This document shows, one piece after another, positions 1 to 64,000 of a stretch of DNA of 64,000 nt. Position 1 is the first letter of the stretch. Each line of letters begins with the position of its first letter. The notes beneath the pieces were generated by a model. That model was not told where the DNA came from and made no database searches. It was given only the letters and a program-made list of their open reading frames with translations. This DNA is from Coprococcus sp. OM04-5BH (GTDB taxonomy: Bacteria; Bacillota; Clostridia; Lachnospirales; Lachnospiraceae), in the NCBI RefSeq assembly GCF_003482105.1, contig NZ_QULM01000001.1, positions 248,001 to 312,000 of the forward strand, given 5' to 3'. Made by a program: the position numbers and the translations under genes.

Positions 1-892
1 GCCACCTGTTGTAATAATCATCGGCAGTCTGGAACAGTGTATTCATAGTGGCAGGAACAAGCAGTACCTCAGGGGAATTATCGCAGACTATGGCTACTCT
101 TCCGTCAGCAATAGCTGCCGCCGCCTTATCCGGTCTGGTGGTTGACTGGAATACGGGAAAGGGATTATACCACTTCTTCTCCATCAGATGTTCCGCCATG
201 GCACTGTCGTAGATAGCGTCTATCTCATAGGCAGATATCCTCTCCCTTATACCATCAAGAAGCTCTTTTTCTGCCAGATCTTCTATATACATAAGGGCAT
301 AATCCGTCCTGCTTCTTCTTCCTATAACTCCCTGCTCCACCTTAAGTCCTGTATCCCTTATCCTTCGCCTTATGAGGGCAGTGCTGGTACGAAAGCCTTC
401 ATTAAAGCTGTCTCTGGCACCTCTCATTCCACTCTCCACACTACTTTCATCTATTCCACGAAGGGGAAACTTCTTGGTGGATACTATAAGAGCCTCTGTT
501 GCCCCGGATACAAATACTGCCGTGTCCCCCTTCATGGCCGCCCACACAGCATTGTCAAAATTATCTTCCTTTGTTATATCCGCCGTCTGGGCACCGTATT
601 CCCATATAAGGTTCATAAGATCCGGCGAAACATTGTCACGCCACTCCCAGGTAAGGGGCTTTATTATGGTCTCCGATACAAACTCATTGTTGCAGAGTCC
701 GTCTATATACAGAATATAAATATCTCCCTCGCCCCCTGCCATAGGAAGATGGAGCTTTTTCTTAACCACATCCCCGCAGCCGGAGAATATACCCTCGATT
801 CTGGCTACATTCTCCCGGATATCCTTACTTATATATAGAGAGCCTCCGTCTATGGAGCTTATATCTTTATTTTTCCGGATCGACGTTTCCAT
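1..892 (-). CDS. GerA-family spore germination protein, 3' part cut by window edge
   Basis: Germinant-receptor A subunit, which in spore formers sits in the spore inner membrane and takes part in nutrient-triggered germination. I translated the minus strand from the ATG at 890-892, which has GGAGG a few bases upstream. About 297 N-terminal residues are visible and open to the edge. They carry GerA hallmarks: YIDGLCNNEFVSE near residue 60, LRGIDESSVESGMRGARDSF, the run RTSTALIRRRI, and PEVLLVPATMNTLFQTADDYY near the edge. The C-terminal membrane part lies outside the window. Operon partners (gerC, gerB) would lie to the left and cannot be seen. Confidence 0.9.
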   Translation of the reverse strand, partial: METSIRKNKDISSIDGGSLYISKDIRENVARIEGIFSGCGDVVKKKLHLPMAGGEGDIYILYIDGLCNNEFVSETIIKPLTWEWRDNVSPDLMNLIWEYGAQTADITKEDNFDNAVWAAMKGDTAVFVSGATEALIVSTKKFPLRGIDESSVESGMRGARDSFNEGFRTSTALIRRRIRDTGLKVEQGVIGRRSRTDYALMYIEDLAEKELLDGIRERISAYEIDAIYDSAMAEHLMEKKWYNPFPVFQSTTRPDKAAAAIADGRVAIVCDNSPEVLLVPATMNTLFQTADDYYNRW

Positions 893-904
893 ATGAAGCC
901 TCCT

Positions 905-952
905 TACATTAAAATTAAAAAACAGATACTAAATCCTAAATTTAGTATCTGT
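905..952 (-). terminator. Intrinsic terminator after the FadR-type regulator gene
   Basis: A 13-bp perfect stem (ACAGATACTAAAT / ATTTAGTATCTGT, 922-952, 5-nt loop) is followed on the minus strand by a T-rich tail. It separates the regulator operon from gerA. Confidence 0.8.
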
Positions 953-991
953 CTTTAAATATTTTTTATTCTGTTATTAAACTTTTTATTC

Positions 992-1654
992 TCACTGGCT
1001 TATATTCTTTATTACTGTCTGTTCCTGATCGTATATATGCTGTCTTATAAGCTGCTTTGCCAGCTCCTTGTCTCCCGTAAGAACAACATTGGTTATTGCC
1101 TCATGCTCTTTCACCAGCTTATCATGATAATCAAAGTCTCTAACATACTCAACTCTGTATCTGTACACCTGCTCACGAAGATTCTGGGCAAGATTTACAA
1201 GTCTTGAATTGTTGGTAGCCTCGAATATTACATCATGAAAAGCTTCGTCGCTCTCTACAATAGCCGGAACCTGCTTGGAATTAACAGCCTCCTTGAATAG
1301 AACACAGGCTTCCTGTAATTTTTCTCTGCCTTCTTCAGTAATCCTGTCACAGGCAAGTCCTACTGCCAGCTCCTCCAGAGCCATTCTTATCTCAAGAGCA
1401 TCGCACAGATCTTTTTCTGTGATCTTTGCCACCTCTACGCCTCGTCTCGGCACTACTACCACGAGACCCTCAAGCTCCAACATTCTTATGGCCTCTCTGA
1501 CAGGAGTTCTGCTGACTCCCAGTTTATTTGCAAGGGGTACTTCCAGCAGCCTTTCCCCCGGTTCAAACTCACCATGGACTATGGCGTCCCTCAAAGCCCT
1601 GAACACAACCTCTCTTAAAGGAAGATAACTACTCATATCCAGTTTTAATTCCAT
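992..1654 (-). CDS. GntR-family (FadR/FCD subgroup) transcriptional regulator
   Basis: A DNA-binding repressor or activator of 220 residues. The N-terminal winged helix-turn-helix contains LREVVFRALRDAIVHGEF and LGVSRTPVREAIRMLELEGLV, the GntR signature. The rest fits the helical FCD effector domain, with an Asp followed by spaced His residues (DEAFHDVIF, KEHEAI, RQHIYDQE) that usually bind a metal and an acidic ligand. The start has AAGGAGG upstream. It lies 28 bases behind ispE and is probably co-transcribed with it. FCD regulators often control sugar-acid or organic-acid genes, but no such target is adjacent, so its ligand is unknown. Confidence 0.88.
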   Translation of the reverse strand: MELKLDMSSYLPLREVVFRALRDAIVHGEFEPGERLLEVPLANKLGVSRTPVREAIRMLELEGLVVVVPRRGVEVAKITEKDLCDALEIRMALEELAVGLACDRITEEGREKLQEACVLFKEAVNSKQVPAIVESDEAFHDVIFEATNNSRLVNLAQNLREQVYRYRVEYVRDFDYHDKLVKEHEAITNVVLTGDKELAKQLIRQHIYDQEQTVIKNISQ

Positions 1655-1682
1655 CCTACGTTTTCCTCCTTAGAACACTTAC

Positions 1683-2546
1683 CTAAACATTATACGGCTT
1701 CACAAGGAATATCTGCTTTGCCTGGTCATTTTCCTTTATATATCTTACCGTATCCATTGCTTTAGCTTTATCATCATATATTCCGAACACAGTAGGTCCG
1801 CTTCCTGTCATCATGGCATTCAACGCGCCTCTGTCCTTCATGGCTGCCTCAAGGATATCTATCTCCTCATGCTTTCCTGCGGTCACCGGTTCAAGGACAT
1901 TTCCCATTCTGTCCGTAACACCCTTAAGGTCACCTGCTTTAATGGCTTCCACCATGCCGTCAATATCCGGATGTAATGTATGCTCATCAAGCACCAGTCC
2001 ACCATAGGCTTCCTTAGTGGACACGCTTATCCCCGGCTTGGCAATAAGTATATAGCAGTCAGGCATTGGTGCAAGTTCTGTAAGCTTCTCACCTATTCCC
2101 TCTGAAAGAGCAGTTCCTTTCATTATACAATAAGGTACATCTGCTCCAAGCTTCACTCCAAGCTCCATAAGCCTGTCCCGACTTAATCCCAGGGCAAATA
2201 TCTCATTCATGGCAACCAAAGCCGCTGCTGCGTCCGCGCTTCCCCCTGCCATACCGGCAGCAACAGGAATATGCTTCTCAAGACTTATGCGGACACCTTT
2301 TTTTATATCATACTCATCCTTCATGAGCCTGCATGCCTTACAGATGAGGTTGTCCCCATCCAGTGGAAGAAATGCAGCATCAGACTTCAACTGTATCACA
2401 TCTTCATCAATGTCTTCGAATTCAAGCCTGTCACAGACCTCCACAGTCTGCATTATCATCTTCACCTCATGGTATCCGTCAGGTCTTTCGCCTATAACAT
2501 CCAACCCAAGATTTATCTTGCCATGTGCATATAACTCAAGCTTCAT
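1683..2546 (-). CDS. ispE: 4-diphosphocytidyl-2-C-methyl-D-erythritol kinase
   Basis: ATP-dependent kinase of the MEP pathway of isoprenoid synthesis; it phosphorylates CDP-methylerythritol at the 2-hydroxyl. The 287 residues are full length for the family. The N-terminus KINLGLDVIGERPDGYHEV and the glycine-rich GHMP-kinase ATP loop PVAAGMAGGSADAAAAL (about residues 93-109) are diagnostic. A third GHMP motif, MMTGSGPTVFGIY, lies near residue 245. The start codon is two bases after the flavin reductase stop, so translation is probably coupled. Confidence 0.96.
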   Translation of the reverse strand: MKLELYAHGKINLGLDVIGERPDGYHEVKMIMQTVEVCDRLEFEDIDEDVIQLKSDAAFLPLDGDNLICKACRLMKDEYDIKKGVRISLEKHIPVAAGMAGGSADAAAALVAMNEIFALGLSRDRLMELGVKLGADVPYCIMKGTALSEGIGEKLTELAPMPDCYILIAKPGISVSTKEAYGGLVLDEHTLHPDIDGMVEAIKAGDLKGVTDRMGNVLEPVTAGKHEEIDILEAAMKDRGALNAMMTGSGPTVFGIYDDKAKAMDTVRYIKENDQAKQIFLVKPYNV

Positions 2547-2548
2547 CT

Positions 2549-3115
2549 TTATCCTCTCTTCTTCACTGAGTAACCAAACTTTCCGATCTTCTCACCAAGG
2601 TTAAAATATTCTCCGTGGGAATATGCCACAAGTCCTGTGGAATTAAGGTTAAACTTACCTGTCTCATCCATGTATTTATCATCGACCTGGACGCCCACAA
2701 CCTCGGCAAGGAACATGTCATGACTTCCAAGAGGGATCACCTGTTTAACCTTGCACTCGATATTTACAGGGCTTTCAGCAATTCCCGGTGCCTTGACATT
2801 CACGCCAGGACACTCATGAAGCTTCATCTCCTTAAACTTATCTACATCTCTTCCGGACTTGACACCACAATAATCTGTAGCATAAGCAAGATCTTCAGTT
2901 ACAAGATTGATAACGAACTCTCCTGTTTCCTTTATTATATCGTATGAATAACGCTCAGGGCGTACAGATATGGACACCATTGCAGGCGAGCTGCACACTG
3001 TTCCTGCCCAGGCAATAGTCACAATATTTGCTTTCTCATTTTCCCTCTTACATGATACCATCACCACCGGCAATGGATATAACATATTTCCCGGTTTAAA
3101 TAATTCCTTTCCCAT
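2549..3115 (-). CDS. Flavin reductase family protein (FMN-binding split barrel)
   Basis: A 188-residue protein of the flavin reductase-like, FMN-binding split-barrel group. Supporting stretches are PVVMVSCKRENEKANIVTIAW near the N-terminus, SPAMVSISVRPERYSYDIIKETGEFVINL, and GSHDMFLAEVVGVQVDD. Such proteins bind FMN and may supply reduced flavin or reduce small substrates; the natural substrate is not evident. AGGAGG precedes the ATG. It is the first gene of a run with ispE and the FadR-type regulator. The roughly 250 bases upstream hold no gene. Confidence 0.85.
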   Translation of the reverse strand: MGKELFKPGNMLYPLPVVMVSCKRENEKANIVTIAWAGTVCSSPAMVSISVRPERYSYDIIKETGEFVINLVTEDLAYATDYCGVKSGRDVDKFKEMKLHECPGVNVKAPGIAESPVNIECKVKQVIPLGSHDMFLAEVVGVQVDDKYMDETGKFNLNSTGLVAYSHGEYFNLGEKIGKFGYSVKKRG

Positions 3116-3370
3116 GTCTTAAGTTCCTCCTGATCTTATTTTTAATATTCCGATTACATTGTGCACCTGTATGTACAGCCCCCAGGCTTCCCCGGTGGCC
3201 TATATGATCAAGTGCCGGCTATGGTATATTACCCAAATATTCGATTCTCTCTGTTTTTTATCCTATTCACGCCGGCAAATAATATGCACACACTTCTTAT
3301 ATATAGTACTCACATCTTTCCACTTGTGTCACAAAAATATCAATGGGCAAGCATAATTTCTGAATTAAAT

Positions 3371-3405
3371 AGTAAAAGGAGGTATATATATGCCCCCCTT
3401 TTACT
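3371..3405 (-). terminator. Hairpin upstream of the flavin reductase operon
   Basis: AGTAAAAGGAGG pairs with CCCCCTTTTACT across a 10-nt loop, just past the stop codon of the DUF4358 gene. The T-tract on the minus strand is short and interrupted, so terminator strength is uncertain. Confidence 0.5.
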
Positions 3406-3424
3406 CCCATCATGTATAATCCAC

Positions 3425-3904
3425 TTACTTAAAGTACTTATCTATAACCGCTGAAACAGCATCCTTGTCATCAGCGATACAGAATACCACGTATTTGCCG
3501 CTCTTCTTGATGACTGCCTTGTCAACTCTTGATACCTCTTCAGGCTTGTAATCCTGCCAGGTCTTATAATCATCTTCTTTTCTCTCTTCTGCCGCTGTAA
3601 GGAGCTTATCTGCATCTGCATCTGTAGCTCCCTCAAATATAACGACTTCCTCTGCTGTAGCACCTGATGAGAAATACGTAACAGCGTCAGCTATCTCTGC
3701 GTCACCAACTGAATACTGGGAAATCCCCTTATCCTTGTTGATCTCAGCTATATCTGTGAAATTGCCGTTATCAACTATCTCTTTTGCTACTGAGTGAATG
3801 TCCATTGATACATCATCTGTCTTCTTCTCTTCCTTTGATCCACAGCCTGCAAATCCTGCAAGACACATTGCCATAGCAAGGCAAACAAGTAATTTCTTCT
3901 TCAT
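3425..3904 (-). CDS. DUF4358-type lipoprotein
   Basis: A 159-residue secreted lipoprotein. The N-terminus is a signal peptide with a lipobox (LAGFAGC, Cys near residue 21), so the mature protein should be lipid-anchored outside the membrane. The rest matches my memory of the DUF4358 family (VGDAEIADAVTYFSSGATAEEVVIFE; YKTWQDYKPEEVSRVDKAVIKKSGKYVVFCIADD). Function is unknown. It starts 28 bases after the SGNH hydrolase gene and is probably co-transcribed. In related bacteria DUF4358 proteins often accompany SGNH or MBOAT acyl-transfer genes, which suggests an envelope-modification role; that is an inference. Confidence 0.8.
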   Translation of the reverse strand: MKKKLLVCLAMAMCLAGFAGCGSKEEKKTDDVSMDIHSVAKEIVDNGNFTDIAEINKDKGISQYSVGDAEIADAVTYFSSGATAEEVVIFEGATDADADKLLTAAEERKEDDYKTWQDYKPEEVSRVDKAVIKKSGKYVVFCIADDKDAVSAVIDKYFK

Positions 3905-3932
3905 CTTTCTTATACCTCTTTAAAAATATAAT

Positions 3933-4946
3933 TTACTGAGCAGTCTTTCGCACATAAGTATTCTTTCTTATATACTCCAGTATCTTCTCATTGTAATTCT
4001 TATCACAATGTACTCCATCGGTACTTGCCTCCTCCGGGAGTGCACCATCAACTGTTACGGCAGATGCCGTATCCAGATATATTACATCTCCAAACTCCTT
4101 ACACATATCAAGGAGCATTCCGTTGTATGTGGTTATCTTGGAATTATTGATGTTCTCATCTGACGCTGACTTAGACGCAGATACCGGAAGAATACTCTCA
4201 ACCATGATAACTGCATTCGGTTGTACTTTCTTAACCTCTTCTATAAATGTTTTATAGTCATCAATAAATACCTCAGGATATAACCATCCCAGCTCATTCA
4301 TTCCGAAGCCGATATATATATACTTATATTCCTTGTATCCCAAAGCCTCTATAGGTGTTACCGTGGTACCGTTTGCAAGCTTGACAATATCATTCTCGAG
4401 AGCCTTGCTGGCTGTAAGTCCCTTGTCAGCCATGATAGCCCAGTTATTCACATCACAGTAGAACGCCAATCCCTCTGTTCTTGAATCACCGATAAGAGCA
4501 ACCTTGTCAAAATATGCATCATCAGTTACATTTCCCGGTTCAAATATAGCATCGTCATACCAGTCGCTGCCCTTTGATGAAAGGTCAGGATTTGTTACAT
4601 TAATACTATCAGCCCTGGCAGCTTCAGCAACATCCACACCGGCTGTCTGCTCCTCTGTGGAAGCGTCTGAGCCGTCCGTTACAGCTTCTCCTGTAGTATC
4701 CTCACTGCCTGTAGCTGCCTCAGAGGTTGTATCTCCTTTCTTATTATCTACGGCTTCTGTAGTCTTATCAGCACTTTCGCCCCCAAATATTCTCTTAAAG
4801 TCGCCTTTGTATTTTGTTGCAAATATTATTATAGCAAACAAAACAAATATTCCCGTAACAGTAGCAACTCGGATCCTTATCTGTCTCTTTCTTCTTGCTA
4901 TCGCTCTCTGCCGCCTGATATAATTGGGATTTTTCTTATCAACCAT
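3933..4946 (-). CDS. Membrane-anchored SGNH/GDSL-type hydrolase
   Basis: A 337-residue protein with a basic N-terminus (RRQRAIARRKRQIRIR), one membrane segment near residues 26-44, and a Thr/Ser/Asp-rich linker of about 80 residues. The extracellular SGNH fold begins at VALIGDSRTEG (nucleophile Ser). Later come GFGMNELGW and DGVHCDKNYNEKI with the Asp/His pair. It probably removes or transfers acyl groups on a cell-surface glycan; the substrate is not visible. The linker composition fits a wall-spanning stalk. The palindrome TTGATA-N5-TATCAA lies at 4973-4989 in its upstream region. Confidence 0.82.
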   Translation of the reverse strand: MVDKKNPNYIRRQRAIARRKRQIRIRVATVTGIFVLFAIIIFATKYKGDFKRIFGGESADKTTEAVDNKKGDTTSEAATGSEDTTGEAVTDGSDASTEEQTAGVDVAEAARADSINVTNPDLSSKGSDWYDDAIFEPGNVTDDAYFDKVALIGDSRTEGLAFYCDVNNWAIMADKGLTASKALENDIVKLANGTTVTPIEALGYKEYKYIYIGFGMNELGWLYPEVFIDDYKTFIEEVKKVQPNAVIMVESILPVSASKSASDENINNSKITTYNGMLLDMCKEFGDVIYLDTASAVTVDGALPEEASTDGVHCDKNYNEKILEYIRKNTYVRKTAQ

Positions 4947-5137
4947 CTTTTTTCCCTCTTACCATATAAAACTTGATACAATATATCAAACAAATTTATT
5001 CTTGTATACATCAACGTATGAATTTTATCACACCATTATGAACAATTCAAGGTTGGTACATTAAATATATAACATTTTACAACATAATTACACAGCCAAA
5101 AATGCGAAATTTTTCCTGCCTTTTCTGCCGTATAAAC

Positions 5138-5166
5138 TAGACATGAAAACCATATCGTGATAGTAT
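5138..5166 (+). promoter_or_regulatory. Candidate promoter of the epimerase-like gene
   Basis: TAGACA (5138-5143), 17-bp spacer, TAGTAT (5161-5166). This gives a 5' UTR of about 30 bases ending in AGGAGG before the ATG at 5206. Confidence 0.45.
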
Positions 5167-5205
5167 TTTTATGTATATATAACACACACAATCAGGAGGA
5201 ACGAA

Positions 5206-6207
5206 ATGTCAACTATTGCAGAAGTAATTGATTATAAGGGGGCTGAAGCCATAGAGCTCCGTGCAGGTGATTACCACGCACTTATCGCACCATTTATCGG
5301 AAGTAACATAATGAAGCTTGAAAACACAGCCATGGATGTTGATTTCTTTAGAAATGATCCTGCGCTTACACCGGAAGTCCTTAAGTCTCAGGCAGAAATA
5401 TGGGGTATGCCTACTCTTTATCTTCCTAACAGATTATCTCATGGCAATCTTAAGACCTCTGACGCAATATACCATTTTCCATGCAATGATCCGCTTGGCA
5501 ACCACCTTCATGGTTTTCTGCACCTAAGAACCCACAACATAGACAGTGTTACAACTGATGGTGACAACGCTGTTGCGAAGACTTTCTATGTATATGATGA
5601 AAACGACGAGTTCTTTGAAACATACCCAGTAAAATTCAGGGCAGACTTCACATTCACTCTCACCCCCGGGGGAATGAACTATGAATTTACCCTTACAAAT
5701 CTTTCAGACAAGCAGATGCCTTATGGTGTATGTAACCACATAGCCATCAAGGGACCTTTCACATCAGATGGTGCCGGTGCCAATGTAAGACTCCGTGTTC
5801 CTGTAGGCGACAAGTGGGAGCTTGACGAGCACTGTATCCCAACGCTTAAGCACCTTCCTTTCACTGCTTACGACCAGATGTACAAGGAGGGCGATATGGT
5901 TCCTGTTCTCCAGGATATCGACAACGATATGTACACTGCCGAGATGGGCGAGTTAGACGGCAAGCCTTTCTACGGAGTTGTTGTTACCGATAAGGTAAGC
6001 GGCAAGCGTATCTGTTATGAAGTAAGCGATGTCATGAAGTTCTGGATCATGTGGAACTACAACGGAGATAAGGGCTTCTTCTGTCCCGAACCAATGAGCT
6101 GGCTCATTGACGCTCCAAACCTTGATGCTGATCCTGCCGTAACAGGCTACGTGGAACTGGTTCCGGGTGAGAGCAAGACATTAAAGGAAAGAATTTTCTG
6201 TATGTAA
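5206..6207 (+). CDS. Aldose 1-epimerase-like protein
   Basis: A 333-residue protein of the galactose-mutarotase-like fold, which interconverts anomers of aldoses. Evidence: MPTLYLPNRLSHGNL, NHLHGFLHLRTHNI (His residues at the usual active-site place), YEFTLTNLSDKQMPYGVCNHIAIK, and a late conserved segment MWNYNGDKGFFCPEPMSW. The start has AGGAGG upstream. It is followed on the same strand, about 1.2 kb on, by cellobiose phosphorylase, so a role in hexose handling is plausible. The exact sugar is unknown. Confidence 0.78.
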   Translation: MSTIAEVIDYKGAEAIELRAGDYHALIAPFIGSNIMKLENTAMDVDFFRNDPALTPEVLKSQAEIWGMPTLYLPNRLSHGNLKTSDAIYHFPCNDPLGNHLHGFLHLRTHNIDSVTTDGDNAVAKTFYVYDENDEFFETYPVKFRADFTFTLTPGGMNYEFTLTNLSDKQMPYGVCNHIAIKGPFTSDGAGANVRLRVPVGDKWELDEHCIPTLKHLPFTAYDQMYKEGDMVPVLQDIDNDMYTAEMGELDGKPFYGVVVTDKVSGKRICYEVSDVMKFWIMWNYNGDKGFFCPEPMSWLIDAPNLDADPAVTGYVELVPGESKTLKERIFCM

Positions 6208-6212
6208 TTATT

Positions 6213-6283
6213 GTAACGATGTCTGTGACATCGTTACAAAAGGCACAGCCTGCGGAATAATTATCCGGCGGCTGTGCCTTTTT
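6213..6283 (+). terminator. Double-hairpin terminator after the epimerase-like gene
   Basis: First hairpin GTAACGATGTC-TGT-GACATCGTTAC (6213-6237). Second hairpin AAGGCACAGCC / GGCTGTGCCTT (6240-6280) runs into TTTTT. The second also serves the converging minus-strand gene. The first hairpin closely resembles the second stem of the repeat at 35335-35487. Confidence 0.85.
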
Positions 6284-6351
6284 ATTGATCTTATTAACTT
6301 TTCTAAACCTTTTCAGGTATAAGCTTGCAACCTGTCTGAACCAGCTCCGGC

Positions 6352-7038
6352 TTATTCAGCGGTTCCGCCTACATACCACTTGCCATCCTTCTTGTAGGCA
6401 ACAAGCTGCATATTCTCGTCTTCATCCTGGCTCTCACCCATGTAGCTTGCCTTTACATTTACTGTACAGTCATATACATAAGCTGCTGAGATCTTTACAT
6501 CCTCGCCGTCATAAAGCTCATCCTTAATAGACTCTATAAGTGTCTTATCACCCTTCTTTGCATCACCGATATCGTATGTAATCTCAAGTTCAATTCCCAT
6601 ACCTTCCATAAGGGCAAATGACTGTGTTAATGAGTCAATCTCCTCATCGTCTGTCACATCAGGATCCACTGTCTTGGCAATAGCGTCTGCATCCATGTTT
6701 GACAGACCCTTTAAGAATGCCTCAACCTGGCTCTTACCGTTTCCACCGCCAACAAACTTGATCACAAGAAATGCACCCACTGCAATCACTGCAACAATAG
6801 CAATGATAGCGATTATCTTACCAACCGGTGACTTCTTAGCCGGTGCTGTTGTCATACTCGGATCCATCTGATATACTCCCATATCTCCTCCGAATGAAGG
6901 ATCAAATCCCTGATTCTGCATATCCGGCTGTGGCTGTACAGGCATATCCTGTGCAAGATTATATCCTCCCACCATAGTGCCGCACACCGGGCACTGACCT
7001 GGCTGATCCATGTTATTACCGCAATTTGGACAATTCAT
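6352..7038 (-). CDS. Zinc-ribbon membrane protein with extracytoplasmic domain
   Basis: A protein of about 228 residues. I start it at the ATG at 7036-7038 because GGAGAAATA lies just before it; a longer frame adds 15 residues with no ribosome site. The N-terminal zinc ribbon is CPNCGNN...CPVCGTM, then a Gln/Pro/Met-rich linker, a membrane segment (IIAIIAIVAVIAVGAFLVIKF), and a C-terminal domain of about 120 residues. That domain resembles DUF4878-like proteins (VEAFLKGLSNMDADAIAKTVDPD; QLVAYKKDGKWYV near the end). Function unknown. The architecture resembles the larger zinc-ribbon protein at 10124-11902. Confidence 0.75.
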   Translation of the reverse strand: MNCPNCGNNMDQPGQCPVCGTMVGGYNLAQDMPVQPQPDMQNQGFDPSFGGDMGVYQMDPSMTTAPAKKSPVGKIIAIIAIVAVIAVGAFLVIKFVGGGNGKSQVEAFLKGLSNMDADAIAKTVDPDVTDDEEIDSLTQSFALMEGMGIELEITYDIGDAKKGDKTLIESIKDELYDGEDVKISAAYVYDCTVNVKASYMGESQDEDENMQLVAYKKDGKWYVGGTAE

Positions 7039-7331
7039 ACCTATTTCTCCTCCCTGATTATCCTTTACTAATATACTTCTCATTCTTGAATTCGTGAAAA
7101 TTTTGTGAATGGTGCTATCATTTTATCAGAAAATGTCTGAATATTCAAGCATTATAAAGTACTGTATAAAAAACATCAAAGTTACCAACCTCCACTGACT
7201 ATATTGCACAAATTTTAAAATTCCATATATCAAAGATCCTGCTTGTACCAATTTACCAGTAATAACCGCATATCATCCAATAACCATTGTAGCATAATAC
7301 GAAAATCGGTCTTAATTTCCCAGTTCCTTTG

Positions 7332-7360
7332 TTGTTTTTTATACTTTTATCATGTATAAT
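7332..7360 (+). promoter_or_regulatory. Promoter of cellobiose phosphorylase gene
   Basis: TTGTTT (7332-7337), 17-bp spacer, perfect TATAAT (7355-7360). Transcription would start near 7367, giving a leader of about 82 bases. Because the promoter lies inside a longer in-frame reading frame, it also supports the downstream ATG at 7449 as the real start. The rest of 7084-7331 is AT-rich and holds nothing I can name. Confidence 0.8.
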
Positions 7361-7448
7361 AAATTCATATGGCTATGCAAAAGGGATAGATACATGTTCA
7401 GCCAATATTAAACAGTACATAATTAAGCGAAAGGAAGGTATAAGCTAC

Positions 7449-9932
7449 ATGAAATTTGGTTATTTTGATGATGCCAAAAAGGAGTATGTCATCACATCTC
7501 CTAGAACTCCTTATCCTTGGATCAACTACCTTGGAACTCAGGATTTCTTTTCACTCATTTCAAATACTGCGGGAGGTTATTCATTCTATAAGGACGCACG
7601 TCTTCGTAGAATCACAAGATACCGTTACAACAATGTTCCTATAGATATGGGGGGTCGTTATTTCTATATCAATGAGAACGGAACAATCTGGAATCCGGGC
7701 TGGTCACCAGTTAAGACAGAGCTTGATTCTTATGAGTGTCGTCATGGTATGGGTTACACTGTCATCACCGGTAAGAAGAACGACTTAAAGGCAGAGGTTA
7801 CATTCTTCGTTCCTCAGAACTACGCAGGAGAAGTTCAGCAGGTTGTTCTTACAAATGAAGGCTCAGAGGAGAAGACATTCTCATTCTTCTCATTTGCAGA
7901 GTGGTGTCTCTGGGACGCACAGGATGACTGCACAAACTTCCAGAGAAACTTCAGTACAGGCCGTGTAGAGGTTGTCGGTTCAACTGTATACCACAAGACA
8001 GAGTACAGAGACAGACGTGATCATTTCGCATTCTACACAGTAAATGACGAAATCGACGGTTACGATACAGACAGAGACTCATTCATCGGTCTCTACAATG
8101 GATTCCACAATCCACAGGCAGTTGAGGCAGGCAAGGCTAACAACTCATTTGCAGATGGCTGGTCACCTATCGCTTCACACTACAAGAAGATCACTCTTGC
8201 TCCGGGCGAGACAAAGACTCTTGTATTCATCCTTGGTTACGTTGAAATGCCAGTTGACCAGAAGTTCGAGGCTGACGGCAAGACTATCAACAAGGTAAAG
8301 GCTCTTGAGATGATGGAGAAGTACAACACACCTGAGAAGGTTGCGGCAGGTCTCGCAGAGCTCAAGGCACATTGGGACAAGCTCTTAAGTATCCTCAATG
8401 TAAATACTCCTGATGACAAGGTAAACCGTATGGTTAATATCTGGAACCAGTATCAGTGTATGGTTACATTCAACCTTTCGCGTTCAGCTTCATACTTCGA
8501 GTCAGGTATCGGTCGTGGTATGGGATTCAGAGATTCTAACCAGGATGTTCTTGGTTTCGTTCATCAGATCCCTGACAGAGCAAGACAGAGAATCATAGAT
8601 ATCGCTTCAACTCAGTTCCCTGACGGTGGATGTTACCATCAGTACCAGCCACTTACCAAAAAGGGTAATGCAGATATCGGTGGTGATTTCTCAGATGATC
8701 CATTATGGCTCATCCTTTCAGTATCAGCATATATCAAGGAGACAGGTGACTGGGCAATCCTTGACGAGATGGTTCCATATGACAATGATATGTCACTTGC
8801 TAAGCCAATGCTTGATCACTTAAAGGTTTCATTCTACAAGATCGTTAATAACCTTGGACCACACGGACTTCCACTTGCAATGAGAGCTGACTGGAATGAC
8901 TGTATCAACCTTTCATGCTTCTCAGATACACCTGGTGAAAGCTTCCAGACATATACAAACCCTAAGTTTGCTGCTGAGGGCGGCTACTCAAAGGTTGCTG
9001 AGTCAGTTATGGTTGCTACCCTCTTCACATATGCAGGTCCTAACTACGTTGCAATCCTTAAGCACCTTGGAATGGACGCTGAGGCTGAGGCTGCTCAGGC
9101 TGAGATCGATAAGATGAAGGCCAACATCATGGAGTCAGCTTGGGACGGCGACTGGTTCTTAAGAGCTTACGACGCAAACGGCGAGAAGATGGGTTCTAAG
9201 GAATGTGAAGAAGGACAGATCTTCATCGAGCCACAGGGCTTCGCTATCATGTCAGACATCGGTAAGGATCAGGGCTGCGATAAGAAGACTCTTGCTGCTA
9301 TTGACGAGAGACTTAATACACAGCACGGACTTGTACTTAACAATCCAGCATTTACAAAGTACTACATCCAGTATGGTGAGATCTCAACATACCCAGGTGG
9401 ATACAAGGAGAATGCCGGTATATTCACACATAACAATGCATGGATCATCTGTGCTGCTGCTTACGCAGGTGCCGGAGATCAGGCATTCAAGTACTACTCA
9501 GAGATCGCTCCTGCTTTCACTGAGGAGACATCAGATATCCACAAGACTGAGCCATATGTATATGGTCAGATGATCGGTGGTAAGGACGCTGGTTCAGATA
9601 TCGGCAAGCCTGGCAACCACTTCGGTCAGGGTAAGAACTCATGGCTCACAGGTACTGCTGCTTGGAACATGGTAGCTATTTCACAGTACATCTTAGGTAT
9701 CTCAGCAGACTTCGATGGTCTTAAGATCGATCCTTCAATACCTGCTGCCTGGGATGGACTTAATGCTACACGTCAGTTCCGTGGCGCAACATACGACATT
9801 AAGGTTACTAACCCGGATCACGTAAACAAGGGTATCAAGAGTGTTACTGTTGATGGCGCCGCTATCGACGGCAATGTCCTCCCTGTATTCGGTGATGGCA
9901 AGGCTCACAGTGTTGAGGTTGTAATGGGCTAA
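7449..9932 (+). CDS. Cellobiose phosphorylase (GH94)
   Basis: Cytosolic enzyme that splits cellobiose with phosphate into glucose 1-phosphate and glucose, saving one ATP. The 827 residues are full length. The N-terminus ([20 protein letters not shown]) and the segment [23 protein letters not shown] are typical of true cellobiose phosphorylases rather than cellodextrin enzymes. [16 protein letters not shown] and the acid-bearing ADWNDC (Asp481-Asp484) are GH94 active-site motifs. The start follows AAGGAAGG. A strong promoter and a strong terminator make it a single-gene unit. No cellobiose transporter is in the window; a GH1 glucosidase relic lies at 48311. Confidence 0.95.
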
Positions 9933-9982
9933 TAAACTCATATAGAACTATAAAGCCGAGAGATAACTTCTCAAGGTAAAGG

Positions 9983-10027
9983 AAAACCCGGAAGCCAGAT
10001 TTTAAAAATCTGTTTTCCGGGTTTTTT
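9983..10027 (+). terminator. Terminator of cellobiose phosphorylase gene
   Basis: AAAACCCGGAA pairs with TTCCGGGTTTT with an inner AGATTTT/AAAATCT stem, followed by a T run. It is symmetrical enough to act on both strands and also precedes the converging gene at 10124. Confidence 0.85.
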
Positions 10028-10123
10028 ATAGCACCGAGGAAAATGCAACATTGGCATTTAATGACTGCCAATCAGCGGACAAAACCCGCAAATCGTGTTT
10101 TATCGCTGTTATGGTATATATAA

Positions 10124-11902
10124 TTAGTAAGCTGAATATGTGGTGTGGTCATCCTCCACTATGTATAACTCTTTATTGTGGGAGCCTATGTATGTGTAGA
10201 AATCATAGGTTCTTCCCCCCATTACAACTCTGTAGTGGTTCATTGCCACCTTGGTAAATGCTCCGTCTGATATAATATTTCCGTCCTGATCAGTCTCGGT
10301 AAGTTCTCCCGAATAGCTGTCATAGGCCGTAAGGGTAAATCTTCTGTTGGTATCCGGTGTTTCATAGGTACACTCATAGTATGTAACATCATAATCATTC
10401 TGAATTATACTTTCATATACCTTTATAAACTCTATATTCTTAATCTCCACATCTGTAAGAAGCCCTGTGTCAAATTCATCAGGCTCATATATCCTCTTAT
10501 ACCATTCCTGTCCATCGAAATAATCCTGGATTTCCTTATCCTTAAAACCTCTTCCATGCCTTGCAAATATCTCGTTTCTTGCCAACATGAGATCATTTTC
10601 GCTCATGCCTGCAAGATCAGTGTCCACAAGATATCTTGTACTGCTGTAAGATATTATCTCTTTATTTTCCTTCTTCTGCTCGCTGTTCTTGGATTCTTCA
10701 GAAGCTTTCTCAGTGGTTGGCTCTGTCTTTGTCTGCTTCTCTACAGTATTAAGAACCTCCTGGCTCTGTCCGTTGACAATCTTAACTCCTGTATCATATG
10801 TTATCTTAAGCTCATTGCTGCCATTTACAGAGAAGGTTTCCTTGACATCGTCATTGTCATTATCACTGCCTATGTTATATCTGCCGTTTATATATATGGT
10901 AGTAGCATTATTACCGGTACACTTCACGCTCACGAGATTTTCATTTGCACTGATATCTATATTCCTTAGACCGTTTCCTGAACAATCAAGCTTGGTAAGC
11001 TCAGTGAACACATTTATCCCTGTAAGATCCTTTATTCCCTTCTGGGCTATCTGAAGCTCCTTGACTGCCTGAACCTCGTCATAGTTCAATCTGCCGTTTC
11101 CGTCTGTATCCACATAGTTCATAACATATTCCCTGAAATTAACGTCCTGAAAAGCATCTTTCACAACCACTTCCTGGAACTCCTCTGTTGATGCAGCTTC
11201 TTCTGTTGAAGCACTGTTTCCGTTGCCATTCTTATCACCTTTAAGGACCACATATATGATCAGACCACCTGATATCACCACAACTACCAGCACCATGAGG
11301 ATACACCATAAGAGCATATTCCTGTTGCCATTTTTTCTTGGTGGCTCGTATTCATCATAGTCCCTCGAACCTGTAGGTTCATCATATGTCCGCTGGGATC
11401 TTGTGTACTCGGATCTTGTATTATATGTACGTCCCTGTGTGGTTGGCTGAGGGTCATATATCATCTCAGAGCTATCCGGTCCATTATATCCGTTTCCCGG
11501 TCTTGGCGGTTCAGGTATGTTATATCCCTGTCCAGGTCTCGGCGGCTCAGGTATGTTATATCCCTGTCCAGGTCTCGGTGGCTCAGGTGGCATATTGTAT
11601 CCATTTCCCCCAGCCGGCTGCCTGTCAAATGACTGTCTGAGTCTTGACCGATCTGAAGGTGCGCCGTATGTCTGTGCAGCTACCGTCACCGAGTCCCGTG
11701 AATATCCCTGGGTTTCATCCGGCTCATAGTATCTGTTCTGCTGTTCATTATCTAAGAACACACCTCTGCCCAGATAATCTCCCTCTGTCATCATAGTATT
11801 AGTATCTTCTATTGTATTGCCACTGTTTAATATGGAACCACAGCATGGGCAGGTTCTTTCATTTCCCTGTAAGCTGTTTCCACACACACTACAATAAACC
11901 AT
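10124..11902 (-). CDS. Zinc-ribbon, proline-repeat membrane protein with EF-hand-like loop and YARHG domain
   Basis: A protein of about 592 residues. I prefer the ATG at 11900-11902 because AGGTGG sits five bases upstream; a GTG three codons earlier overlaps that site. Order: zinc ribbon (CSVCGNS...CPCCGSI), Gln/Tyr-rich region with a 12-residue repeat EPPRPGQGYNIP in about three copies (near 11481-11592), membrane segment (LLWCILMVLVVVVISGGLIIYVVL), a calcium-loop-like DTDGNGRLNYDEV, a short leucine-rich stretch, then a YARHG domain (LMLARNEIFARHGRGF) outside the cell. YARHG domains are extracellular and probably envelope-associated. Function unknown. Confidence 0.8.
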   Translation of the reverse strand: MVYCSVCGNSLQGNERTCPCCGSILNSGNTIEDTNTMMTEGDYLGRGVFLDNEQQNRYYEPDETQGYSRDSVTVAAQTYGAPSDRSRLRQSFDRQPAGGNGYNMPPEPPRPGQGYNIPEPPRPGQGYNIPEPPRPGNGYNGPDSSEMIYDPQPTTQGRTYNTRSEYTRSQRTYDEPTGSRDYDEYEPPRKNGNRNMLLWCILMVLVVVVISGGLIIYVVLKGDKNGNGNSASTEEAASTEEFQEVVVKDAFQDVNFREYVMNYVDTDGNGRLNYDEVQAVKELQIAQKGIKDLTGINVFTELTKLDCSGNGLRNIDISANENLVSVKCTGNNATTIYINGRYNIGSDNDNDDVKETFSVNGSNELKITYDTGVKIVNGQSQEVLNTVEKQTKTEPTTEKASEESKNSEQKKENKEIISYSSTRYLVDTDLAGMSENDLMLARNEIFARHGRGFKDKEIQDYFDGQEWYKRIYEPDEFDTGLLTDVEIKNIEFIKVYESIIQNDYDVTYYECTYETPDTNRRFTLTAYDSYSGELTETDQDGNIISDGAFTKVAMNHYRVVMGGRTYDFYTYIGSHNKELYIVEDDHTTYSAY

Positions 11903-11993
11903 CTCTTCCACCTCTCACATAATCATCAGCCTATAAATATTTTTTATCGCTTATTTCTTACATATTATACCATGCTGAAAAAATAAAAAAATA

Positions 11994-12053
11994 GCGCTTT
12001 TCACTTAATTATGCACTAAACCTGTCAGTTTATGCAATATATGTGAAAAGCGC
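11994..12053 (-). terminator. Terminator after the spoIIQ-like gene
   Basis: GCGCTTTTCAC / GTGAAAAGCGC, 11 bp perfect, with an inner TAAAC/GTTTA stem. Followed on the minus strand by a long T-rich tract. Confidence 0.85.
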
Positions 12054-12074
12054 AAATGGTATTTCTGCTATATA

Positions 12075-12830
12075 TTAATTTATAAGACTTAAAGGATCCA
12101 CAGGTGTGCCATCCTTTGTGATCTTAAGATAAAGTGCAGTGCCTTCTTCTGTATTGTATTTTGTAGGTGTGCTTAAGGTTGCCACAACATCTCCTGCCTG
12201 TACTGCTTCACCAAGGTGTGCCGTGATATCCTTTAATGATCCGTATGTTACAAGGAAGCCTCCACCCAGATCAATGGTGATATAATTTCCGATAACCGGG
12301 TCACTTCCCACATCTGTGATCTTTCCTCTGTAGCAGGCGATTATCTTGTCGTCTTCATTTCCCTCAATAAGCATTTCAGGGCTTACCTTATACTCATTGA
12401 GTGTCTCGTAGTATACTGTAGTATCCATTGAGAATTCTCTCACGATGTTTCCTCTGAGAGGCCACATAAGACTTTCGCTTCCATCGTAATTCAATACATA
12501 CTCTGAATCATTCTCTGTCTTTCCCGTGGCTTCCTGTGTGTTCTTGCTTACTGCCGACTGCACTGCCTTTGACTGCTCAGTTTCAGCAATATAGCTTCTT
12601 CGGTCCCTTGATGTTTCTCCCATTGTATCCTCGTCTCCAAAATCGTAAGCTCCGAACTCTTCATCTGTTGTCTTCTCTGATACTCCTGTATCATCCCTCA
12701 TCATTTTTGAGGTTTTGTCATCCCCACGTTTCTTTGCAAAAATAGCCACTATCCCCACAAGGGCGATCATTCCCACAATGAGAGATACGTAGAATATATT
12801 TTTTTGCACCGTACTAATAAATTTCTTCAT
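12075..12830 (-). CDS. SpoIIQ-like M23 (LytM) domain protein
   Basis: A 251-residue protein with one N-terminal membrane segment (residues 13-30), an acidic linker, and a C-terminal LytM/M23 domain (LMWPLRGNIVREFS; GKITDVGSDPVIGNYITIDLGGGFLVTYGSL; LKITKDGTPVDPLSLI). The HxxxD and HxH zinc ligands of active M23 peptidases are not apparent: YGSL replaces the usual YxHL and there is no LHF motif. It is therefore probably a non-enzymatic channel component, like SpoIIQ, which spans the space between forespore and mother cell during engulfment. It lies directly downstream of spoIID, as in several Clostridia, which supports the assignment. Confidence 0.82.
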   Translation of the reverse strand: MKKFISTVQKNIFYVSLIVGMIALVGIVAIFAKKRGDDKTSKMMRDDTGVSEKTTDEEFGAYDFGDEDTMGETSRDRRSYIAETEQSKAVQSAVSKNTQEATGKTENDSEYVLNYDGSESLMWPLRGNIVREFSMDTTVYYETLNEYKVSPEMLIEGNEDDKIIACYRGKITDVGSDPVIGNYITIDLGGGFLVTYGSLKDITAHLGEAVQAGDVVATLSTPTKYNTEEGTALYLKITKDGTPVDPLSLIN

Positions 12831-12935
12831 AAATTATCACCTCAGTCATATTATTGACGGCAATATTTTATTTTATGCAGAGAATTTATTTTGTTATTAC
12901 GTTATCCGGGCAATTATTTATTTCATATATTTTCT

Positions 12936-12999
12936 ATTTCATGTGCTTTTTGTTTCACGTGCTTTTTTCATGTGCTTTCTATTTCATGTGTTTTTTTTA
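12936..12999. repeat. Four imperfect short repeats between spoIID and spoIIQ-like genes
   Basis: Four spaced copies of a TTTCAYGTGCTTT-like unit (on the minus strand, AAAGCACATGAAA). They occupy most of the 198-bp gap between the two sporulation genes. They may be simple slippage products or a binding array. Confidence 0.6.
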
Positions 13000-13028
13000 C
13001 ATATGTTTATTGTCTAATCCGGGAATCT

Positions 13029-14216
13029 TTACTGTGCCATATCAACTATATCCACATTGGCATAATATTTTTTTATGATCTCGTCGCAGGTTCTTCCCTG
13101 CCTTGCCATGGCTTCGCCTCCCCACAGAGACAGTCCCAGGCTGTTTCCCTTTCCTATGGTTATGATCCTGTAGCCGTCGTCCACCTGATCGATGTGGAAA
13201 TTAGCCGACTGCAAGCCCATTACCCCTGCAAATGTCTGTCCTGTCATGGTCTTCCCGAATACATTTACATATTTTACAAATCCATGCTCCGTGGCTTCTA
13301 ATATATTTATCTCATTCTCCTTATTGGTATTTTTATCCACGTTATCGGCACTGCCTTTTTCTGTAGTCTTGTCACCTGCTGTTGTTTCTCTTCCATTTTC
13401 TGCTTTTGTTTCATCGTCTGCAGATGAGCTATCTTCATTTGTCCCTGATGTGTCCTTGCTGTAATCAACATATGCTGCCGGGTTCTGTTCACAATACAGG
13501 TCACACAGCTTCTTTATGCGGAGTCCGTCAACCACCTGTGTAACAGAAAATCCATCACAGGTAATGTCCTCCTTGCTGTCGGTGCCCTGAAGATAAGGGA
13601 TTTCCTTGCCATATATCTCCTGTGCCGACACAGTCTGTCCCACACTGACCTGATGATATACCGGCACTATGAACATTCCCTCATAGCATATTACCTGTCC
13701 CTTGGTGGCAAGCACTGCACTGCACAGCCTGTTCATATATGTATAATAGCTTCCGCCCCATTTGTCCATAAGCTCCGACTTGTCATACCTTACCTCAGTG
13801 AGACTGTCCTCATTTACCAGGCAGCTTCCGTTCCTTATAAGATTGTACATTGCACTGTCGGTTCCGGTGGCTACCTCAAGGCCTGTCTCTCCACCCTCCT
13901 CAGCGTAAGGGCTCTGGTACACCAGCTCCGGGTACATCTCCCCATATATGGAAGTCCTCATTATTATTGCCATGGTCTTAAGCATTTCGTCATCCATGCC
14001 CATATCCACAATCCCCGGAAGACAATACACCAGATATTCCTCCACATCCATCAGGGCATAATCATTTCCCTCAAATATACTTACCGACTTTCCTGTCTGG
14101 ACATTCTCCAGGGCAGTGATGTTTTTATTTCCCTTTATCCTCATTACCTGCCACATAATATATGGAACCGCAATAAGACTGACCAGCAGAATAACGACTC
14201 TCATGAACCTCTCCAA
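13029..14216 (-). CDS. spoIID: Stage II sporulation protein D
   Basis: A lytic transglycosylase-type protein that helps digest septal peptidoglycan during engulfment, acting in the mother-cell membrane. The 395 residues begin with a membrane anchor. The SpoIID/LytB domain is seen in MDVEEYLVYCLPGIVDMGMDDEMLKTMAIIMRTSI near residue 56, in the middle (YTYMNRLCSAVLATKGQVICYEG; VPVYHQVSVGQT), and at the end (GRGNSLGLSLWGG-like GKGNSLGLSLWGGEAMARQG). An inserted Ser/Thr/Glu-rich region of about 60 residues (around 255-310) is longer than I would expect. It precedes the spoIIQ-like gene on the same strand. Confidence 0.9.
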   Translation of the reverse strand: MERFMRVVILLVSLIAVPYIMWQVMRIKGNKNITALENVQTGKSVSIFEGNDYALMDVEEYLVYCLPGIVDMGMDDEMLKTMAIIMRTSIYGEMYPELVYQSPYAEEGGETGLEVATGTDSAMYNLIRNGSCLVNEDSLTEVRYDKSELMDKWGGSYYTYMNRLCSAVLATKGQVICYEGMFIVPVYHQVSVGQTVSAQEIYGKEIPYLQGTDSKEDITCDGFSVTQVVDGLRIKKLCDLYCEQNPAAYVDYSKDTSGTNEDSSSADDETKAENGRETTAGDKTTEKGSADNVDKNTNKENEINILEATEHGFVKYVNVFGKTMTGQTFAGVMGLQSANFHIDQVDDGYRIITIGKGNSLGLSLWGGEAMARQGRTCDEIIKKYYANVDIVDMAQ

Positions 14217-14322
14217 GCCACAGCCCCCTTATCTTTTATCTGCACTTAGACAACCCTGATATATGTATATTCCGGCACAAAATAAATATGATAATCAGTC
14301 CACATATAAGCTCATTACTTTC

Positions 14323-14351
14323 TTGACAAATGACCTAAACAAAAGTATTAT
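14323..14351 (+). promoter_or_regulatory. Promoter of cold-shock gene
   Basis: Perfect TTGACA (14323-14328), 17-bp spacer, TATTAT (14346-14351). Transcription would begin near 14358. Confidence 0.85.
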
Positions 14352-14357
14352 GTGAAT

Positions 14358-14581
14358 GTATTCAAGGTTAGTTTACTGTGAACACGTTTTCCGATAAAAT
14401 CAGGCTTTTGTTCAATGTCGGGATCGTAGTTTTTTATTTGTTCAAGGGGCATATATAAACGATGACATATCGTCATGGGAGATTTGATTTATTGGGTACA
14501 TCGTGCAGGTATATGAAAGTCCAGTACATGCATAAACATGGCATATCTGTCATGCAACTAATTTTTTAGGAGGTACCCGAA
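14358..14581 (+). promoter_or_regulatory. Long 5' leader of the cold-shock mRNA
   Basis: About 224 bases lie between the predicted start of transcription and the ATG. Small stems such as ATGAC-ATATC-GTCAT (about 14461-14476) are visible, and AGGAGG sits before the start. Long structured leaders in csp mRNAs act as temperature sensors; that role here is inferred. Confidence 0.5.
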
Positions 14582-14797
14582 ATGAATAACGGTACAGTTA
14601 AGTGGTTCAACGCAGAAAAGGGATATGGTTTTATCTCAAATGACAATGGTGGAAATGATGTATTCGTTCACTTCTCAGCTATTGTTGGTGACGGTTACAA
14701 GACTCTTGTAGAAGGTCAGAAGGTTACTTATGATGTAGAGGCTGATCCTAAGGATGAGAGCAAGTCACGCGCAACAAACGTAGTTGTTGTTAAATAG
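14582..14797 (+). CDS. CspA-family cold-shock protein
   Basis: A 71-residue single-stranded nucleic-acid-binding protein of the cold-shock domain family, acting as RNA chaperone in the cytoplasm. [19 protein letters not shown] contains RNP1 (KGYGFI), followed by RNP2 (VFVHFSAI). Length is normal for the family. It stands alone between its own promoter and terminator. Confidence 0.95.
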
Positions 14798-14827
14798 TTT
14801 CCTGACTGATAAGGGGACAAGGCAAGT

Positions 14828-14877
14828 AGAGCCTACATAACGAAACATATTTTTGCTTCGTCATGTGGGCTCTTTTA
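14828..14877 (+). terminator. Terminator of cold-shock gene
   Basis: AGAGCC-TACAT-ACGAA pairs with TTCGT-ATGTG-GGCTCT (one bulge per side) and runs into TTTT. Confidence 0.8.
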
Positions 14878-14973
14878 TATTATATAAAAACAACTTTAAG
14901 CTCTGCCTCACAATATTTTAAAAACACAGCGAAGCAGGCGTATACAAATATATTGTGTAATCTCCTGTCAACT

Positions 14974-15747
14974 TTAATCAAGCACGAGAGCCGGCAGCTC
15001 ACTTAAATTCATGATAACCTTATCGGCACCGGCAGCGAGAAATCTTTCCTTTACATGGTGCGCTCTTATGTCTCTTTCCACATCACTTAAGGCCTCATAC
15101 TCTGCCTGTGTAAGTCCAAGCTCTGAGCTTCCCTCAATGACCCCTACAGACAGCACTCCGGCGTTCTTTCCTTCCTTTATATCTGATACTGTGTCACCTA
15201 CCTTCACCACCTGGTCAACACTCTGTATCTTCATGGCTGCCATGTTCTTAAATATCATGTACGGATAAGGTCTTCCCATTCCCTCTACGGAGTCCGGGCT
15301 GAACCAGAAGTCCGGTGCATATCCGTTCTCCTTCGCCTTTGGCACGACTATATCCATCATCTTATCGGTATAGCCTGTGGTGGAGCCGATCTGTATTCCA
15401 TTTTTTCTTAAAGTGTCCACAGTCTCAAGCACATATGGTTTCACCTGGGTATATCCATCCAGGATCGCCAACAGCTTTCCCTCAAACTGAGCGTAAAGTG
15501 CTTCAACATCATCCTCTGTCCAGTATCTGCCGTATTTATCTCTCCATAATCCGGATATCCTGTCCATCTTAAGCATTGTTCTTATGTGATCCTTCTTCAA
15601 CATTCCCATCGGCTCACGAACCTCATCCATGGTTGGAGCTATTCCGAAATGCTTAAACACCTCTACAAATGCCTGCACCGGGGCGAAACATCCATAGTCC
15701 ACTGTGGTTCCCGCCCAGTCCAAAATTACTGCTTTATATTTTCCCAT
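14974..15747 (-). CDS. phnX: Phosphonoacetaldehyde hydrolase
   Basis: Splits the C-P bond of phosphonoacetaldehyde to acetaldehyde and phosphate, the second step of 2-aminoethylphosphonate breakdown. HAD-superfamily enzyme: the nucleophile motif is AVILDWAGTTVDYGCFAP near the N-terminus; GSTTGYTDKMMDIVVP and VGDTVSDIKEGKNAGV follow. I start it at the ATG at 15747 (about 257 residues) because PhnX proteins begin just before this motif; a frame extending to 15810 would add 21 residues. It is last in the operon behind phnW. Confidence 0.94.
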   Translation of the reverse strand: MGKYKAVILDWAGTTVDYGCFAPVQAFVEVFKHFGIAPTMDEVREPMGMLKKDHIRTMLKMDRISGLWRDKYGRYWTEDDVEALYAQFEGKLLAILDGYTQVKPYVLETVDTLRKNGIQIGSTTGYTDKMMDIVVPKAKENGYAPDFWFSPDSVEGMGRPYPYMIFKNMAAMKIQSVDQVVKVGDTVSDIKEGKNAGVLSVGVIEGSSELGLTQAEYEALSDVERDIRAHHVKERFLAAGADKVIMNLSELPALVLD

Positions 15748-15875
15748 TTTTATCTCACTATCCTTCCAGCGATCATTTATCCTCGCCTGCTCTACATCAT
15801 CCACCGGCATTTCACCATCTGGCTTTTATCCGGCATACTCACATCATCTGCCGGCATTTCACCGGCAAGCTCATA

Positions 15876-16976
15876 TTATCTTCCACTCTTTCCCTGCAGA
15901 AATTCCTTTATAAGCCCTGCCACTTTGAGGATATCCTCCTGATAGATCTCGCCGATATTTCCTATACGGAAGGTATCTGCCTCAGTTACCTTACCCGGAT
16001 AAATGGCATATCCGCGTTCCTTGATATACTCATACATTTCATTAAATGAGAAGTGAGCGTCCTCAGGATAATAGAAGGTTGTGATGATCGGTCCCTGATG
16101 GGTTTCATCAATGTATGGCTTGATACCAAGCTCCTTTAACTCCTTAATGAGAAGCTTATTGTTCTCTGTGTATCTTCTGTTACGGGCTTCTATTCCGCCC
16201 TCCTGCTCCAACTCCCTGAGTGCCTGGGCAAATGCCAGTACCACATGTGTAGGTGAGGTAAATCTCCACTTTCCATCAATCTTCATGGTTTTCCACTGAT
16301 CATACAGATCAAGAGACAGGCTTCTCGCCTTTCCCTTACATTTCTCAAGCTCATCAAGCTTTGCAATGACAAATGAAAATCCCGGAACACCCTGGATACA
16401 TTTATTTGCACTGCTGATGATGAAGTCAACGCCCCAGTCAGCCACCGGGATATCTACTCCTCCGAAGCTGCTCATGGCGTCCACGATCATAACTCTTCCC
16501 TTTGACTTAACAACCTTTGCAACGGACTCAATATCGTTAAGTATGCCTGAGGTGGTCTCACTGTGCACCATTGACACATGGGTTATGTCAGGATCTGCGT
16601 CTAATATCTCGGCAACCCTGTCGGCACTTGGCACCTTGTCATATGCCTGATGATATATCTTATAGGTAATCCCTGCATGACGGGCTATATCTTCCATTCT
16701 TTCCCCGTATGCACCATTTGCACAGATAAGTAGCTTGTCCTCCGGACCTACCGAACTGGTGATGACAGACTCAACCCCGAAGGTACCGCTGCCCTGCATA
16801 AGGACAGCTGTGTATTCATCCTCTGATACATGGGCAAGCTTTAAAAGCTTTGAACGTATCTCCTGTGTGATCTTCTTGTAATCGTCGTCCCAGGTACAAT
16901 GATCGAACAGCATTTCCTGCTTTACTGTATCTGTGGTCGTAAGCGGACCTGGTGTTAATAATTTGTATGTATTCAT
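15876..16976 (-). CDS. phnW: 2-aminoethylphosphonate--pyruvate transaminase
   Basis: PLP enzyme moving the amino group of aminoethylphosphonate to pyruvate, giving phosphonoacetaldehyde and alanine. The 366 residues are full length. LLTPGPLTTTDTVKQEMLFDHCTWDDDY is a family-specific N-terminus; MIVDAMSSFGGVDI carries the cofactor-pyridine Asp and ISSANKCIQGVPGF the Schiff-base Lys. It lies between the uptake genes and phnX. A two-hairpin repeat (17002-17072) begins 26 bases upstream of its start. Confidence 0.96.
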   Translation of the reverse strand: MNTYKLLTPGPLTTTDTVKQEMLFDHCTWDDDYKKITQEIRSKLLKLAHVSEDEYTAVLMQGSGTFGVESVITSSVGPEDKLLICANGAYGERMEDIARHAGITYKIYHQAYDKVPSADRVAEILDADPDITHVSMVHSETTSGILNDIESVAKVVKSKGRVMIVDAMSSFGGVDIPVADWGVDFIISSANKCIQGVPGFSFVIAKLDELEKCKGKARSLSLDLYDQWKTMKIDGKWRFTSPTHVVLAFAQALRELEQEGGIEARNRRYTENNKLLIKELKELGIKPYIDETHQGPIITTFYYPEDAHFSFNEMYEYIKERGYAIYPGKVTEADTFRIGNIGEIYQEDILKVAGLIKEFLQGKSGR

Positions 16977-17001
16977 AATAATTCCTCTTTCCTATTGAAC
17001 A

Positions 17002-17072
17002 TCAGCCCATTTAAAATTTGCCTTCGGCAAAGGGCTGACGCTGCATGTCAAGTTTTCATATAAAACTTGACA
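17002..17072. repeat. Two-hairpin dispersed element, copy A (family I)
   Basis: First stem TCAGCCC / GGGCTGA enclosing TTTGCC-TTC-GGCAAA; second stem TGTCAAGTTTT / AAAACTTGACA. The first hairpin shares its layout and inner loop with the copies at 35335-35487. Part of its second stem (17057-17076) recurs with one mismatch at 4963-4982. Confidence 0.7.
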
Positions 17073-17115
17073 CAATCTCTAACCTCAGCCGATTAAAATT
17101 TTGAAACTACTGACT

Positions 17116-19764
17116 TTATTTACATTCTTCTGATAATGCCTGGTGCTTCTTTAATAGATCGACTGTGAGCTTCTCAGGGAAGGTCTTAGGATTTCCTGAC
17201 TTGTTCGCACTGTCCTCTGCCTCGCCCTTATACAATGGGATTGGGTAGTACTTAAGAAGATCTTCTCTGCCGTTCTTGATGATACACTCTGCCATCTTCA
17301 TTGCCTCCGGATTGCTCTTATCGCCCTTATCTACAACCGCAACTGACTCTGTAAGGGTGAAGTTACCCTCCTCAGGATCTACATAGTCAATAGGAAGTCC
17401 TGCCTGCTTGTCAGCAACTGCCTGCTGACGAAGACCAAATCCGATAGCAACCTCTCCGGCACGGACCAGCTTAAGAGGACCTGAACCTGACTCCTCAAGA
17501 TGATCGCCGGCATTCTTGTAAATACCCTTAAGAACGTCCTTGGCTCCGTCTTCTCCGTACTCTGATATAAGTCCCTGAACTAACAGCCATGCTGTTGATG
17601 AAGATGCAATATCTGTAACTGATATCTGTCCCTCGTACTTACTGTCTGCAAGATCCTTGAGAGATGTAGGCATATCCAGATTATTCTCCTTCATAAGCTC
17701 AGTATTTACAATTATTGTTCCTTCCTGGGCTGTTATAGGTGTACAGTAAGATGGATATTCATCAATTGCATTAGTGTCGAAATCAAGATCCTTGAACATC
17801 TTCTTTTCATCCTGGGCACTCTCTACATAGAAGGTACTCATTGTAACAAGGTCAGCCTCTATATTGCTTCCCTCAGCTAACAGCTTTCCTCCAAGCTCTG
17901 AGGTTCCAAAGGTCTGTATTATGTATTTGTCCTTGTAACCATTGTTGTCAAGTGCATTCTTCATAGCCTCAATAGCTTCATCATCTGCATTAGAGTAAAT
18001 TATTACCTGCTCATTCTTTGCACTCTTTCCTGCACATCCACTTGCTGTCAGCATGGAAATTCCAAGCACACCTGCAAGCATCATCGCTGTCACTCTCTTA
18101 AATCCTCTGAATCTGTTCTTCTTCATTTTTCTTCTCCCTTTGAGTAGTTTTTTATTTGCCAAAAGCTGAAATACAGCCTTTACCAGTAAATTTGTCACAA
18201 GCATCAGCAACGAAAGCACAAACACCTCGTTAAACTTGTTATAATATTGAAATTCCTTTATCTTGGTAGTTATGACCATGGTTCTTGCACCTGCAATAAA
18301 TATTACAGCGCTTACAGTCACCATTGAATTTATGAAATAGTAGCTGAATACTTCCATAAGGCTTGAGAATGCATTCGGCGTCACAACTCTTACGATAGTT
18401 TTGACCCAGCTGTCTCCCATCAGCATAGCCGTAGTCTCCCATGATGCGTTCATCTTCTGAAGAGAACTCTTCATCATCAGGTATGGCGTTGAGAAAAAGT
18501 GGATCACGTTGCATATGATTATTATTGCAAATGTACTCTGAAGTCCTGTTCCTGAAAAGCAGAACAGAAAAGCAAGTCCCAGAACCATTCCAGGTATGGT
18601 GTTGGTCACCAGAGCAATTCCCTCTATGACCTGCTTCAGCTTGCTGCTCACCTGGCTTCTGGCAGTAACAATAGCTGCGCCATATGCCACCAGCGTTCCA
18701 ATCAGGGCAGTGATCAATGCCACAAATACGGAATTCTTATATACCATGGACAGTGCGCTGTCATCTAACACAGCCTTTACATGATTTAGAGAAAAATTCA
18801 GGCTGTAAGGCCAGTCCTGTACGAATGGTATGATGAATATAACTGCAAATATAGATATAACACCCATACATACAGCTATTCCAACGACGGAACATATAAC
18901 ATCTCTCACCCGGTTTCTCTTCAATTCCATTGTTGATATTTTGTTGTATCGTATATTGTATCTGTCTAAAAATCTAAGCAGCAGAATACTGAACACTGAT
19001 GGTATCAGCATGGTCATCGCCACAACGCTTCCCTTATTGAAATCCGGTACACTCCCTAACATCTGGGTGTAGAGGACGCTGGCTATTACATTGTATTTGC
19101 CTCCTACAGATGCCGGAATACCAAAGTCCGTGAAGCATAAAAAGAACGACTGGACAAAAGATGCAGCAAGAGTTCCCATAAGGGGGCGGAATACTGTCAT
19201 GAAAAACCTACTTAATGCATTATCACCCATAAGCCCTGACACAACCATGAACTTCTTATCTATATATCCCATAGTATTGTTTATAAGCATGAACGAAACC
19301 GGAAGCGTGTATATGACATATCCTATCAGCAGTCCATTAAATCCATATATATCAAACAACTGTCTTCCAAACAGCCTCGTAAGAAAGCCCTGTTTACCGA
19401 AGGAATATATTATCGTAAATCCATATGTAAGTGTCGGAAGAAGCATAGGCAGAGCAGCCACAGCTCTGATCAGCTTCTTGATGATCCCCGGTGTATCTGA
19501 ATAATGTATGATGTATGCCAGCATAAAGGCTATAAGAGTTGTTACCAGCGCACTGACACCAGCAACCTTGAAGCTGTTGCCCAGAGCTGTAAAAAAGCCC
19601 TTGCCTGTCATAACTGTCTTGTAATGCTCCATGGTAAGCCCGCCGGAACCGAGCACTGATTTAAGCAGAAGTCTCACCACAGGATATATCAGAAATCCAG
19701 CGAACAGCATGCTGATAACTATGAATATCAGTTTGATCTCTTTGTTTTTTCCTTTCATCTGCAC
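17116..19764 (-). CDS. Aminoethylphosphonate ABC transporter: permease fused to substrate-binding lipoprotein
   Basis: One open frame of 882 residues holds two normally separate proteins. Residues 1 to about 546 are a duplicated ABC permease of the iron/phosphonate (FbpB/PhnV-like) type with about 12 membrane segments. Residues 547-882 begin MKKNRFRGFKRVTAMMLAG with a full signal peptide and lipobox (LTASGC), and form a class-II-like solute-binding protein (VIIYSNADDEAIEAM). An internal ATG at 18124-18126 has GGGAG eight bases upstream, so the binding protein may also be made alone. Five A's precede that ATG; a one-base shift there would place a TGA stop overlapping it. AEP as substrate is inferred from phnW and phnX downstream. 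Confidence 0.88.
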   Translation of the reverse strand: MQMKGKNKEIKLIFIVISMLFAGFLIYPVVRLLLKSVLGSGGLTMEHYKTVMTGKGFFTALGNSFKVAGVSALVTTLIAFMLAYIIHYSDTPGIIKKLIRAVAALPMLLPTLTYGFTIIYSFGKQGFLTRLFGRQLFDIYGFNGLLIGYVIYTLPVSFMLINNTMGYIDKKFMVVSGLMGDNALSRFFMTVFRPLMGTLAASFVQSFFLCFTDFGIPASVGGKYNVIASVLYTQMLGSVPDFNKGSVVAMTMLIPSVFSILLLRFLDRYNIRYNKISTMELKRNRVRDVICSVVGIAVCMGVISIFAVIFIIPFVQDWPYSLNFSLNHVKAVLDDSALSMVYKNSVFVALITALIGTLVAYGAAIVTARSQVSSKLKQVIEGIALVTNTIPGMVLGLAFLFCFSGTGLQSTFAIIIICNVIHFFSTPYLMMKSSLQKMNASWETTAMLMGDSWVKTIVRVVTPNAFSSLMEVFSYYFINSMVTVSAVIFIAGARTMVITTKIKEFQYYNKFNEVFVLSLLMLVTNLLVKAVFQLLANKKLLKGRRKMKKNRFRGFKRVTAMMLAGVLGISMLTASGCAGKSAKNEQVIIYSNADDEAIEAMKNALDNNGYKDKYIIQTFGTSELGGKLLAEGSNIEADLVTMSTFYVESAQDEKKMFKDLDFDTNAIDEYPSYCTPITAQEGTIIVNTELMKENNLDMPTSLKDLADSKYEGQISVTDIASSSTAWLLVQGLISEYGEDGAKDVLKGIYKNAGDHLEESGSGPLKLVRAGEVAIGFGLRQQAVADKQAGLPIDYVDPEEGNFTLTESVAVVDKGDKSNPEAMKMAECIIKNGREDLLKYYPIPLYKGEAEDSANKSGNPKTFPEKLTVDLLKKHQALSEECK

Positions 19765-19770
19765 ATCCTC

Positions 19771-20562
19771 TTATATTGCGTATCTTTCAGTAGTATTGAC
19801 CGGATTTCTCAGTACATCTGAAACGGCAAATAATGAGTAGATATTATTTTTCTTGATCTCCAGCTGCCTAAGTATAAATTCCTTTACAAATTCATTTTCC
19901 GGTGTCTTCACTATCTCAGCAGGCTTGCCATACTGGGAGATCATTCCCTCGTTTATTATCATTACATGATCTGACAGGGTAAGCGCCTCCTCAGGATCAT
20001 GAGTTACTATGATCGTAGTAAGATGAAACTCTCTTGCCACGGTTTTTATTTTTTCCTTGATAGATTCCTTGATGACTCCGTCAAGAGCACTCAACGGTTC
20101 ATCAAGAAGCAAAATCTTAGGTTTCATCACAAGCGTTCTTGCCAGTGCAACCCTCTGCTTCTGTCCACCTGATAATTGATCTATCTTCTTGTCCAGATGC
20201 TCCCTAAGACCCAGCAGATCTATAAGATCCTGAACCTCCTCCTTTGATGAGATGTCAGGATTGTTGCGAAGTCCATACATAATATTCTTCTCAACATTAA
20301 GATTTGGAAATAGGGCATAGTCCTGAAATACAATGTTAAAGCCTCTCTTCTCCATTGATACGTCAGTAATATCCTTTCCATTAAATATGATCCTGCCACT
20401 GTCTGCATCAGTAAGTCCCAGTATGAGATTTAACAATGTAGTCTTGCCACATCCTGATGGTCCCAATATTGATACGATCTCTCCGTCCTCTATTTCGAGA
20501 TTTATATCATTAAGAATGGTCACACCGTCATAAGATTTCTTCACATGTTCCAGTTTCAGCAT
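19771..20562 (-). CDS. ABC transporter ATP-binding protein (aminoethylphosphonate uptake)
   Basis: Cytoplasmic ATPase of the uptake system, 263 residues from the ATG at 20560-20562, which follows GAGGAGAA. Walker A GPSGCGKTTLLN, signature LSGGQKQRVALARTL, Walker B KILLLDEPLSALD and switch His in IIVTHDPEEAL are all present. A short C-terminal extension (about 40 residues) follows the ATPase core. It is the first gene of the operon and ends six bases before the permease-binding-protein gene. Confidence 0.92.
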   Translation of the reverse strand: MLKLEHVKKSYDGVTILNDINLEIEDGEIVSILGPSGCGKTTLLNLILGLTDADSGRIIFNGKDITDVSMEKRGFNIVFQDYALFPNLNVEKNIMYGLRNNPDISSKEEVQDLIDLLGLREHLDKKIDQLSGGQKQRVALARTLVMKPKILLLDEPLSALDGVIKESIKEKIKTVAREFHLTTIIVTHDPEEALTLSDHVMIINEGMISQYGKPAEIVKTPENEFVKEFILRQLEIKKNNIYSLFAVSDVLRNPVNTTERYAI

Positions 20563-20765
20563 TTTATTCTCCTCAACTTTCTGAATCTTCATTTATATAT
20601 GATCTGTTTCTCAACCACTTGTTAAAGTTTATCATTCTGATTTTTTCCGGCTATCAATTTGTTCTGATATTTATGTAACATTTCAGTAAAAATTTTTTAA
20701 AACGGATTTCTTTGCATGCTTTTAATGTCATATAGAAATTTGTGCAAGCACAATTTCTGCATGAC

Positions 20766-20828
20766 GAAAAAAGACCATATAATCCATGGCGGCACACTTC
20801 CATATGCGCCACCAGGACTATATAGTCT
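20766..20828 (-). terminator. Terminator of the ABC exporter operon
   Basis: On the minus strand AGACTATATAGTCC-GG-GGCG pairs with CGCC-GG-ATTATATGGTCT, followed by TTTTTT. A separate near-perfect stem lies alongside at 20729-20765. The remaining 20563-20728 carries the AEP operon upstream region, with no clear promoter. Confidence 0.8.
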
Positions 20829-20860
20829 CTGTCCTGTCCAGTCAGTTTTTTACTTTTAGT

Positions 20861-23152
20861 CTACTCTACATTCTTCAATGCCTCGTCCATAGGTATACTC
20901 TTGATCTTCTTCATCTGGGTAAGCTGAACCAGAAGGAATACTACAAGAGATATGACGATCATCAACGGATATATATATGGTGCTATATAGCAGTCCATAT
21001 AACCACTTACATAATTTGCCATCATGGCTGAAAATATAGGCTTGATGGTAGCAGCAGATATAAATATTCCAATGAGAGTTGAGATTATTACCACCCATAC
21101 ATTTGCAGTCATATACAGACCATTGATCTCACGGTTGGTGTAACCTAATATCTTGGTCATGGAGATGGAATTTGTATTCTTCTCTATGATTATCTTGGTA
21201 AGCAGATATACCATCAGTGCAAACAGCAGCATAGCAAATACGTTAAACAGCTGGAACATGCTTCCCATGGAGGTTTCTAACTGTCTGGAGGCCTTTGTCA
21301 TGGCTGCTTCGTCAATAATACTGAGCACATAACTGCTGTCTATATCATCAAGGGGCTTATCTGAAAAATATCCTGTAAAGTATTCTTCATCAACATCAAA
21401 TACGCTTCTGAAATCTTCGATAGGCATGAATACTGATATAGTTGAAGGATAGTAATATGTTCCGGAAACCTTAAAGCTGTACTTGCCATCCTCATACTCG
21501 TCCTTAAGTTTTATGGTGTCACCCACATCAATTCCATACTTCTTGGCATATCCTTCTGAAATATAAATATCGCCTTCCTTCATATCCTTCTTGAAATATC
21601 TGCTGTCAGGTGATATTCCATATACAGTAACTTCTTCCTCATTGTCATCGTCTATGACAACCGATGATGCCGCATACTTCTCTGCCCCTTCACTCTTAGT
21701 TTCAACCGGTGTCTTAAGGAGATACTGCTCCTTACATATCATGGTATCTACGATTTCTTTCTTATAATGATTTAATAATGGTGTCATCATAAGTCCAAAC
21801 AGCAGCAGCACATCAGCAAAGAATATTCCTGCAAATAATGTAAGGTAGCTGGATATGTTCTGCAGTATTATTCTTATCCTGAACCTGTTCATGAATTTAA
21901 AATGAGGAAGCTTCACAGCTTTCTTTCTCTTGGATTTTGTCATGTCCTTTCTTATCATCTTAAGTGGACTCATCTTAAGCTTTGTGCTTATCACCAGTGC
22001 ATTTATGATCACAAGCATTGCAAATGGTGCAACGGTTGTAAGCAGGAATACAGTAAGATTAAATTTAGTCACGTATGTTGTAAGACTGTAGCTTCCATAA
22101 TAAGCCATTTCGCCCACCTTTTTCATACATGTATATCCAAGGACATTTCCAGTTACACAGGCCGCAAGTCCAACCAGAACCGGCAGAGTCATGTAATGCC
22201 TTAAAAGCTCACTTTTCTTGTATCCTGATGCTCTTAAGGTTCCTATAACTGTAGACTCCTTAAGGATAGTGTTGTTTGTTGTCACTGCAAATACAAACGC
22301 CATGATAACCATAACAATATAAAGCAGTGTAAACATCATAACAGTATCGCCGCCAAGATCATCTCCGGTGAAATTGATGGCTCTGTTCTGATATCTTGGA
22401 ATATATATATCTAAGCTGTTACCTGTGGCATATATCTTTCCTACTATATTCTCAAGAAAATCATCCGACATTACCTTTTCTGCCTTCTTGTCAGCCGGCT
22501 CATTCTCATACTGCCATGCATAATTGAATACTTCCTTGGACTCATCAAGACTGTCATAGGCATTTTCTGTTGTAATACCTACTGTGAACAGCAGTGAATC
22601 AAACATTGTATCGTTGTTGTCCTGGAACAGACAGCTGTAATCAGGAAATGCTGTATATCCTGTAACCTTGAAATCAGTGCCATCAACTGTTATGGTATCA
22701 CCAACCTCGATTTCATTATTGACAGCATACATTCTGTCTATGGCAATCTCATCATCTGTCTCTGCCAGGCGTCCCTTCATGATGCATATCTTATTCATCA
22801 CATCTCTGTTTTTATATAATCTGATGGTTCTGATCTTATCATCAGGGCTCTTGCCGCCTGCCTCCGGTGTGGTATCAAGGTTCTTGTAATAATCACTGAT
22901 CATGGTGACCTTGTTGTCTTTCTCTATATCTGATATAAGTTCATCAGACAGCTCTTTAGCGACAGTAAAATGTCCCCATTCCACATTATATTTTTCAAAG
23001 CTGTTATCATAGGCTATCTTCATGCTTGATGATGCAACTGTAAAACCGGATATAAGACCTATTGTTGCAGTCATGAAAATGAATATGACAAGATATTTGC
23101 CTATTTCTGCTTTAAATTCTTTAAATAATCTTTTCCTTAAAGGGTTTTTCAT
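20861..23152 (-). CDS. ABC transporter permease, FtsX/MacB type
   Basis: A 763-residue membrane protein: one N-terminal membrane segment (YLVIFIFMTATIGLISGF), a large extracytoplasmic domain, three membrane segments with FtsX-like core (VMVIMAFVFAVTTNNTILKESTVIGTLRASGYKKSELL), a second extracytoplasmic domain, and a second FtsX core (SMTKILGYTNREINGLYM). Such permeases pair with LolD/MacB-type ATPases to move peptides or lipids, or to sense antibiotics. The substrate is unknown. It lies 48 bases after its ATPase gene. A related permease is at 43133. Confidence 0.88.
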   Translation of the reverse strand: MKNPLRKRLFKEFKAEIGKYLVIFIFMTATIGLISGFTVASSSMKIAYDNSFEKYNVEWGHFTVAKELSDELISDIEKDNKVTMISDYYKNLDTTPEAGGKSPDDKIRTIRLYKNRDVMNKICIMKGRLAETDDEIAIDRMYAVNNEIEVGDTITVDGTDFKVTGYTAFPDYSCLFQDNNDTMFDSLLFTVGITTENAYDSLDESKEVFNYAWQYENEPADKKAEKVMSDDFLENIVGKIYATGNSLDIYIPRYQNRAINFTGDDLGGDTVMMFTLLYIVMVIMAFVFAVTTNNTILKESTVIGTLRASGYKKSELLRHYMTLPVLVGLAACVTGNVLGYTCMKKVGEMAYYGSYSLTTYVTKFNLTVFLLTTVAPFAMLVIINALVISTKLKMSPLKMIRKDMTKSKRKKAVKLPHFKFMNRFRIRIILQNISSYLTLFAGIFFADVLLLFGLMMTPLLNHYKKEIVDTMICKEQYLLKTPVETKSEGAEKYAASSVVIDDDNEEEVTVYGISPDSRYFKKDMKEGDIYISEGYAKKYGIDVGDTIKLKDEYEDGKYSFKVSGTYYYPSTISVFMPIEDFRSVFDVDEEYFTGYFSDKPLDDIDSSYVLSIIDEAAMTKASRQLETSMGSMFQLFNVFAMLLFALMVYLLTKIIIEKNTNSISMTKILGYTNREINGLYMTANVWVVIISTLIGIFISAATIKPIFSAMMANYVSGYMDCYIAPYIYPLMIVISLVVFLLVQLTQMKKIKSIPMDEALKNVE

Positions 23153-23200
23153 TTAAAATCTCCTATCATTCTATTAAACTCCTGCAATGTGCTTCTTTCT

Positions 23201-23911
23201 CTACCAATCCAGATCTTCGGCAGATACCTTATGTTCATTTACATCATTGTGGCGTACGGCACCATCACGAAGCTTGATAACCCTGTCTGCCATATTCTTA
23301 ATTGCGTCGTTGTGTGTTACCATTATGATGGTGTTGCCATACTTCTTATTTACATCTTCAATAAGCTTGAGGATCTCCTTTGATGTCTTGTAATCAAGAG
23401 CACCTGTAGGCTCATCACATAAAAGGATATCTGGATTTTTTACCAGTGCACGGCCGATGGAGGTTCTCTGCTGCTGACCACCTGACAGCTGGTTCGGCAG
23501 CTTATGTCTATGCTCATAAAGACCAAGTGTCTTAAGTATGTCGTCCACGTCCAGCGGGTCATCACTTAAATATGCCCCCACCTCAACATTTTCCTTAACA
23601 TTAAGATTAGGTATCAGATTGTACATCTGGAACACATATCCCAGGTGCTTACGTCTGTATAATGTAAGTGTCTTCTCGTCCATGTCTCCGGTCTTCTCAC
23701 CACCTATTGACACGTATCCCTCATCTGGTGAATCGATGCCTCCGATGATATTTAACAATGTGGATTTACCTGAACCTGACGCTCCGAGAAGTACGCAGAA
23801 CTCGCCTTTGCTGATAGTGAAATCCACTCCCTTTAACACTTCAGCTCTGCTGTCACCACTACCGAAGCTCTTTTTGATGCCACTTACCTTGATAAATTCA
23901 TTATTATCCAT
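23201..23911 (-). CDS. ABC transporter ATP-binding protein, MacB/LolD type
   Basis: A 236-residue ATPase: Walker A LGASGSGKSTLLNIIGGID, Q-loop region LGYVFQMYNLIPNLNVKENV, signature LSGGQQQRTSIGRALV, Walker B DILLCDEPTGALD, switch His IIMVTHNDAI. The NLIPNLNVKENVEVG segment is typical of exporters of this class. It pairs with the permease gene downstream. Confidence 0.92.
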   Translation of the reverse strand: MDNNEFIKVSGIKKSFGSGDSRAEVLKGVDFTISKGEFCVLLGASGSGKSTLLNIIGGIDSPDEGYVSIGGEKTGDMDEKTLTLYRRKHLGYVFQMYNLIPNLNVKENVEVGAYLSDDPLDVDDILKTLGLYEHRHKLPNQLSGGQQQRTSIGRALVKNPDILLCDEPTGALDYKTSKEILKLIEDVNKKYGNTIIMVTHNDAIKNMADRVIKLRDGAVRHNDVNEHKVSAEDLDW

Positions 23912-23958
23912 ATATGTCCTCCCATTTATTTAAACGCTTGCTTAATTGTTCATATGAT

Positions 23959-23987
23959 TAAATAGCACATATTAATATGATTGTCAA
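23959..23987 (-). promoter_or_regulatory. Candidate promoter and palindrome of the exporter operon
   Basis: On the minus strand TTGACA (23982-23987), 17-bp spacer, TATTTA (23959-23964). The spacer contains a perfect palindrome CATATTAATATG (23968-23979), a possible repressor site. The -10 is weak. Confidence 0.5.
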
Positions 23988-24071
23988 TAAGATAAGACGG
24001 ATATTTGGCTTGGTGGTAAATATTATCATTTAAGGCTGATTTTCAGCATATATTGCTACAAAAGCTGCAAT

Positions 24072-24133
24072 AAAAAAAGACTGCACAGACTTAATCACCA
24101 CATCTGATATGTGTCACTAAGTCTATACAGTCT
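24072..24133 (-). terminator. Terminator of fabH
   Basis: On the minus strand AGACTG-AGACTTA pairs with TAAGTCT-CAGTCT across a long imperfect stem, then T7. Confidence 0.8.
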
Positions 24134-24154
24134 CTCAGATCAACTGATCATGTA

Positions 24155-25117
24155 TTACCATTCAATTATCGCTGCCGCATATGTAAGTCCTGCGCCAAAG
24201 GCTGAGACAGCCACCTTGTCGCCTCTCTTTATACCCCTCTCTCTCACCAGTTCGTCAAGCATTACCGGAACACTGGCTGCCGACATGTTTCCTGTATAGT
24301 CGAGGGTCATAGGAAACTTCTCGATCGGTGCCTTAAGGCGCTTGGCAACAGACTGGATTATCCTTACATTTGCCTGGTGGAGCACAAAGTAATCAATATC
24401 TTCCGGAGTCATGTCCGCCTTCTCTAACGCTTCAAGAAGACATTTCGGACACTGTCTCACGGCGAATTTATATACCTCCTGACCATCCATATGAAGGAAG
24501 TCCGGCTCAATCTCCCCCTGGACAAATACATTATTTGTCTTTCTTGCACGACAGTTAAGCACCATGCCCTTCTTGCCAATGGAGCCCTGGACGATATTTA
24601 TGATACCCATATCGGACTCTTCAAGATATGCCGCACCTGCTCCGTCTCCGAACAGTACGCAGGTTCCTCTGTCATTCCAATCCATTATTTTTGAAAGGGT
24701 TTCTGCCCCTATGACCAATGCATTCTTTGTATATCCGGTTTCGATATACATTTTTGCTGTATTAAGGGCAAATACAAAACCAGAACATGCCGCATTCACA
24801 TCAAAGGCAATGGCATTATCTGCGCCGATCTCCGCCTGAACTTGACATGCAACTGATGGTGTGTAGTAATCCGGTGTAACTGTTGCAACAATAATAAGAT
24901 CAACCTCCGATGCATCTCTGCCTGCCATCTCAAGTGCTCTTCTGGCTGCCTCCGATGCCATGCTGGTTGTGGTTTCTTCTATGGCTATCCTTCTCTTCTT
25001 AATACCTGTCCTTGATGATATCCACTCATCTGAAGTATCAACATACTTCGCCAGTTCGTCATTTGTTACTTCCTTCTCTGCCAGGCAACTTCCTGTTCCG
25101 ATTATCCTTACTGCCAT
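24155..25117 (-). CDS. fabH: 3-oxoacyl-ACP synthase III
   Basis: Condenses acetyl-CoA or another starter with malonyl-ACP to begin fatty-acid synthesis. 320 residues, full length. The catalytic triad is visible: Cys in DVNAACSGFVFALN, His in FVLHQANVRII, Asn in LDYTGNMSAASVP. DEWISSRTGIKKRRIA is also typical of the family. It stands alone here between a terminator and a promoter with an operator-like palindrome, unlike the long fab cluster common in Clostridia; fabF and accDA lie about 1.8 kb away. Confidence 0.95.
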   Translation of the reverse strand: MAVRIIGTGSCLAEKEVTNDELAKYVDTSDEWISSRTGIKKRRIAIEETTTSMASEAARRALEMAGRDASEVDLIIVATVTPDYYTPSVACQVQAEIGADNAIAFDVNAACSGFVFALNTAKMYIETGYTKNALVIGAETLSKIMDWNDRGTCVLFGDGAGAAYLEESDMGIINIVQGSIGKKGMVLNCRARKTNNVFVQGEIEPDFLHMDGQEVYKFAVRQCPKCLLEALEKADMTPEDIDYFVLHQANVRIIQSVAKRLKAPIEKFPMTLDYTGNMSAASVPVMLDELVRERGIKRGDKVAVSAFGAGLTYAAAIIEW

Positions 25118-25269
25118 TTATCTCTTTCTCCTCATTCTCTGTGTATAATTTATATCCATACCTTCCTATTCAACTTTAAAATCCAGTTGATTTCATTAAA
25201 AATACACCTTATAGTTAAATTAACTACATGTAATAGCTTGTTGTACCATGAGACGTAGTATAGATAATC

Positions 25270-25328
25270 GACATTTTCTATCAAAATGTCTATCTTGTTT
25301 ATTATATCAGATATTTGGGGATTGTAAA
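25270..25328 (-). promoter_or_regulatory. fabH promoter with operator-like palindrome
   Basis: On the minus strand TTTACA (25323-25328), 16-bp spacer, TATAAT (25301-25306). Just past the predicted transcription start lies the perfect inverted repeat GACATTTT-CTATC-AAAATGTC (25270-25290). A half-site GACATTTTGAT also occurs at 25346-25356 upstream of the -35. A protein bound at the palindrome would block initiation. A related sequence lies upstream of fabF. Confidence 0.7.
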
Positions 25329-25404
25329 GTATGGAATGGGGGGATGACATTTTGATTGGAACTAGCCGAAAATCAAATGAACTCCAGTAGCCCGGTTGAG
25401 AATT

Positions 25405-25669
25405 GACTTGTTTTTGCACTTTTCTATTTTAGGGCACGCTATTTTATTGGTTTTTTTGACTTGTTTTGTCTTCCGCTATTTTTAGGTCAATTTTTTTTGT
25501 CATTTTTCATGACTCATTTTGGAATATTTCAAATTCAGGTCATTTTTCCACGCAGTTTTTCTTGACTTGTTTAAGAACATTTCAAATTCAAGTCATTTTC
25601 CCATGCAATTTTCCGTGACCTGTTTTAAAGCAATACAAATTCAAGTCATGAAACAACTTATTTTCCAGG
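25405..25669. repeat. Five degenerate tandem repeats with an exact 53-bp period
   Basis: Units start at 25405, 25458, 25511, 25564 and 25617. Each opens with GACYTG or GACTCA. Most have the matching CARGTC or TAGGTC at positions 25-31 of the unit, so each could fold into a small stem. They fill much of the 745-bp fabH/trmH-like intergenic region; about 25670-25862 beyond it is AT-rich without a feature I can name. Confidence 0.8.
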
Positions 25670-25862
25670 CAACTCCAGAGTCTAATTCATATTGACAAAT
25701 GTCCTTCTCTAAATATAAACTTATCCATGACATGCGGACACAAAGTCAAAATAATAAACACAATCATTATAATGAATTTTCCAAATGACGCACGCAAAAT
25801 GCAAGCACGAAATCTCTTTGTGAGTCGTGTATTAATAGTTCAACTAATAAAAGGATAAAACA

Positions 25863-26855
25863 ATGAGCGAAAATAAATTCAACAATATAACCGAAATCCG
25901 CGACTTCTCAGCCCCGGAGCTTGACGTATATGCCCGGCTTTCCGAGGTACAGTTGCTTAAATATTACGAGCCGAATGGCGGTCTTTTCATTGCAGAAAGC
26001 CCAAAGGTCATAACCAGAGCACTGGATCTTTCTTACGAACCGATATCAGCACTTATTGATACGAGGGATATTGAGGGCGAGGGGCTTCCTGTTGTGCATA
26101 GACTTGAGGCTGAATATCCTGATGTGCCGATATATACAGCCAGTTCAGATATCCTCACCAGACTTACAGGGTTTAAGCTTACAAGGGGAATGTTGTGTGC
26201 CATGAAACGAAATCCTCTTCCAACTGCTCATGAATTGTGTGCCGGTGCAAGAAGAATTGCAGTTCTTGAGGATGTGGTAAATCCTACAAATATGGGTGCC
26301 ATAGTCCGATCTGCTGCCGCCTTGAACATAGACGCGATCCTGCTGACTCCGGGCTGTACTGATCCTCTGTATCGAAGAGCCATACGGGTGAGCATGGGAA
26401 CCATATTTCAAATTCCATGGACATACCTCACTACATCTGAATGTCAGAAATATGTTCCGAATATCACTGATTCTGCTGAACATGCGTCTTGCCATATTTC
26501 CAATAACCCTGGTGAACATGTACCTTGCCATATTTCCAATGCCCCTGGTGAACATGCCGCTTCATCATTTGCTGCTAATAAACCGAGCTGGCCGGAGGCA
26601 GGCATGGAATTTCTGAAACATGAGGGCTTCAAAACTGTTGCAATGGCTCTCAGGGACAATTCAAGAAATATTGATGACCCGGAGATCACATCCCAGAAAA
26701 AACTGGCTATCATCCTCGGCACAGAAGGAGAAGGTCTGTGTGACTACACTATTTCCCACTGTGATTATACAGTCATGATACCAATGTCCCACCAGGTAGA
26801 CTCATTAAATGTTGCCGCAGCTTCCGCCGTAGCTTTTTGGGAATTGGGCAGATAA
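25863..26855 (+). CDS. TrmH/SpoU-family RNA 2'-O-methyltransferase
   Basis: SAM-dependent methylase of tRNA or rRNA ribose with the knotted SPOUT fold, 330 residues. Motif 1 is EDVVNPTNMGAIVRSAAAL, motif 2 LGTEGEGL, motif 3 MIPMSHQVDSLNVAAASAVAFWEL. An N-terminal substrate-binding region precedes the catalytic core. The core is interrupted around residues 200-240 by an extra segment with a 12-residue repeat (EHASCHISNNPG, EHVPCHISNAPG, EHAAS) that I do not expect in this family. The RNA target cannot be told from sequence. Confidence 0.88.
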   Translation: MSENKFNNITEIRDFSAPELDVYARLSEVQLLKYYEPNGGLFIAESPKVITRALDLSYEPISALIDTRDIEGEGLPVVHRLEAEYPDVPIYTASSDILTRLTGFKLTRGMLCAMKRNPLPTAHELCAGARRIAVLEDVVNPTNMGAIVRSAAALNIDAILLTPGCTDPLYRRAIRVSMGTIFQIPWTYLTTSECQKYVPNITDSAEHASCHISNNPGEHVPCHISNAPGEHAASSFAANKPSWPEAGMEFLKHEGFKTVAMALRDNSRNIDDPEITSQKKLAIILGTEGEGLCDYTISHCDYTVMIPMSHQVDSLNVAAASAVAFWELGR

Positions 26856-26899
26856 AAATATCCACGTCCCATATATCTCTATATGAAGCGTGGATATTT
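26856..26899. terminator. Shared terminator between converging genes
   Basis: AAATATCCACG / CGTGGATATTT, 11-bp perfect stem. The minus strand continues into TTTTTAT, so it best serves the accDA operon. Confidence 0.75.
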
Positions 26900-26963
26900 C
26901 TGCATATCAGTTTTCGTAAAACCAATATTTTATTTACCATTCAGGTCTTATACAATTCAAGTC

Positions 26964-28706
26964 TTACATTGCACGAAATCTCTTGTATCTGTCCTCAGCA
27001 ATCTCCTCCGGAGTCATGCTGCTGTATTTCTCAAGAAATTCCTTGATATTCTTCTTAAGGTAAGCTCCGATGTATGGAACTGAAAGCTCATCTGCTCCGC
27101 CATACTCAGGTATTATCTGCTCGATGATACCTAATCCCTTGAGATCCTGAGCAGTGATCTTCATAACCTCTGCTGCCTCCTCGGCTCTGCTGCTGTCCTT
27201 CCATAATATAGAAGCATAGCCCTCCGGTGAAAGGATTGAGTATGTAGCATTCTCAAGCATCCATACCTGATTTCCCACTGCAAGGGCAAGAGCGCCGCCG
27301 CTTCCGCCTTCGCCGATAAGGATCGCAAGTACCGGCACCTTAAGAGATGACATTTCGTAAAGGTTTCTTGCGATAGCCTCACCCATACCTCTCTCTTCTG
27401 CTTCAAGTCCACAGAATGCACCAGGTGTATTTACAAATGTTATGATAGGTCTGTTGAACTTCTCAGCCTGCTTCATAAGACGAAGAGCCTTTCTGTATCC
27501 ATCAGGAAGAGGCATACCGAAGTTTCTCTCCATACACTCTGCACTGCTGGCACCCTTAACCTGTGATATAACGGTTACAGGCTGACCATCTATATGACCG
27601 ATACCACCTACGACAGCTCTGTCATCGTTCATGGTTCTGTCACCATGGATCTCTGTAAAATCATCACAGATGTACTTTGCATAATCAAGTCCTGAAGGTC
27701 TGCTCATCTGACGTGCACCCTTAAGCTTCTCCCATGGAGTCTTAGGTTCATCGGAAATAAGTCTTTCCTTAAGCACTTCACTTATATCAAACTTCTCTTC
27801 CTCATTTGTATTGAAGTTAGCATAGCCCTTTCTCTTCTTATGAGTAACGATAAGTCTGTACATTGTATCCTTAAGCTTATCCCTTGTTACGATGCCATCG
27901 ATAATTCCGTGCTCCACAAGGAACTCTGATCTCTGAAATCCTGCAGGAAGCTCCTGTCCGATAGTCTGCTTGATAACTCGTGGACCCGCAAATCCAACAA
28001 GTGCACCCGGCTCACCGAGAATAATATCACCAAGCATTGCGAAGCTGGCTGTTACACCGCCGGTAGTAGGATCCGTAAGGATCGGCACATACAGAAGTCC
28101 TGCATCTGAGTGCTTCTTTATGGCTGCTGATGTCTTGGCCATCTGCATAAGAGATACAATACCCTCCTGCATTCTTGCACCACCTGAACAGCAGAATATA
28201 AATACAGGAAGCTCCTCTTCTGTTGCTCTCTCTACGGCCTTCACAATCTTCTCACCTACAACATAGCCCATGCTGCTCATAAGAAATCTTGCGTCACATA
28301 CACCTACAACTGCCGGCTCACCATTGATAAGTGCCTTACCTATTGTTACAGCCTCTCTCAGGTTTGTCTTAACCTGGGCTGCCTTTACCTTGTCCTCATA
28401 TCCCTCTGTATTAAGAGGATTTGAATATGGCATATCCTCGAACCAAGGCTCAAATGTCTTGCTGTCAGTTACCATCTTAATTCTGTTCTTGGTCTTTACA
28501 CGGAAATAACTTCCGCACTCATAACAGATATATTTATCCTTAACTACTCTTGCCTTATCTAATTCCTTGCCACATTTAGGACATGTGACTGTCTCAGGCT
28601 TTGGCTCCTCCGCTACATTCTGAGCCTCGCTCTCAGCTTTTAATCTGGCTGCCTCCTTGGCCTTAGCCAACTCAGCGTCCTTTGCTTTCTTCTTTATAAA
28701 TAACAT
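26964..28706 (-). CDS. accDA: Acetyl-CoA carboxylase carboxyltransferase, beta and alpha subunits fused
   Basis: Transfers CO2 from carboxybiotin to acetyl-CoA to form malonyl-CoA. One 580-residue protein contains both subunits. The N-terminal half is AccD: zinc ribbon CPKCGKEL...CYECGSYF near residues 42-66, then [21 protein letters not shown] and [18 protein letters not shown]. The second half is Acc[52 protein letters not shown]. It starts two bases after fabF and is surely co-transcribed. accB and accC are not in the window. Confidence 0.95.
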
Positions 28707-28708
28707 CT

Positions 28709-29947
28709 TTACTGCTCCTTATACTTCTGTAAAAGAATACATGCATTGTGTCCACCGAAACCAAGTGAGTTGCTGATACAACAGTCAACTTCCATCTCAT
28801 ATGGCTCCTTACAGTAATCCAGATCAAGCTCTGGCTCGCTTTCATGAAGTCCCCTTGTTCTGTGGATGTATCCATCCTCTATTGTCTTAACACATGCAAC
28901 ACACTCAATACCACCGGCTGCACCAAGAAGGTGTCCTGTCATTGACTTTGTTGAATTGATCTTAATATCCTTTGCGTGATCGCCAAATGCTGCCTTGATA
29001 GCTCTTGTCTCCACAAGGTCGTTAAGGTGTGTACTTGTACCGTGAGCATTTATGTACTGAACCTGCTCAGGAGCAACACCTGCGTCCTTAACTGCATTTA
29101 ACATTGCAACTGCAGGAGCAGCACCTGAATCTTCAGGAGCAGTGATATGGTAAGCGTCACTCGAACATCCATATCCTGAAAGCTCACAATAGATCTTGGC
29201 ACCTCTTGCCTTAGCATGCTCAAGCTCCTCAAGAATAACAATACCTGCACCCTCGCCAAGAACGAAGCCGCTCCTTTCCTTGTCAAATGGTATTGAACAT
29301 CTGTCAGGGTCTGTTGATGATGTAAGAGCTGTAAGTGAGTCAAATGTTGATATACCGATAGGTGAAACTGCTGCCTCACAACCACCTGCTACCATTACAT
29401 CTGCGTCGCCGTACTGGATTGTTCTGAATGCCTCACCTATACTGTTTGTACCTGACGCACATGCAGTAACAACGTCTATACTCTTGCCCTTCAATCCGTA
29501 AAGGATCGCAACATTTCCGGACGCAATATTACTGATCATCATAGGTACAACCAATGGTCTTACACGAAGTGGTCCCTTTGTGAGGATTGTACCATATGCA
29601 TTCTCCAGCTCCTGTAATGATCCTACACCCGAACCGATACATGTACCGACTCTGTATGGATCCTCCTTTGTCATATCAAGTCCTGAATCCTCGATAGCTT
29701 CCTTAGAAGCCTTAACTGCAAACTGTGAAAATCTTGCCATTCTTCTTGCTGACTTAGGATCCATATAATCTGTTGCCTTAAAGTCCTTAACCTCACCTAC
29801 AACCTTACACTTGTAAGCTGAAGCGTCAAACTGGGTAATAGGACCAAATCCATGACGCCCTTCCTTAAGTCCATTCCAGAACTCCTCCACATTGTTACCA
29901 ATAGGTGTTATTGCGCCTATACCTGTAATAACTACTCTTCTTTTCAT
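28709..29947 (-). CDS. fabF: 3-oxoacyl-ACP synthase II
   Basis: Elongating condensing enzyme of fatty-acid synthesis, 412 residues. Catalytic Cys in [14 protein letters not shown], His in [12 protein letters not shown], second His in [13 protein letters not shown], Lys in the same segment. The N-terminus [16 protein letters not shown] is typical. AAGGAG precedes the ATG. First gene of the fabF-accDA unit. Confidence 0.96.
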
Positions 29948-30136
29948 CCATCTTCTCCTTACTACTTATTACATTTTATATCAAAAAATACGGATTATCT
30001 CTTTCATCGTTTTTCCGCCACATCAATACATCTTCCAAATCTGTATTTAAAATGACAGTATAACAGCATGATTATACCTCATTTGCAAATGGTTTAAAAG
30101 TAAAGTTTGGCTTTTTTTATTAATTTTCCATAAAAA

Positions 30137-30155
30137 GTCTACATTTTAATAGACA
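30137..30155 (-). promoter_or_regulatory. Operator-like element upstream of fabF
   Basis: GTCTA-N8-TAGAC inverted repeat (30137-30154) containing ACATTTTAATAGACA, which differs at two positions from ACATTTTGATAGAAA in the fabH operator. It lies about 190 bases upstream of fabF. No convincing -10/-35 pair was found here; the rest of 29948-30280 holds nothing else recognised. Confidence 0.45.
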
Positions 30156-30280
30156 CTTGTTTATAAAATGATGTACAAATAGACTTTTTTTCACATCTGT
30201 ATGCATAAACTTCACAAATTTATTCTCTTATCATATACCTCAAATTCTGAAGATTTTACTTTTCGGGAAATTGGATCATC

Positions 30281-31111
30281 CTATTTAATATCTGCGATCA
30301 TGTTGCCACACTCCGGGCACTCAGCCACGATCCTGTCCTTCATTTTCTTCACGAACTTCTCCCGCTCCTCGTAATTGAACTTGAGGATATTCTTATAGCC
30401 CCACAGATGAGTAAATATATCCTGATTTGCAATATCCATTGAAGCAGGAAAAAATGATGACACAACCTTGCCATATTTCTCCGCACACATGGCAAGAAGT
30501 CTCTGCTCGGCAAATACCATATGGTGCAGGTTATCCTCGTGCTCGTTACAGTTCTCCATAAAGTCTATAGCTGAATCCACATAGTACTTCTTGAGATCGC
30601 CGTCCCCCATATAAAGCATACAGGTATTCACAGGCATGACTTCTTCGCTCCACTCCGGGTCAAATGAATATCCGGGCTTCATATTCAGGGTATGTGTATC
30701 CGGGTAAACCTCCGGGAACAATCCCTCTCTGTGTATGGCACACAGATCAGTTCCGGCAACATAGTCCACTATCCGCTTCCATATAATAAGGTCCAGATCC
30801 ACCATCACTGCCGGTGTCTCCACCTCCTTAAGGGCAAACAACTTGGCTGCTGCCCAGAAAACTCCCGGGTCTATTTTCTCCGAAACTTTTATCTCCTTAA
30901 TTCCTCCGTTCCAGATAAAACTAAGCCCCAGGCTATCAATATATTCCAATGCTTTGCGATCTCCATAAAGAACAATAGGTCCATTGTTCTTCCTCCACAT
31001 AATTGCGGAAAGTATCATGGTAAGTACCTCATAATCCTGCATGGAATATGGTGTATCCTCACTATTTTTAACGTAAAATGGTGCTGTCCAAAGTGTATGA
31101 AACCCTAACAT
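30281..31111 (-). CDS. Unknown protein with glycosyltransferase-like DxD segment
   Basis: A 276-residue cytosolic protein, starting at the ATG at 31109-31111 (AGGAGAAGG upstream; the frame is open further up but lacks a site). I do not recognise it with certainty; it may belong to a DUF6734-like group. GFHTLWTAPFY opens it, VMVDLDLIIWKRI resembles the metal-binding DxD of GT-A glycosyltransferases, and CPECGNMIADIK at the C-terminus has a lone CxxC. Its start overlaps the end of the anion permease gene by seven bases, so translation is probably coupled. Confidence 0.6.
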   Translation of the reverse strand: MLGFHTLWTAPFYVKNSEDTPYSMQDYEVLTMILSAIMWRKNNGPIVLYGDRKALEYIDSLGLSFIWNGGIKEIKVSEKIDPGVFWAAAKLFALKEVETPAVMVDLDLIIWKRIVDYVAGTDLCAIHREGLFPEVYPDTHTLNMKPGYSFDPEWSEEVMPVNTCMLYMGDGDLKKYYVDSAIDFMENCNEHEDNLHHMVFAEQRLLAMCAEKYGKVVSSFFPASMDIANQDIFTHLWGYKNILKFNYEEREKFVKKMKDRIVAECPECGNMIADIK

Positions 31112-32277
31112 ATACCCTTCTCCTTGCAAATATAGAAAATCATGAGTATAAAGAGAAAAATTATATTGGCAAGAGTGAACCAAAGAAAGTACGAACCTTT
31201 CATGCTTCTGTCCTCTCTCGCAATATATCTGAAGCTTATAAGGCTTGCCATTGAGGCTATAAGTGTTCCAAGTCCTCCGAGATTTGTACCCACAATAAGA
31301 GCCCTTATATTACCTGTGAATCCTGACAACAATATTGCCGCCGGAACATTACTCATCACCTGGCTTGCTGCCACAGCACACTGCACTTCATGCCCAGCCA
31401 TTATTTTTTCTATGAAGCCAGCCAAATCGGGTATTCTCCCAAGGTTTCCTATGAATATGAACAAGGCTGCAAATGTCCCAAGCAGAGAATAATCAACCTC
31501 TCGAAGCAGCTTTCTCTGCCTTATAGCCGTATACAACAAAACCATGATAAATGCCACCTGATATGGAACTATCCTTCCCACCACCAGAAGCATAACCATG
31601 AATAGCGCCAGATACACTATAAGGATTTCTTTATTTTTCTGCATGCTACCAACCGAACCAATCGGCTTTATTTCCGCATTTGCCCCTTTACTCTTTTTAT
31701 CTTTTAACCCGGATATGGCAATCCAGACTAGCAATAATACAAGAGAAACTACTGCATAAGGAAGCATCAATTCAAGAAAATCGGTTATATTCATTCCCGA
31801 TATGCCAAACAGATATAAATTCTGCGGATTACCTATAGGTGTAAGCATACTTCCAAGATTTGCTGCAATAGTCTCCATGATTACCACCCTAATGATCCAG
31901 GATCTTTTCTCTCCCTCCGGCAGCTTTCCAAATACTATAATACCAAATGGCACAAAAGTAATGAGCGCCACATCATTCGTTATAAGCATTGACGCGAAAA
32001 AACATAGAAGCACAAGAACAAGGGCAAGAGTACACTTTTTCTTTACCGCACCTGTAAGCTTATCCGCCAACACCACAAAAAAATCTACACTTTTAAATGC
32101 TGCAACTATTACCATAAGTGCAAATAGTATGCATATGGTTCTGAAATCTATATACTCCAGATACCTTTTGTCCGGATGTACTGCAAACATAGAAATCATT
32201 GCCAGAATTACTGCTATTGACAGTACCGTTTCCTTTTTTATTATACTTATCAAGCTATTTTTGAGTCTCATGATCAT
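31105..32277 (-). CDS. SLC13/ArsB-type anion permease
   Basis: A 390-residue integral membrane protein with about 10-11 hydrophobic segments. The two signature loops of the ion-transporter superfamily are present: MLITNDVALITFVPFGIIVFG and NLGSMLTPIGNPQNLYLFG; the second half has QVMSNVPAAILLSGF and GTNLGGLGTLIASMASLI. It probably moves dicarboxylates, sulfate or arsenite; the substrate cannot be decided. It lies upstream of the DxD protein gene and overlaps it. Confidence 0.82.
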   Translation of the reverse strand: MIMRLKNSLISIIKKETVLSIAVILAMISMFAVHPDKRYLEYIDFRTICILFALMVIVAAFKSVDFFVVLADKLTGAVKKKCTLALVLVLLCFFASMLITNDVALITFVPFGIIVFGKLPEGEKRSWIIRVVIMETIAANLGSMLTPIGNPQNLYLFGISGMNITDFLELMLPYAVVSLVLLLVWIAISGLKDKKSKGANAEIKPIGSVGSMQKNKEILIVYLALFMVMLLVVGRIVPYQVAFIMVLLYTAIRQRKLLREVDYSLLGTFAALFIFIGNLGRIPDLAGFIEKIMAGHEVQCAVAASQVMSNVPAAILLSGFTGNIRALIVGTNLGGLGTLIASMASLISFRYIAREDRSMKGSYFLWFTLANIIFLFILMIFYICKEKGIC

Positions 32278-32352
32278 CCATCCATGTTTTTATTGCATAC
32301 CCCACAAAATACCGGCATGCCCTTATCCCTTAAAATATTATTATACACAGCG

Positions 32353-32395
32353 AAAAAAAAGCAGACAACATATCACATAAGAATTGCCGTCCGCT
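32353..32395 (-). terminator. Terminator of the GSQR-repeat gene
   Basis: On the minus strand AGCGGAC pairs with GTCTGCT (one G-U pair), followed by T8. Confidence 0.7.
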
Positions 32396-32400
32396 CTTTG

Positions 32401-33408
32401 TTATATTAAATCAAGTCCGTATCCAAGTCTGGCGTTGCCGCCCTTATCTGTGTCCGGTCTTCTTGTCCTGTTAATAAGCTGCCACTCCTTAGGTATCATG
32501 GTCCAATCCTCTGTCGGCGTGTACACCTCCGGAAGCTTTCCCATAATTGTAGGTCTCTGACTGCCAACATGTCTCTGGCTGCCGGTTACTCCCATGCCAT
32601 GTCTCTGACTTCCGCCTATACTAAATCTCTGGCTGCCGGTCACTCCCATGCCATGTCTCTGACTTCCGCCCATATTAAATCTCTGGCTGCCGGTTACGCT
32701 CATGCCAGGTCTTTGGCTTCCGCCTATGCTAAATCTCTGGCTGCCGGTTACTCCCATGCCAGGTCTTTGACTTCCGCCTATACTAAATCTCTGGCTGCCG
32801 GTTACTCCCATGCCAAGTCTCTGACTTCCGCCTATGCTAAATCTCTGGCTGCCGGTTATGCTCATGTCAGGTCTTTGGCTGCCGCCTATGCTAAATCTCT
32901 GGCTGCCGGTTACTCCCATGCCAAGTCTTTGGCTTCCGCCTATGCTAAATCTCTGGCTGCCGGTTATGCTCATGCCAGGTCTTTGGCTGCCACCGATCAT
33001 GCACTTCTGTATTTTTTCTTCAAATGGGATAAGCTCTGCACCGCTGAACTCGATACTGTAGGGTCTTCCTCTGTACACAAGATAGGTTCTGTAGGAATAA
33101 ATCTGTCCATTTTTCCCAATAAGCTTCATATATACAGGCACGCCTTCTCCAAGCTCATTAAAATCATCAGCCTGTTCCGATGTTACCTTAACAAAATATC
33201 CACCAGAAGGAAGTGGGTACGCAAGGTACTCCATCAACTCCATGTCCCAATCAATATACAGATTATATTCACCCGAAAAAGTGTCATAATTTTTTATGTC
33301 AAAATAGCAGTATCCTGCCATAACCGGAAGCATTTGTGAAATTCTTCTATCAAAATGTGATTGTTCCTCTTCTGTTTTTCGTTTCAGAGATGAATAAATT
33401 ATGCCCAT
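32401..33408 (-). CDS. Unknown protein with eight GSQR-type 18-residue repeats
   Basis: A 335-residue protein I do not recognise. Residues 1-138 look like a compact globular domain (MLPVMAGYCYFDIKNYDTF; YLAYPLPSGGYFVKVTSEQADDF; VPVYMKLIGKNGQIYSYRTYLVYRG). Residues 139 to about 282 are eight tandem repeats close to GGSQRPGMGVTGSQRFSI. A short tail ends in RLGYGLDLI. There is no signal peptide or membrane segment. The repeats are very rich in Gly, Ser, Gln and Arg and are likely disordered, perhaps a binding scaffold. It lies 194 bases after the pseudokinase gene on the same strand, so the two may work together; that is inference. Confidence 0.75.
   Translation of the reverse strand: MGIIYSSLKRKTEEEQSHFDRRISQMLPVMAGYCYFDIKNYDTFSGEYNLYIDWDMELMEYLAYPLPSGGYFVKVTSEQADDFNELGEGVPVYMKLIGKNGQIYSYRTYLVYRGRPYSIEFSGAELIPFEEKIQKCMIGGSQRPGMSITGSQRFSIGGSQRLGMGVTGSQRFSIGGSQRPDMSITGSQRFSIGGSQRLGMGVTGSQRFSIGGSQRPGMGVTGSQRFSIGGSQRPGMSVTGSQRFNMGGSQRHGMGVTGSQRFSIGGSQRHGMGVTGSQRHVGSQRPTIMGKLPEVYTPTEDWTMIPKEWQLINRTRRPDTDKGGNARLGYGLDLI
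32562..32994 (-). repeat. 54-bp coding tandem repeat, eight units
   Basis: Each unit codes for 18 residues of the GSQR protein. Units differ by scattered point changes at three or four fixed positions (Pro/Leu/His, Gly/Asp, Gly/Ser, Val/Ile), which suggests repeated duplication or gene conversion. Confidence 0.85.
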
Positions 33409-33602
33409 TCAGTGTCCCCAATCTATTGTAATATGCAGGCATTCGGCTGTCTCCTACTATCATGAAAATACAGTCTTTAGAAATAAAAATACCTGTATCT
33501 ATGATACCTTATTTGGCATGATCCTGCAACCAAAAGAAGCATGTTCCGATCGTTTTTCCCACAAATCAAAATCTCTATCTCATATATTTTTGCACACTAT
33601 TT

Positions 33603-35156
33603 TTATAAAAATCTGCCCAGCAACATGCCTCCTGCAAATAATGCTGCTGCCACCAGAAAAACTATTATACCAAGAATAATCTTTCTTGGACATTTAGCCC
33701 CTTGAGATTGCTGAACCGTCATATTTCCGCCCTCTTCTCCAGTCTTTCCGGACTGTGGCTTCATATGCCGATATTGACCACCTTCGGTGTTTTCAACGTT
33801 AGTATTCCCACTATTTGTCTTTTCATGCCATGGCTTTCCGGTCTGAAATCCGCCATTCTGATCTCTTCCGTACTGCATGTTCTCATACTGTGCCGTACGG
33901 CTGTGACCGATCTCGTATAACATGCCACATACTTCATTTGCAGAGGAATACCTGCTGTAGGGATTAATGCCGACACACCTGCGAGTAATGTCAAATAACC
34001 CTGAGATCTCTTCCTCATGTTCCGCAGAATCCTGAACCCTCCTCAGTATCACCTGTACCATCATGCCAAATGTATAAATATCCGCCCGTTGATCATACAC
34101 TCCCCCCTCAAGCACCTCAGGAGCAATATATATGGAGGAAGGATCATTTGCAGCTATATATTCTTTGGACTTTGTAACACCGAAATCCACCAGATACACC
34201 TTCCAGTTCATATCCACCAGGAAATTGTCGGGATTTAATTCCACATGCACCATTCTGTGCTGGCTGTGGAGATAATCTATGACCTTGGCAATCTGTCTTA
34301 TCATGTACACCGCACAATCATAAGTTACTACGCCTTCGTTCAACACCTTTGTAAGTGATACGCCTTCGATGTATTCCATTACAATGTAAAATGTTCTGTT
34401 GTAATTGATTATATCCAAAACATGTGGCAGATTGTCACAATTCATATGCATAAGGAGATCCTTGTCATTGTCCAGAGTCTCGTACTGCTTTATCTCCTTA
34501 ATAGCGACATATTTTTTCTTCTTCACATCATAGCCAAGAAAAACATTGCAAAACACGGAAGAGGATATAATCTCATGGAGATAATATTCATTTCCATTCC
34601 CTATATAGTCTCCCTTGTGAGCCAGAAGTATATCTCCTGCCGGGATTATATACTCATATCTTAACATTCCAAGCACATAAAGAGTGTAGCCCAGATTGGC
34701 GATCAGCTCCATTGCCTTGTCATAATTATAAGTCTCTGCAAAATACTGAAGATTGAAGGTTTCCGTATTATGCTCTATGAAATTTCTGAACTTCCTTATT
34801 TCATTTATCTCATCAGGTATGGCATATCCTAGTCTTTTCAGGATCGTCACCTTGCCGTAGAAGGTTCTCGCTTCTGTATAATTTATGGGGTCTTTTAAGT
34901 TATCGTAGAAATACAGTTCTCCCTTATCGGTCTTCTCTGTATTCGCAGGAGTATTTGCATTCTTGAAACCATAAATCTTGTTGCCCATAACAATATCCAC
35001 AAGATTAAATGCCTCTTTCATGCAGCGAAACAGGATATGCTCGTCCACATAAGGTGAAAAATCCTTGTGTATCCTGATCCATTTATCCTCTACCGCCTCT
35101 ATCTTCTGATATTTTTTTCTTTCATCAACCTGATATTTATAACTGTCGTTTCCCAT
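33603..35156 (-). CDS. HEPN-like domain and Ser/Thr pseudokinase, tail-anchored
   Basis: A 517-residue protein. Residues about 40-165 are helical and contain RNFIEH (Arg124-His129), matching the Rx4H motif of HEPN domains. Residues about 185-400 have a protein-kinase fold: VAIK Lys220, DFG 324-326, APE 345-347 are kept. The glycine loop is replaced (HEIISSSVFCNVFLG), and the catalytic HRDxKxxN reads HVELNPDN, so Asp is Glu306 and Lys is Asn308. Phosphotransfer is therefore doubtful. A Gln/Asn/Gly-rich stretch follows and one membrane helix ends the protein (IILGIIVFLVAAALFAGGMLL), leaving the kinase fold in the cytoplasm. Confidence 0.82.
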   Translation of the reverse strand: MGNDSYKYQVDERKKYQKIEAVEDKWIRIHKDFSPYVDEHILFRCMKEAFNLVDIVMGNKIYGFKNANTPANTEKTDKGELYFYDNLKDPINYTEARTFYGKVTILKRLGYAIPDEINEIRKFRNFIEHNTETFNLQYFAETYNYDKAMELIANLGYTLYVLGMLRYEYIIPAGDILLAHKGDYIGNGNEYYLHEIISSSVFCNVFLGYDVKKKKYVAIKEIKQYETLDNDKDLLMHMNCDNLPHVLDIINYNRTFYIVMEYIEGVSLTKVLNEGVVTYDCAVYMIRQIAKVIDYLHSQHRMVHVELNPDNFLVDMNWKVYLVDFGVTKSKEYIAANDPSSIYIAPEVLEGGVYDQRADIYTFGMMVQVILRRVQDSAEHEEEISGLFDITRRCVGINPYSRYSSANEVCGMLYEIGHSRTAQYENMQYGRDQNGGFQTGKPWHEKTNSGNTNVENTEGGQYRHMKPQSGKTGEEGGNMTVQQSQGAKCPRKIILGIIVFLVAAALFAGGMLLGRFL

Positions 35157-35334
35157 TCTGTCCTCGATGTTAAAATAAGTGTGCCTGTAACACCCTGCTT
35201 TATGATCACGCCTATGCCTGGTTTATCTCCCTCTTCTTCACTCTTCATTACAGACATAAGCCTATACACTATAAATGTAACATAAATAAGAAATAACGTA
35301 TATACTTTTTCAATTAATTGGGCAACTAAACTTA

Positions 35335-35487
35335 TGTGGAGCAGCAACCATTAAAAATTGCCTACGGCAAGGGTTGCTGCAACGTAACGATGTCTCCGAC
35401 ATCATTACATCCTGTGGAGCAGCAACCATTAAAAATTGCCTACGGCAAGGGTTGCTGCAACGTAACGATGTCTCCGACATCATTACA
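35335..35487. repeat. Two-hairpin dispersed element, copies B and C in tandem (family I)
   Basis: Two identical 75-bp copies (35335-35409 and 35413-35487) separated by 3 bp. Each has stem GCAGCAACC / GGTTGCTGC enclosing TTGCC-TAC-GGCAA, then stem GTAACGATGTC / GACATCATTAC. They lie in the 417-bp gap between the pseudokinase gene and the small basic-protein gene; 35157-35334 shows nothing else. Confidence 0.9.
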
Positions 35488-35525
35488 ATAAACAAAAGGC
35501 GCCACAGCTAATGCCATGACGCCTT
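35485..35525 (-). terminator. Terminator of the hsp20 operon
   Basis: On the minus strand AAGGCG-CATGGC pairs with GCTGTG-CGCCTT, then TTGTTTATT. Confidence 0.7.
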
Positions 35526-35573
35526 CTCTTAGTAATTTATACTGTTCATGATATCTGAAGCATATTCCGCACG

Positions 35574-35696
35574 CTATTCATAAACATGCTTCTTATGCTT
35601 TCCTGTTGATACCTGCTCTTCTGAGCTGTGATCTGCAACATTTACCTTTTCATGAGCTTTCTTTTTCTTTAATGGATGTTTTGGATTTTTATCCAT
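35574..35696 (-). CDS. Small basic protein of 40 residues downstream of hsp20
   Basis: A short frame, ATG at 35694-35696 with AAGGAAG nine bases upstream, TAG stop at 35574-35576. It begins MDKNPKHPLKKKKAHEK and ends GKHKKHVYE: very rich in Lys and His, with an acidic Ser/Glu patch in the middle. There is no membrane segment. I do not recognise a family. It sits between hsp20 (47 bases upstream) and the terminator, so it is probably transcribed with hsp20 and heat-induced. The good ribosome site and its placement argue for a real gene. Confidence 0.65.
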   Translation of the reverse strand: MDKNPKHPLKKKKAHEKVNVADHSSEEQVSTGKHKKHVYE

Positions 35697-35743
35697 AACA
35701 ATCGCTTCCTTCCTTTTATATCGTATGATGACTTTTATATTAA

Positions 35744-36220
35744 CTATTCAATAGCAATGTATTTACTGCTATCGACAGCCTTTTTAGCTTCCTTCTTAGG
35801 AACTGAGAGCTTCAGGATACCATTATCATACTTAGCATGTATCTCTTCCTGCTTTACATCTTCGCCAACGTAGAAGGACCTGCTCATGCTGCCCGCATAA
35901 CGCTCACGCCTGATGTACTTGCCGCTCTTCTTATCCTTTTCATCCTTATCAAGACCCTTGGCAGCTTCGATAGTCAGATAACCATCTGCAAGCTGGATCT
36001 TAACTTCGTCTTTCTTAAATCCAGGAAGATCAATATCTACTTCGTAAGAATCATCGGTCTCACGAACATCGGTCTTCATCATATTCTTTGCATGCTTACC
36101 GTAAAGTGCATGCTCTGCAGGAGCCATTGCTTTACTAAATTCCTTGTCAAAATCTCTTCCAAATGGGAAGTAGTCCATCCAATCATCAAATAAATCTTCT
36201 CCAAAAACACTAGGTAACAT
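35744..36220 (-). CDS. Hsp20/alpha-crystallin family small heat-shock protein
   Basis: ATP-independent holdase chaperone that binds unfolding proteins, 158 residues. The alpha-crystallin domain runs from DVRETDDSYEVDIDLPGFKKDEVKIQLADGYLTIEA (about residues 50-86) to YDNGILKLSVPKKE near 140. RRERYAGSMSRSFYVGEDV is the usual central strand region. The N-terminus is FDDWMDYFPFG, typical of clostridial Hsp18. Expression is likely under HrcA through the CIRCE element upstream. A 160-base leader separates promoter and gene. Confidence 0.95.
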   Translation of the reverse strand: MLPSVFGEDLFDDWMDYFPFGRDFDKEFSKAMAPAEHALYGKHAKNMMKTDVRETDDSYEVDIDLPGFKKDEVKIQLADGYLTIEAAKGLDKDEKDKKSGKYIRRERYAGSMSRSFYVGEDVKQEEIHAKYDNGILKLSVPKKEAKKAVDSSKYIAIE

Positions 36221-36382
36221 AAGTCATTTCTCCTTTCAATCTCAATGAAACTCAACCTGAGTCAAATGTCGGAAATTGCGCCATCCTATGATGGCTCAAG
36301 GCACTTAGACTTTTTGTTTTCCTAAGATAAGTTCCGGGATCTTTCTTTCCTTTTCCTAATCCCTTCCTTCATCTTTAACTAT

Positions 36383-36425
36383 GTTATAGCACCAGTTATT
36401 AGCACTGTCAAGGGGTGAGTGCTAA
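36383..36425 (-). promoter_or_regulatory. hsp20 promoter with CIRCE operator
   Basis: CIRCE inverted repeat TTAGCACTG-N9-GAGTGCTAA (36399-36425) matches the HrcA consensus at 17 of 18 arm positions. On the minus strand TTGACA (36406-36411), 17-bp spacer, TATAAC (36383-36388) overlaps it. HrcA would block this promoter at normal temperature. Confidence 0.9.
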
Positions 36426-36530
36426 TTATTTTGTGAAAATTGTGTGAACGTTACGAGCCATGCAGATTTCTCAAGCCAATATTCATGATTGCCTGTGACA
36501 TAGTATACCGGGCATCTATACATGCATCCC

Positions 36531-36682
36531 CTATCCCATGACATCATCCCACATAAAATCAGATGCCTCGTCAAAAGTCTCTATAGTTTCATCTGCGCCT
36601 TGAATACCGCCACCCGGAAATTTGTAATAGTGCTCCCGCCCGCTTCGTAGTCCTTTATGTCTATGTCAAATAACCTTCTCAT
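36531..36682 (-). pseudogene. Nudix hydrolase remnant
   Basis: The frame starts at an ATG that overlaps the CoA-transferase stop as ATGA (36679-36682) and reads MRRLFDIDIKDYE, like Nudix proteins. It then ends after 33 residues. In another frame the same DNA reads HYYKFPGGGIQGADETIETF (KFPGGGI is the start of a Nudix box) and stops at 36531. The middle, including the rest of the Nudix box, is missing. A large deletion plus frameshift explains this best. Confidence 0.65.
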
Positions 36683-38016
36683 CTCTTATTCGACCTCCGC
36701 CAGATCTTCCTCTCCTGGGCCTCCTTTATCAGTATGTCCCGGAAATCAGGATGGGCTATGGATATCAGCGCCTCCGCTCTCTCCCATGTGGAACGTCCCT
36801 CAAGATTTATCACGCCGTACTCTGTAGCCAGGAAATACACCTGACTTCTCGGCGATGTGATGATATCTCCATTGAACTGTGGCTTTACCCTGGAGTGTTT
36901 CACTCCATTCCTGTCGGTATGGGTGGAACTCATACATATAAATGCCTTGCCGCCACGGGAGCCCGATGCTCCGATCAGAAAATCGAGCTGTCCGCCGGTT
37001 CCGCTGATCTGACGTGAACCGCTGCTCTCTGCTGCAACCTGTCCGTACAGATCCACCGCCACGCAGCTGTTTATGGATACCATGTTGTCTATCTGCGATA
37101 TGACATATGGCCTGTTCACATACTCAAGGGGATATGCGGCGATTCCCGGATTGTCATCCAGCCACTCATACAGCTCATTTGAACCGATGGCACAGCCAAA
37201 TACGCCCTTTCCTCGGTCTATGTTCTTATATTTATTTGTCAGCTTGCCCGCTTTGTACAAGGCTAGATATGCATCCGAGCAGAGCTCTGTATGCATGGCG
37301 AGATCCTTGAGATCAGACTGGGCCAGCATCTCACCCACCGCATTTGGCATTCCTCCGATACCGAGCTGCAGCGTTGAGCCGTCCACTATATATGGAATGA
37401 GCAGCTCCGCTATCTTCCGGTCAACCTCCCGCGGTGCCTGTGTTTTCACATCGGCAAATGGTTCGTGATCCCCCTCCACGATCATATCCACATCCGATAT
37501 GTGAATACACTCGTCATATCCACCGCGTATCTTAGGCATGTGCTCATTTACCTCAACTATGACTATGTCAGCCTTCCTGGCAATAGGGGCAGCCACACCG
37601 GTATTCACCGAGAAGTTAAAATAGCCATGCTTGTCCATAGGTCCCACTGACACCATGACCACATTCACATGAAGGAAATACTCATAGTAAGCCGCATTGT
37701 TGTGGAATACCATCGGTATATAGTAGCACTTGCCCTCATCGCACAGCTTTCTCTCGTACTGCGAACAGTGCCAGCTATGATACACAAAATGCTCCTGACT
37801 GTCATCGCACTCTGCAACCTCTATAGGACCAGCCATCAGATTACCCCTGATCTTCACATCGTGCAGCTCATCTCTCCGCTTTGCCAGTGCCCTGTCAAGT
37901 AGTACAGGCTTTCCAAGGGATGAAGTGTAGTCGACCCAGTCTCCATCCTTGACACACTCCACCGCAGCCTCCGGTGTACGCAGCTTTTCTCTATACATTT
38001 GCTGAAAATCGAACAT
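36679..38016 (-). CDS. Acetyl-CoA hydrolase/transferase family protein, butyryl-CoA:acetate CoA-transferase-like
   Basis: A 445-residue family I-like CoA-transferase, exchanging CoA between acyl-CoA and acetate. VECVKDGDWVDY near residue 17, LQLGIGGMPNAV, and the catalytic-Glu segment MHTELCSDAYLALY (about residue 243) are family motifs; GASGSRGGKAFICMSST and YGVINLEGRSTWERAEALISIAHPDFR close the protein. Length and motifs fit enzymes acting on butyryl- or 4-hydroxybutyryl-CoA. In gut Lachnospiraceae this is the last step of butyrate formation, but the acyl specificity is not proven here. A Nudix remnant is translationally overlapped at its 3' end. Confidence 0.85.
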   Translation of the reverse strand: MFDFQQMYREKLRTPEAAVECVKDGDWVDYTSSLGKPVLLDRALAKRRDELHDVKIRGNLMAGPIEVAECDDSQEHFVYHSWHCSQYERKLCDEGKCYYIPMVFHNNAAYYEYFLHVNVVMVSVGPMDKHGYFNFSVNTGVAAPIARKADIVIVEVNEHMPKIRGGYDECIHISDVDMIVEGDHEPFADVKTQAPREVDRKIAELLIPYIVDGSTLQLGIGGMPNAVGEMLAQSDLKDLAMHTELCSDAYLALYKAGKLTNKYKNIDRGKGVFGCAIGSNELYEWLDDNPGIAAYPLEYVNRPYVISQIDNMVSINSCVAVDLYGQVAAESSGSRQISGTGGQLDFLIGASGSRGGKAFICMSSTHTDRNGVKHSRVKPQFNGDIITSPRSQVYFLATEYGVINLEGRSTWERAEALISIAHPDFRDILIKEAQERKIWRRSNKR

Positions 38017-38227
38017 ATAAATCCCCCTTTATTGAATAACGTTTCACCACTTGTCCGCCATCAACAGTCTCAATCACTATTATCAAATAAATCAAATATC
38101 ATTTCAACATTTTTAGAGATATTCTGTAAATCTCAATGAAAAAGTTTCCAGTTCTTACTTCATTTTAATTTCTAGGCTGAATGGCATTCTTTGCTGTTCA
38201 GCCCCTTGTCTATTTAGTAGCACGGAT

Positions 38228-39250
38228 TCAATTGCCTGATATTCCTTTTTTAGTTCTTTCAACAGTTCTTCTCACCAGCCCTGCAACAAGCAATGCCGTA
38301 CCCACTATCCCACTGACTATCAATGCGATCACATACACATTTGAATTGACATTTTCCCCGGTGATCCATACTGAAAGATCAGCGTGGCTGATGGTGAGCT
38401 GCTTAGTGCCATATACGAAGAACAGGCATATATCATTTGCAAATGCTGTAAAGACGCCGCATATCCACACAATGATCCCCGACTTGGCAAGAACACCGAT
38501 ATTGAGATATCTGGCAACTAAGAATACAAGCCACACAGGAACCATTAAAACTGCGGCAACTATGCAGCCCTCTCTCATGCCCTCGAAATCTCCTGAGTGT
38601 CCGCACACCTCAACTATAGTAAGGAATAGCCACAGGGTATCCCACAGCATGGTGACGAGTGCCTTCTTGTCAACCAATACCGCAGGCAGTTCCACCCCAC
38701 GGATGACAAATGGGAAGAACACCACAGACAATCCGAATATTGTAGGAACTGTCCACAATATAAATTCACCCTGTCCATTCATACGATCCACGAAAAAGTA
38801 TATAAGAAGGATTGCAATAACGCCTGTCAATATACACTTCACAAGTCTCCGCTCTTTTGATACAAGAGGCACCACAGTAAGTGCCGCAACAAGCAGCATG
38901 GAAGCTGTGACCACAGCAGACACATCAAGCCCTACTCCGCCCACAAGCCCTACTATAAATGTTATGAGTATCGGGATCAGCAACAGCCCCGCTATGATAA
39001 CTCCCGCCTTGTAGGCGGCTGTCTTTTCACTTTTCTCATGCCTTTCAAGCACCCCCCTGGAGTCCTCTTTCAGTATCTCATCGAGGGTGTCATTTTTCAG
39101 ATCCTCGTATGTACGTCTGCATTTCTCACATTCTGCCAGATGTGCTTCCACCATTTTACGGCTGGCAGGACTGCAGGCGTCGTCATAATATAATGGCAGG
39201 AGATCCTGCACGATATCACAATTATCTATATTTGTATTACTCATTATCAT
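38228..39250 (-). CDS. Zinc-finger anti-sigma factor with multiple membrane segments
   Basis: A 340-residue protein. The N-terminal zinc-binding anti-sigma (ZAS) motif is HLAECEKCRR within VQDLLPLYYDDACSPASRKMVEAHLAE, which would hold the ECF sigma factor. From residue 80 on it has about eight hydrophobic segments, more than the single helix of classical RsiW. The gene overlaps the end of the sigma gene by 14 bases. Start may be either ATG at 39250 or two codons in; both have GGAAAGG upstream. A weak hairpin (38174-38202) follows. Confidence 0.85.
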   Translation of the reverse strand: MIMSNTNIDNCDIVQDLLPLYYDDACSPASRKMVEAHLAECEKCRRTYEDLKNDTLDEILKEDSRGVLERHEKSEKTAAYKAGVIIAGLLLIPILITFIVGLVGGVGLDVSAVVTASMLLVAALTVVPLVSKERRLVKCILTGVIAILLIYFFVDRMNGQGEFILWTVPTIFGLSVVFFPFVIRGVELPAVLVDKKALVTMLWDTLWLFLTIVEVCGHSGDFEGMREGCIVAAVLMVPVWLVFLVARYLNIGVLAKSGIIVWICGVFTAFANDICLFFVYGTKQLTISHADLSVWITGENVNSNVYVIALIVSGIVGTALLVAGLVRRTVERTKKGISGN

Positions 39251-39728
39251 CCATCCTTTCCTTTATTTTAAGTCTCGCCCTATGGTAAGTTACCCTTGCC
39301 CAGTTTTCTGATTTGCCGAATATCATGCCGATCTGTGAAAATGGCAACTCGCCAAATACCCTGAGCTGAAATACTTCCTTGTAAGGCTCCTGCAGTTCAT
39401 GCAGTACCAGATGTATCCTGAGTGCCGTGTCCTGATCTTCTACCTTGTCCTCTACGGTATCCGCCATACCCTCTGACGTCTCAGGAGTATCCTCATCCAG
39501 CTCTGCAAATTTTGAATTTTTGCGACATTCATCGATTGCCAGATTTTTAGCTATGCTGCATAGCCATGTAAGCTCACTGGCTTTACCTTCATATGACCGC
39601 CTGGCTGTCATTGCCTTAAAGAAAGTATTCTGGGTAACTTCCTCGGCGACACTACGGCTCTTCACAATGGTCATTACATATGAATAAACCTGAAGGTAAT
39701 ATGAATTGTACAATTTTTCATAATCCAG
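39237..39728 (-). CDS. ECF-type RNA polymerase sigma factor
   Basis: About 163 residues of the sigma-70 ECF group. Region 2 is YNSYYLQVYSYVMTIVKSRSVAEEVTQNTFFKA with LTWLCSIAKNLAIDECRK; region 4 is LQEPYKEVFQLRVFGELPFSQIGMIFGKSENWARVTYHRARLKIKE. The start is unusual. AGGAGG (39737-39742) overlaps the only in-frame GTG (39735-39737), whereas an in-frame CTG (39726-39728) lies eight bases away and gives MDYEKLYNSYY, a typical ECF beginning. I use the CTG, with doubt. It is paired with the anti-sigma gene downstream. Confidence 0.88.
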   Translation of the reverse strand: MDYEKLYNSYYLQVYSYVMTIVKSRSVAEEVTQNTFFKAMTARRSYEGKASELTWLCSIAKNLAIDECRKNSKFAELDEDTPETSEGMADTVEDKVEDQDTALRIHLVLHELQEPYKEVFQLRVFGELPFSQIGMIFGKSENWARVTYHRARLKIKERMDDNE

Positions 39729-39786
39729 AACTGTCACCTCCTATAATTTGTCTGTTGTTTTTCATGTTTTGGACCTTCCTATAGAT

Positions 39787-39814
39787 TAGACGCCACTTAA
39801 GGGTATTCGTTACA
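39787..39814 (-). promoter_or_regulatory. ECF-type promoter of the sigma/anti-sigma operon
   Basis: On the minus strand TGTAAC (39809-39814), 16-bp spacer, CGTCTA (39787-39792). This fits promoters read by SigX/SigV/SigW-like factors and suggests the sigma factor transcribes its own operon. Confidence 0.7.
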
Positions 39815-39869
39815 AATATTTTCAAAATAATTTAACGTTAAAGTTTATGAGCATTTAAAATAATATAGT

Positions 39870-39913
39870 GAAAAAGAGAACGTGGTTTTGTACAAAATCA
39901 CGTTCTCTTTTTC
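39870..39913. terminator. Bidirectional terminator after the prepilin gene
   Basis: Perfect 15-bp stem GAAAAAGAGAACGTG / CACGTTCTCTTTTTC; the stem itself supplies T's on the minus strand. It isolates the prepilin gene from the sigma operon. Confidence 0.85.
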
Positions 39914-39942
39914 ATACTCTATAATCAATATCTACTTACACA

Positions 39943-40563
39943 CTATTCAATATCGATCCAGCCTCGACCCATTCTCTTCTCTATGTTGGTTACAGGTGTC
40001 TTGTTGATACCACCATCCTGATTTTTAAAGCCTGAATAAACTCTTGAACACAGACGTCCATTCTTATCGTAACATATCTGAATGATGATCCAGTCCCAAC
40101 CACCTTCACTGCCATTGCTAAGGGTCTTCACACTATCCAGATCTATACCTTCTTTTCTAAGAAAATCGTCGAGAGCCTGACAATATGACCCGTCATTGTC
40201 TGATACAACACCATCAAAGGAGATACCCTTATCAGCTCCACACCATACAGTTCCAAGATTTTTACCATGATATGGAACCGGTGCATTTGCCTTGGATCCC
40301 CGGCACATCATAACCCAGAGACCATAGCCCTGCTTTCTCATTCCTGCCGGAAGTTCTATATCTCCTGATGAAAATGCATGTACCAAAACACTTTCAATAT
40401 CAGTGGCATTCTGAACATCCTTCGCCCTTCTGCTCTTCTCAAGATACTTTATTATGGCAGGTGCCAACGCACCTGTCAGAATAGCCATAATAGCAATTAC
40501 GATTATCAATTCAACCATGGTGATACCCTTTGAATCGAAACTGTTTCTTACTCTGCTTTTCAT
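39943..40563 (-). CDS. Type IV pilin-like / pseudopilin prepilin
   Basis: A 206-residue secreted subunit of a type IV pilus or related system. The leader ends SKG, and the mature part starts ITMVELIIVIAIMAILTGALAPA with Glu at +5, the class III/prepilin-peptidase signature. The globular C-terminal region (GWDWIIIQICYDKNGRLCSRVYSG) has a Cys pair. No prepilin peptidase, ATPase or platform protein is in the window, so assembly must use genes elsewhere. It is transcribed alone behind a cyclic-di-GMP riboswitch. GGGG lies before the ATG. Confidence 0.9.
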   Translation of the reverse strand: MKSRVRNSFDSKGITMVELIIVIAIMAILTGALAPAIIKYLEKSRRAKDVQNATDIESVLVHAFSSGDIELPAGMRKQGYGLWVMMCRGSKANAPVPYHGKNLGTVWCGADKGISFDGVVSDNDGSYCQALDDFLRKEGIDLDSVKTLSNGSEGGWDWIIIQICYDKNGRLCSRVYSGFKNQDGGINKTPVTNIEKRMGRGWIDIE

Positions 40564-40586
40564 AGCTTCCCCTTCCTCATCTTCAT

Positions 40587-40738
40587 CGCAAAGCTCATAT
40601 TCTTATAATATGAATCCCCCGTAAAAAAATGCTTTACGCTACTAGCAGATCAACAAACAAGTACAACTGGCTACCATTTTACAGGCCCTATAGCTTTGCG
40701 TCACACTCTTTAGAGTGTTTTGCCGAATATACACATAT
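40587..40738 (-). ncRNA. Cyclic-di-GMP-I (GEMM) riboswitch leader of the prepilin gene
   Basis: On the minus strand the aptamer (about 40660-40730) reads TTCGGCAAA, then the P2 hairpin ACACTC-TAAA-GAGTGT, the highly conserved GACGCAAAGC, then GGGCCT and GGTAGCCAG closing P3. This is the order of GEMM-I aptamers. The P2 loop is UAAA, not the usual GNRA, and P1 is weak. Downstream, AGCTTTGCG (40587-40595) is perfectly complementary to CGCAAAGCT (40692-40700) inside the aptamer, a possible alternative pairing 24 bases before the start codon. I infer control of translation or transcription by c-di-GMP. Confidence 0.85.
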
Positions 40739-40744
40739 AGTGGT

Positions 40745-40774
40745 ATACTAATACCTGGAAGGGAACTATGTCAA
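40745..40774 (-). promoter_or_regulatory. Promoter of the riboswitch-prepilin transcript
   Basis: On the minus strand TTGACA (40769-40774), 18-bp spacer, TAGTAT (40745-40750). The start would be near 40738, giving a leader of about 175 bases. Confidence 0.6.
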
Positions 40775-40826
40775 CACAGTCGTCATAAAATGCACCATCC
40801 AATGCAGATTTTTTTATTTAGAACAA

Positions 40827-41438
40827 TCACCGTGTTTTTCTTCCGTAACGGAAATCGCAATATTTTCCACCCTCTGCAAGGGTCTGGGTCCTTGTAAGCT
40901 TCATTCCCATCATATCCGCCAGCACATAATCCATGCGGCACAGATATTTCGCCAGCTCGAAGCAGCCCTCGTCCCGGCAGAGATTACAGATACCGCAGAT
41001 GTGATAATCGTATCCCAGCACAAAATCATCCTGAGGTCCCCCTTCAATAATATCAACTACCCAGTCATTCCTGTATTTCTTAAGATGTGACTGCCTTGAC
41101 CATTCCTTTCTTCCTGCCATCTTCTTCTCGTCAAGATAGCTGTCCACGTCTCCCACTGCCTTGTGAAATAATTTATTACCATATAATCCATCCTTATACA
41201 GCTCAAAACATTCCTCCGGAGATAATTGGGTCATTCTATTTAAGGCAATGAAATATGCACCCATGCAATATGAACTCATAAGCCTGGATTTCCCTATATC
41301 CTCGGCACGCTCAAGCACCGCCCGGTACTCTCTTTTTATAGCTCTGCTGTCTATGGAAATGTGCCTGTTCTTCGCCTCCTTCATGCATGAACTATGATAA
41401 AAATATCCAAATAATTTCTGTGTGAATCCGTACTTCAT
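40827..41438 (-). CDS. L-2-amino-thiazoline-4-carboxylate hydrolase-like protein
   Basis: A 203-residue protein matching what I know of the ATC hydrolase family, named for an enzyme that opens L-2-amino-thiazoline-4-carboxylate on the way to cysteine. Features are SSYCMGAYFIALNRM, YHICGICNLCRDEGCFELAKYLCRMDYVLADMMGM, and LAEGGKYCDFRYGRK at the end; the clustered Cys residues may bind a metal. Members in gut Firmicutes are often annotated without experiment, so the true substrate is open. It is third in an operon after a methyltransferase and a TetR regulator. Confidence 0.75.
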   Translation of the reverse strand: MKYGFTQKLFGYFYHSSCMKEAKNRHISIDSRAIKREYRAVLERAEDIGKSRLMSSYCMGAYFIALNRMTQLSPEECFELYKDGLYGNKLFHKAVGDVDSYLDEKKMAGRKEWSRQSHLKKYRNDWVVDIIEGGPQDDFVLGYDYHICGICNLCRDEGCFELAKYLCRMDYVLADMMGMKLTRTQTLAEGGKYCDFRYGRKTR

Positions 41439-41478
41439 TTCAAGTCTCCTTTATCAACTGATCTGTCCACAAAACCGC

Positions 41479-42297
41479 TTAAGCAAAATCTATCTCTATC
41501 ATCTGGCACATGCCCGATCTGTCCAGGTTCCTGAACACGGTATTAAGGATAAATCCATATCTCTTGTCAAGAGGCCTGTATCCCGAGAGATATTTATTTC
41601 TTACTATATTCTTAAAGTTACCGCTCCAGCCTGATATATCACTGAGATCATCCACACTGAAATACACGCTTACATCATCGTAGCCATCAAGCCATGTCTT
41701 ATGCATGTTCTTAAGTCCCTTTTTATTTGTAGCGTCAAATGCCAGCTTACCGCCCTTAAAGTGCTCCGCCATGGCAACAGTCAGTGCCTTAACCTCCTCT
41801 GTCTTGAAGTAATAAAATACACCGGAAGCGAAAAATACTATGCCATCCTCCGGACGGAAATCAATCTTGTCAAACCAGGATATATCATTAAGGTTGCATG
41901 CAATATTTGTCTCCCGCTCCCTGTCACCAAGCAACTCATTCCGCACCTTTATGGCGTCAGGGAAATCCAGGTTGTACGCCCTTGCCTGTCCGTTGTCCAC
42001 CTGCCTGAAGGTGGTGTCAAGACCACATCCCAGATTGACAACACAGGCCTTTGGGTACTCCTTAAGATAAGCCTTGCAGATAGCAGCCATGTTGTACTGT
42101 CTGGTAGCCGCCATGATGGCTCCCGTCTTCTCCATTATCCCCTTCTTCTCATATGTTATTAACACTCTCTCGAATATCTCCTGACAGTCATTGTCATGGA
42201 AGTTTCCCGGATACATCTCCATGGCACGCTTCCTTCCATATAAAGGTAACAACAATGTCTCCTGCACCGTTCCCTTTTCGATCACTATCTTATCCAC
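41479..42297 (-). CDS. SAM-dependent methyltransferase, leucine carboxyl methyltransferase family
   Basis: A 272-residue class I methyltransferase resembling the LCMT/TcmP group (small-molecule O-methylation). The SAM site is VVNLGCGLDTTFRQVDNG (about residues 87-104) with the acidic residue in YNLDFPDAIKVR; later DGIVFFASGVFYYF matches the post-II motif. It begins with GTG, whose G is also the last base of the tetR TAG stop, with GGAGG upstream. The substrate may be processed further by the ATC hydrolase-like protein next door; that is inference. Confidence 0.82.
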   Translation of the reverse strand: MDKIVIEKGTVQETLLLPLYGRKRAMEMYPGNFHDNDCQEIFERVLITYEKKGIMEKTGAIMAATRQYNMAAICKAYLKEYPKACVVNLGCGLDTTFRQVDNGQARAYNLDFPDAIKVRNELLGDRERETNIACNLNDISWFDKIDFRPEDGIVFFASGVFYYFKTEEVKALTVAMAEHFKGGKLAFDATNKKGLKNMHKTWLDGYDDVSVYFSVDDLSDISGWSGNFKNIVRNKYLSGYRPLDKRYGFILNTVFRNLDRSGMCQMIEIDFA

Positions 42298-42911
42298 TAT
42301 TTCTTTCCTCCTGTTTTATCTATCCCAAGCTCTGCCTCGATTCCGTGAAGCAGAATATCCATAGCCTCCATAAACGCCGTCTTCATCTCCACGGTGATAC
42401 CATCCCGGCAGGATTCATCCGCGATCATCTCACACACCATTGAGAATTCCGACCGGGTGAGCATGTACACCGTCTTCGCCGACAGCTTCTTACAAGCGAT
42501 CCCCCGTCTGTACAACTCCCCGTAATAATTCATGGCAAATGCCGCCCCCCGCTCTATGTAGATGTCCCGGAACTGCTCTATACATTTTCCCGAATCATTC
42601 TTTAGCAGCATATGGAAGAGTTTCATGTCTCCCTCCAACAGGTTAAAGGTCTGCACCGATACCCTTGAATACAGCACATTTACCAGTTCCTCATCTGTCA
42701 TGGCTGTGAAATCCATTCCCATCATGGACCGGGTGATCTCCATGAGCTTTTTTCCACTCTCTGCAAATATCTCTCCGAACATCTCTTCCTTACCGGAGAA
42801 ATACTTATATATGGCTCCTGCTGTGATACCGGCTCTTGCTGCTATCTTTCGCATGGAAGCCTCCTGATAACCTACTTCGAGAAATATGTCCCTGGCACTT
42901 TTTAGTATCAT
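42297..42911 (-). CDS. TetR-family transcriptional repressor
   Basis: About 204 residues. The N-terminal helix-turn-helix is ARDIFLEVGYQEASMRKIAARAGITAGAIYKYFSGKEEMF; the rest is a helical ligand domain. It likely represses its own operon through the palindrome just downstream of the -10. The start is uncertain. The frame stays open upstream and reads RESSKETRD before the ATG at 42911, a normal TetR beginning, while the strongest ribosome site (GGGAGGG, 42948-42954) is six bases before an in-frame ATC and far from that ATG. Confidence 0.88.
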   Translation of the reverse strand: MILKSARDIFLEVGYQEASMRKIAARAGITAGAIYKYFSGKEEMFGEIFAESGKKLMEITRSMMGMDFTAMTDEELVNVLYSRVSVQTFNLLEGDMKLFHMLLKNDSGKCIEQFRDIYIERGAAFAMNYYGELYRRGIACKKLSAKTVYMLTRSEFSMVCEMIADESCRDGITVEMKTAFMEAMDILLHGIEAELGIDKTGGKK

Positions 42912-42959
42912 ATCTCTTGTTTCCTTTGAACTCTCTCGGATAACTATCCCTCCCTTTTG

Positions 42960-43003
42960 GTAAACACTGTTTACTTTATAGCACAGTATACTTTTTTAAT
43001 CAA
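42960..43003 (-). promoter_or_regulatory. Promoter and operator of the tetR operon
   Basis: On the minus strand TTGATT (42998-43003), 17-bp spacer, TATAAA (42975-42980). The perfect palindrome GTAAACA-C-TGTTTAC (42960-42974) abuts the -10 and covers the transcription start, a classic autorepression layout. Confidence 0.8.
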
Positions 43004-43132
43004 GAATATAAAACCATGAAAATACCCTCCTTACCGTTTTGCCCGGTAAAGAGGGTACTTATGATCATGCATTTACTTTTATTTGCAGCTTTCTCTTATC
43101 CTGTCACAATATTTTTCAAAATCTTATATGAC

Positions 43133-45409
43133 TTACTCTCTGTTGTCCTTAAGGCTTTCAACCATGTCAACGCCCTTTACTTTTCTGCCAAGGATCCACA
43201 GGGATACTACATAGCTCACAATAACCACCACTGCATATCTTACGAAATTCCATGGACTGTACACTGTCTCAATGTATGTGTTGTATGCGGAAGTACTTGC
43301 TTCGAAATTAGCCTTACACAGCACTGCACCCAGAACAGAACCAAGCAGTATTCCCACAGGTACAAGGAAATGGTACACGTTGATGACCATTTTATTTATC
43401 CTTCTGTTATCATAGCCCAGAACCTTGAGCATGGATACTGACGTGGCATTTTCGCTTACCAACATATTTACCATAAGATATACGCATATGATGATTATGA
43501 TCATGGCAAGTATGATACAAGGTGCCATGAGACTCTTCATGCTTATAACAACCTGACCGATCTGATCCGACAGCTCTTCCTTTGTGATCTTGTACATGTA
43601 CTCTGACTCCTTGTAGCCAAGCTTTTTGTCGGAAAGAACTGCGTTATAGCTGCCCTCCGGAACTCCAAGCAGCTCACAGGTATCCTTCCAGTTGCCGTAC
43701 ACGATACTCTGGGAATCATTCTTCACGATATCATCTATCACGATCTTATATTCCTTGAGAGACGCCTGATCATAGAAATCAAGAGTATCTCCCTTCTTGA
43801 TCCCATATATCATTGCCCCCATTGCAGAAATATAATGCTTTCCGCTGTCCAGGGTAAGCTTCTCTCCGGTCGTGCTCTTAAGATCCATGTATTCATTATC
43901 ATCCATGCCCATGTAGATGACATTTGTAGCGTAGCCATCCACACTGAAAGAGCCTACCATTATCTCGGTGCCGTCTTCTACAGGCTCTGTATGTATACTG
44001 TTTAAGAAATACTCGTAATTATAGCTTCCTACTTCATTTACAGATTTATCACAATAGTTGTTCATGGAAGTAATACACATATCGCAGAATACCATCATTA
44101 TTCCGCCAACCGCTATGCCGAATACCACCACAAGGCTTCGGCTCCAATTTCCAAGTATGGAACGGATCTTGAACTTTGTGCTAAACTTCATCTCTGACTT
44201 CGCCATACGCATACGCATGTGCTTCTTCCTGCTGCCATTTCCGTGGAGCAGATCAACTGTCTTAAATCTCAATACTCTGAAGGCTGTCGCAACGCCCACC
44301 AGCCAGTATGCAATTACCGGAATGAGCAGTATGCCCACATAAGCCGGCATAGACACATCATATGTTACAGGAAGTATCTCTGTCTTAGATTCATATATCA
44401 TTTTCGCCAGATAGGTCCTGCTTGGGACTGCCACTATCATTCCCATGACAACGCCAACTATTCCCGGGATGACACCGAACATTCCATAGTACATGGAGAG
44501 TCTTCCCCTGCTGTAACCGAGAGCTGACAGCACGCCGATCTGCCTTGATTCCTGTTTGATCTTACGACCAAGGATTATTGCTATGATGATCATTACAAAG
44601 ACTATCATCATTGGCATTACCTGATTGATATACATACTGAGCTGGTCCGTCTCCTGTAGGGGAACCTTTATCCTTACATTTGCAGAGGCGGCAGTGTATG
44701 ACAGAGTATAGTAATCCTCGTGTATCTTTTCCCTAAACTCTCGCTCCTTGCTGTCCTCGCTGTATCTTACCGTGTAGTATATGATCTTCTGATCATCATC
44801 CAACCGGGCAAATGCATTATCTGTGGTGATTCCATATCCAAATGCGTCGAACAGGAACAGATTATCTGTCATGTTCTTATATACTGACAGATAGTCCGGT
44901 CTCGCCATGGTTCCAACTATCTCGTAATCTGTGCCGTCAATATTTATGCTGTCGCCGATCTCCAGCTTTCTTGCGTCCATCAAATGGGGATTTAAGAGGA
45001 TCTCGTTGTCATTTTCCACATCCCTGCCGTCAAGCACCTTGTAAATGTCGATCTTCTCTGACGGCTTGAATATACGGATGGTGTAATCCTCCGCAATGTC
45101 TGATCCCACTCTTTCATCACAGTCAGCCTCTGTAAGATTTACGTCAGCATAGTACTGTGGTTCCAGCTCCACGTTATACTCATCCTCAAGCTTTTCTATG
45201 TCTGCGGTATTTATAGGATCTGCCGTGACAAACTGTGCGTCCTCCACATTGGTATCGTTGTAGAATTCCTTAAGATACTTTCTCTGTCCGTAATATGATC
45301 CTATAAGTGCCACATACAGGACCACAATGATTATGTTCAGGATGGCTATACATATATAGAAGGAAAGATTGTTCTTTATATTTCTCAAATGTCTTTTATT
45401 TAATGTCAT
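43133..45409 (-). CDS. ABC transporter permease, FtsX/MacB type
   Basis: A 758-residue membrane protein with the same plan as the permease at 20861: N-terminal helix (FYICIAILNIIIVVLYVALIGSYY), extracytoplasmic domain, FtsX core (MMIVFVMIIIAIILGRKIKQESRQIGVLSALGYSRGRLSMYYGMF), a second extracytoplasmic domain, and a second core (SMLKVLGYDNRRINKMVI). It probably exports or senses a peptide or lipid with the ATPase upstream. It starts 11 bases after the ATPase stop. Confidence 0.88.
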   Translation of the reverse strand: MTLNKRHLRNIKNNLSFYICIAILNIIIVVLYVALIGSYYGQRKYLKEFYNDTNVEDAQFVTADPINTADIEKLEDEYNVELEPQYYADVNLTEADCDERVGSDIAEDYTIRIFKPSEKIDIYKVLDGRDVENDNEILLNPHLMDARKLEIGDSINIDGTDYEIVGTMARPDYLSVYKNMTDNLFLFDAFGYGITTDNAFARLDDDQKIIYYTVRYSEDSKEREFREKIHEDYYTLSYTAASANVRIKVPLQETDQLSMYINQVMPMMIVFVMIIIAIILGRKIKQESRQIGVLSALGYSRGRLSMYYGMFGVIPGIVGVVMGMIVAVPSRTYLAKMIYESKTEILPVTYDVSMPAYVGILLIPVIAYWLVGVATAFRVLRFKTVDLLHGNGSRKKHMRMRMAKSEMKFSTKFKIRSILGNWSRSLVVVFGIAVGGIMMVFCDMCITSMNNYCDKSVNEVGSYNYEYFLNSIHTEPVEDGTEIMVGSFSVDGYATNVIYMGMDDNEYMDLKSTTGEKLTLDSGKHYISAMGAMIYGIKKGDTLDFYDQASLKEYKIVIDDIVKNDSQSIVYGNWKDTCELLGVPEGSYNAVLSDKKLGYKESEYMYKITKEELSDQIGQVVISMKSLMAPCIILAMIIIIICVYLMVNMLVSENATSVSMLKVLGYDNRRINKMVINVYHFLVPVGILLGSVLGAVLCKANFEASTSAYNTYIETVYSPWNFVRYAVVVIVSYVVSLWILGRKVKGVDMVESLKDNRE

Positions 45410-45420
45410 GCCCTCACCCC

Positions 45421-46119
45421 TTACAGTGCCAGCTCAGAAGCAGGGAGCTTATTTTCATTTGCAGTGTTAGATGAAACCTTGCCGTCTTTTATCTTTATTA
45501 CGGCGTCAGCCATGCCTGCGATGGCTTCATTGTGGGTAATGATGGCTATTGTGGTTCCAAACTGCTGGTTTACCTTCTCTATGAACTTAAGTACTGTTCT
45601 TGAGGTCTTGGAATCCAGTGCACCGGTAAGCTCATCGCAGAGCAGGAGCTTTGGATTTTTTATAAGGGCTCTTGCTATGGCAACTCGCTGCTGCTGGCCG
45701 CCTGACAGCTCATTTGGAAATCTATCCCTGTACTTGTCAATGTCCAGCGCCTGCATAACCTCATCTATATCCAGAGGCTTGTCTGCAATATCTGAAACAA
45801 CCTGTATATTCTCCTTCACGGTAAGATCCGGGATAAGGTTATAGAACTGGAACACGAAGCCCACATCTGTCTTGCGGTACTTTGTAAGATCTGCTGCCTT
45901 AAGTCCCGATATCTCTCTGCCATCTACAGTGATGGTACCCTCGTCAAGGCTGTCCAGTCCCCCAAGCATGTTGAGCATGGTACTTTTTCCCGAACCGGAA
46001 GGTCCCAGGATAACATATACCTTACCCTTCTCCAGTGATATGTCCGCACCGTCCAGTGCATGAACCTCACTCTCTCCCTTTCCATAGCTTTTTCTTCCAT
46101 TTTTCATCTGAATAAACAT
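45421..46119 (-). CDS. ABC transporter ATP-binding protein, MacB/LolD type
   Basis: A 232-residue ATPase from the ATG at 46117-46119 (GGAGG eight bases upstream). Walker A LGPSGSGKSTMLNMLGG, Q-loop VGFVFQFYNLIPDLTVKENI, signature LSGGQQQRVAIARALI, Walker B KLLLCDELTGALD, switch His IIAIITHNEA. Note DELTGALD in place of the usual DEPTGALD. Pairs with the permease downstream; the AraC regulator lies just upstream in the same direction. Confidence 0.92.
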   Translation of the reverse strand: MFIQMKNGRKSYGKGESEVHALDGADISLEKGKVYVILGPSGSGKSTMLNMLGGLDSLDEGTITVDGREISGLKAADLTKYRKTDVGFVFQFYNLIPDLTVKENIQVVSDIADKPLDIDEVMQALDIDKYRDRFPNELSGGQQQRVAIARALIKNPKLLLCDELTGALDSKTSRTVLKFIEKVNQQFGTTIAIITHNEAIAGMADAVIKIKDGKVSSNTANENKLPASELAL

Positions 46120-46172
46120 CTCATCTTCCTCCACTTTTTTAGAAGTTTTCTATTAGCAGGTGATCTTCCTGA

Positions 46173-47216
46173 TTACTCCTCTGTTTTTGATAAATTAAGC
46201 CTTCTGTACTCAAGGGGCGTATGACCGTATTTTCTCTTAAATACATTTCCGAATTTGCTCTGGCTTTCATAGCCTACAGAAAGTGCGATATCCGCCACCG
46301 ACCGATTAGTTTCCGCCAACAGCCGGGCCGCCTCCTGCATTCTTGCTTCCTGCATGTACCGCTTGATGGTACTTCCATAGGCGATCTCAAAATATTTGTT
46401 TAAGGATACTCCGCTTATGCCGTATTTTTTCTCAAGCTCCGCCATGGTGATATCCTCACCGATATGCTCTTCACACATGTCATGTATTTCCCTGACTATC
46501 TTCCTCTGACCCTTTGTCAGGTAATATTGCCTGTCTGAAACCTTGATCTCCTCAGTCTGTATCTTGTTCAGCAGATTTATGGTTGATACCAGATAATTTT
46601 CCTTTCTCGCTGTACCTTCCCGTATCATCCCCCCCAGATCCTCAAATGCATATCTGAGCTTCTCGGAACAGGTTCCTATGTAATAGTCATTATCCTTATC
46701 ATAGGCCTCCCTGAATTCCTCCATATCTATTCCCAACCGTTTCAGCATATCCCCATCTTCCCTGCTGATATAGTCAAGGCTTATGATTATCTCCATGCCG
46801 CCGTATGCCTTGTCGTAGAAATTAAAATCCTTTTGTGCCTCCTGCTTCCACTCGATACACATTATCCCCGGCTGCATGTAGGCATATCTGCCACTTCCCA
46901 CGATGATCTCCGCACGTCCCTTTGTGCAGTAGTGGATGATCGCCATATTTGCCACTGCGTGAGCCTTATCCTGCCCCGGTATACTGTTGGAGCAGCCAAT
47001 GTAATACTCCAGCAGCTCTATTCCCTCCATAGGCAGGGCAAAATTCATATATTCGCCGTTTTGTCCCATTTTGGAATGTATGATCCCACCGGGAAGCTCC
47101 ACTATATTGTCCTTTATCTTCTCAAGATAATATGAAACCATCTCTTCCGGAATACGCTTTATCATCCGCTGCATATAGGCATTTTTGCTGATAATTTCCT
47201 GTATTTTCTCGTCCAT
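46173..47216 (-). CDS. AraC-family transcriptional regulator
   Basis: A 347-residue regulator. The C-terminal 100 residues hold two helix-turn-helix motifs: EDITMAELEKKYGISGVSLNKYFEIAYGSTIKRYMQEARMQEAARLL and RSVADIALSVGYESQSKFGNVFKRKYGHTPLEYRR. The N-terminal 230 residues are a sensor part without a cupin motif I can name; they resemble regulators of siderophore or peptide systems only loosely. It starts after AGGAGAG. Co-oriented with the exporter 39-54 bases on, so it is a likely regulator of it. Confidence 0.88.
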   Translation of the reverse strand: MDEKIQEIISKNAYMQRMIKRIPEEMVSYYLEKIKDNIVELPGGIIHSKMGQNGEYMNFALPMEGIELLEYYIGCSNSIPGQDKAHAVANMAIIHYCTKGRAEIIVGSGRYAYMQPGIMCIEWKQEAQKDFNFYDKAYGGMEIIISLDYISREDGDMLKRLGIDMEEFREAYDKDNDYYIGTCSEKLRYAFEDLGGMIREGTARKENYLVSTINLLNKIQTEEIKVSDRQYYLTKGQRKIVREIHDMCEEHIGEDITMAELEKKYGISGVSLNKYFEIAYGSTIKRYMQEARMQEAARLLAETNRSVADIALSVGYESQSKFGNVFKRKYGHTPLEYRRLNLSKTEE

Positions 47217-47341
47217 ATACTCTCCTGTTTGTCTTGTTATATTACTCTAACTTTTGTTCGTTTTATCTATCTAGTTTGTTATAACATGCCCTAAAGCAAA
47301 TTTCTATTCCATTTTTCTGTTTTTATTCCATTTTTAAAGAC

Positions 47342-47384
47342 AAAAAATGACCCGGTCACTTTTTACATGATCGGGTCATTTTTT
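47342..47384. terminator. Bidirectional terminator
   Basis: AATGACCCG / CGGGTCATT stem with A-rich and T-rich flanks on both sides, downstream of the membrane protein gene and upstream of the AraC gene. Confidence 0.75.
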
Positions 47385-47393
47385 TATCATATT

Positions 47394-47454
47394 GATGTCT
47401 GTGAAATTATTACGCTGCAGCTCCCTTAAAACAATTTCAAATGGTTGCTGCTCT
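47394..47454 (-). repeat. Decayed copy D of the family I two-hairpin element
   Basis: Read on the minus strand, GAGCAGCAACCATT is identical to copies B/C. It then continues with gaps and changes through AAGGG, CTGCA, CGTAA and GACATC in the same order. It begins right after the stop of the membrane protein gene. Confidence 0.6.
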
Positions 47455-47457
47455 ATT

Positions 47458-48310
47458 TTACTTTGCTCCGGTTACCATGGTTATACCAAGAACCACCACC
47501 GCAGCACATGCCAGCATTCCCGTAACTCCGTTCATTCTCATTACAAGAGCCGAGCCATTCTTGCCAAATGCGGAGAACAGGGCAGTCTGGGTTGATAATA
47601 CCGACACCATTGCGTCTGCATATCCGATATTTCTGATACCCATAACCGCCGGAGACTGAAGCCGCCTTGCTTTTACCATATTCACGCTTGCCATTATCAT
47701 TTTCACAAGTGTATATATTCCTACAACATAGGTTACATACAGTGGGTAGCTCTTTCCCTTTCCGTTATGGACGATCATTACCACCATGCTGAACAGGGCA
47801 AGGCTCATTACTATAAGCAGATACCCGCTCTGGGTAAATATATCCAGTATCTTGTTCTGGTCATATCTGCCCTTGCGGCTGAAATACTCATATCCAACAA
47901 ATCTGAACCTCATACTTCCCAGGAGTCCGTAATACACCGCCAGGGAAATATACCAGGCTGACAGAGTTCTTATCCCTACATATCCGTTAAAGACCATGAA
48001 CACGATATTTAACAACATTCCCGGCACCGCCAGCACAACCGTCCTGTCGCTGTAATTGTGGGTAACCTTGTCCAGAAACGGATGATTTCTGGTGATCCTG
48101 TCAGTGAACAGGTTTACACTGTTCTTAAAATACAGATAAAGGTATAGGAATGAGATGACCACCAGAATAAATGCCACCACATGGGTAACTACACCCGCCC
48201 ACTTTGGCAATGCCACAAGCTGGCTTCCTATAACTGCAAATACCCCTGCAAATATTGCCAGCAGGTACAGGCATACCCGGTATTTCCATTTTAGTTTCGG
48301 TACTTTTTCT

Positions 48311-48327
<17 letters not shown>
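47458..48327 (-). CDS. Unknown multi-pass membrane protein
   Basis: A 289-residue protein with about seven hydrophobic segments (first [21 protein letters not shown], last [18 protein letters not shown]) and a basic N-terminus. I do not recognise a family. [18 protein letters not shown] is a polar loop with possible functional residues; [29 protein letters not shown] text occurs late (residues near 240-260). Its ATG lies inside the end of the decayed GH1 gene, so it may once have been translated in coupling with it. Confidence 0.65.
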
Positions 48328-48686
<359 letters not shown>

Positions 48687-48800
48687 TTATTTGCTTTGTT
48701 CGGATGGATATGACAGGGCACTGCAAATTATACAAATCGTATACAAATTTTATCATCAGTTTTGATTTGATCAAAAAGTGGGGATGGAAGTGCAAATTTT

Positions 48801-48842
48801 AGCCATTTTGCAATTAATTTTATGCTAATTATGGCTTTTTTT
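48801..48842 (+). terminator. Terminator-like hairpin with no gene before it
   Basis: AGCCAT-AATTA pairs with TAATT-ATGGCT, then T7 on the plus strand. No plus-strand gene ends upstream. The surrounding 48600-49000 is AT-rich with no reading frame I trust. Confidence 0.4.
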
Positions 48843-48924
48843 AGAATTTTTTCTCCACTTCTGTTTGTTTTTACATAGATTGGCCACCACAAAGTCAGTA
48901 GACATTTTTACAGTCATTGAAATT

Positions 48925-48953
48925 TTGACAATACGAGGAAATTAGTATATGGT
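48925..48953 (+). promoter_or_regulatory. Candidate promoter of the Rpn-family gene
   Basis: TTGACA (48925-48930), 17-bp spacer, TATGGT (48948-48953). The -10 is imperfect. Confidence 0.45.
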
Positions 48954-49021
48954 GGGAATATGATAATTATCTCTTCTGATTGCAATCTAAAATTCTATAA
49001 ACAAATCTTAAGGAGGAGAAC

Positions 49022-49999
49022 TTGGCTTTTTACGACAAAGAAATAAAAAGAGTCTGTGAATCATGTCCAAGACTGTTAATTTTATTGATTAATTCCGTAT
49101 TTTCCAAACATCATGCAGAAGACGCAGAAATAGTTTTTCTGGACAAAGAGCAGACCATTGACGCCAATGAAAATACCACTTATATGGATATGTTTCTGGA
49201 GATTGAAAACTGCAAATATCATATAGAATACCAGCTTTTGGAGGGGAATATGGCAATACGGATGGTTGAATATGGTATGAGGGAAACCATCCGCGGTTTG
49301 AGACAAAATGGAGACATATCCAGAGTTGCAGATGACAAATATGAAATAGAAATTGTTATGCCTCTACAGGCAGTAGTATTTCTAGCCGGTGCAAATAAAG
49401 AGGATAAGATCAGGGTAAATCTGCATTTGCCCGATGGCAATACTGTCACCTATGAATTACCATGTATATCTGCCAGCAAAACGGTCTCAGAACTTTCAAG
49501 AAAGAAAATGTATCTTTTAATCCCCTTCCAACAGGTACAGCTATACAGCAGAATGATCAGAGCCAGTCAATATGCTGAAAAAACTAAAATGAAGCTTGCA
49601 AAAGCATTATATAATTTCAGGATTAACGCAAAAACAGAATTGGATAATCTTTACAAGAATGATATACTTAATGCAAATGAAGTTGAGTTATTAATAACTT
49701 CATTACATAATATAGAAGATAATTTATTGAATAATGATGATCTAATTCGAGAGAGGGTGTCTGAAATGGGCGATGAAGATTATGTAGCATTAAGTGACCG
49801 ACTTGTACAACAAGGCATTGAACAAGGCATTACACAGGGATATAATTCTGGTTTAAACGATGGCATAACCCAAACACTGAAACAACAAATTACAAAGAAA
49901 CTTCAAAAGGGAAAATCCATTTTCCAGATAGCTGAAGAATGTGAATTGACCGAGGATGAGGTTCAAAAATATGTCAAAGAAATTGAGCAACAGATTTAA
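49022..49999 (+). CDS. Rpn-family / PD-(D/E)XK nuclease-like protein
   Basis: A 325-residue protein of the transposase-like Rpn (PDDEXK) group, whose studied members nick DNA and aid recA-independent recombination. The first 200 residues hold the nuclease fold, with Asp and Glu-x-Gln in TTYMDMFLEIENCKYHIEYQ (about residues 49-68). The C-terminal 130 residues are helical and Gln-rich (VQQGIEQGITQGYNSGLNDGITQTL), typical of this family's tail. The start is TTG (49022-49024) with AAGGAGG six bases upstream. It neighbours the CRISPR array and converges on it. Confidence 0.78.
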   Translation: MAFYDKEIKRVCESCPRLLILLINSVFSKHHAEDAEIVFLDKEQTIDANENTTYMDMFLEIENCKYHIEYQLLEGNMAIRMVEYGMRETIRGLRQNGDISRVADDKYEIEIVMPLQAVVFLAGANKEDKIRVNLHLPDGNTVTYELPCISASKTVSELSRKKMYLLIPFQQVQLYSRMIRASQYAEKTKMKLAKALYNFRINAKTELDNLYKNDILNANEVELLITSLHNIEDNLLNNDDLIRERVSEMGDEDYVALSDRLVQQGIEQGITQGYNSGLNDGITQTLKQQITKKLQKGKSIFQIAEECELTEDEVQKYVKEIEQQI

Positions 50000-50023
50000 T
50001 ATTGTGTTTAATGCATGACGTAG

Positions 50024-50049
50024 AAAAAGAGGCAGTAATGCCTCTTTTT
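50024..50049. terminator. Terminator between Rpn gene and CRISPR array
   Basis: AAAAAGAGGC-AGTAAT-GCCTCTTTTT, usable on both strands; it can end both the Rpn mRNA and the pre-crRNA. Confidence 0.85.
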
Positions 50050-50065
50050 GTCACTTTTGTAAATG

Positions 50066-50119
50066 TACAAGGTTCTCATGAATATTCTTGCATCGAGAAA
50101 CCATACAAGGTTCTCAAAC
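50066..50119 (-). repeat. Decayed CRISPR repeats at the distal end of the array
   Basis: 50104-50119 keeps the first 16 bases of the repeat (GTTTGAGAACCTTGTA, minus strand). 50066-50078 keeps about 12 (GAGAACCTTGTA). Both lack the 3' half. They mark the oldest, trailer end of the array. Confidence 0.7.
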
Positions 50120-50151
50120 CCCCCCACTCCAGTCGCTGCTGACCTTAAATA

Positions 50152-50648
50152 GTTTAAGACATATCATAAATTACAAGGTTCTCAAACCAGAGCGTAAGGC
50201 AATTTATATTGCAAAATGTTTAAGACATATCATAAATTACAAGGTTCTCAAACTAGGGTTCTTACAAGTCAAAAAATATAAAGTTTAAGACATATCATAA
50301 ATTACAAGGTTCTCAAACTAATAATATCGGGGTCAATCTGTACGAGTCGTTTAAGACATATCATAAATTACAAGGTTCTCAAACCATCCATGCGGTTGAG
50401 ATTGCGTCAATAAAGTTTAAGACATATCATAAATTACAAGGTTCTCAAACCAAGGCATTTGCGAATTCGATAACCTTACTGTTTAAGACATATCATAAAT
50501 TACAAGGTTCTCAAACTGGTTGCCGTAAGTCTTTGCAAGGGGCTTTGTTTAAGACATATCATAAATTACAAGGTTCTCAAACACAATTTAATAAATTAGC
50601 TGGAGGGCTGTTGTTTAAGACATATCATAAATTACAAGGTTCTCAAAC
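50152..50648 (-). CRISPR. Type II-A CRISPR array, eight repeats and seven spacers
   Basis: Eight identical 36-bp repeats start at 50152, 50218, 50283, 50349, 50415, 50481, 50547 and 50613. In the minus-strand sense the repeat begins GTTTGAGAACC and ends GTCTTAAAC. Spacers are 30 bp except that at 50254-50282 (29 bp). Orientation is set by the tracrRNA anti-repeat and by decay at the low-coordinate end, so the newest spacer is 50583-50612. A 32-bp spacer-like stretch (50120-50151) separates the last full repeat from the first decayed one. I noticed no match of any spacer elsewhere in the window. Confidence 0.98.
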
Positions 50649-50721
50649 CTCAAACCTCAAACCTCAAATTGGTCATCACCGAACCCATACTACTTGTGAT
50701 AGCTGTAATTTATGTACACTT
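50649..50721 (-). promoter_or_regulatory. CRISPR leader with triplicated heptamer
   Basis: The 73 bases between csn2 and the first repeat. Next to the repeat, on the minus strand, are ATTTGAG (50663-50669), GTTTGAG (50656-50662), GTTTGAG (50649-50655), then the repeat's own GTTTGAG. ATTTGAG is the leader-anchoring sequence known from one group of type II-A loci. TACATAAATTACA (50704-50716) also equals 13 bases of the tracrRNA 5' end. Confidence 0.75.
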
Positions 50722-51396
50722 TTATTTTATAATCAAACACCTGTCGCAGTCAATAATATGACTCCGATTTTTTACGTCTGTCAATTCCAACTCCCTCTGC
50801 TCAAGAAGTACAAGGTTTACCTTTTCATACTGAGCAGACTTGCATAGCTCCTGAAGTTCGTACTTTGTAAGAAAAGTAGACATGTTAAGCAAAAATACCA
50901 CTTTTATTCCCAGCAATTCTGCCAACATCTTTATATACTGGATTAATTTATCTACCAGCTTTCCCTCTTCAAACTGAACCTTAACCTCATACAGCTTAAA
51001 CAGCGTATTCCAGTCAAGATCCAGATTATACACAAAATTATCATATGGTGATCTTAAAATTACCTCATCCAGGATATTTACTATAGAAGAATTTATTTTC
51101 TCACGAAGTTCATCTAATCCTTCCGCACTGTCTCTCAGGACATTATATGCTTTACTTATAATTCTTTTCTCGTTGAAATCTACACCAAATGGATTGGAAA
51201 TAAATTCAACTTTTTTATCCATTTTCAATGTATCGTTCTTTTCTGACAGCACAAAATTTCCAGCTTCTCCATCAAGCTGGGAAATTAACTCCTGAATAAA
51301 TTCCGTGTATATATCCGGACCTTCTATAGAAATTATTTCAGTACGATTTTCTGCAAATTCTATGTCAATATTATAAGATACATTAACCAACCTCAT
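50722..51396 (-). CDS. csn2: CRISPR adaptation protein Csn2
   Basis: A 224-residue protein forming a calcium-stabilised tetramer ring around DNA ends, needed for spacer capture in type II-A systems. MRLVNVSYNIDIEFAENRTEIISIEG at the start and the C-terminal VKNRSHIIDCDRCLIIK fit the family; the central helical part contains NLDLDWNTLFKLYEVKVQF. It overlaps the end of cas2 by four bases (ATGA). Its presence defines subtype II-A. Confidence 0.93.
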   Translation of the reverse strand: MRLVNVSYNIDIEFAENRTEIISIEGPDIYTEFIQELISQLDGEAGNFVLSEKNDTLKMDKKVEFISNPFGVDFNEKRIISKAYNVLRDSAEGLDELREKINSSIVNILDEVILRSPYDNFVYNLDLDWNTLFKLYEVKVQFEEGKLVDKLIQYIKMLAELLGIKVVFLLNMSTFLTKYELQELCKSAQYEKVNLVLLEQRELELTDVKNRSHIIDCDRCLIIK

Positions 51397-51713
51397 AGAA
51401 TTATCAACCTTTCATCACTTTCAAGAACATCCCCTATATGTTCTCCCAATACAAATTCCATCTTTGAAAATTGCTTTTCAGTTATCCTTAGCACCTGTAT
51501 CAATCCCTCCGGGGGCTTATTCTTCCTTACTCCTTCAACAATCAGATCTGCTGCCGAAGCATTTTGTGCAAGCTTGCAATATATACTTTCCTGCATCATT
51601 AAAAAACCACTTTTGATCAGATATTTCCTGAATTTGGAATATTCCTTTCTGCCTGCAGCCGTCACCACCGGCAGATCAAACATTACAATCACTCTCATAA
51701 ATCTATAACTCAT
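51393..51713 (-). CDS. cas2: CRISPR-associated endoribonuclease-fold protein Cas2
   Basis: A 106-residue partner of Cas1 in spacer integration. RVIVMFDLPVVTAAGRKEYSKFRKYLIKSGF is the canonical ferredoxin-fold start with the first-strand Asp; MMQESIYCKLAQN follows. It overlaps cas1 by 11 bases and csn2 by four. Confidence 0.97.
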   Translation of the reverse strand: MSYRFMRVIVMFDLPVVTAAGRKEYSKFRKYLIKSGFLMMQESIYCKLAQNASAADLIVEGVRKNKPPEGLIQVLRITEKQFSKMEFVLGEHIGDVLESDERLIIL

Positions 51714-52575
51714 TTTTATAAAACTTTATCAATGATACGTCCTTATCATTTAAGGCGTCAAATACACTACGACAATATACCTTTATAGCATTAGGCAGAT
51801 ATTCCAATCTGCCTGCAATATACAATTCCTTGTTGAAAATGTCCAACATAAACCTTTTTTCTTCAACCTCAAATGTCTGAGGCTCCAGCTCCATTACCAT
51901 ATCATCAACAATAGGTCTAAATGGCTCCATCAGATCTGACGCCAGATTAAATTGATTAAACATATTATCGTGAAAAAGTCCTATCTGGGTAATATAGCCA
52001 TTTGCAACTACTTCTCTGTTAAATGTTGACAATATCAGGGAATACCCATAATTCAGTGCAGCATTTGTAGGATTTTCTTCTGTCCTGGTGAATTCCTTTC
52101 CAAATAGTGCATTGAAATACACTTTTGCCGCATGCCCCTCCCTGTTAGTGGCGTCTCCATATTCCATTTGCTCAACATATTCATACAGCATATGTGCTTC
52201 AGGTCTTCCATACACTTCCAGAACCCTTGCCTGCATTCGTATTTTCTCTGAAACTATTTCCGTCCATACAGATGCTTTATCATCTGCCGACCATTCACAC
52301 TGTTTCCTTATTTTTGCACTTGTGTCATGACTACCATAATACGGCAACAGTTCCGATGAAGGATTTCTCTTCTCATCACAAAATATAACCTTTACCTTGT
52401 GTTTCACCAGCTCACTTAGCAAATACGCCGTCATAGAGACAGCCGTACTCTCCACAATGACTGTCCCTATTTCGTTCATATGTACCTTTGTAGTTTCTGC
52501 ACCTCTGACTACCATATACCCCATCTGATAATCAAGCTTTGCATTCTTAGATACTACTATTGTTCTCCAACTCAT
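51703..52575 (-). CDS. cas1: CRISPR integrase Cas1
   Basis: A 290-residue metal-dependent integrase. MSWRTIVVSKNAKLDYQMGYMVVRG and IGTVIVESTAVSMTAYLLSELVKHKVKVIFCDEKRNP form the N-terminal beta domain. The active-site Glu is in TRTEENPTNAALNYGYSLI, the His in TQIGLFHDNMFNQFNLASDLMEPFRP with its Asp/Glu. It starts three bases after the cas9 stop. Confidence 0.97.
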   Translation of the reverse strand: MSWRTIVVSKNAKLDYQMGYMVVRGAETTKVHMNEIGTVIVESTAVSMTAYLLSELVKHKVKVIFCDEKRNPSSELLPYYGSHDTSAKIRKQCEWSADDKASVWTEIVSEKIRMQARVLEVYGRPEAHMLYEYVEQMEYGDATNREGHAAKVYFNALFGKEFTRTEENPTNAALNYGYSLILSTFNREVVANGYITQIGLFHDNMFNQFNLASDLMEPFRPIVDDMVMELEPQTFEVEEKRFMLDIFNKELYIAGRLEYLPNAIKVYCRSVFDALNDKDVSLIKFYKNEL

Positions 52576-52578
52576 ATT

Positions 52579-55500
52579 TTATATAGTTAATAAATCTACC
52601 CTCTCTTCGTATATTCCAAGGACTGACTGGTTTATTAATAAAACTTCGCTGTAACTTGACAATACCTTATTGGGTTTCATCGTTCCCGTCTTTTTACTTG
52701 CACCAATCAACTCTAAATTTGCCCCATAATTTGTCTGCTGGGTAATACCAACTAATTGAAGTATAATTTCTGCCTGCTGTTTCAGAGATAAATTATTGAA
52801 TTTATTCTCATCTAACTTATCTCCTATCGGATTAATCCTCTTTGCATATATACCGTTCACGAATTTGTCCTTTAACATCAGGAACACCTTACCATTTTCC
52901 TCCCTGGTGGCACCACATTCCTCATATATCTCTTCCTGAACATCCCGTTCCTTAAGCATCGCTAGGTTTTTAATATACTTTGCATCTTGATATGATATCT
53001 TAAGCTCCTCAGCATTACTTATTAATAATCTATTTTCTGATCTTCCCGTCAATAACACCTCAAATCCATTAACCCTAATCTTGGAATACATCTTTATACG
53101 TCTGTATCTTACACTAGGTTCCTTAAGTCCAAGCATTTCCCTGCAATATTCCTCCAACTGCTCCTTGGTGTTGTAATGATCCTTAAGATATAATGGTAAT
53201 GCCTCCAGGGATCTAACCCGTTTTCCCTTCTCTGTATATTCAACCAAGAAGAAATATGTTCCCTTAACATCAGAATATCCTCCATATTTTTTCACATCAG
53301 ATAACCGATTATCATTTAACTTAGATGGTATATACATATCCTTACTTGCTTCTTTTATACTGTTTGTTCCTATCAGGCTTACATTATACAATTTACCATG
53401 TCTCTCATAATTCATCCTGGTCACAAGTGGTGTGTTCCTTGCCATCACCTTACGCACTGTATCAATACTTTTCTCACCATCAATGCTCCATGCCGTGACA
53501 CCATTTCTGGACACATTGTACTTGAACATCTTTGCCATGTTATATTTTTCTTTACCCTTCTCATAATCCTTTATGAAATTATATGGATTTCTGGTAAATT
53601 TAACATCGTACACATTTCCAACAACAATGTTCAGGTAAGCGTCATTTGCATGGTGGAAATTATTGATCATCCTGCACTTTATAAGATCAAACTCGTGTCT
53701 GAAATCACTTACATTCGGTGCCTTCACATATACAATGTCCGTATCAGGAAATGTCTGCTTAAACAGATCGGTGATAACCTTCGTTCCCTGTCTCGTCTCC
53801 ACAAGCTGACGATTAATAAAGCCGACTCTCTCATCGTCAGAGAAACCATCAGTTCTCATTAATCGTTTAAGCTTCTCCTTTGTAATGAAACCACCATCAG
53901 CCAGTGCATGCCAAAAGCCCGCCATCTTACCTCTTATATCAGCCTCTATAGGGAATGTATCGCTCTTATGAGCATTCTTCTCCTTTTTAACCAGCACCAT
54001 ATTATTGTCGAGACTGTCATCCTTTACAAAGTGTCTTGGATAGATGTGGTCTATATCATACAGGTTATCCTTGAACAGATCACTAAGCTCTATCCTCTCA
54101 CCTGTATACATACACCTGCCCTTCTGGGTATAGTAAAGATATAATTTCTTACTTCTGAACTGTCCCTCATCGGTTTCCTTTATGGCCTTCTGCCAGTCAA
54201 ATGTATCATCCTTAACACTTCTGTACAGGTAAGCAAATTTACTCCTTCGGCTTTCAGTTCTCTTTTTCTCAGCATTTGGATCTCTCGCCATCTCGACAAA
54301 TATCTTAGACGGACCATATCCCATAACCTTACAGATCTCCTTAAGTGCAAGTATGGTCTGCCAGGTCATCCTCTTTACCGGAGCAGATATATATAATTCA
54401 TCCAGATCCTCATATTTGATCTCTCCAAGTAACTTGTCCACCGCCATTGATCTTTCACTTATCTCCTCTTTATATGTGAAGTTTCGACTCTCGATCAATT
54501 CCATGAGATTGTAATTTTCATTCCACATACGACCTATGACAGTATCGATCACTCCATCATCCTTACTGCAGCCCCGGGTTTCAAGAAGTGCCTTTGACAG
54601 TCTGCCCCAATCCTTGAACTTAAATCCCAGTATCCTCTTTAACTGATCCTTTGTAAGCTTGTCCTCCCCATAATTCTCAGTGATCTTCTGCTTCAGGAAA
54701 GACTTGGTATCACCATATAAAGTAGACCATTTTATAATATCCTCTGTCATTTTTTCCTGATCATATGTAAGAGTCTCCACTCCAAATACTGCGGCAAATT
54801 TTCCATAATTTGCAAGTCTGTTGGTGAAGTCTCCATCTATTCCGGATATAACAGGATCCTCTTTTGCTTCCACGTACCCATTTGTCTTAAGATACTCCTT
54901 CAGCTTTTTGGCAGTAACCTTCTTACCCGATTTAAACAGATCATTGTATATATTCTGCTTTAATTCCACTGATATCTTCTCACCATTTATCCTGAGATTG
55001 TTCAACTCATTCAGTAATGTAAATCTCTCATATAATAATGAATTCTTCGGAAGCACCTGCTCGCCATTAAGATATGTACACTTATTTACCATTCGTGAGA
55101 TAAATTTCTCCGCAGACTCCTTGACATCTATCTTCTGCTCAAAATTCCACGGATATACCCTGCCGGATTCAAGCCTTACAGACCATACATTCTTACTCTT
55201 TGATTCCTCTCCCACCTTCTCGGCAATAGGTCCAACATAATATGGAATCTGGAACTCGAACATTTTAATGATCCTCTCAGAAACTGTATATCCGGACTCG
55301 TCCTTATCCAAAAGAAATGGCAGATAGCTTTCAGCATTTTTTAGGATCTTCTTCATTTCCTTTTTGTGCACCTGGTTAGGAATCACTCCATTAGACGCCG
55401 TAAGCTGTTTTGGGAGAAATGTTTCCTTGCTGATCTCCTGAAGCACATATTCTCTATCCTGTGATTCCGGCATTTTGGACACAAGAGTACTCACCTTCTT

Positions 55501-56637
55501 AAAGAAAGCGTCTCTGTCACATTTTGCCCCACGTCTCACAGGTCCATTCTTATAATTCACAGATCCAACATACGCACTGTAATTATCATTTGCCATCTCC
55601 CTGAACATTCCATAGTACTCACCGGGAGCATTTTCTTTTATGAGCTTTTTAAGTATTGCCAGGTCTTTTCCGTGTTTCTCATAGGAATCCACCCTTGCAA
55701 ACGAGAGATATTCGTATCCCTTCATAATATTTGCAAGGACGCAGTGATCGTGTATCTCCTTTATCTGCATAAATATGTCAAACTGCTCTTCCCCGAGAAT
55801 ATTCTCCACAGCAGTAACCTTTTCATCAAAACTGCTATCCCTGAAAGAAATACTGAAATTCTTCGCCTCATCATCCTCTGTATTCACTGCAAATAAATTA
55901 CTGAGTTTTCCCTTAAGACCGCATGTAAGTTTCCATATTTCAACTATATTCTTATCCTTGGACTTGGAAAGATTTAAGCTTTCTATGATAAGCTCCACTC
56001 TCCTGCTGGCAGAATATTCCTTGGAAGTCAGAATATTCTTCAACTTGTCATAATCATCTATATCAGGCAGCTCAAGTTCCATATACTGGCTTATGTCTGA
56101 TCTCAGGTTTTCATACATCTCTTCTATACTACCGGTACTGCCCTCTCCGATATTGGAGTTCAGGAAATGACCTCTGTGCTTATACATATTCAGAAGCGCA
56201 AGAAATACAAGCCTCACATCATGAGGTTCTTTGGAAGTGAGCAATTCTTTTCTAAGATAGAATACCGTAGGATACTGTTCATAATAGTCCTTATCCGTAT
56301 ATCCATTCCCTGCAAATAAAGCAAATGGCTGCTTTACTATCTTATCCTCTTCGCAATATTTACTGTCATCAAGCCGCTGATAAAATCCTGGATCAACCGC
56401 CTCTATGGCCGGTGCAAATACCATTCTGAGATATCCTTCCCTGGCACGTTCCCTTGCCAGTCTCCTTTTGGCAACCCTGTTTGTTCTTCTTTCAGCGGCG
56501 GTATTTGCCGTGTCAAATAATCTCACTCCCCACAGATCTTTTCCTTTTCTTCTTATCAATCTGTATTTTTCATCAGTAACAGCCCAACCAAGAGAAGCTG
56601 TACCCATATCAAGCCCCACATAATATCTTTCGTTCAT
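52579..56637 (-). CDS. cas9: CRISPR-associated endonuclease Cas9, type II-A
   Basis: RNA-guided double-strand endonuclease, 1352 residues from the ATG at 56635-56637 (GGGAGG upstream). RuvC-I is YYVGLDMGTASLGWAV with Asp10; the Arg-rich bridge helix is AERRTNRVAKRRLARERARE; RuvC-II KIFVEMARD has Glu782; HNH is YDIDHIYPRHF with His864 and Asn879; RuvC-III HHANDAYLN has His996 and Asp999. All catalytic residues are kept. The C-terminal PAM-interacting region cannot be used here to predict the PAM. First gene of cas9-cas1-cas2-csn2, divergent from tracrRNA. Confidence 0.98.
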   Translation of the reverse strand: MNERYYVGLDMGTASLGWAVTDEKYRLIRRKGKDLWGVRLFDTANTAAERRTNRVAKRRLARERAREGYLRMVFAPAIEAVDPGFYQRLDDSKYCEEDKIVKQPFALFAGNGYTDKDYYEQYPTVFYLRKELLTSKEPHDVRLVFLALLNMYKHRGHFLNSNIGEGSTGSIEEMYENLRSDISQYMELELPDIDDYDKLKNILTSKEYSASRRVELIIESLNLSKSKDKNIVEIWKLTCGLKGKLSNLFAVNTEDDEAKNFSISFRDSSFDEKVTAVENILGEEQFDIFMQIKEIHDHCVLANIMKGYEYLSFARVDSYEKHGKDLAILKKLIKENAPGEYYGMFREMANDNYSAYVGSVNYKNGPVRRGAKCDRDAFFKKVSTLVSKMPESQDREYVLQEISKETFLPKQLTASNGVIPNQVHKKEMKKILKNAESYLPFLLDKDESGYTVSERIIKMFEFQIPYYVGPIAEKVGEESKSKNVWSVRLESGRVYPWNFEQKIDVKESAEKFISRMVNKCTYLNGEQVLPKNSLLYERFTLLNELNNLRINGEKISVELKQNIYNDLFKSGKKVTAKKLKEYLKTNGYVEAKEDPVISGIDGDFTNRLANYGKFAAVFGVETLTYDQEKMTEDIIKWSTLYGDTKSFLKQKITENYGEDKLTKDQLKRILGFKFKDWGRLSKALLETRGCSKDDGVIDTVIGRMWNENYNLMELIESRNFTYKEEISERSMAVDKLLGEIKYEDLDELYISAPVKRMTWQTILALKEICKVMGYGPSKIFVEMARDPNAEKKRTESRRSKFAYLYRSVKDDTFDWQKAIKETDEGQFRSKKLYLYYTQKGRCMYTGERIELSDLFKDNLYDIDHIYPRHFVKDDSLDNNMVLVKKEKNAHKSDTFPIEADIRGKMAGFWHALADGGFITKEKLKRLMRTDGFSDDERVGFINRQLVETRQGTKVITDLFKQTFPDTDIVYVKAPNVSDFRHEFDLIKCRMINNFHHANDAYLNIVVGNVYDVKFTRNPYNFIKDYEKGKEKYNMAKMFKYNVSRNGVTAWSIDGEKSIDTVRKVMARNTPLVTRMNYERHGKLYNVSLIGTNSIKEASKDMYIPSKLNDNRLSDVKKYGGYSDVKGTYFFLVEYTEKGKRVRSLEALPLYLKDHYNTKEQLEEYCREMLGLKEPSVRYRRIKMYSKIRVNGFEVLLTGRSENRLLISNAEELKISYQDAKYIKNLAMLKERDVQEEIYEECGATREENGKVFLMLKDKFVNGIYAKRINPIGDKLDENKFNNLSLKQQAEIILQLVGITQQTNYGANLELIGASKKTGTMKPNKVLSSYSEVLLINQSVLGIYEERVDLLTI

Positions 56638-56654
56638 AACATTCCTCCCACTTA

Positions 56655-56710
56655 CTGGCACGGCTCACGAAGTGATGGCGTGCTATCCTTTTTCATGTGT
56701 CATTTGACAC
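56655..56710. repeat. Family II short hairpin element upstream of cas9
   Basis: CTGGCACGGC...GCGTGCT followed by TTTTTCATGTGTCATTTGACAC, with stems GCACG/CGTGC and GTGTCA/TGACAC. The same layout appears at 63961-64000, also about 20 bases before a start codon. Confidence 0.65.
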
Positions 56711-56730
56711 TTTTTTATTTCCCATTTTGT

Positions 56731-56759
56731 TTGACTTTTATATCCCCACATGCTAAAAT
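56731..56759 (+). promoter_or_regulatory. tracrRNA promoter
   Basis: TTGACT (56731-56736), 17-bp spacer ending in TGC (an extended -10), TAAAAT (56754-56759). Transcription would start near 56766. Confidence 0.85.
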
Positions 56760-56765
56760 TTAGTC

Positions 56766-56864
56766 ATACATAAATTACAAGGTGAGTTCAAATAAGGATT
56801 TTATCCGACATCGCCGTAAGGTTAGCATTGTGCGACAGAAAAGACTTCTTCGGAAGTCTTTTTT
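56766..56864 (+). ncRNA. tracrRNA
   Basis: About 99 nt. The anti-repeat CATAAATTACAAGG (56769-56782) is fully complementary to the crRNA repeat, then after a short bulge GTTCAAA pairs with its GTTTGA start. Next come AAGGATTTTATCC (nexus-type stem), a second structure ATCGCCGTAAGG...TGTGCGAC, and the terminator AAGACTTC-TTCG-GAAGTCTT plus T run. It is divergent from cas9. The pairing fixes the array as transcribed on the minus strand. Confidence 0.93.
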
Positions 56865-56943
56865 ATTGTAACATCTGTGTGTTTTTATTTCAATAACATT
56901 GTAATTTATTGTTATATATATTTAGATTAAGGGGGTACATCAC

Positions 56944-57549
56944 ATGAAACTTGCAGAAGGCGTTCAGACAGACCAATCATTTTCAAATTTCACAAACGAA
57001 AACGATGACTATGCCACACTTATAGAAATGGTGTCACAGGCAAAGAAAAAAATAGAATATACAAAGAATGTATATACAAGCGAGCTTCAGGGAATACCAA
57101 AACGTAGAAAGGGATATCTCAACACTTTGATAGTAAACGGATTTTTTCTTATTCTGATTGTATTGTTCATAGCATTTTTCAAAGCAACCATGGCGTCAGG
57201 AGGCGGTATCATGTTCCAGGCAGTAGAAACCTGGATAGCCGTAGGTGTCATGATCATTGCCTTGGGATATATGATCATAAGAACCATAAAATCAGCCATC
57301 GTCTATCTTATGAACACAAAACCCGAAATACTTTCCGTGTATATAAAAAGGAAGGGGCTCAAAACTCTCTGTGATGAGGACAACTATTGCAGAAGCGTAT
57401 TAAAGTACATGATTCAGTGTGAAAAAGCGGTTTCTGACATAGAAAAAGCCATGGCTGCCAAGACCGTGGACGTCCCTGCCTCAGAGGATATAATAACCAA
57501 ATTCAATTTTGACATTCCTGACTTTAAATTCAATGCCGGACGTTGTTGA
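56944..57549 (+). CDS. Unknown membrane protein
   Basis: A 201-residue protein I do not recognise. About 60 polar, helix-forming residues are followed by two membrane segments (LIVNGFFLILIVLFIAFF and WIAVGVMIIALGYMII), then a cytoplasmic-type tail with KGLKTLCDEDNYCRSVLKYM. It begins after GGGGG. It lies 68 bases before the MBOAT gene in the same direction, so it may be part of that operon. Confidence 0.65.
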   Translation: MKLAEGVQTDQSFSNFTNENDDYATLIEMVSQAKKKIEYTKNVYTSELQGIPKRRKGYLNTLIVNGFFLILIVLFIAFFKATMASGGGIMFQAVETWIAVGVMIIALGYMIIRTIKSAIVYLMNTKPEILSVYIKRKGLKTLCDEDNYCRSVLKYMIQCEKAVSDIEKAMAAKTVDVPASEDIITKFNFDIPDFKFNAGRC

Positions 57550-57617
57550 CACTGACAGGTTTTAATCATATAATTCAACAATGAATTGATTAACACATCT
57601 TAATAGGTAGGAAAATT

Positions 57618-59045
57618 ATGGTTTTTTCAAGCTTAACATTTTTATATTTATTTCTCCCTTTTGTTCTGGTGTTCTACTACATAATGCCAAAACAACTGCG
57701 GAACCTCTTCATACTTATCACCGGTCTGTTCTTCTACGCATGGGGTGAACCAATATATGTGTTCATAATGATCGCCTCCACCCTCATAGACTACTTCGCC
57801 GGACTGGTCATCTACAAATTCGGTGGAAATAAAACCACCAGAAAACTGGCACTCATTGTGTCTGTAGTCATGAACCTTTCATTGTTAGGCTTCTTCAAAT
57901 ACAGCAATTTCATAGTAGAAAATATCAACAACATCTTCCACACAAGCTTCGGTGCCCCAACCACACTGCTGCCTATAGGTATCAGCTTCTTCACCTTCCA
58001 GTCCATGTCATACACCATTGACCTGTACCGTGGAAACATAGAAGTCCAGAAAAATCCTATAACATTTGCAGCATTTGTAACCCTGTTTCCACAGATAGTT
58101 GCCGGTCCTATCGTAAGATACGAGGATGTGGCAGCAGAACTTAAGGAAAGACATCTGGATCTTGATACCATATGGCATGGTATCCTCCGTTTCTGTGCAG
58201 GTATAGGTAAGAAGGTCTTAATTGCAAATAACATCGGAACCCTGTGGGATTCGGTAAAAGTAATGGATATCAATACCGTTCCGGTTGCCACCGCATGGCT
58301 TGGGATTGCGGCGTATACCCTTCAGATTTATTTTGATTTCTCAGGATATTCAGATATGGCAATAGGTCTTGGCGAAATGCTTGGCTTCCATTTCCCTGAG
58401 AACTTCAACTACCCATACATGAGCAAGAGTATCTCCGAATTCTGGAGAAGATGGCACATGACACTGTCAGAGTGGTTTAAGAGCTATGTTTATTTCCCTC
58501 TGGGAGGCAGCAGAAAAGGCTTCGGCAGAACTATTTTCAATACTGCTGTTGTATGGCTTCTCACCGGAATATGGCATGGTGCAAGCTGGAACTTCATCAC
58601 CTGGGGTGTAATGTACGGAATACTCATAATCATTGAGAAGCTTGTGATAACACTCCTGAAAAAGAAAAACAAAGAATACATTCTTGATAAGATCCCCGGA
58701 TTTATCAAGCACATATACGCAATGCTGCTTGTTATGCTGGGCTGGGTTCTCTTCGACACAAAGGATCTGCCAACAGCATTTTCATATATGAAGCGGATGT
58801 TCAGCTTCGGCAGTACATTTGCAGACGAGCACACAGTGTACTTCCTGATGAACTTCGGATTGCTCTTCGTGATCGCCATCATCGGATGTACAAGCCTTGT
58901 GAAAAATCTGGCACAGAAGTTCACCGCTAAGGTGCCTTCCTGTTCCCATGTTTTGTCGGTTGTTTATATGATCGTGATTATGCTCATTGCCACATCTTAT
59001 CTGGTAGACGCAAGCTATAATCCATTCCTTTATTTTAATTTCTAG
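57618..59045 (+). CDS. MBOAT-family O-acyltransferase (AlgI/DltB type)
   Basis: A 475-residue multi-pass membrane protein that moves acyl, usually acetyl, groups across the membrane onto an exported glycan. FWRRWHMTLSEWFKSYVYFPLGGSR and the catalytic-His segment LTGIWHGASWNFITWG are diagnostic; the N-terminus is MVFSSLTFLYLFLPFVLVFYYI. It is followed 11 bases on by a DHHW protein, the usual partner in AlgI-AlgJ/X-like systems. The glycan is not identified. Confidence 0.93.
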   Translation: MVFSSLTFLYLFLPFVLVFYYIMPKQLRNLFILITGLFFYAWGEPIYVFIMIASTLIDYFAGLVIYKFGGNKTTRKLALIVSVVMNLSLLGFFKYSNFIVENINNIFHTSFGAPTTLLPIGISFFTFQSMSYTIDLYRGNIEVQKNPITFAAFVTLFPQIVAGPIVRYEDVAAELKERHLDLDTIWHGILRFCAGIGKKVLIANNIGTLWDSVKVMDINTVPVATAWLGIAAYTLQIYFDFSGYSDMAIGLGEMLGFHFPENFNYPYMSKSISEFWRRWHMTLSEWFKSYVYFPLGGSRKGFGRTIFNTAVVWLLTGIWHGASWNFITWGVMYGILIIIEKLVITLLKKKNKEYILDKIPGFIKHIYAMLLVMLGWVLFDTKDLPTAFSYMKRMFSFGSTFADEHTVYFLMNFGLLFVIAIIGCTSLVKNLAQKFTAKVPSCSHVLSVVYMIVIMLIATSYLVDASYNPFLYFNF

Positions 59046-59056
59046 GGGGTGAGGAT

Positions 59057-60226
59057 ATGCATAAAAAGATAGGAATCGCATTGTTTTTCGTAATACTGAT
59101 CGGGCTTCCGGTCATGACATTTACACATCTTCCAAAGGACAAGAAGCCATTCTCTGAAAATGAGAACCGCTATCTGGAGGAATACCCGGAGGTTTCCCTT
59201 GAGTCCATAAAGAGCGAAGACTTCATGAACGGCTTTGACAAATGGTTCTCCGACCGCTTCTACGGAAGGGAAAACTGGATCTCCACCAAGAACAAGGTTG
59301 AAACTGCCATTGGCAAATCCGAGATCTCAACGGTCTACACCAAGGATGACCAGATGATGCAGCTCATATCCACAAATAGTGATATCGGCACCGGATGTGA
59401 TTACAAAGACCTTGATAAAAATGTAAATGTCATCAATACATTTGCAGAGGAAAATCCCGATATACCGGTATATTTCATGCTATGTCCTACATCAGTGGGA
59501 ATATATGGCGAGGATCTGCTGCCGGATTATCTTAAGAACGTAACTGAAGATGAGCAGGACGTCATAGATTACTGCTACAACAAATTAGATAATGTAACCG
59601 GAATTAATATAATTGACGCTTTAAAGGCTTCCAAGGATCAGTATATCTACTACAGAACTGACCACCACTGGACATCCCTTGGCGCATACATTGCATACAA
59701 TGCCGCCGGCGATCAGCTTGGATACACACCATACTCTATTGATGATTTCACCAAAACTGTAGGCAGTGAAAGCTTCCAGGGAACCCTCTTCTCAAAGACC
59801 CTTGACCAGTCTGTGAAGAAGGATGAGATCGACATGTACACCCTGGCAGACGGCTCGGTTTCCACCACCATGGAGATTTCAAACGGCGTCACAACCACAG
59901 AGCATGACGGCATTTTCTACAAGGAATACCTGGACGTCAAGGACAAATACAGTACCTTCACAGGTCAGAACGCTGCCTGTGTGACCTTTAAGAACAAAGG
60001 GGTAAGTAATGGTAAGTCCCTCCTTATAATCAAGGACAGCTACGCCAACTCCCTTATCCAGTTCCTGTCATGCAACTATGAAACCATCACAATGCTTGAC
60101 ATGAGATACACAAACCTGTCCTACAGCGACCTTGTTAATGTAGCCGATTACGACCAGGCAGTGTTTATATATAATTGTATAACATTTGCTGAGGATACAA
60201 ATCTGGCGAAGTTGAATTTGAAATAA
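59057..60226 (+). CDS. DHHW-motif AlgX/AlgJ-like acetylation protein
   Basis: A 389-residue protein with an N-terminal anchor (IGIALFFVILIGLPVMTF) and an SGNH-like fold outside the membrane. The eponymous motif is YRTDHHWTSLGAYIAY (about residues 199-214); the Ser-bearing segment is LLIIKDSYANSLIQFL. Such proteins take the acetyl group delivered by the MBOAT partner and place it on the glycan. It starts 11 bases after the MBOAT stop, behind GGGGGTGAGG. Confidence 0.88.
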   Translation: MHKKIGIALFFVILIGLPVMTFTHLPKDKKPFSENENRYLEEYPEVSLESIKSEDFMNGFDKWFSDRFYGRENWISTKNKVETAIGKSEISTVYTKDDQMMQLISTNSDIGTGCDYKDLDKNVNVINTFAEENPDIPVYFMLCPTSVGIYGEDLLPDYLKNVTEDEQDVIDYCYNKLDNVTGINIIDALKASKDQYIYYRTDHHWTSLGAYIAYNAAGDQLGYTPYSIDDFTKTVGSESFQGTLFSKTLDQSVKKDEIDMYTLADGSVSTTMEISNGVTTTEHDGIFYKEYLDVKDKYSTFTGQNAACVTFKNKGVSNGKSLLIIKDSYANSLIQFLSCNYETITMLDMRYTNLSYSDLVNVADYDQAVFIYNCITFAEDTNLAKLNLK

Positions 60227-60260
60227 AATATAGATAATTTTCGAGGAATTAAGATAATAG

Positions 60261-60295
60261 AAAACCCCACGAGTTGCGACCTCGTGGGGTTTTTG
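60261..60295. terminator. Terminator between converging operons
   Basis: AAAACCCCACGAG / CTCGTGGGGTTTT, 13-bp perfect stem with 7-nt loop and T run; symmetrical, so it can serve both strands. Confidence 0.9.
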
Positions 60296-61303
60296 TTACT
60301 TCCTGTTAAATATCTGTCCCTTCAGGTACTCCAACCACTTCTCCTCTGCTGCCTTAAACTCCGGGATCTCATCAGAGAAGTCCTTCATCATTTCAAGCCC
60401 CTCATTTGCAATCCTTTCAGCCTCACCAGCATTGTTCTCAACATAATAAAGATAATAGTCATATATCCTCTTGTCATTACTGTCTACGCCTGCTTTTAGC
60501 AGCTTTTCCACATTGGTGTACATTCTCCTTGCCTTGCCGATCTTGTCAGGAGCATTGTAGAAATAACTGTAATAGAACAACATCTGCAGCTTGAGACTGT
60601 CATTTGTCAGGGTAGTCGTACTTCTCCTGTTGGTGCTGCGATTGATATTCTGCTCCCTCTCGCACCATTCATACCACTTAACTACCTCCGCCATAGTTGC
60701 CATATCTCCCATATACTCAGCCCTGAGAAGCCTGAAATTCTGGTACACCTCTTTGGCGGCCAGCGGTGCAGCATTAAATACCTTCGGATCCACATTGCAG
60801 TTCACGCCGGATATGGAGCCCTTTCTCTTAACCTCTGCAAATATATCATTGGTAATATAATGAAGCTCTGTGGCCTTGCTAAAGACTGAAAATGTGGTAA
60901 AAAGCATGCCAAGGAACATAAATCCGCCAAATACCAGCACATATTTCATAAAATATCCAAGATCACTGATGAAAAATCCCGGACACTTCCATATGACAAA
61001 TACTATATTTGCAATGATAGTGCCAAATATAACCGCAGCGATCACCGACATGCACTTTTCTCTTCCCCTGGTCAGCCCCGTATTGTCATCCTGAAACTTA
61101 ATATAGGGCTTGAAGCCGGTCCTTTTCACAACCCATTTCTCGTTGTTCCTACCGGTTCTGTGAAATAAAATTCCAAATAAATTCACTGATATAGTTTTAG
61201 CTCCAAAGGCTATATTTATCACATGTATTATCAACGTCCCTATTATAAGACTGACAAAAATTCCACTTATCATCCCTATCGCCATCATCAGTGCACCATA
61301 CAT
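60296..61303 (-). CDS. Unknown membrane protein with cytoplasmic helical domain
   Basis: A protein of about 335 residues from the ATG at 61301-61303 (GGGGG upstream). Two hydrophobic segments lie near the N-terminus (MISGIFVSLIIGTLIIHVINIAFG) and two around residues 85-140 (CMSVIAAVIFGTIIANIVFVIW; YVLVFGGFMFLGMLF). The C-terminal half is a helical region like a TPR (APLAAKEVYQNFRLLRAEYMGD; KIGKARRMYTNVEKLLKAGVD). Not recognised; co-transcribed with the radical SAM gene two bases upstream. Confidence 0.65.
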   Translation of the reverse strand: MYGALMMAIGMISGIFVSLIIGTLIIHVINIAFGAKTISVNLFGILFHRTGRNNEKWVVKRTGFKPYIKFQDDNTGLTRGREKCMSVIAAVIFGTIIANIVFVIWKCPGFFISDLGYFMKYVLVFGGFMFLGMLFTTFSVFSKATELHYITNDIFAEVKRKGSISGVNCNVDPKVFNAAPLAAKEVYQNFRLLRAEYMGDMATMAEVVKWYEWCEREQNINRSTNRRSTTTLTNDSLKLQMLFYYSYFYNAPDKIGKARRMYTNVEKLLKAGVDSNDKRIYDYYLYYVENNAGEAERIANEGLEMMKDFSDEIPEFKAAEEKWLEYLKGQIFNRK

Positions 61304-61305
61304 AT

Positions 61306-62199
61306 TTATACCCCCGTACAATCAAATTCAGGTATAAAGCTGTCCTCAGCAGCCTCCTCTTCCTGAATAAATCCATTTTCAACCCCAAGCTCTATTGCAT
61401 AATCCACCAGCTCATTGTACTCATCAAAGTCCACCTTGTGTGCAAGTTCCGGATACTTCTCTTCGATACCCGGCATAGGCGTATACTGGCTCATTATGCT
61501 TATGTAGATATCATTTCCATAGGTCTCATAGAGATACTTTATCACCCTCTTTGAGTCCTCCATGCAGCCGGGAAGCAGCATATGTCTGACGATCACTCCC
61601 CGGGTCATTATCCCCTCATCATTGAAGCTCATCCTGTCTCCGCCCACCTGCTTCACCATTCTTTCAAGTCCCGGCTTCGCATACTCAGGATAATCCTCTG
61701 CCATGCTGTATTTTTTCGCAAGCTCTCCCGACATGTATTTGAAATCCGGCAGATAGATATCAATATATCCATCCAGCAGATCAATGATCTCAGGCTTCAC
61801 ATAGCCGCTGCAGTTATATACAAATGGCAGATCAAAGCCTCTTTCCCTTGCCATATCAATGGCCTTTATTATCTGGAGAACATAGTGATCCGGTGTGACG
61901 AAATTAATATTTAACGCCCCCTGGCTCTTAAGCTCAAAGAAGATCTCAACCAGCCTGTCCACTGTGATCTCCTTCCCCGCTTTTCCCCTTGAAATATTTA
62001 TATTCTGACAGAATACGCACCCAAGAGAACAGCCTGAGAAGAATATGGCACCGGAGCCCTCTTCATTATAACCTGACAAACAGGGCTCCTCCCACATATG
62101 GAGAGCAGCCCTGGCTACCTTTAATTTATTTCCTACTCCGCAAAACCCCAAGGTATTCTCCCTGTCGGCTCCGCAATTTCTCGGACATAGATTACACAT
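61306..62199 (-). CDS. Radical SAM protein of the PflA-like group
   Basis: A 297-residue iron-sulfur enzyme that makes a 5'-deoxyadenosyl radical. The cluster motif is GCSLGCVFCQN (CxxxCxxC, about residues 56-66), preceded by an N-terminal CNLCPRNCGADR that may hold another metal site. It resembles the COG1313 group, often labelled pyruvate formate-lyase activating enzyme-like, but no glycyl-radical enzyme lies nearby, so the target is unknown. It overlaps uppP by eight bases. Confidence 0.85.
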   Translation of the reverse strand: MCNLCPRNCGADRENTLGFCGVGNKLKVARAALHMWEEPCLSGYNEEGSGAIFFSGCSLGCVFCQNINISRGKAGKEITVDRLVEIFFELKSQGALNINFVTPDHYVLQIIKAIDMARERGFDLPFVYNCSGYVKPEIIDLLDGYIDIYLPDFKYMSGELAKKYSMAEDYPEYAKPGLERMVKQVGGDRMSFNDEGIMTRGVIVRHMLLPGCMEDSKRVIKYLYETYGNDIYISIMSQYTPMPGIEEKYPELAHKVDFDEYNELVDYAIELGVENGFIQEEEAAEDSFIPEFDCTGV

Positions 62200-63049
62200 T
62201 TATCACTCCTGCAATTCCGCAAATAAGTACTATGGCTCCAAGTACTATCCTGTACCAGCCAAACACCTGAAAATCATGCTTCTTTATGTATGCCATAAGG
62301 AACTTAAGAACAACCATTGAAACAAGGAAGGACACTATGGTTCCCACCGCCAGTACTACAAGCTCAAGACTTGAAAATGCAAATCCAAACTTCACTATCT
62401 TAAGAAGACTTGCACCGAACATAACCGGTATGGCAAGGAAGAAGGTATATTCCGCAGCCACCTTTCTTGACACGCCGATAAGCAGTGCACCAACAATGGT
62501 AGCTCCTGAACGGGATGTGCCCGGAAATACTGCCGCAATAACCTGGAAGATACCTATCAGTATGGCTGTATTGTAGCCGATCTCCGACAGTGCATTTACC
62601 TTTGAGCTTCTGCCCTTGTTCCATCTCTCAATGATGATGAAAGCCACACCAAACACAATAAGTGCAATAGATACGCACACAGGATTGTAGAATAACCTGT
62701 TGAACAAGTCGTCGAACAATATGCCTATGACAGCCGCAGGAACACAGGATACCAGGATCTTGAACCACATAGACCATATATCCTTCTTAAATACAGAGGC
62801 AAATCCTGTCTCGCCGTTTCTTGCTTTTCTGGTAAATGCAAATGGCCATATCTGGCTCCAGAACAACACAACCACCGCCATAATGGCACCAAGCTGGATA
62901 ACCACATCAAACATATCAAAGAAATTCTCACTTACTCCCTTAAACGGCAGGAAATTTTCCACAAGAATGAGATGTCCTGTACTGCTTATGGGCAGCCATT
63001 CAGTAATTCCCTCTACTATACCGTATATGATTGCTTTTAAAATCTCCAT
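62192..63049 (-). CDS. uppP: Undecaprenyl-diphosphatase
   Basis: A 285-residue membrane phosphatase of the BacA type that recycles the lipid carrier of cell-wall synthesis and gives low-level bacitracin tolerance. Motif 1 is GIVEGITEWLPISSTGHLILVE; motif 2 is FPGTSRSGATIVGALLIGVSR. About eight membrane segments. Length is normal. Confidence 0.96.
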   Translation of the reverse strand: MEILKAIIYGIVEGITEWLPISSTGHLILVENFLPFKGVSENFFDMFDVVIQLGAIMAVVVLFWSQIWPFAFTRKARNGETGFASVFKKDIWSMWFKILVSCVPAAVIGILFDDLFNRLFYNPVCVSIALIVFGVAFIIIERWNKGRSSKVNALSEIGYNTAILIGIFQVIAAVFPGTSRSGATIVGALLIGVSRKVAAEYTFFLAIPVMFGASLLKIVKFGFAFSSLELVVLAVGTIVSFLVSMVVLKFLMAYIKKHDFQVFGWYRIVLGAIVLICGIAGVINV

Positions 63050-63112
63050 TTTCCTATTTCCCTTTTTATTGTTTATTTTATCTTATTCACACATAGAAAG
63101 CTTATTACTACA

Positions 63113-63940
63113 TTAGCTCCTGCTTAAGATCTCCGCTATCTTCTTAAGGTCCGTCTCAGGCATATCCTCAATACGTCCCTTATCCTCAAGCTCTGCGATC
63201 TCAGGATTTATAGGAAGTCTCACTGCATCCTTTATGCCGAACATATCCTTCACATATAACAGCTTGCTCTCGCCGAATATATTGTGTCTCTTGCCACAGT
63301 CAGGACATTCGAAATAAGACATATTTTCCACCATGCCAAGCACAGGTATATCCATCTGATCAGCCATACGCACCGCCTTGGCAACGATCATTGATACCAG
63401 ATCCTGAGGAGTTGTAACAACGATAACTCCGTCAAGAGGAAGAGACTGGAACACTGTAAGGGGCACATCTCCGGTTCCCGGAGGACAATCCACGAACATA
63501 AAGTCTATGTCTCCCCATATAACATCACTGAAGAACTGCTTAACTGTTCCTGCAATTATAGGACCTCTCCACAGCACAGGAGCTGTCTCATCGCCAAGCA
63601 ACAGATTTATGGACATGATCTTTATCCCTGTCTTTGTCTCCACGGCATAAAGAGCGTCATCCGTTGCCTCTGGTTCCTCATATATACCAAACGCCTTAGG
63701 AACCGAAGGGCCTGTCATATCCGCGTCAAGAACCGCTGTCTTATAACCCATCCTCTGCATAAGAACCGCAAGACCACAGGTGACGGAAGACTTGCCAACG
63801 CCTCCCTTTCCACTTATTACTCCGATAACCTTCTTTATCTTAGAATTTTTATTTGCAGGTATGAGCATACTCTGATTTTCAGTTCTGCTCTCACATTCCT
63901 TCCCACAGGTACTGCAATTATGGGAACAATTCTCTGCCAT
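63113..63940 (-). CDS. Mrp/NBP35-type iron-sulfur carrier ATPase
   Basis: A 275-residue cytosolic P-loop ATPase that carries iron-sulfur clusters to target proteins. Deviant Walker A is GVISGKGGVGKSSVTCGLAV, switch text VLDADMTGPSVPKAFG, and FVDCPPGTGDVPLTVFQSLPLDGVIVVTTPQ. A Cys pair lies in YFECPDCGKRH near the C-terminus, and an N-terminal Cys cluster CSHNCSTCGKECESR suggests a bound cluster. First gene of a run with uppP downstream. Confidence 0.93.
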   Translation of the reverse strand: MAENCSHNCSTCGKECESRTENQSMLIPANKNSKIKKVIGVISGKGGVGKSSVTCGLAVLMQRMGYKTAVLDADMTGPSVPKAFGIYEEPEATDDALYAVETKTGIKIMSINLLLGDETAPVLWRGPIIAGTVKQFFSDVIWGDIDFMFVDCPPGTGDVPLTVFQSLPLDGVIVVTTPQDLVSMIVAKAVRMADQMDIPVLGMVENMSYFECPDCGKRHNIFGESKLLYVKDMFGIKDAVRLPINPEIAELEDKGRIEDMPETDLKKIAEILSRS

Positions 63941-63960
63941 TTTTATGCCTCCTTAAATCA

Positions 63961-64000
63961 CTGGCACGGCATAGCGTGCTTTTCTTTTTCATATGTCATT
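63961..64000. repeat. Family II short hairpin element, cut by window edge
   Basis: CTGGCACGGC-ATA-GCGTGCT, then TTTTTCATATGTCATT up to the edge. Same order as the element before cas9; its last stem lies outside the window. Confidence 0.6.

Follow-up and report, generated by a model that had tools for sequence, protein, structure and literature searches.

The closest described systems to the element considered here are the GEMM-I (class I c-di-GMP) riboswitches Vc2 of V. cholerae and Cd1 of C. difficile, the latter of which acts by termination. In the published excerpts cited here and below by PMC number, G20, C92, A47 and A48 are key to ligand recognition, and C92 is highly conserved and required (PMC3764141). 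In Cd1, the base that pairs with the ligand is C87, the equivalent of C92, and replacing A24-26 in the P2 loop with U abolishes binding (PMC9262584). The G20A/C92U double mutant is reported at 4900 nM versus 0.011 nM for the wild type (PMC9049102) and takes c-di-AMP, and G20A takes cGAMP (PMC9049102, PMC7288161, PMC6274999), whereas in Vc1 the mutations C104G and C104A, which alter the C92 equivalent, are described as causing no drop in expression (PMC4744006). A natural form with an altered ligand-contact base on the GEMM-I scaffold is the GEMM-Ib 3',3'-cGAMP riboswitch (Geobacter pilM), in which A20 is present and C92 is kept. In C. difficile, only 11 among 12 class I and four class II switches are functional; the seven functional class I switches are OFF switches, and the class II switches are ON (PMC6366702). 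A c-di-GMP-family riboswitch before a Clostridia pilin gene is represented there by the pilA1 switch Cdi-2-4, which belongs to class II, acts as an ON switch by read-through and is followed by a pil operon (PMC6366702).

The window, i.e., the whole 64-kb stretch of DNA that was analysed, contains a single Rfam match above the cut-off. This match, to RF01051 (GEMM-I/c-di-GMP-I), spans 76 nt of the minus strand (40734-40659), covers the model completely (1-87) and scores 50.5 bits (E 6.5e-7), with the gathering cut-off at 35; the element belongs to this RNA family. A preliminary description, made from the letters alone, had placed a GEMM-I core on this strand and proposed an RF01051 covariance search, and both are borne out by the significant full-length match and by the presence of every part of that core: GGCAAA (40724-40719), the P2 hairpin, GACGCAAAGC (40702-40693) and GGTAGCCAG. 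The AG preceding the 3' strand of P3 is kept along with GGCAAA and GACGCAAAGC. The full-length covariance match, GGCAAA, GACGCAAAGC, P2/P3 and the location in a 5' UTR are all shared with Vc2 and Cd1. Positions are numbered after an excerpt of PMC3764141 and the Vc2 sequence. The G20 equivalent, the first G of GGCAAA, lies at 40724 (minus strand) and is conserved.

Three features distinguish the window aptamer from Vc2 and Cd1: the base at position 92 (40663, minus strand), which makes the Watson-Crick contact with the ligand, is U in place of C; the P2 loop (40712-40709, minus strand) is UAAA instead of GNRA; and no recognisable terminator follows. The changed position also differs from that of GEMM-Ib, in that G20 is kept and C92 is replaced, rather than A20 being combined with C92. 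Among 262 distinct clean aptamers, window included, position 92 is C in 252 and U in 10, and the combinations of positions 20 and 92 are G20/C92 (199), A20/C92 (51), G20/U92 (10), another base with C92 (2) and A20/U92 (0). This set combines the best hits with the lower-scoring hits of 47 genomes and a partial sample of one genus (60 regions plus the loci of the genus search, of ~150 listed), after removal of 15 loci clipped by contig ends, four duplicates and 10 rows with an unpaired 3' strand or an unrecognised core; it leans toward low-scoring hits, and its counts are not a per-genome rate. C occupies position 92 in 128 of the 129 best-scoring aptamers, a biased sample in that variants score low. 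All ten U92 aptamers carry G20 and none carries A20, an absence that is not significant because only ~1.9 would be expected by chance.

The U92 carriers include the window, L412, L374, L375 and L300, and the ten rows also count L301 and L303, whose 3' ends look abnormal. L412 is the leader of another prepilin and has a terminator-like hairpin, and L374 and L375, both from Eubacterium ruminantium FB3002, have hairpin-like stretches with T runs downstream; L374, L375 and L412 match RF01051 at 57.4, 54.7 and 49.3 bits, respectively. Because U92 recurs in these three aptamers with hairpins downstream, the substitution need not mean decay. L224 and L002 contain AGCCAGUUGCACUU, and the equivalent window site reads AGCCAGUUGUACUU. 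The UAAA loop, which the preliminary description had pointed out, is likewise real and rare: among 266 parsed aptamers, 258 have a GNRA loop and three have UAAA, namely the window, L315 and L318, the last two of which score 69.9 and 68.6 bits. This loop retains A at loop positions 2-4 (AAA, 33-35). Since the published mutants pull both ways, U92 is a warning, not proof of loss; nevertheless, the ligand contact that was checked differs from the standard, c-di-GMP sensing is therefore not established, and on the pocket bases it appears less certain than first described.

Two observations on the aptamer set concern other loci. A20 with C92 occurs in 51 of the 262 clean GEMM-I aptamers (the L119-L418 set), an abundance that may mean either that many are dual-specific or that cGAMP-type sensing extends beyond Geobacter. 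At L160, two class I aptamers stand in tandem before one gene, one copy with C92, which best fits RF03167 (c-di-GMP-I-GGC), and one with U92, which best fits RF01051.

The gene following the aptamer encodes a prepilin of 206 aa (39943..40563, minus strand), with a start 95 nt downstream of the aptamer. A sigma-70-like promoter, TTGACA-18-TAGTAT, with 10 of 12 consensus matches lies at 40745..40774 (minus strand); six such sites are found in the region versus 3.7 in shuffles, which makes the call weak by itself, but its position directly 5' of the aptamer fits. The prepilin consists of an N-terminal PF07963 (N_methyl) match, at 25.2 bits against a cut-off of 21.2, and a head domain. Its predicted structure (pLDDT 87.0, pTM 0.80) has a long N-terminal helix at residues 16-66, and a Foldseek search of the PDB finds no match at E <= 0.001 despite the good model. 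The upstream neighbour is an L-2-amino-thiazoline-4-carboxylic acid hydrolase gene, and downstream lie a sigma-70 family (ECF-like) gene and a zinc-finger anti-sigma-like gene. The prepilin had been described as isolated from pilus assembly genes, and this holds: no pilus-assembly ATPase, membrane platform or prepilin peptidase is found among the 45 window ORFs scanned with Pfam (0/45). A short reading frame, ATGAAGATGAGGAAGGGGAAGCTATGA (40561-40587), ends at the prepilin start codon in an ATGA overlap, which could reflect translational coupling or chance.

Homologues of the prepilin number 354 proteins at E <= 1e-3; among the matches listed (120 of 354), identity across most of the sequence falls from 97% (P0001) to as low as 32% (P0102), with P0002-P0014 at 58-65%. 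The head motifs CGAD, WDW and SRIYSGFKN are conserved, and the head is common to many metagenomic homologues. A single-sequence search of genome contigs for the prepilin returned nothing, and a profile search of genome and viral contigs returned, among the matches listed, mostly the N-terminal prepilin region, with the head WDW motif in none of the profile-search loci examined among those matches. The family-wide prepilin search gives hits in 22 of 397 genomes at E <= 1e-12, and near-full-length relatives of the window prepilin occur among these 397 only in G304 and G331. Placing the window by its FabF gives 69% identity at best and points to no close genus. An Rfam scan of 20 of the 25 prepilin-hit loci (L074-L093) gives no match, which is a point against a deep link of the switch with the window's own prepilin family, as far as these loci represent it.

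By two terminator scans and hairpin folding, no intrinsic terminator is recognisable between the aptamer and the prepilin. The scan of 39700-41000 gives none versus 0.6 expected in shuffles, a result of little weight alone, and a run of seven T residues (40623..40629, minus strand) is not preceded by a stable hairpin (best -2.6 kcal/mol). Among the relatives, terminator-like hairpins lie within 200 nt of 141 of 197 aptamers versus 15 after one shuffle per leader, a control from which leaders containing N were left out. The prepilin-linked relatives have a terminator in 14 of 21 cases by the scan, in 16 of 21 at -9 kcal/mol or better and in 18 of 21 by either method; L002, L406 and L407 have one by neither. 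As a terminator was not found in the window, the output most likely runs through translation or the stability of the mRNA, and we infer that the switch, if active, would act at the mRNA level.

The preliminary description had also reported a 9-base downstream stretch complementary to the aptamer, giving a simple switch. The complementarity itself is exact, with AGCTTTGCG (40595-40587) matching CGCAAAGCT (40700-40692); on the minus strand, these correspond to the candidate anti-aptamer strand AGCUUUGCG (40587..40595) and the aptamer strand CGCAAAGCU (40692..40700). When the leader is shuffled 5000 times with dinucleotides preserved, 1.2% of the shuffles contain a complement as good to that strand and 2.0% to the whole aptamer, so that the 9-base match is only mildly significant. 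By eye, GCGUAAAGC (40631..40639, minus strand) resembles the aptamer strand and could also pair with AGCUUUGCG, with one G-U pair. Once AGCUUUGCG is made, the free fold is predicted to be better than the aptamer-bound fold by 10.1 kcal/mol, compared with 2.8 kcal/mol for the bare aptamer, but the gap of 10.1 kcal/mol drops to 2.5 kcal/mol when the first codons are included. In that full fold, UGUUUGUUGAUCUGCUAGUAGC of the leader (40640-40662) is predicted to pair with ~40540-40566, at the start of the prepilin gene.

The simple switch is not supported by the remaining results. Anti-aptamer complements of at least 7 bases are found in 19 of 194 relatives versus 16.0 expected, and a search for a 3'-strand anti-aptamer across the leaders gives no clear enrichment. 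A Shine-Dalgarno-like sequence, GAGGAAGGGG (40569..40578, minus strand; by eye), is not hidden in either modelled state: with the first codons included, the predicted unpaired fraction is 0.84 for the ribosome site and 0.43 for the AUG, alike with or without the aptamer. The fold of the whole leader is no better than that of shuffles (z -0.24, 72/200 as good). Clear OFF logic in equilibrium folding is seen among the leaders only in L390 and L412, and no direction (ON or OFF) is therefore claimed for the window.

A lone prepilin under a class I switch had been called unusual, which is correct for the family as a whole but not for one genus within the sample. RF01051 is present in 134 of 397 genomes of the family, and a prepilin-like motif lies downstream of 4 of 196 aptamers (the window, L002, L282 and, less surely, L131); nearly all of these 196 come from the 397-genome draw and its low-scoring tail, with the window and L002 included. 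Within a single 61-genome genus, to which Eubacterium ruminantium FB3002 (G026, the genome of L027) belongs, RF01051 is found in 53 of 61 genomes (52 above the cut-off), with up to 13 matches per genome. The prepilin-linked class I aptamers besides the window amount to 21, spread over 20 genomes, of which 19 belong to the 61-genome genus. The figure of 21 results from 25 prepilin rows minus three false ones (L097, L015 and L414) and the window, with the genus leaders, L002 and L040 read. The aptamer pattern, a regular expression, returned 337 rows including false aptamers, of which 200 were kept after filtering; L040, found by this pattern, matches RF01051 at 59.3 bits.

The linked gene exceeds the PF07963 cut-off in 20 of the 21 loci, and L412 has an intact ORF of 215 aa assigned by its motif only. 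RNA family and gene order in these Lachnospiraceae loci (L002, L282, L339, L340, L393, L412 and others) are as in the window, whereas position 92 is C in 20 of 21, with U92 in L412, and terminator-like hairpins are present in 18 of 21. Two prepilins stand in a row in L002, L389, L393, L395, L398, L401, L404, L407, L412 and L413, and with a gap in L380; in L406, an ABC transporter gene follows. The single prepilins of L282, L339 and L340 lie among unrelated genes and are as isolated as that of the window. Judging from these gene orders, class I control of an orphan prepilin is a recurring scheme in the genus, and no description of it was found in the open-licence literature searched. No full-length relative of the window prepilin itself is found in the genomes of the genus that were searched.

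L282, L339 and L340 have an upstream DAGK_cat gene in common; in L282 and L340, QueC precedes DAGK_cat and a Lyase_1 (purB-like) gene follows the prepilin, while the L339 stretch ends short of QueC and its downstream fragment, which has no Pfam match, resembles that of L282 by eye. From these shared neighbours, the three represent an orthologous orphan prepilin locus.

L040 is a contrary case, since a gene for a PilB-like protein with MshEN and T2SSE domains is nearby. That gene (2-760, minus strand) lies ~2.5 kb from the switch-governed prepilin (3353-4042, plus strand). MshEN is a known type of c-di-GMP receptor, and c-di-GMP may act here on both the PilB-like protein and the prepilin. T2SSF matches occur in 23 of 23 relatives and are strong (E 8e-30 or better) in 22, with G002 as the exception; in most of these 22 genomes, a single frame of ~400 aa holds two strong matches, which is the layout of PilC. 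The orphan prepilins are probably used in trans.

The best explanation, which is judged about evenly poised between right and wrong, is that the GEMM-I switch still adjusts prepilin output, although its recognition of the ligand is probably weakened or shifted and its output is probably not a terminator. The RF01051 element would lie in the 5' UTR of a transcript that carries the prepilin gene alone and would bind a cyclic dinucleotide, most probably c-di-GMP, less tightly than a standard aptamer does; weaker binding is proposed because a U stands at the guanine-pairing position and the P2 loop is not of the GNRA type. In the unliganded form, AGCUUUGCG (and UUUUUACGGG) would invade the aptamer, and in the liganded form, P2/P3 would be made and translation or stability altered. 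Machinery from other loci of the genome would then process the prepilin and assemble it into pili. Ligand, direction, mRNA-level output and use in trans are thus parts of a model. It is favoured by the full-length RF01051 match, the upstream promoter-like site, the prepilin as next gene and the same order in 21 loci, by the recurrence of U92 and UAAA in other aptamers, by the 10.1 versus 2.8 kcal/mol gap, and by T2SSF in 23 of 23 and GGDEF proteins in 12 of 12 relatives searched. It is weakened by a leader fold like that of shuffles, by the fall of the gap to 2.5 kcal/mol, by the unchanged exposure of the ribosome site, by anti-aptamer complements that are no family feature and by the 20 prepilin-hit loci that have no Rfam match. 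Compared with Cdi-2-4, the window has a class I aptamer before a lone prepilin with no terminator found, rather than a class II switch before a pil operon. Given the recurrence of class I switches before isolated or paired prepilins in one genus, a second messenger may control pilus subunits that are encoded away from pil operons, and the U92 variant offers a simple binding test of natural drift in the GEMM-I pocket.

The main rival is a decaying switch that has lost its terminator, the GNRA loop and, by C92U, the ligand contact, with the prepilin now expressed regardless of c-di-GMP. Two rare changes coincide in this aptamer (U92 in 10 of 262, UAAA in 3 of 266), its 50.5 bits compare with at least 61.1 for the RF01051 hits listed in the 397-genome draw, and no terminator is seen behind it, in contrast to 18 of the 21 prepilin-linked relatives; the incomplete functionality of the C. 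difficile set (11 of its 12 class I plus four class II switches; excerpt of PMC6366702) and the loss of binding in the Cd1 A24-26 mutant (excerpt of PMC9262584) point the same way. However, the promoter-like site, the pairing of P2 and P3 and the rest of the core are preserved, the hairpin leaders L412, L374 and L375 also carry U92, and UAAA recurs in the high-scoring L315 and L318 with AAA kept at 33-35. In addition, expression was undiminished in the Vc1 C104G and C104A mutants (excerpt of PMC4744006), and decay is considered unlikely.

A bolder rival holds that the G20/U92 pocket reads 3',3'-cGAMP, in the orientation opposite to that of the A20/C92 cGAMP aptamers. Base-pairing logic, in which one half of the pocket would read G and the opposite half A, would allow this, and the ligands taken by G20A/C92U (c-di-AMP) and G20A (cGAMP) are in line with it (excerpts of PMC9049102, PMC7288161, PMC6274999), as is the exclusive pairing of U92 with G20 (10/10), although the lack of A20 is not significant. 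The cyclase content of the genomes argues otherwise. Searches covering GGDEF and SMODS, with hybrid GGDEF enzymes and the L301/L303 genomes outside their scope, find GGDEF proteins in 12 of 12 genomes (six with U92, six without; 6 to 34 each, E <= 1e-20) and a SMODS cyclase in one of 12, a non-U92 genome. The six U92 genomes (G026, G516, G213, G235, G015 and G079) have 6 to 27 GGDEF proteins each (E <= 1e-20) and a SMODS-type cyclase in none (0/6), which favours c-di-GMP over cGAMP there. Additionally, a G-U wobble could keep c-di-GMP binding. A cGAMP-reading pocket in the window is thus improbable, and the general form of the idea, that G20/U92 aptamers are a natural third ligand state with the adenine of 3',3'-cGAMP on the position-92 side, is decidedly improbable; two such aptamers (the window and L412) precede prepilins. 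Genome G499 has 13 RF01051 matches in 3.5 Mb and contains a SMODS cyclase.

A fully ordinary c-di-GMP class I switch, in which position 92 is dispensable in this sequence context, is very improbable. The score well over the gathering cut-off and the retained expression of the Vc1 C104 mutants (excerpt of PMC4744006) would agree with it, but ligand recognition is described as needing C92, a highly conserved base (excerpt of PMC3764141), its equivalent C87 in Cd1 pairs with the ligand (excerpt of PMC9262584), and C is found in 252 of 262 aptamers. Finally, chance similarity to RF01051 is refuted by the E value of 6.5e-7 over the full model and by the promoter-like site and prepilin found in order in 21 relatives, and is virtually impossible.

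Elsewhere in the window, a single 882-aa ORF (17116-19764) contains both BPD_transp_1 permease and SBP_bac domains and adjoins aminotransferase and HAD hydrolase genes, which we presume, from their look, to be phosphonate genes. A 335-aa ORF (32401-33408) carries many GSQR-containing repeats and has no Pfam match. At 50722-56661, CRISPR-Cas genes of type II-A appearance are present, including Cas9, Cas1 and Csn2.
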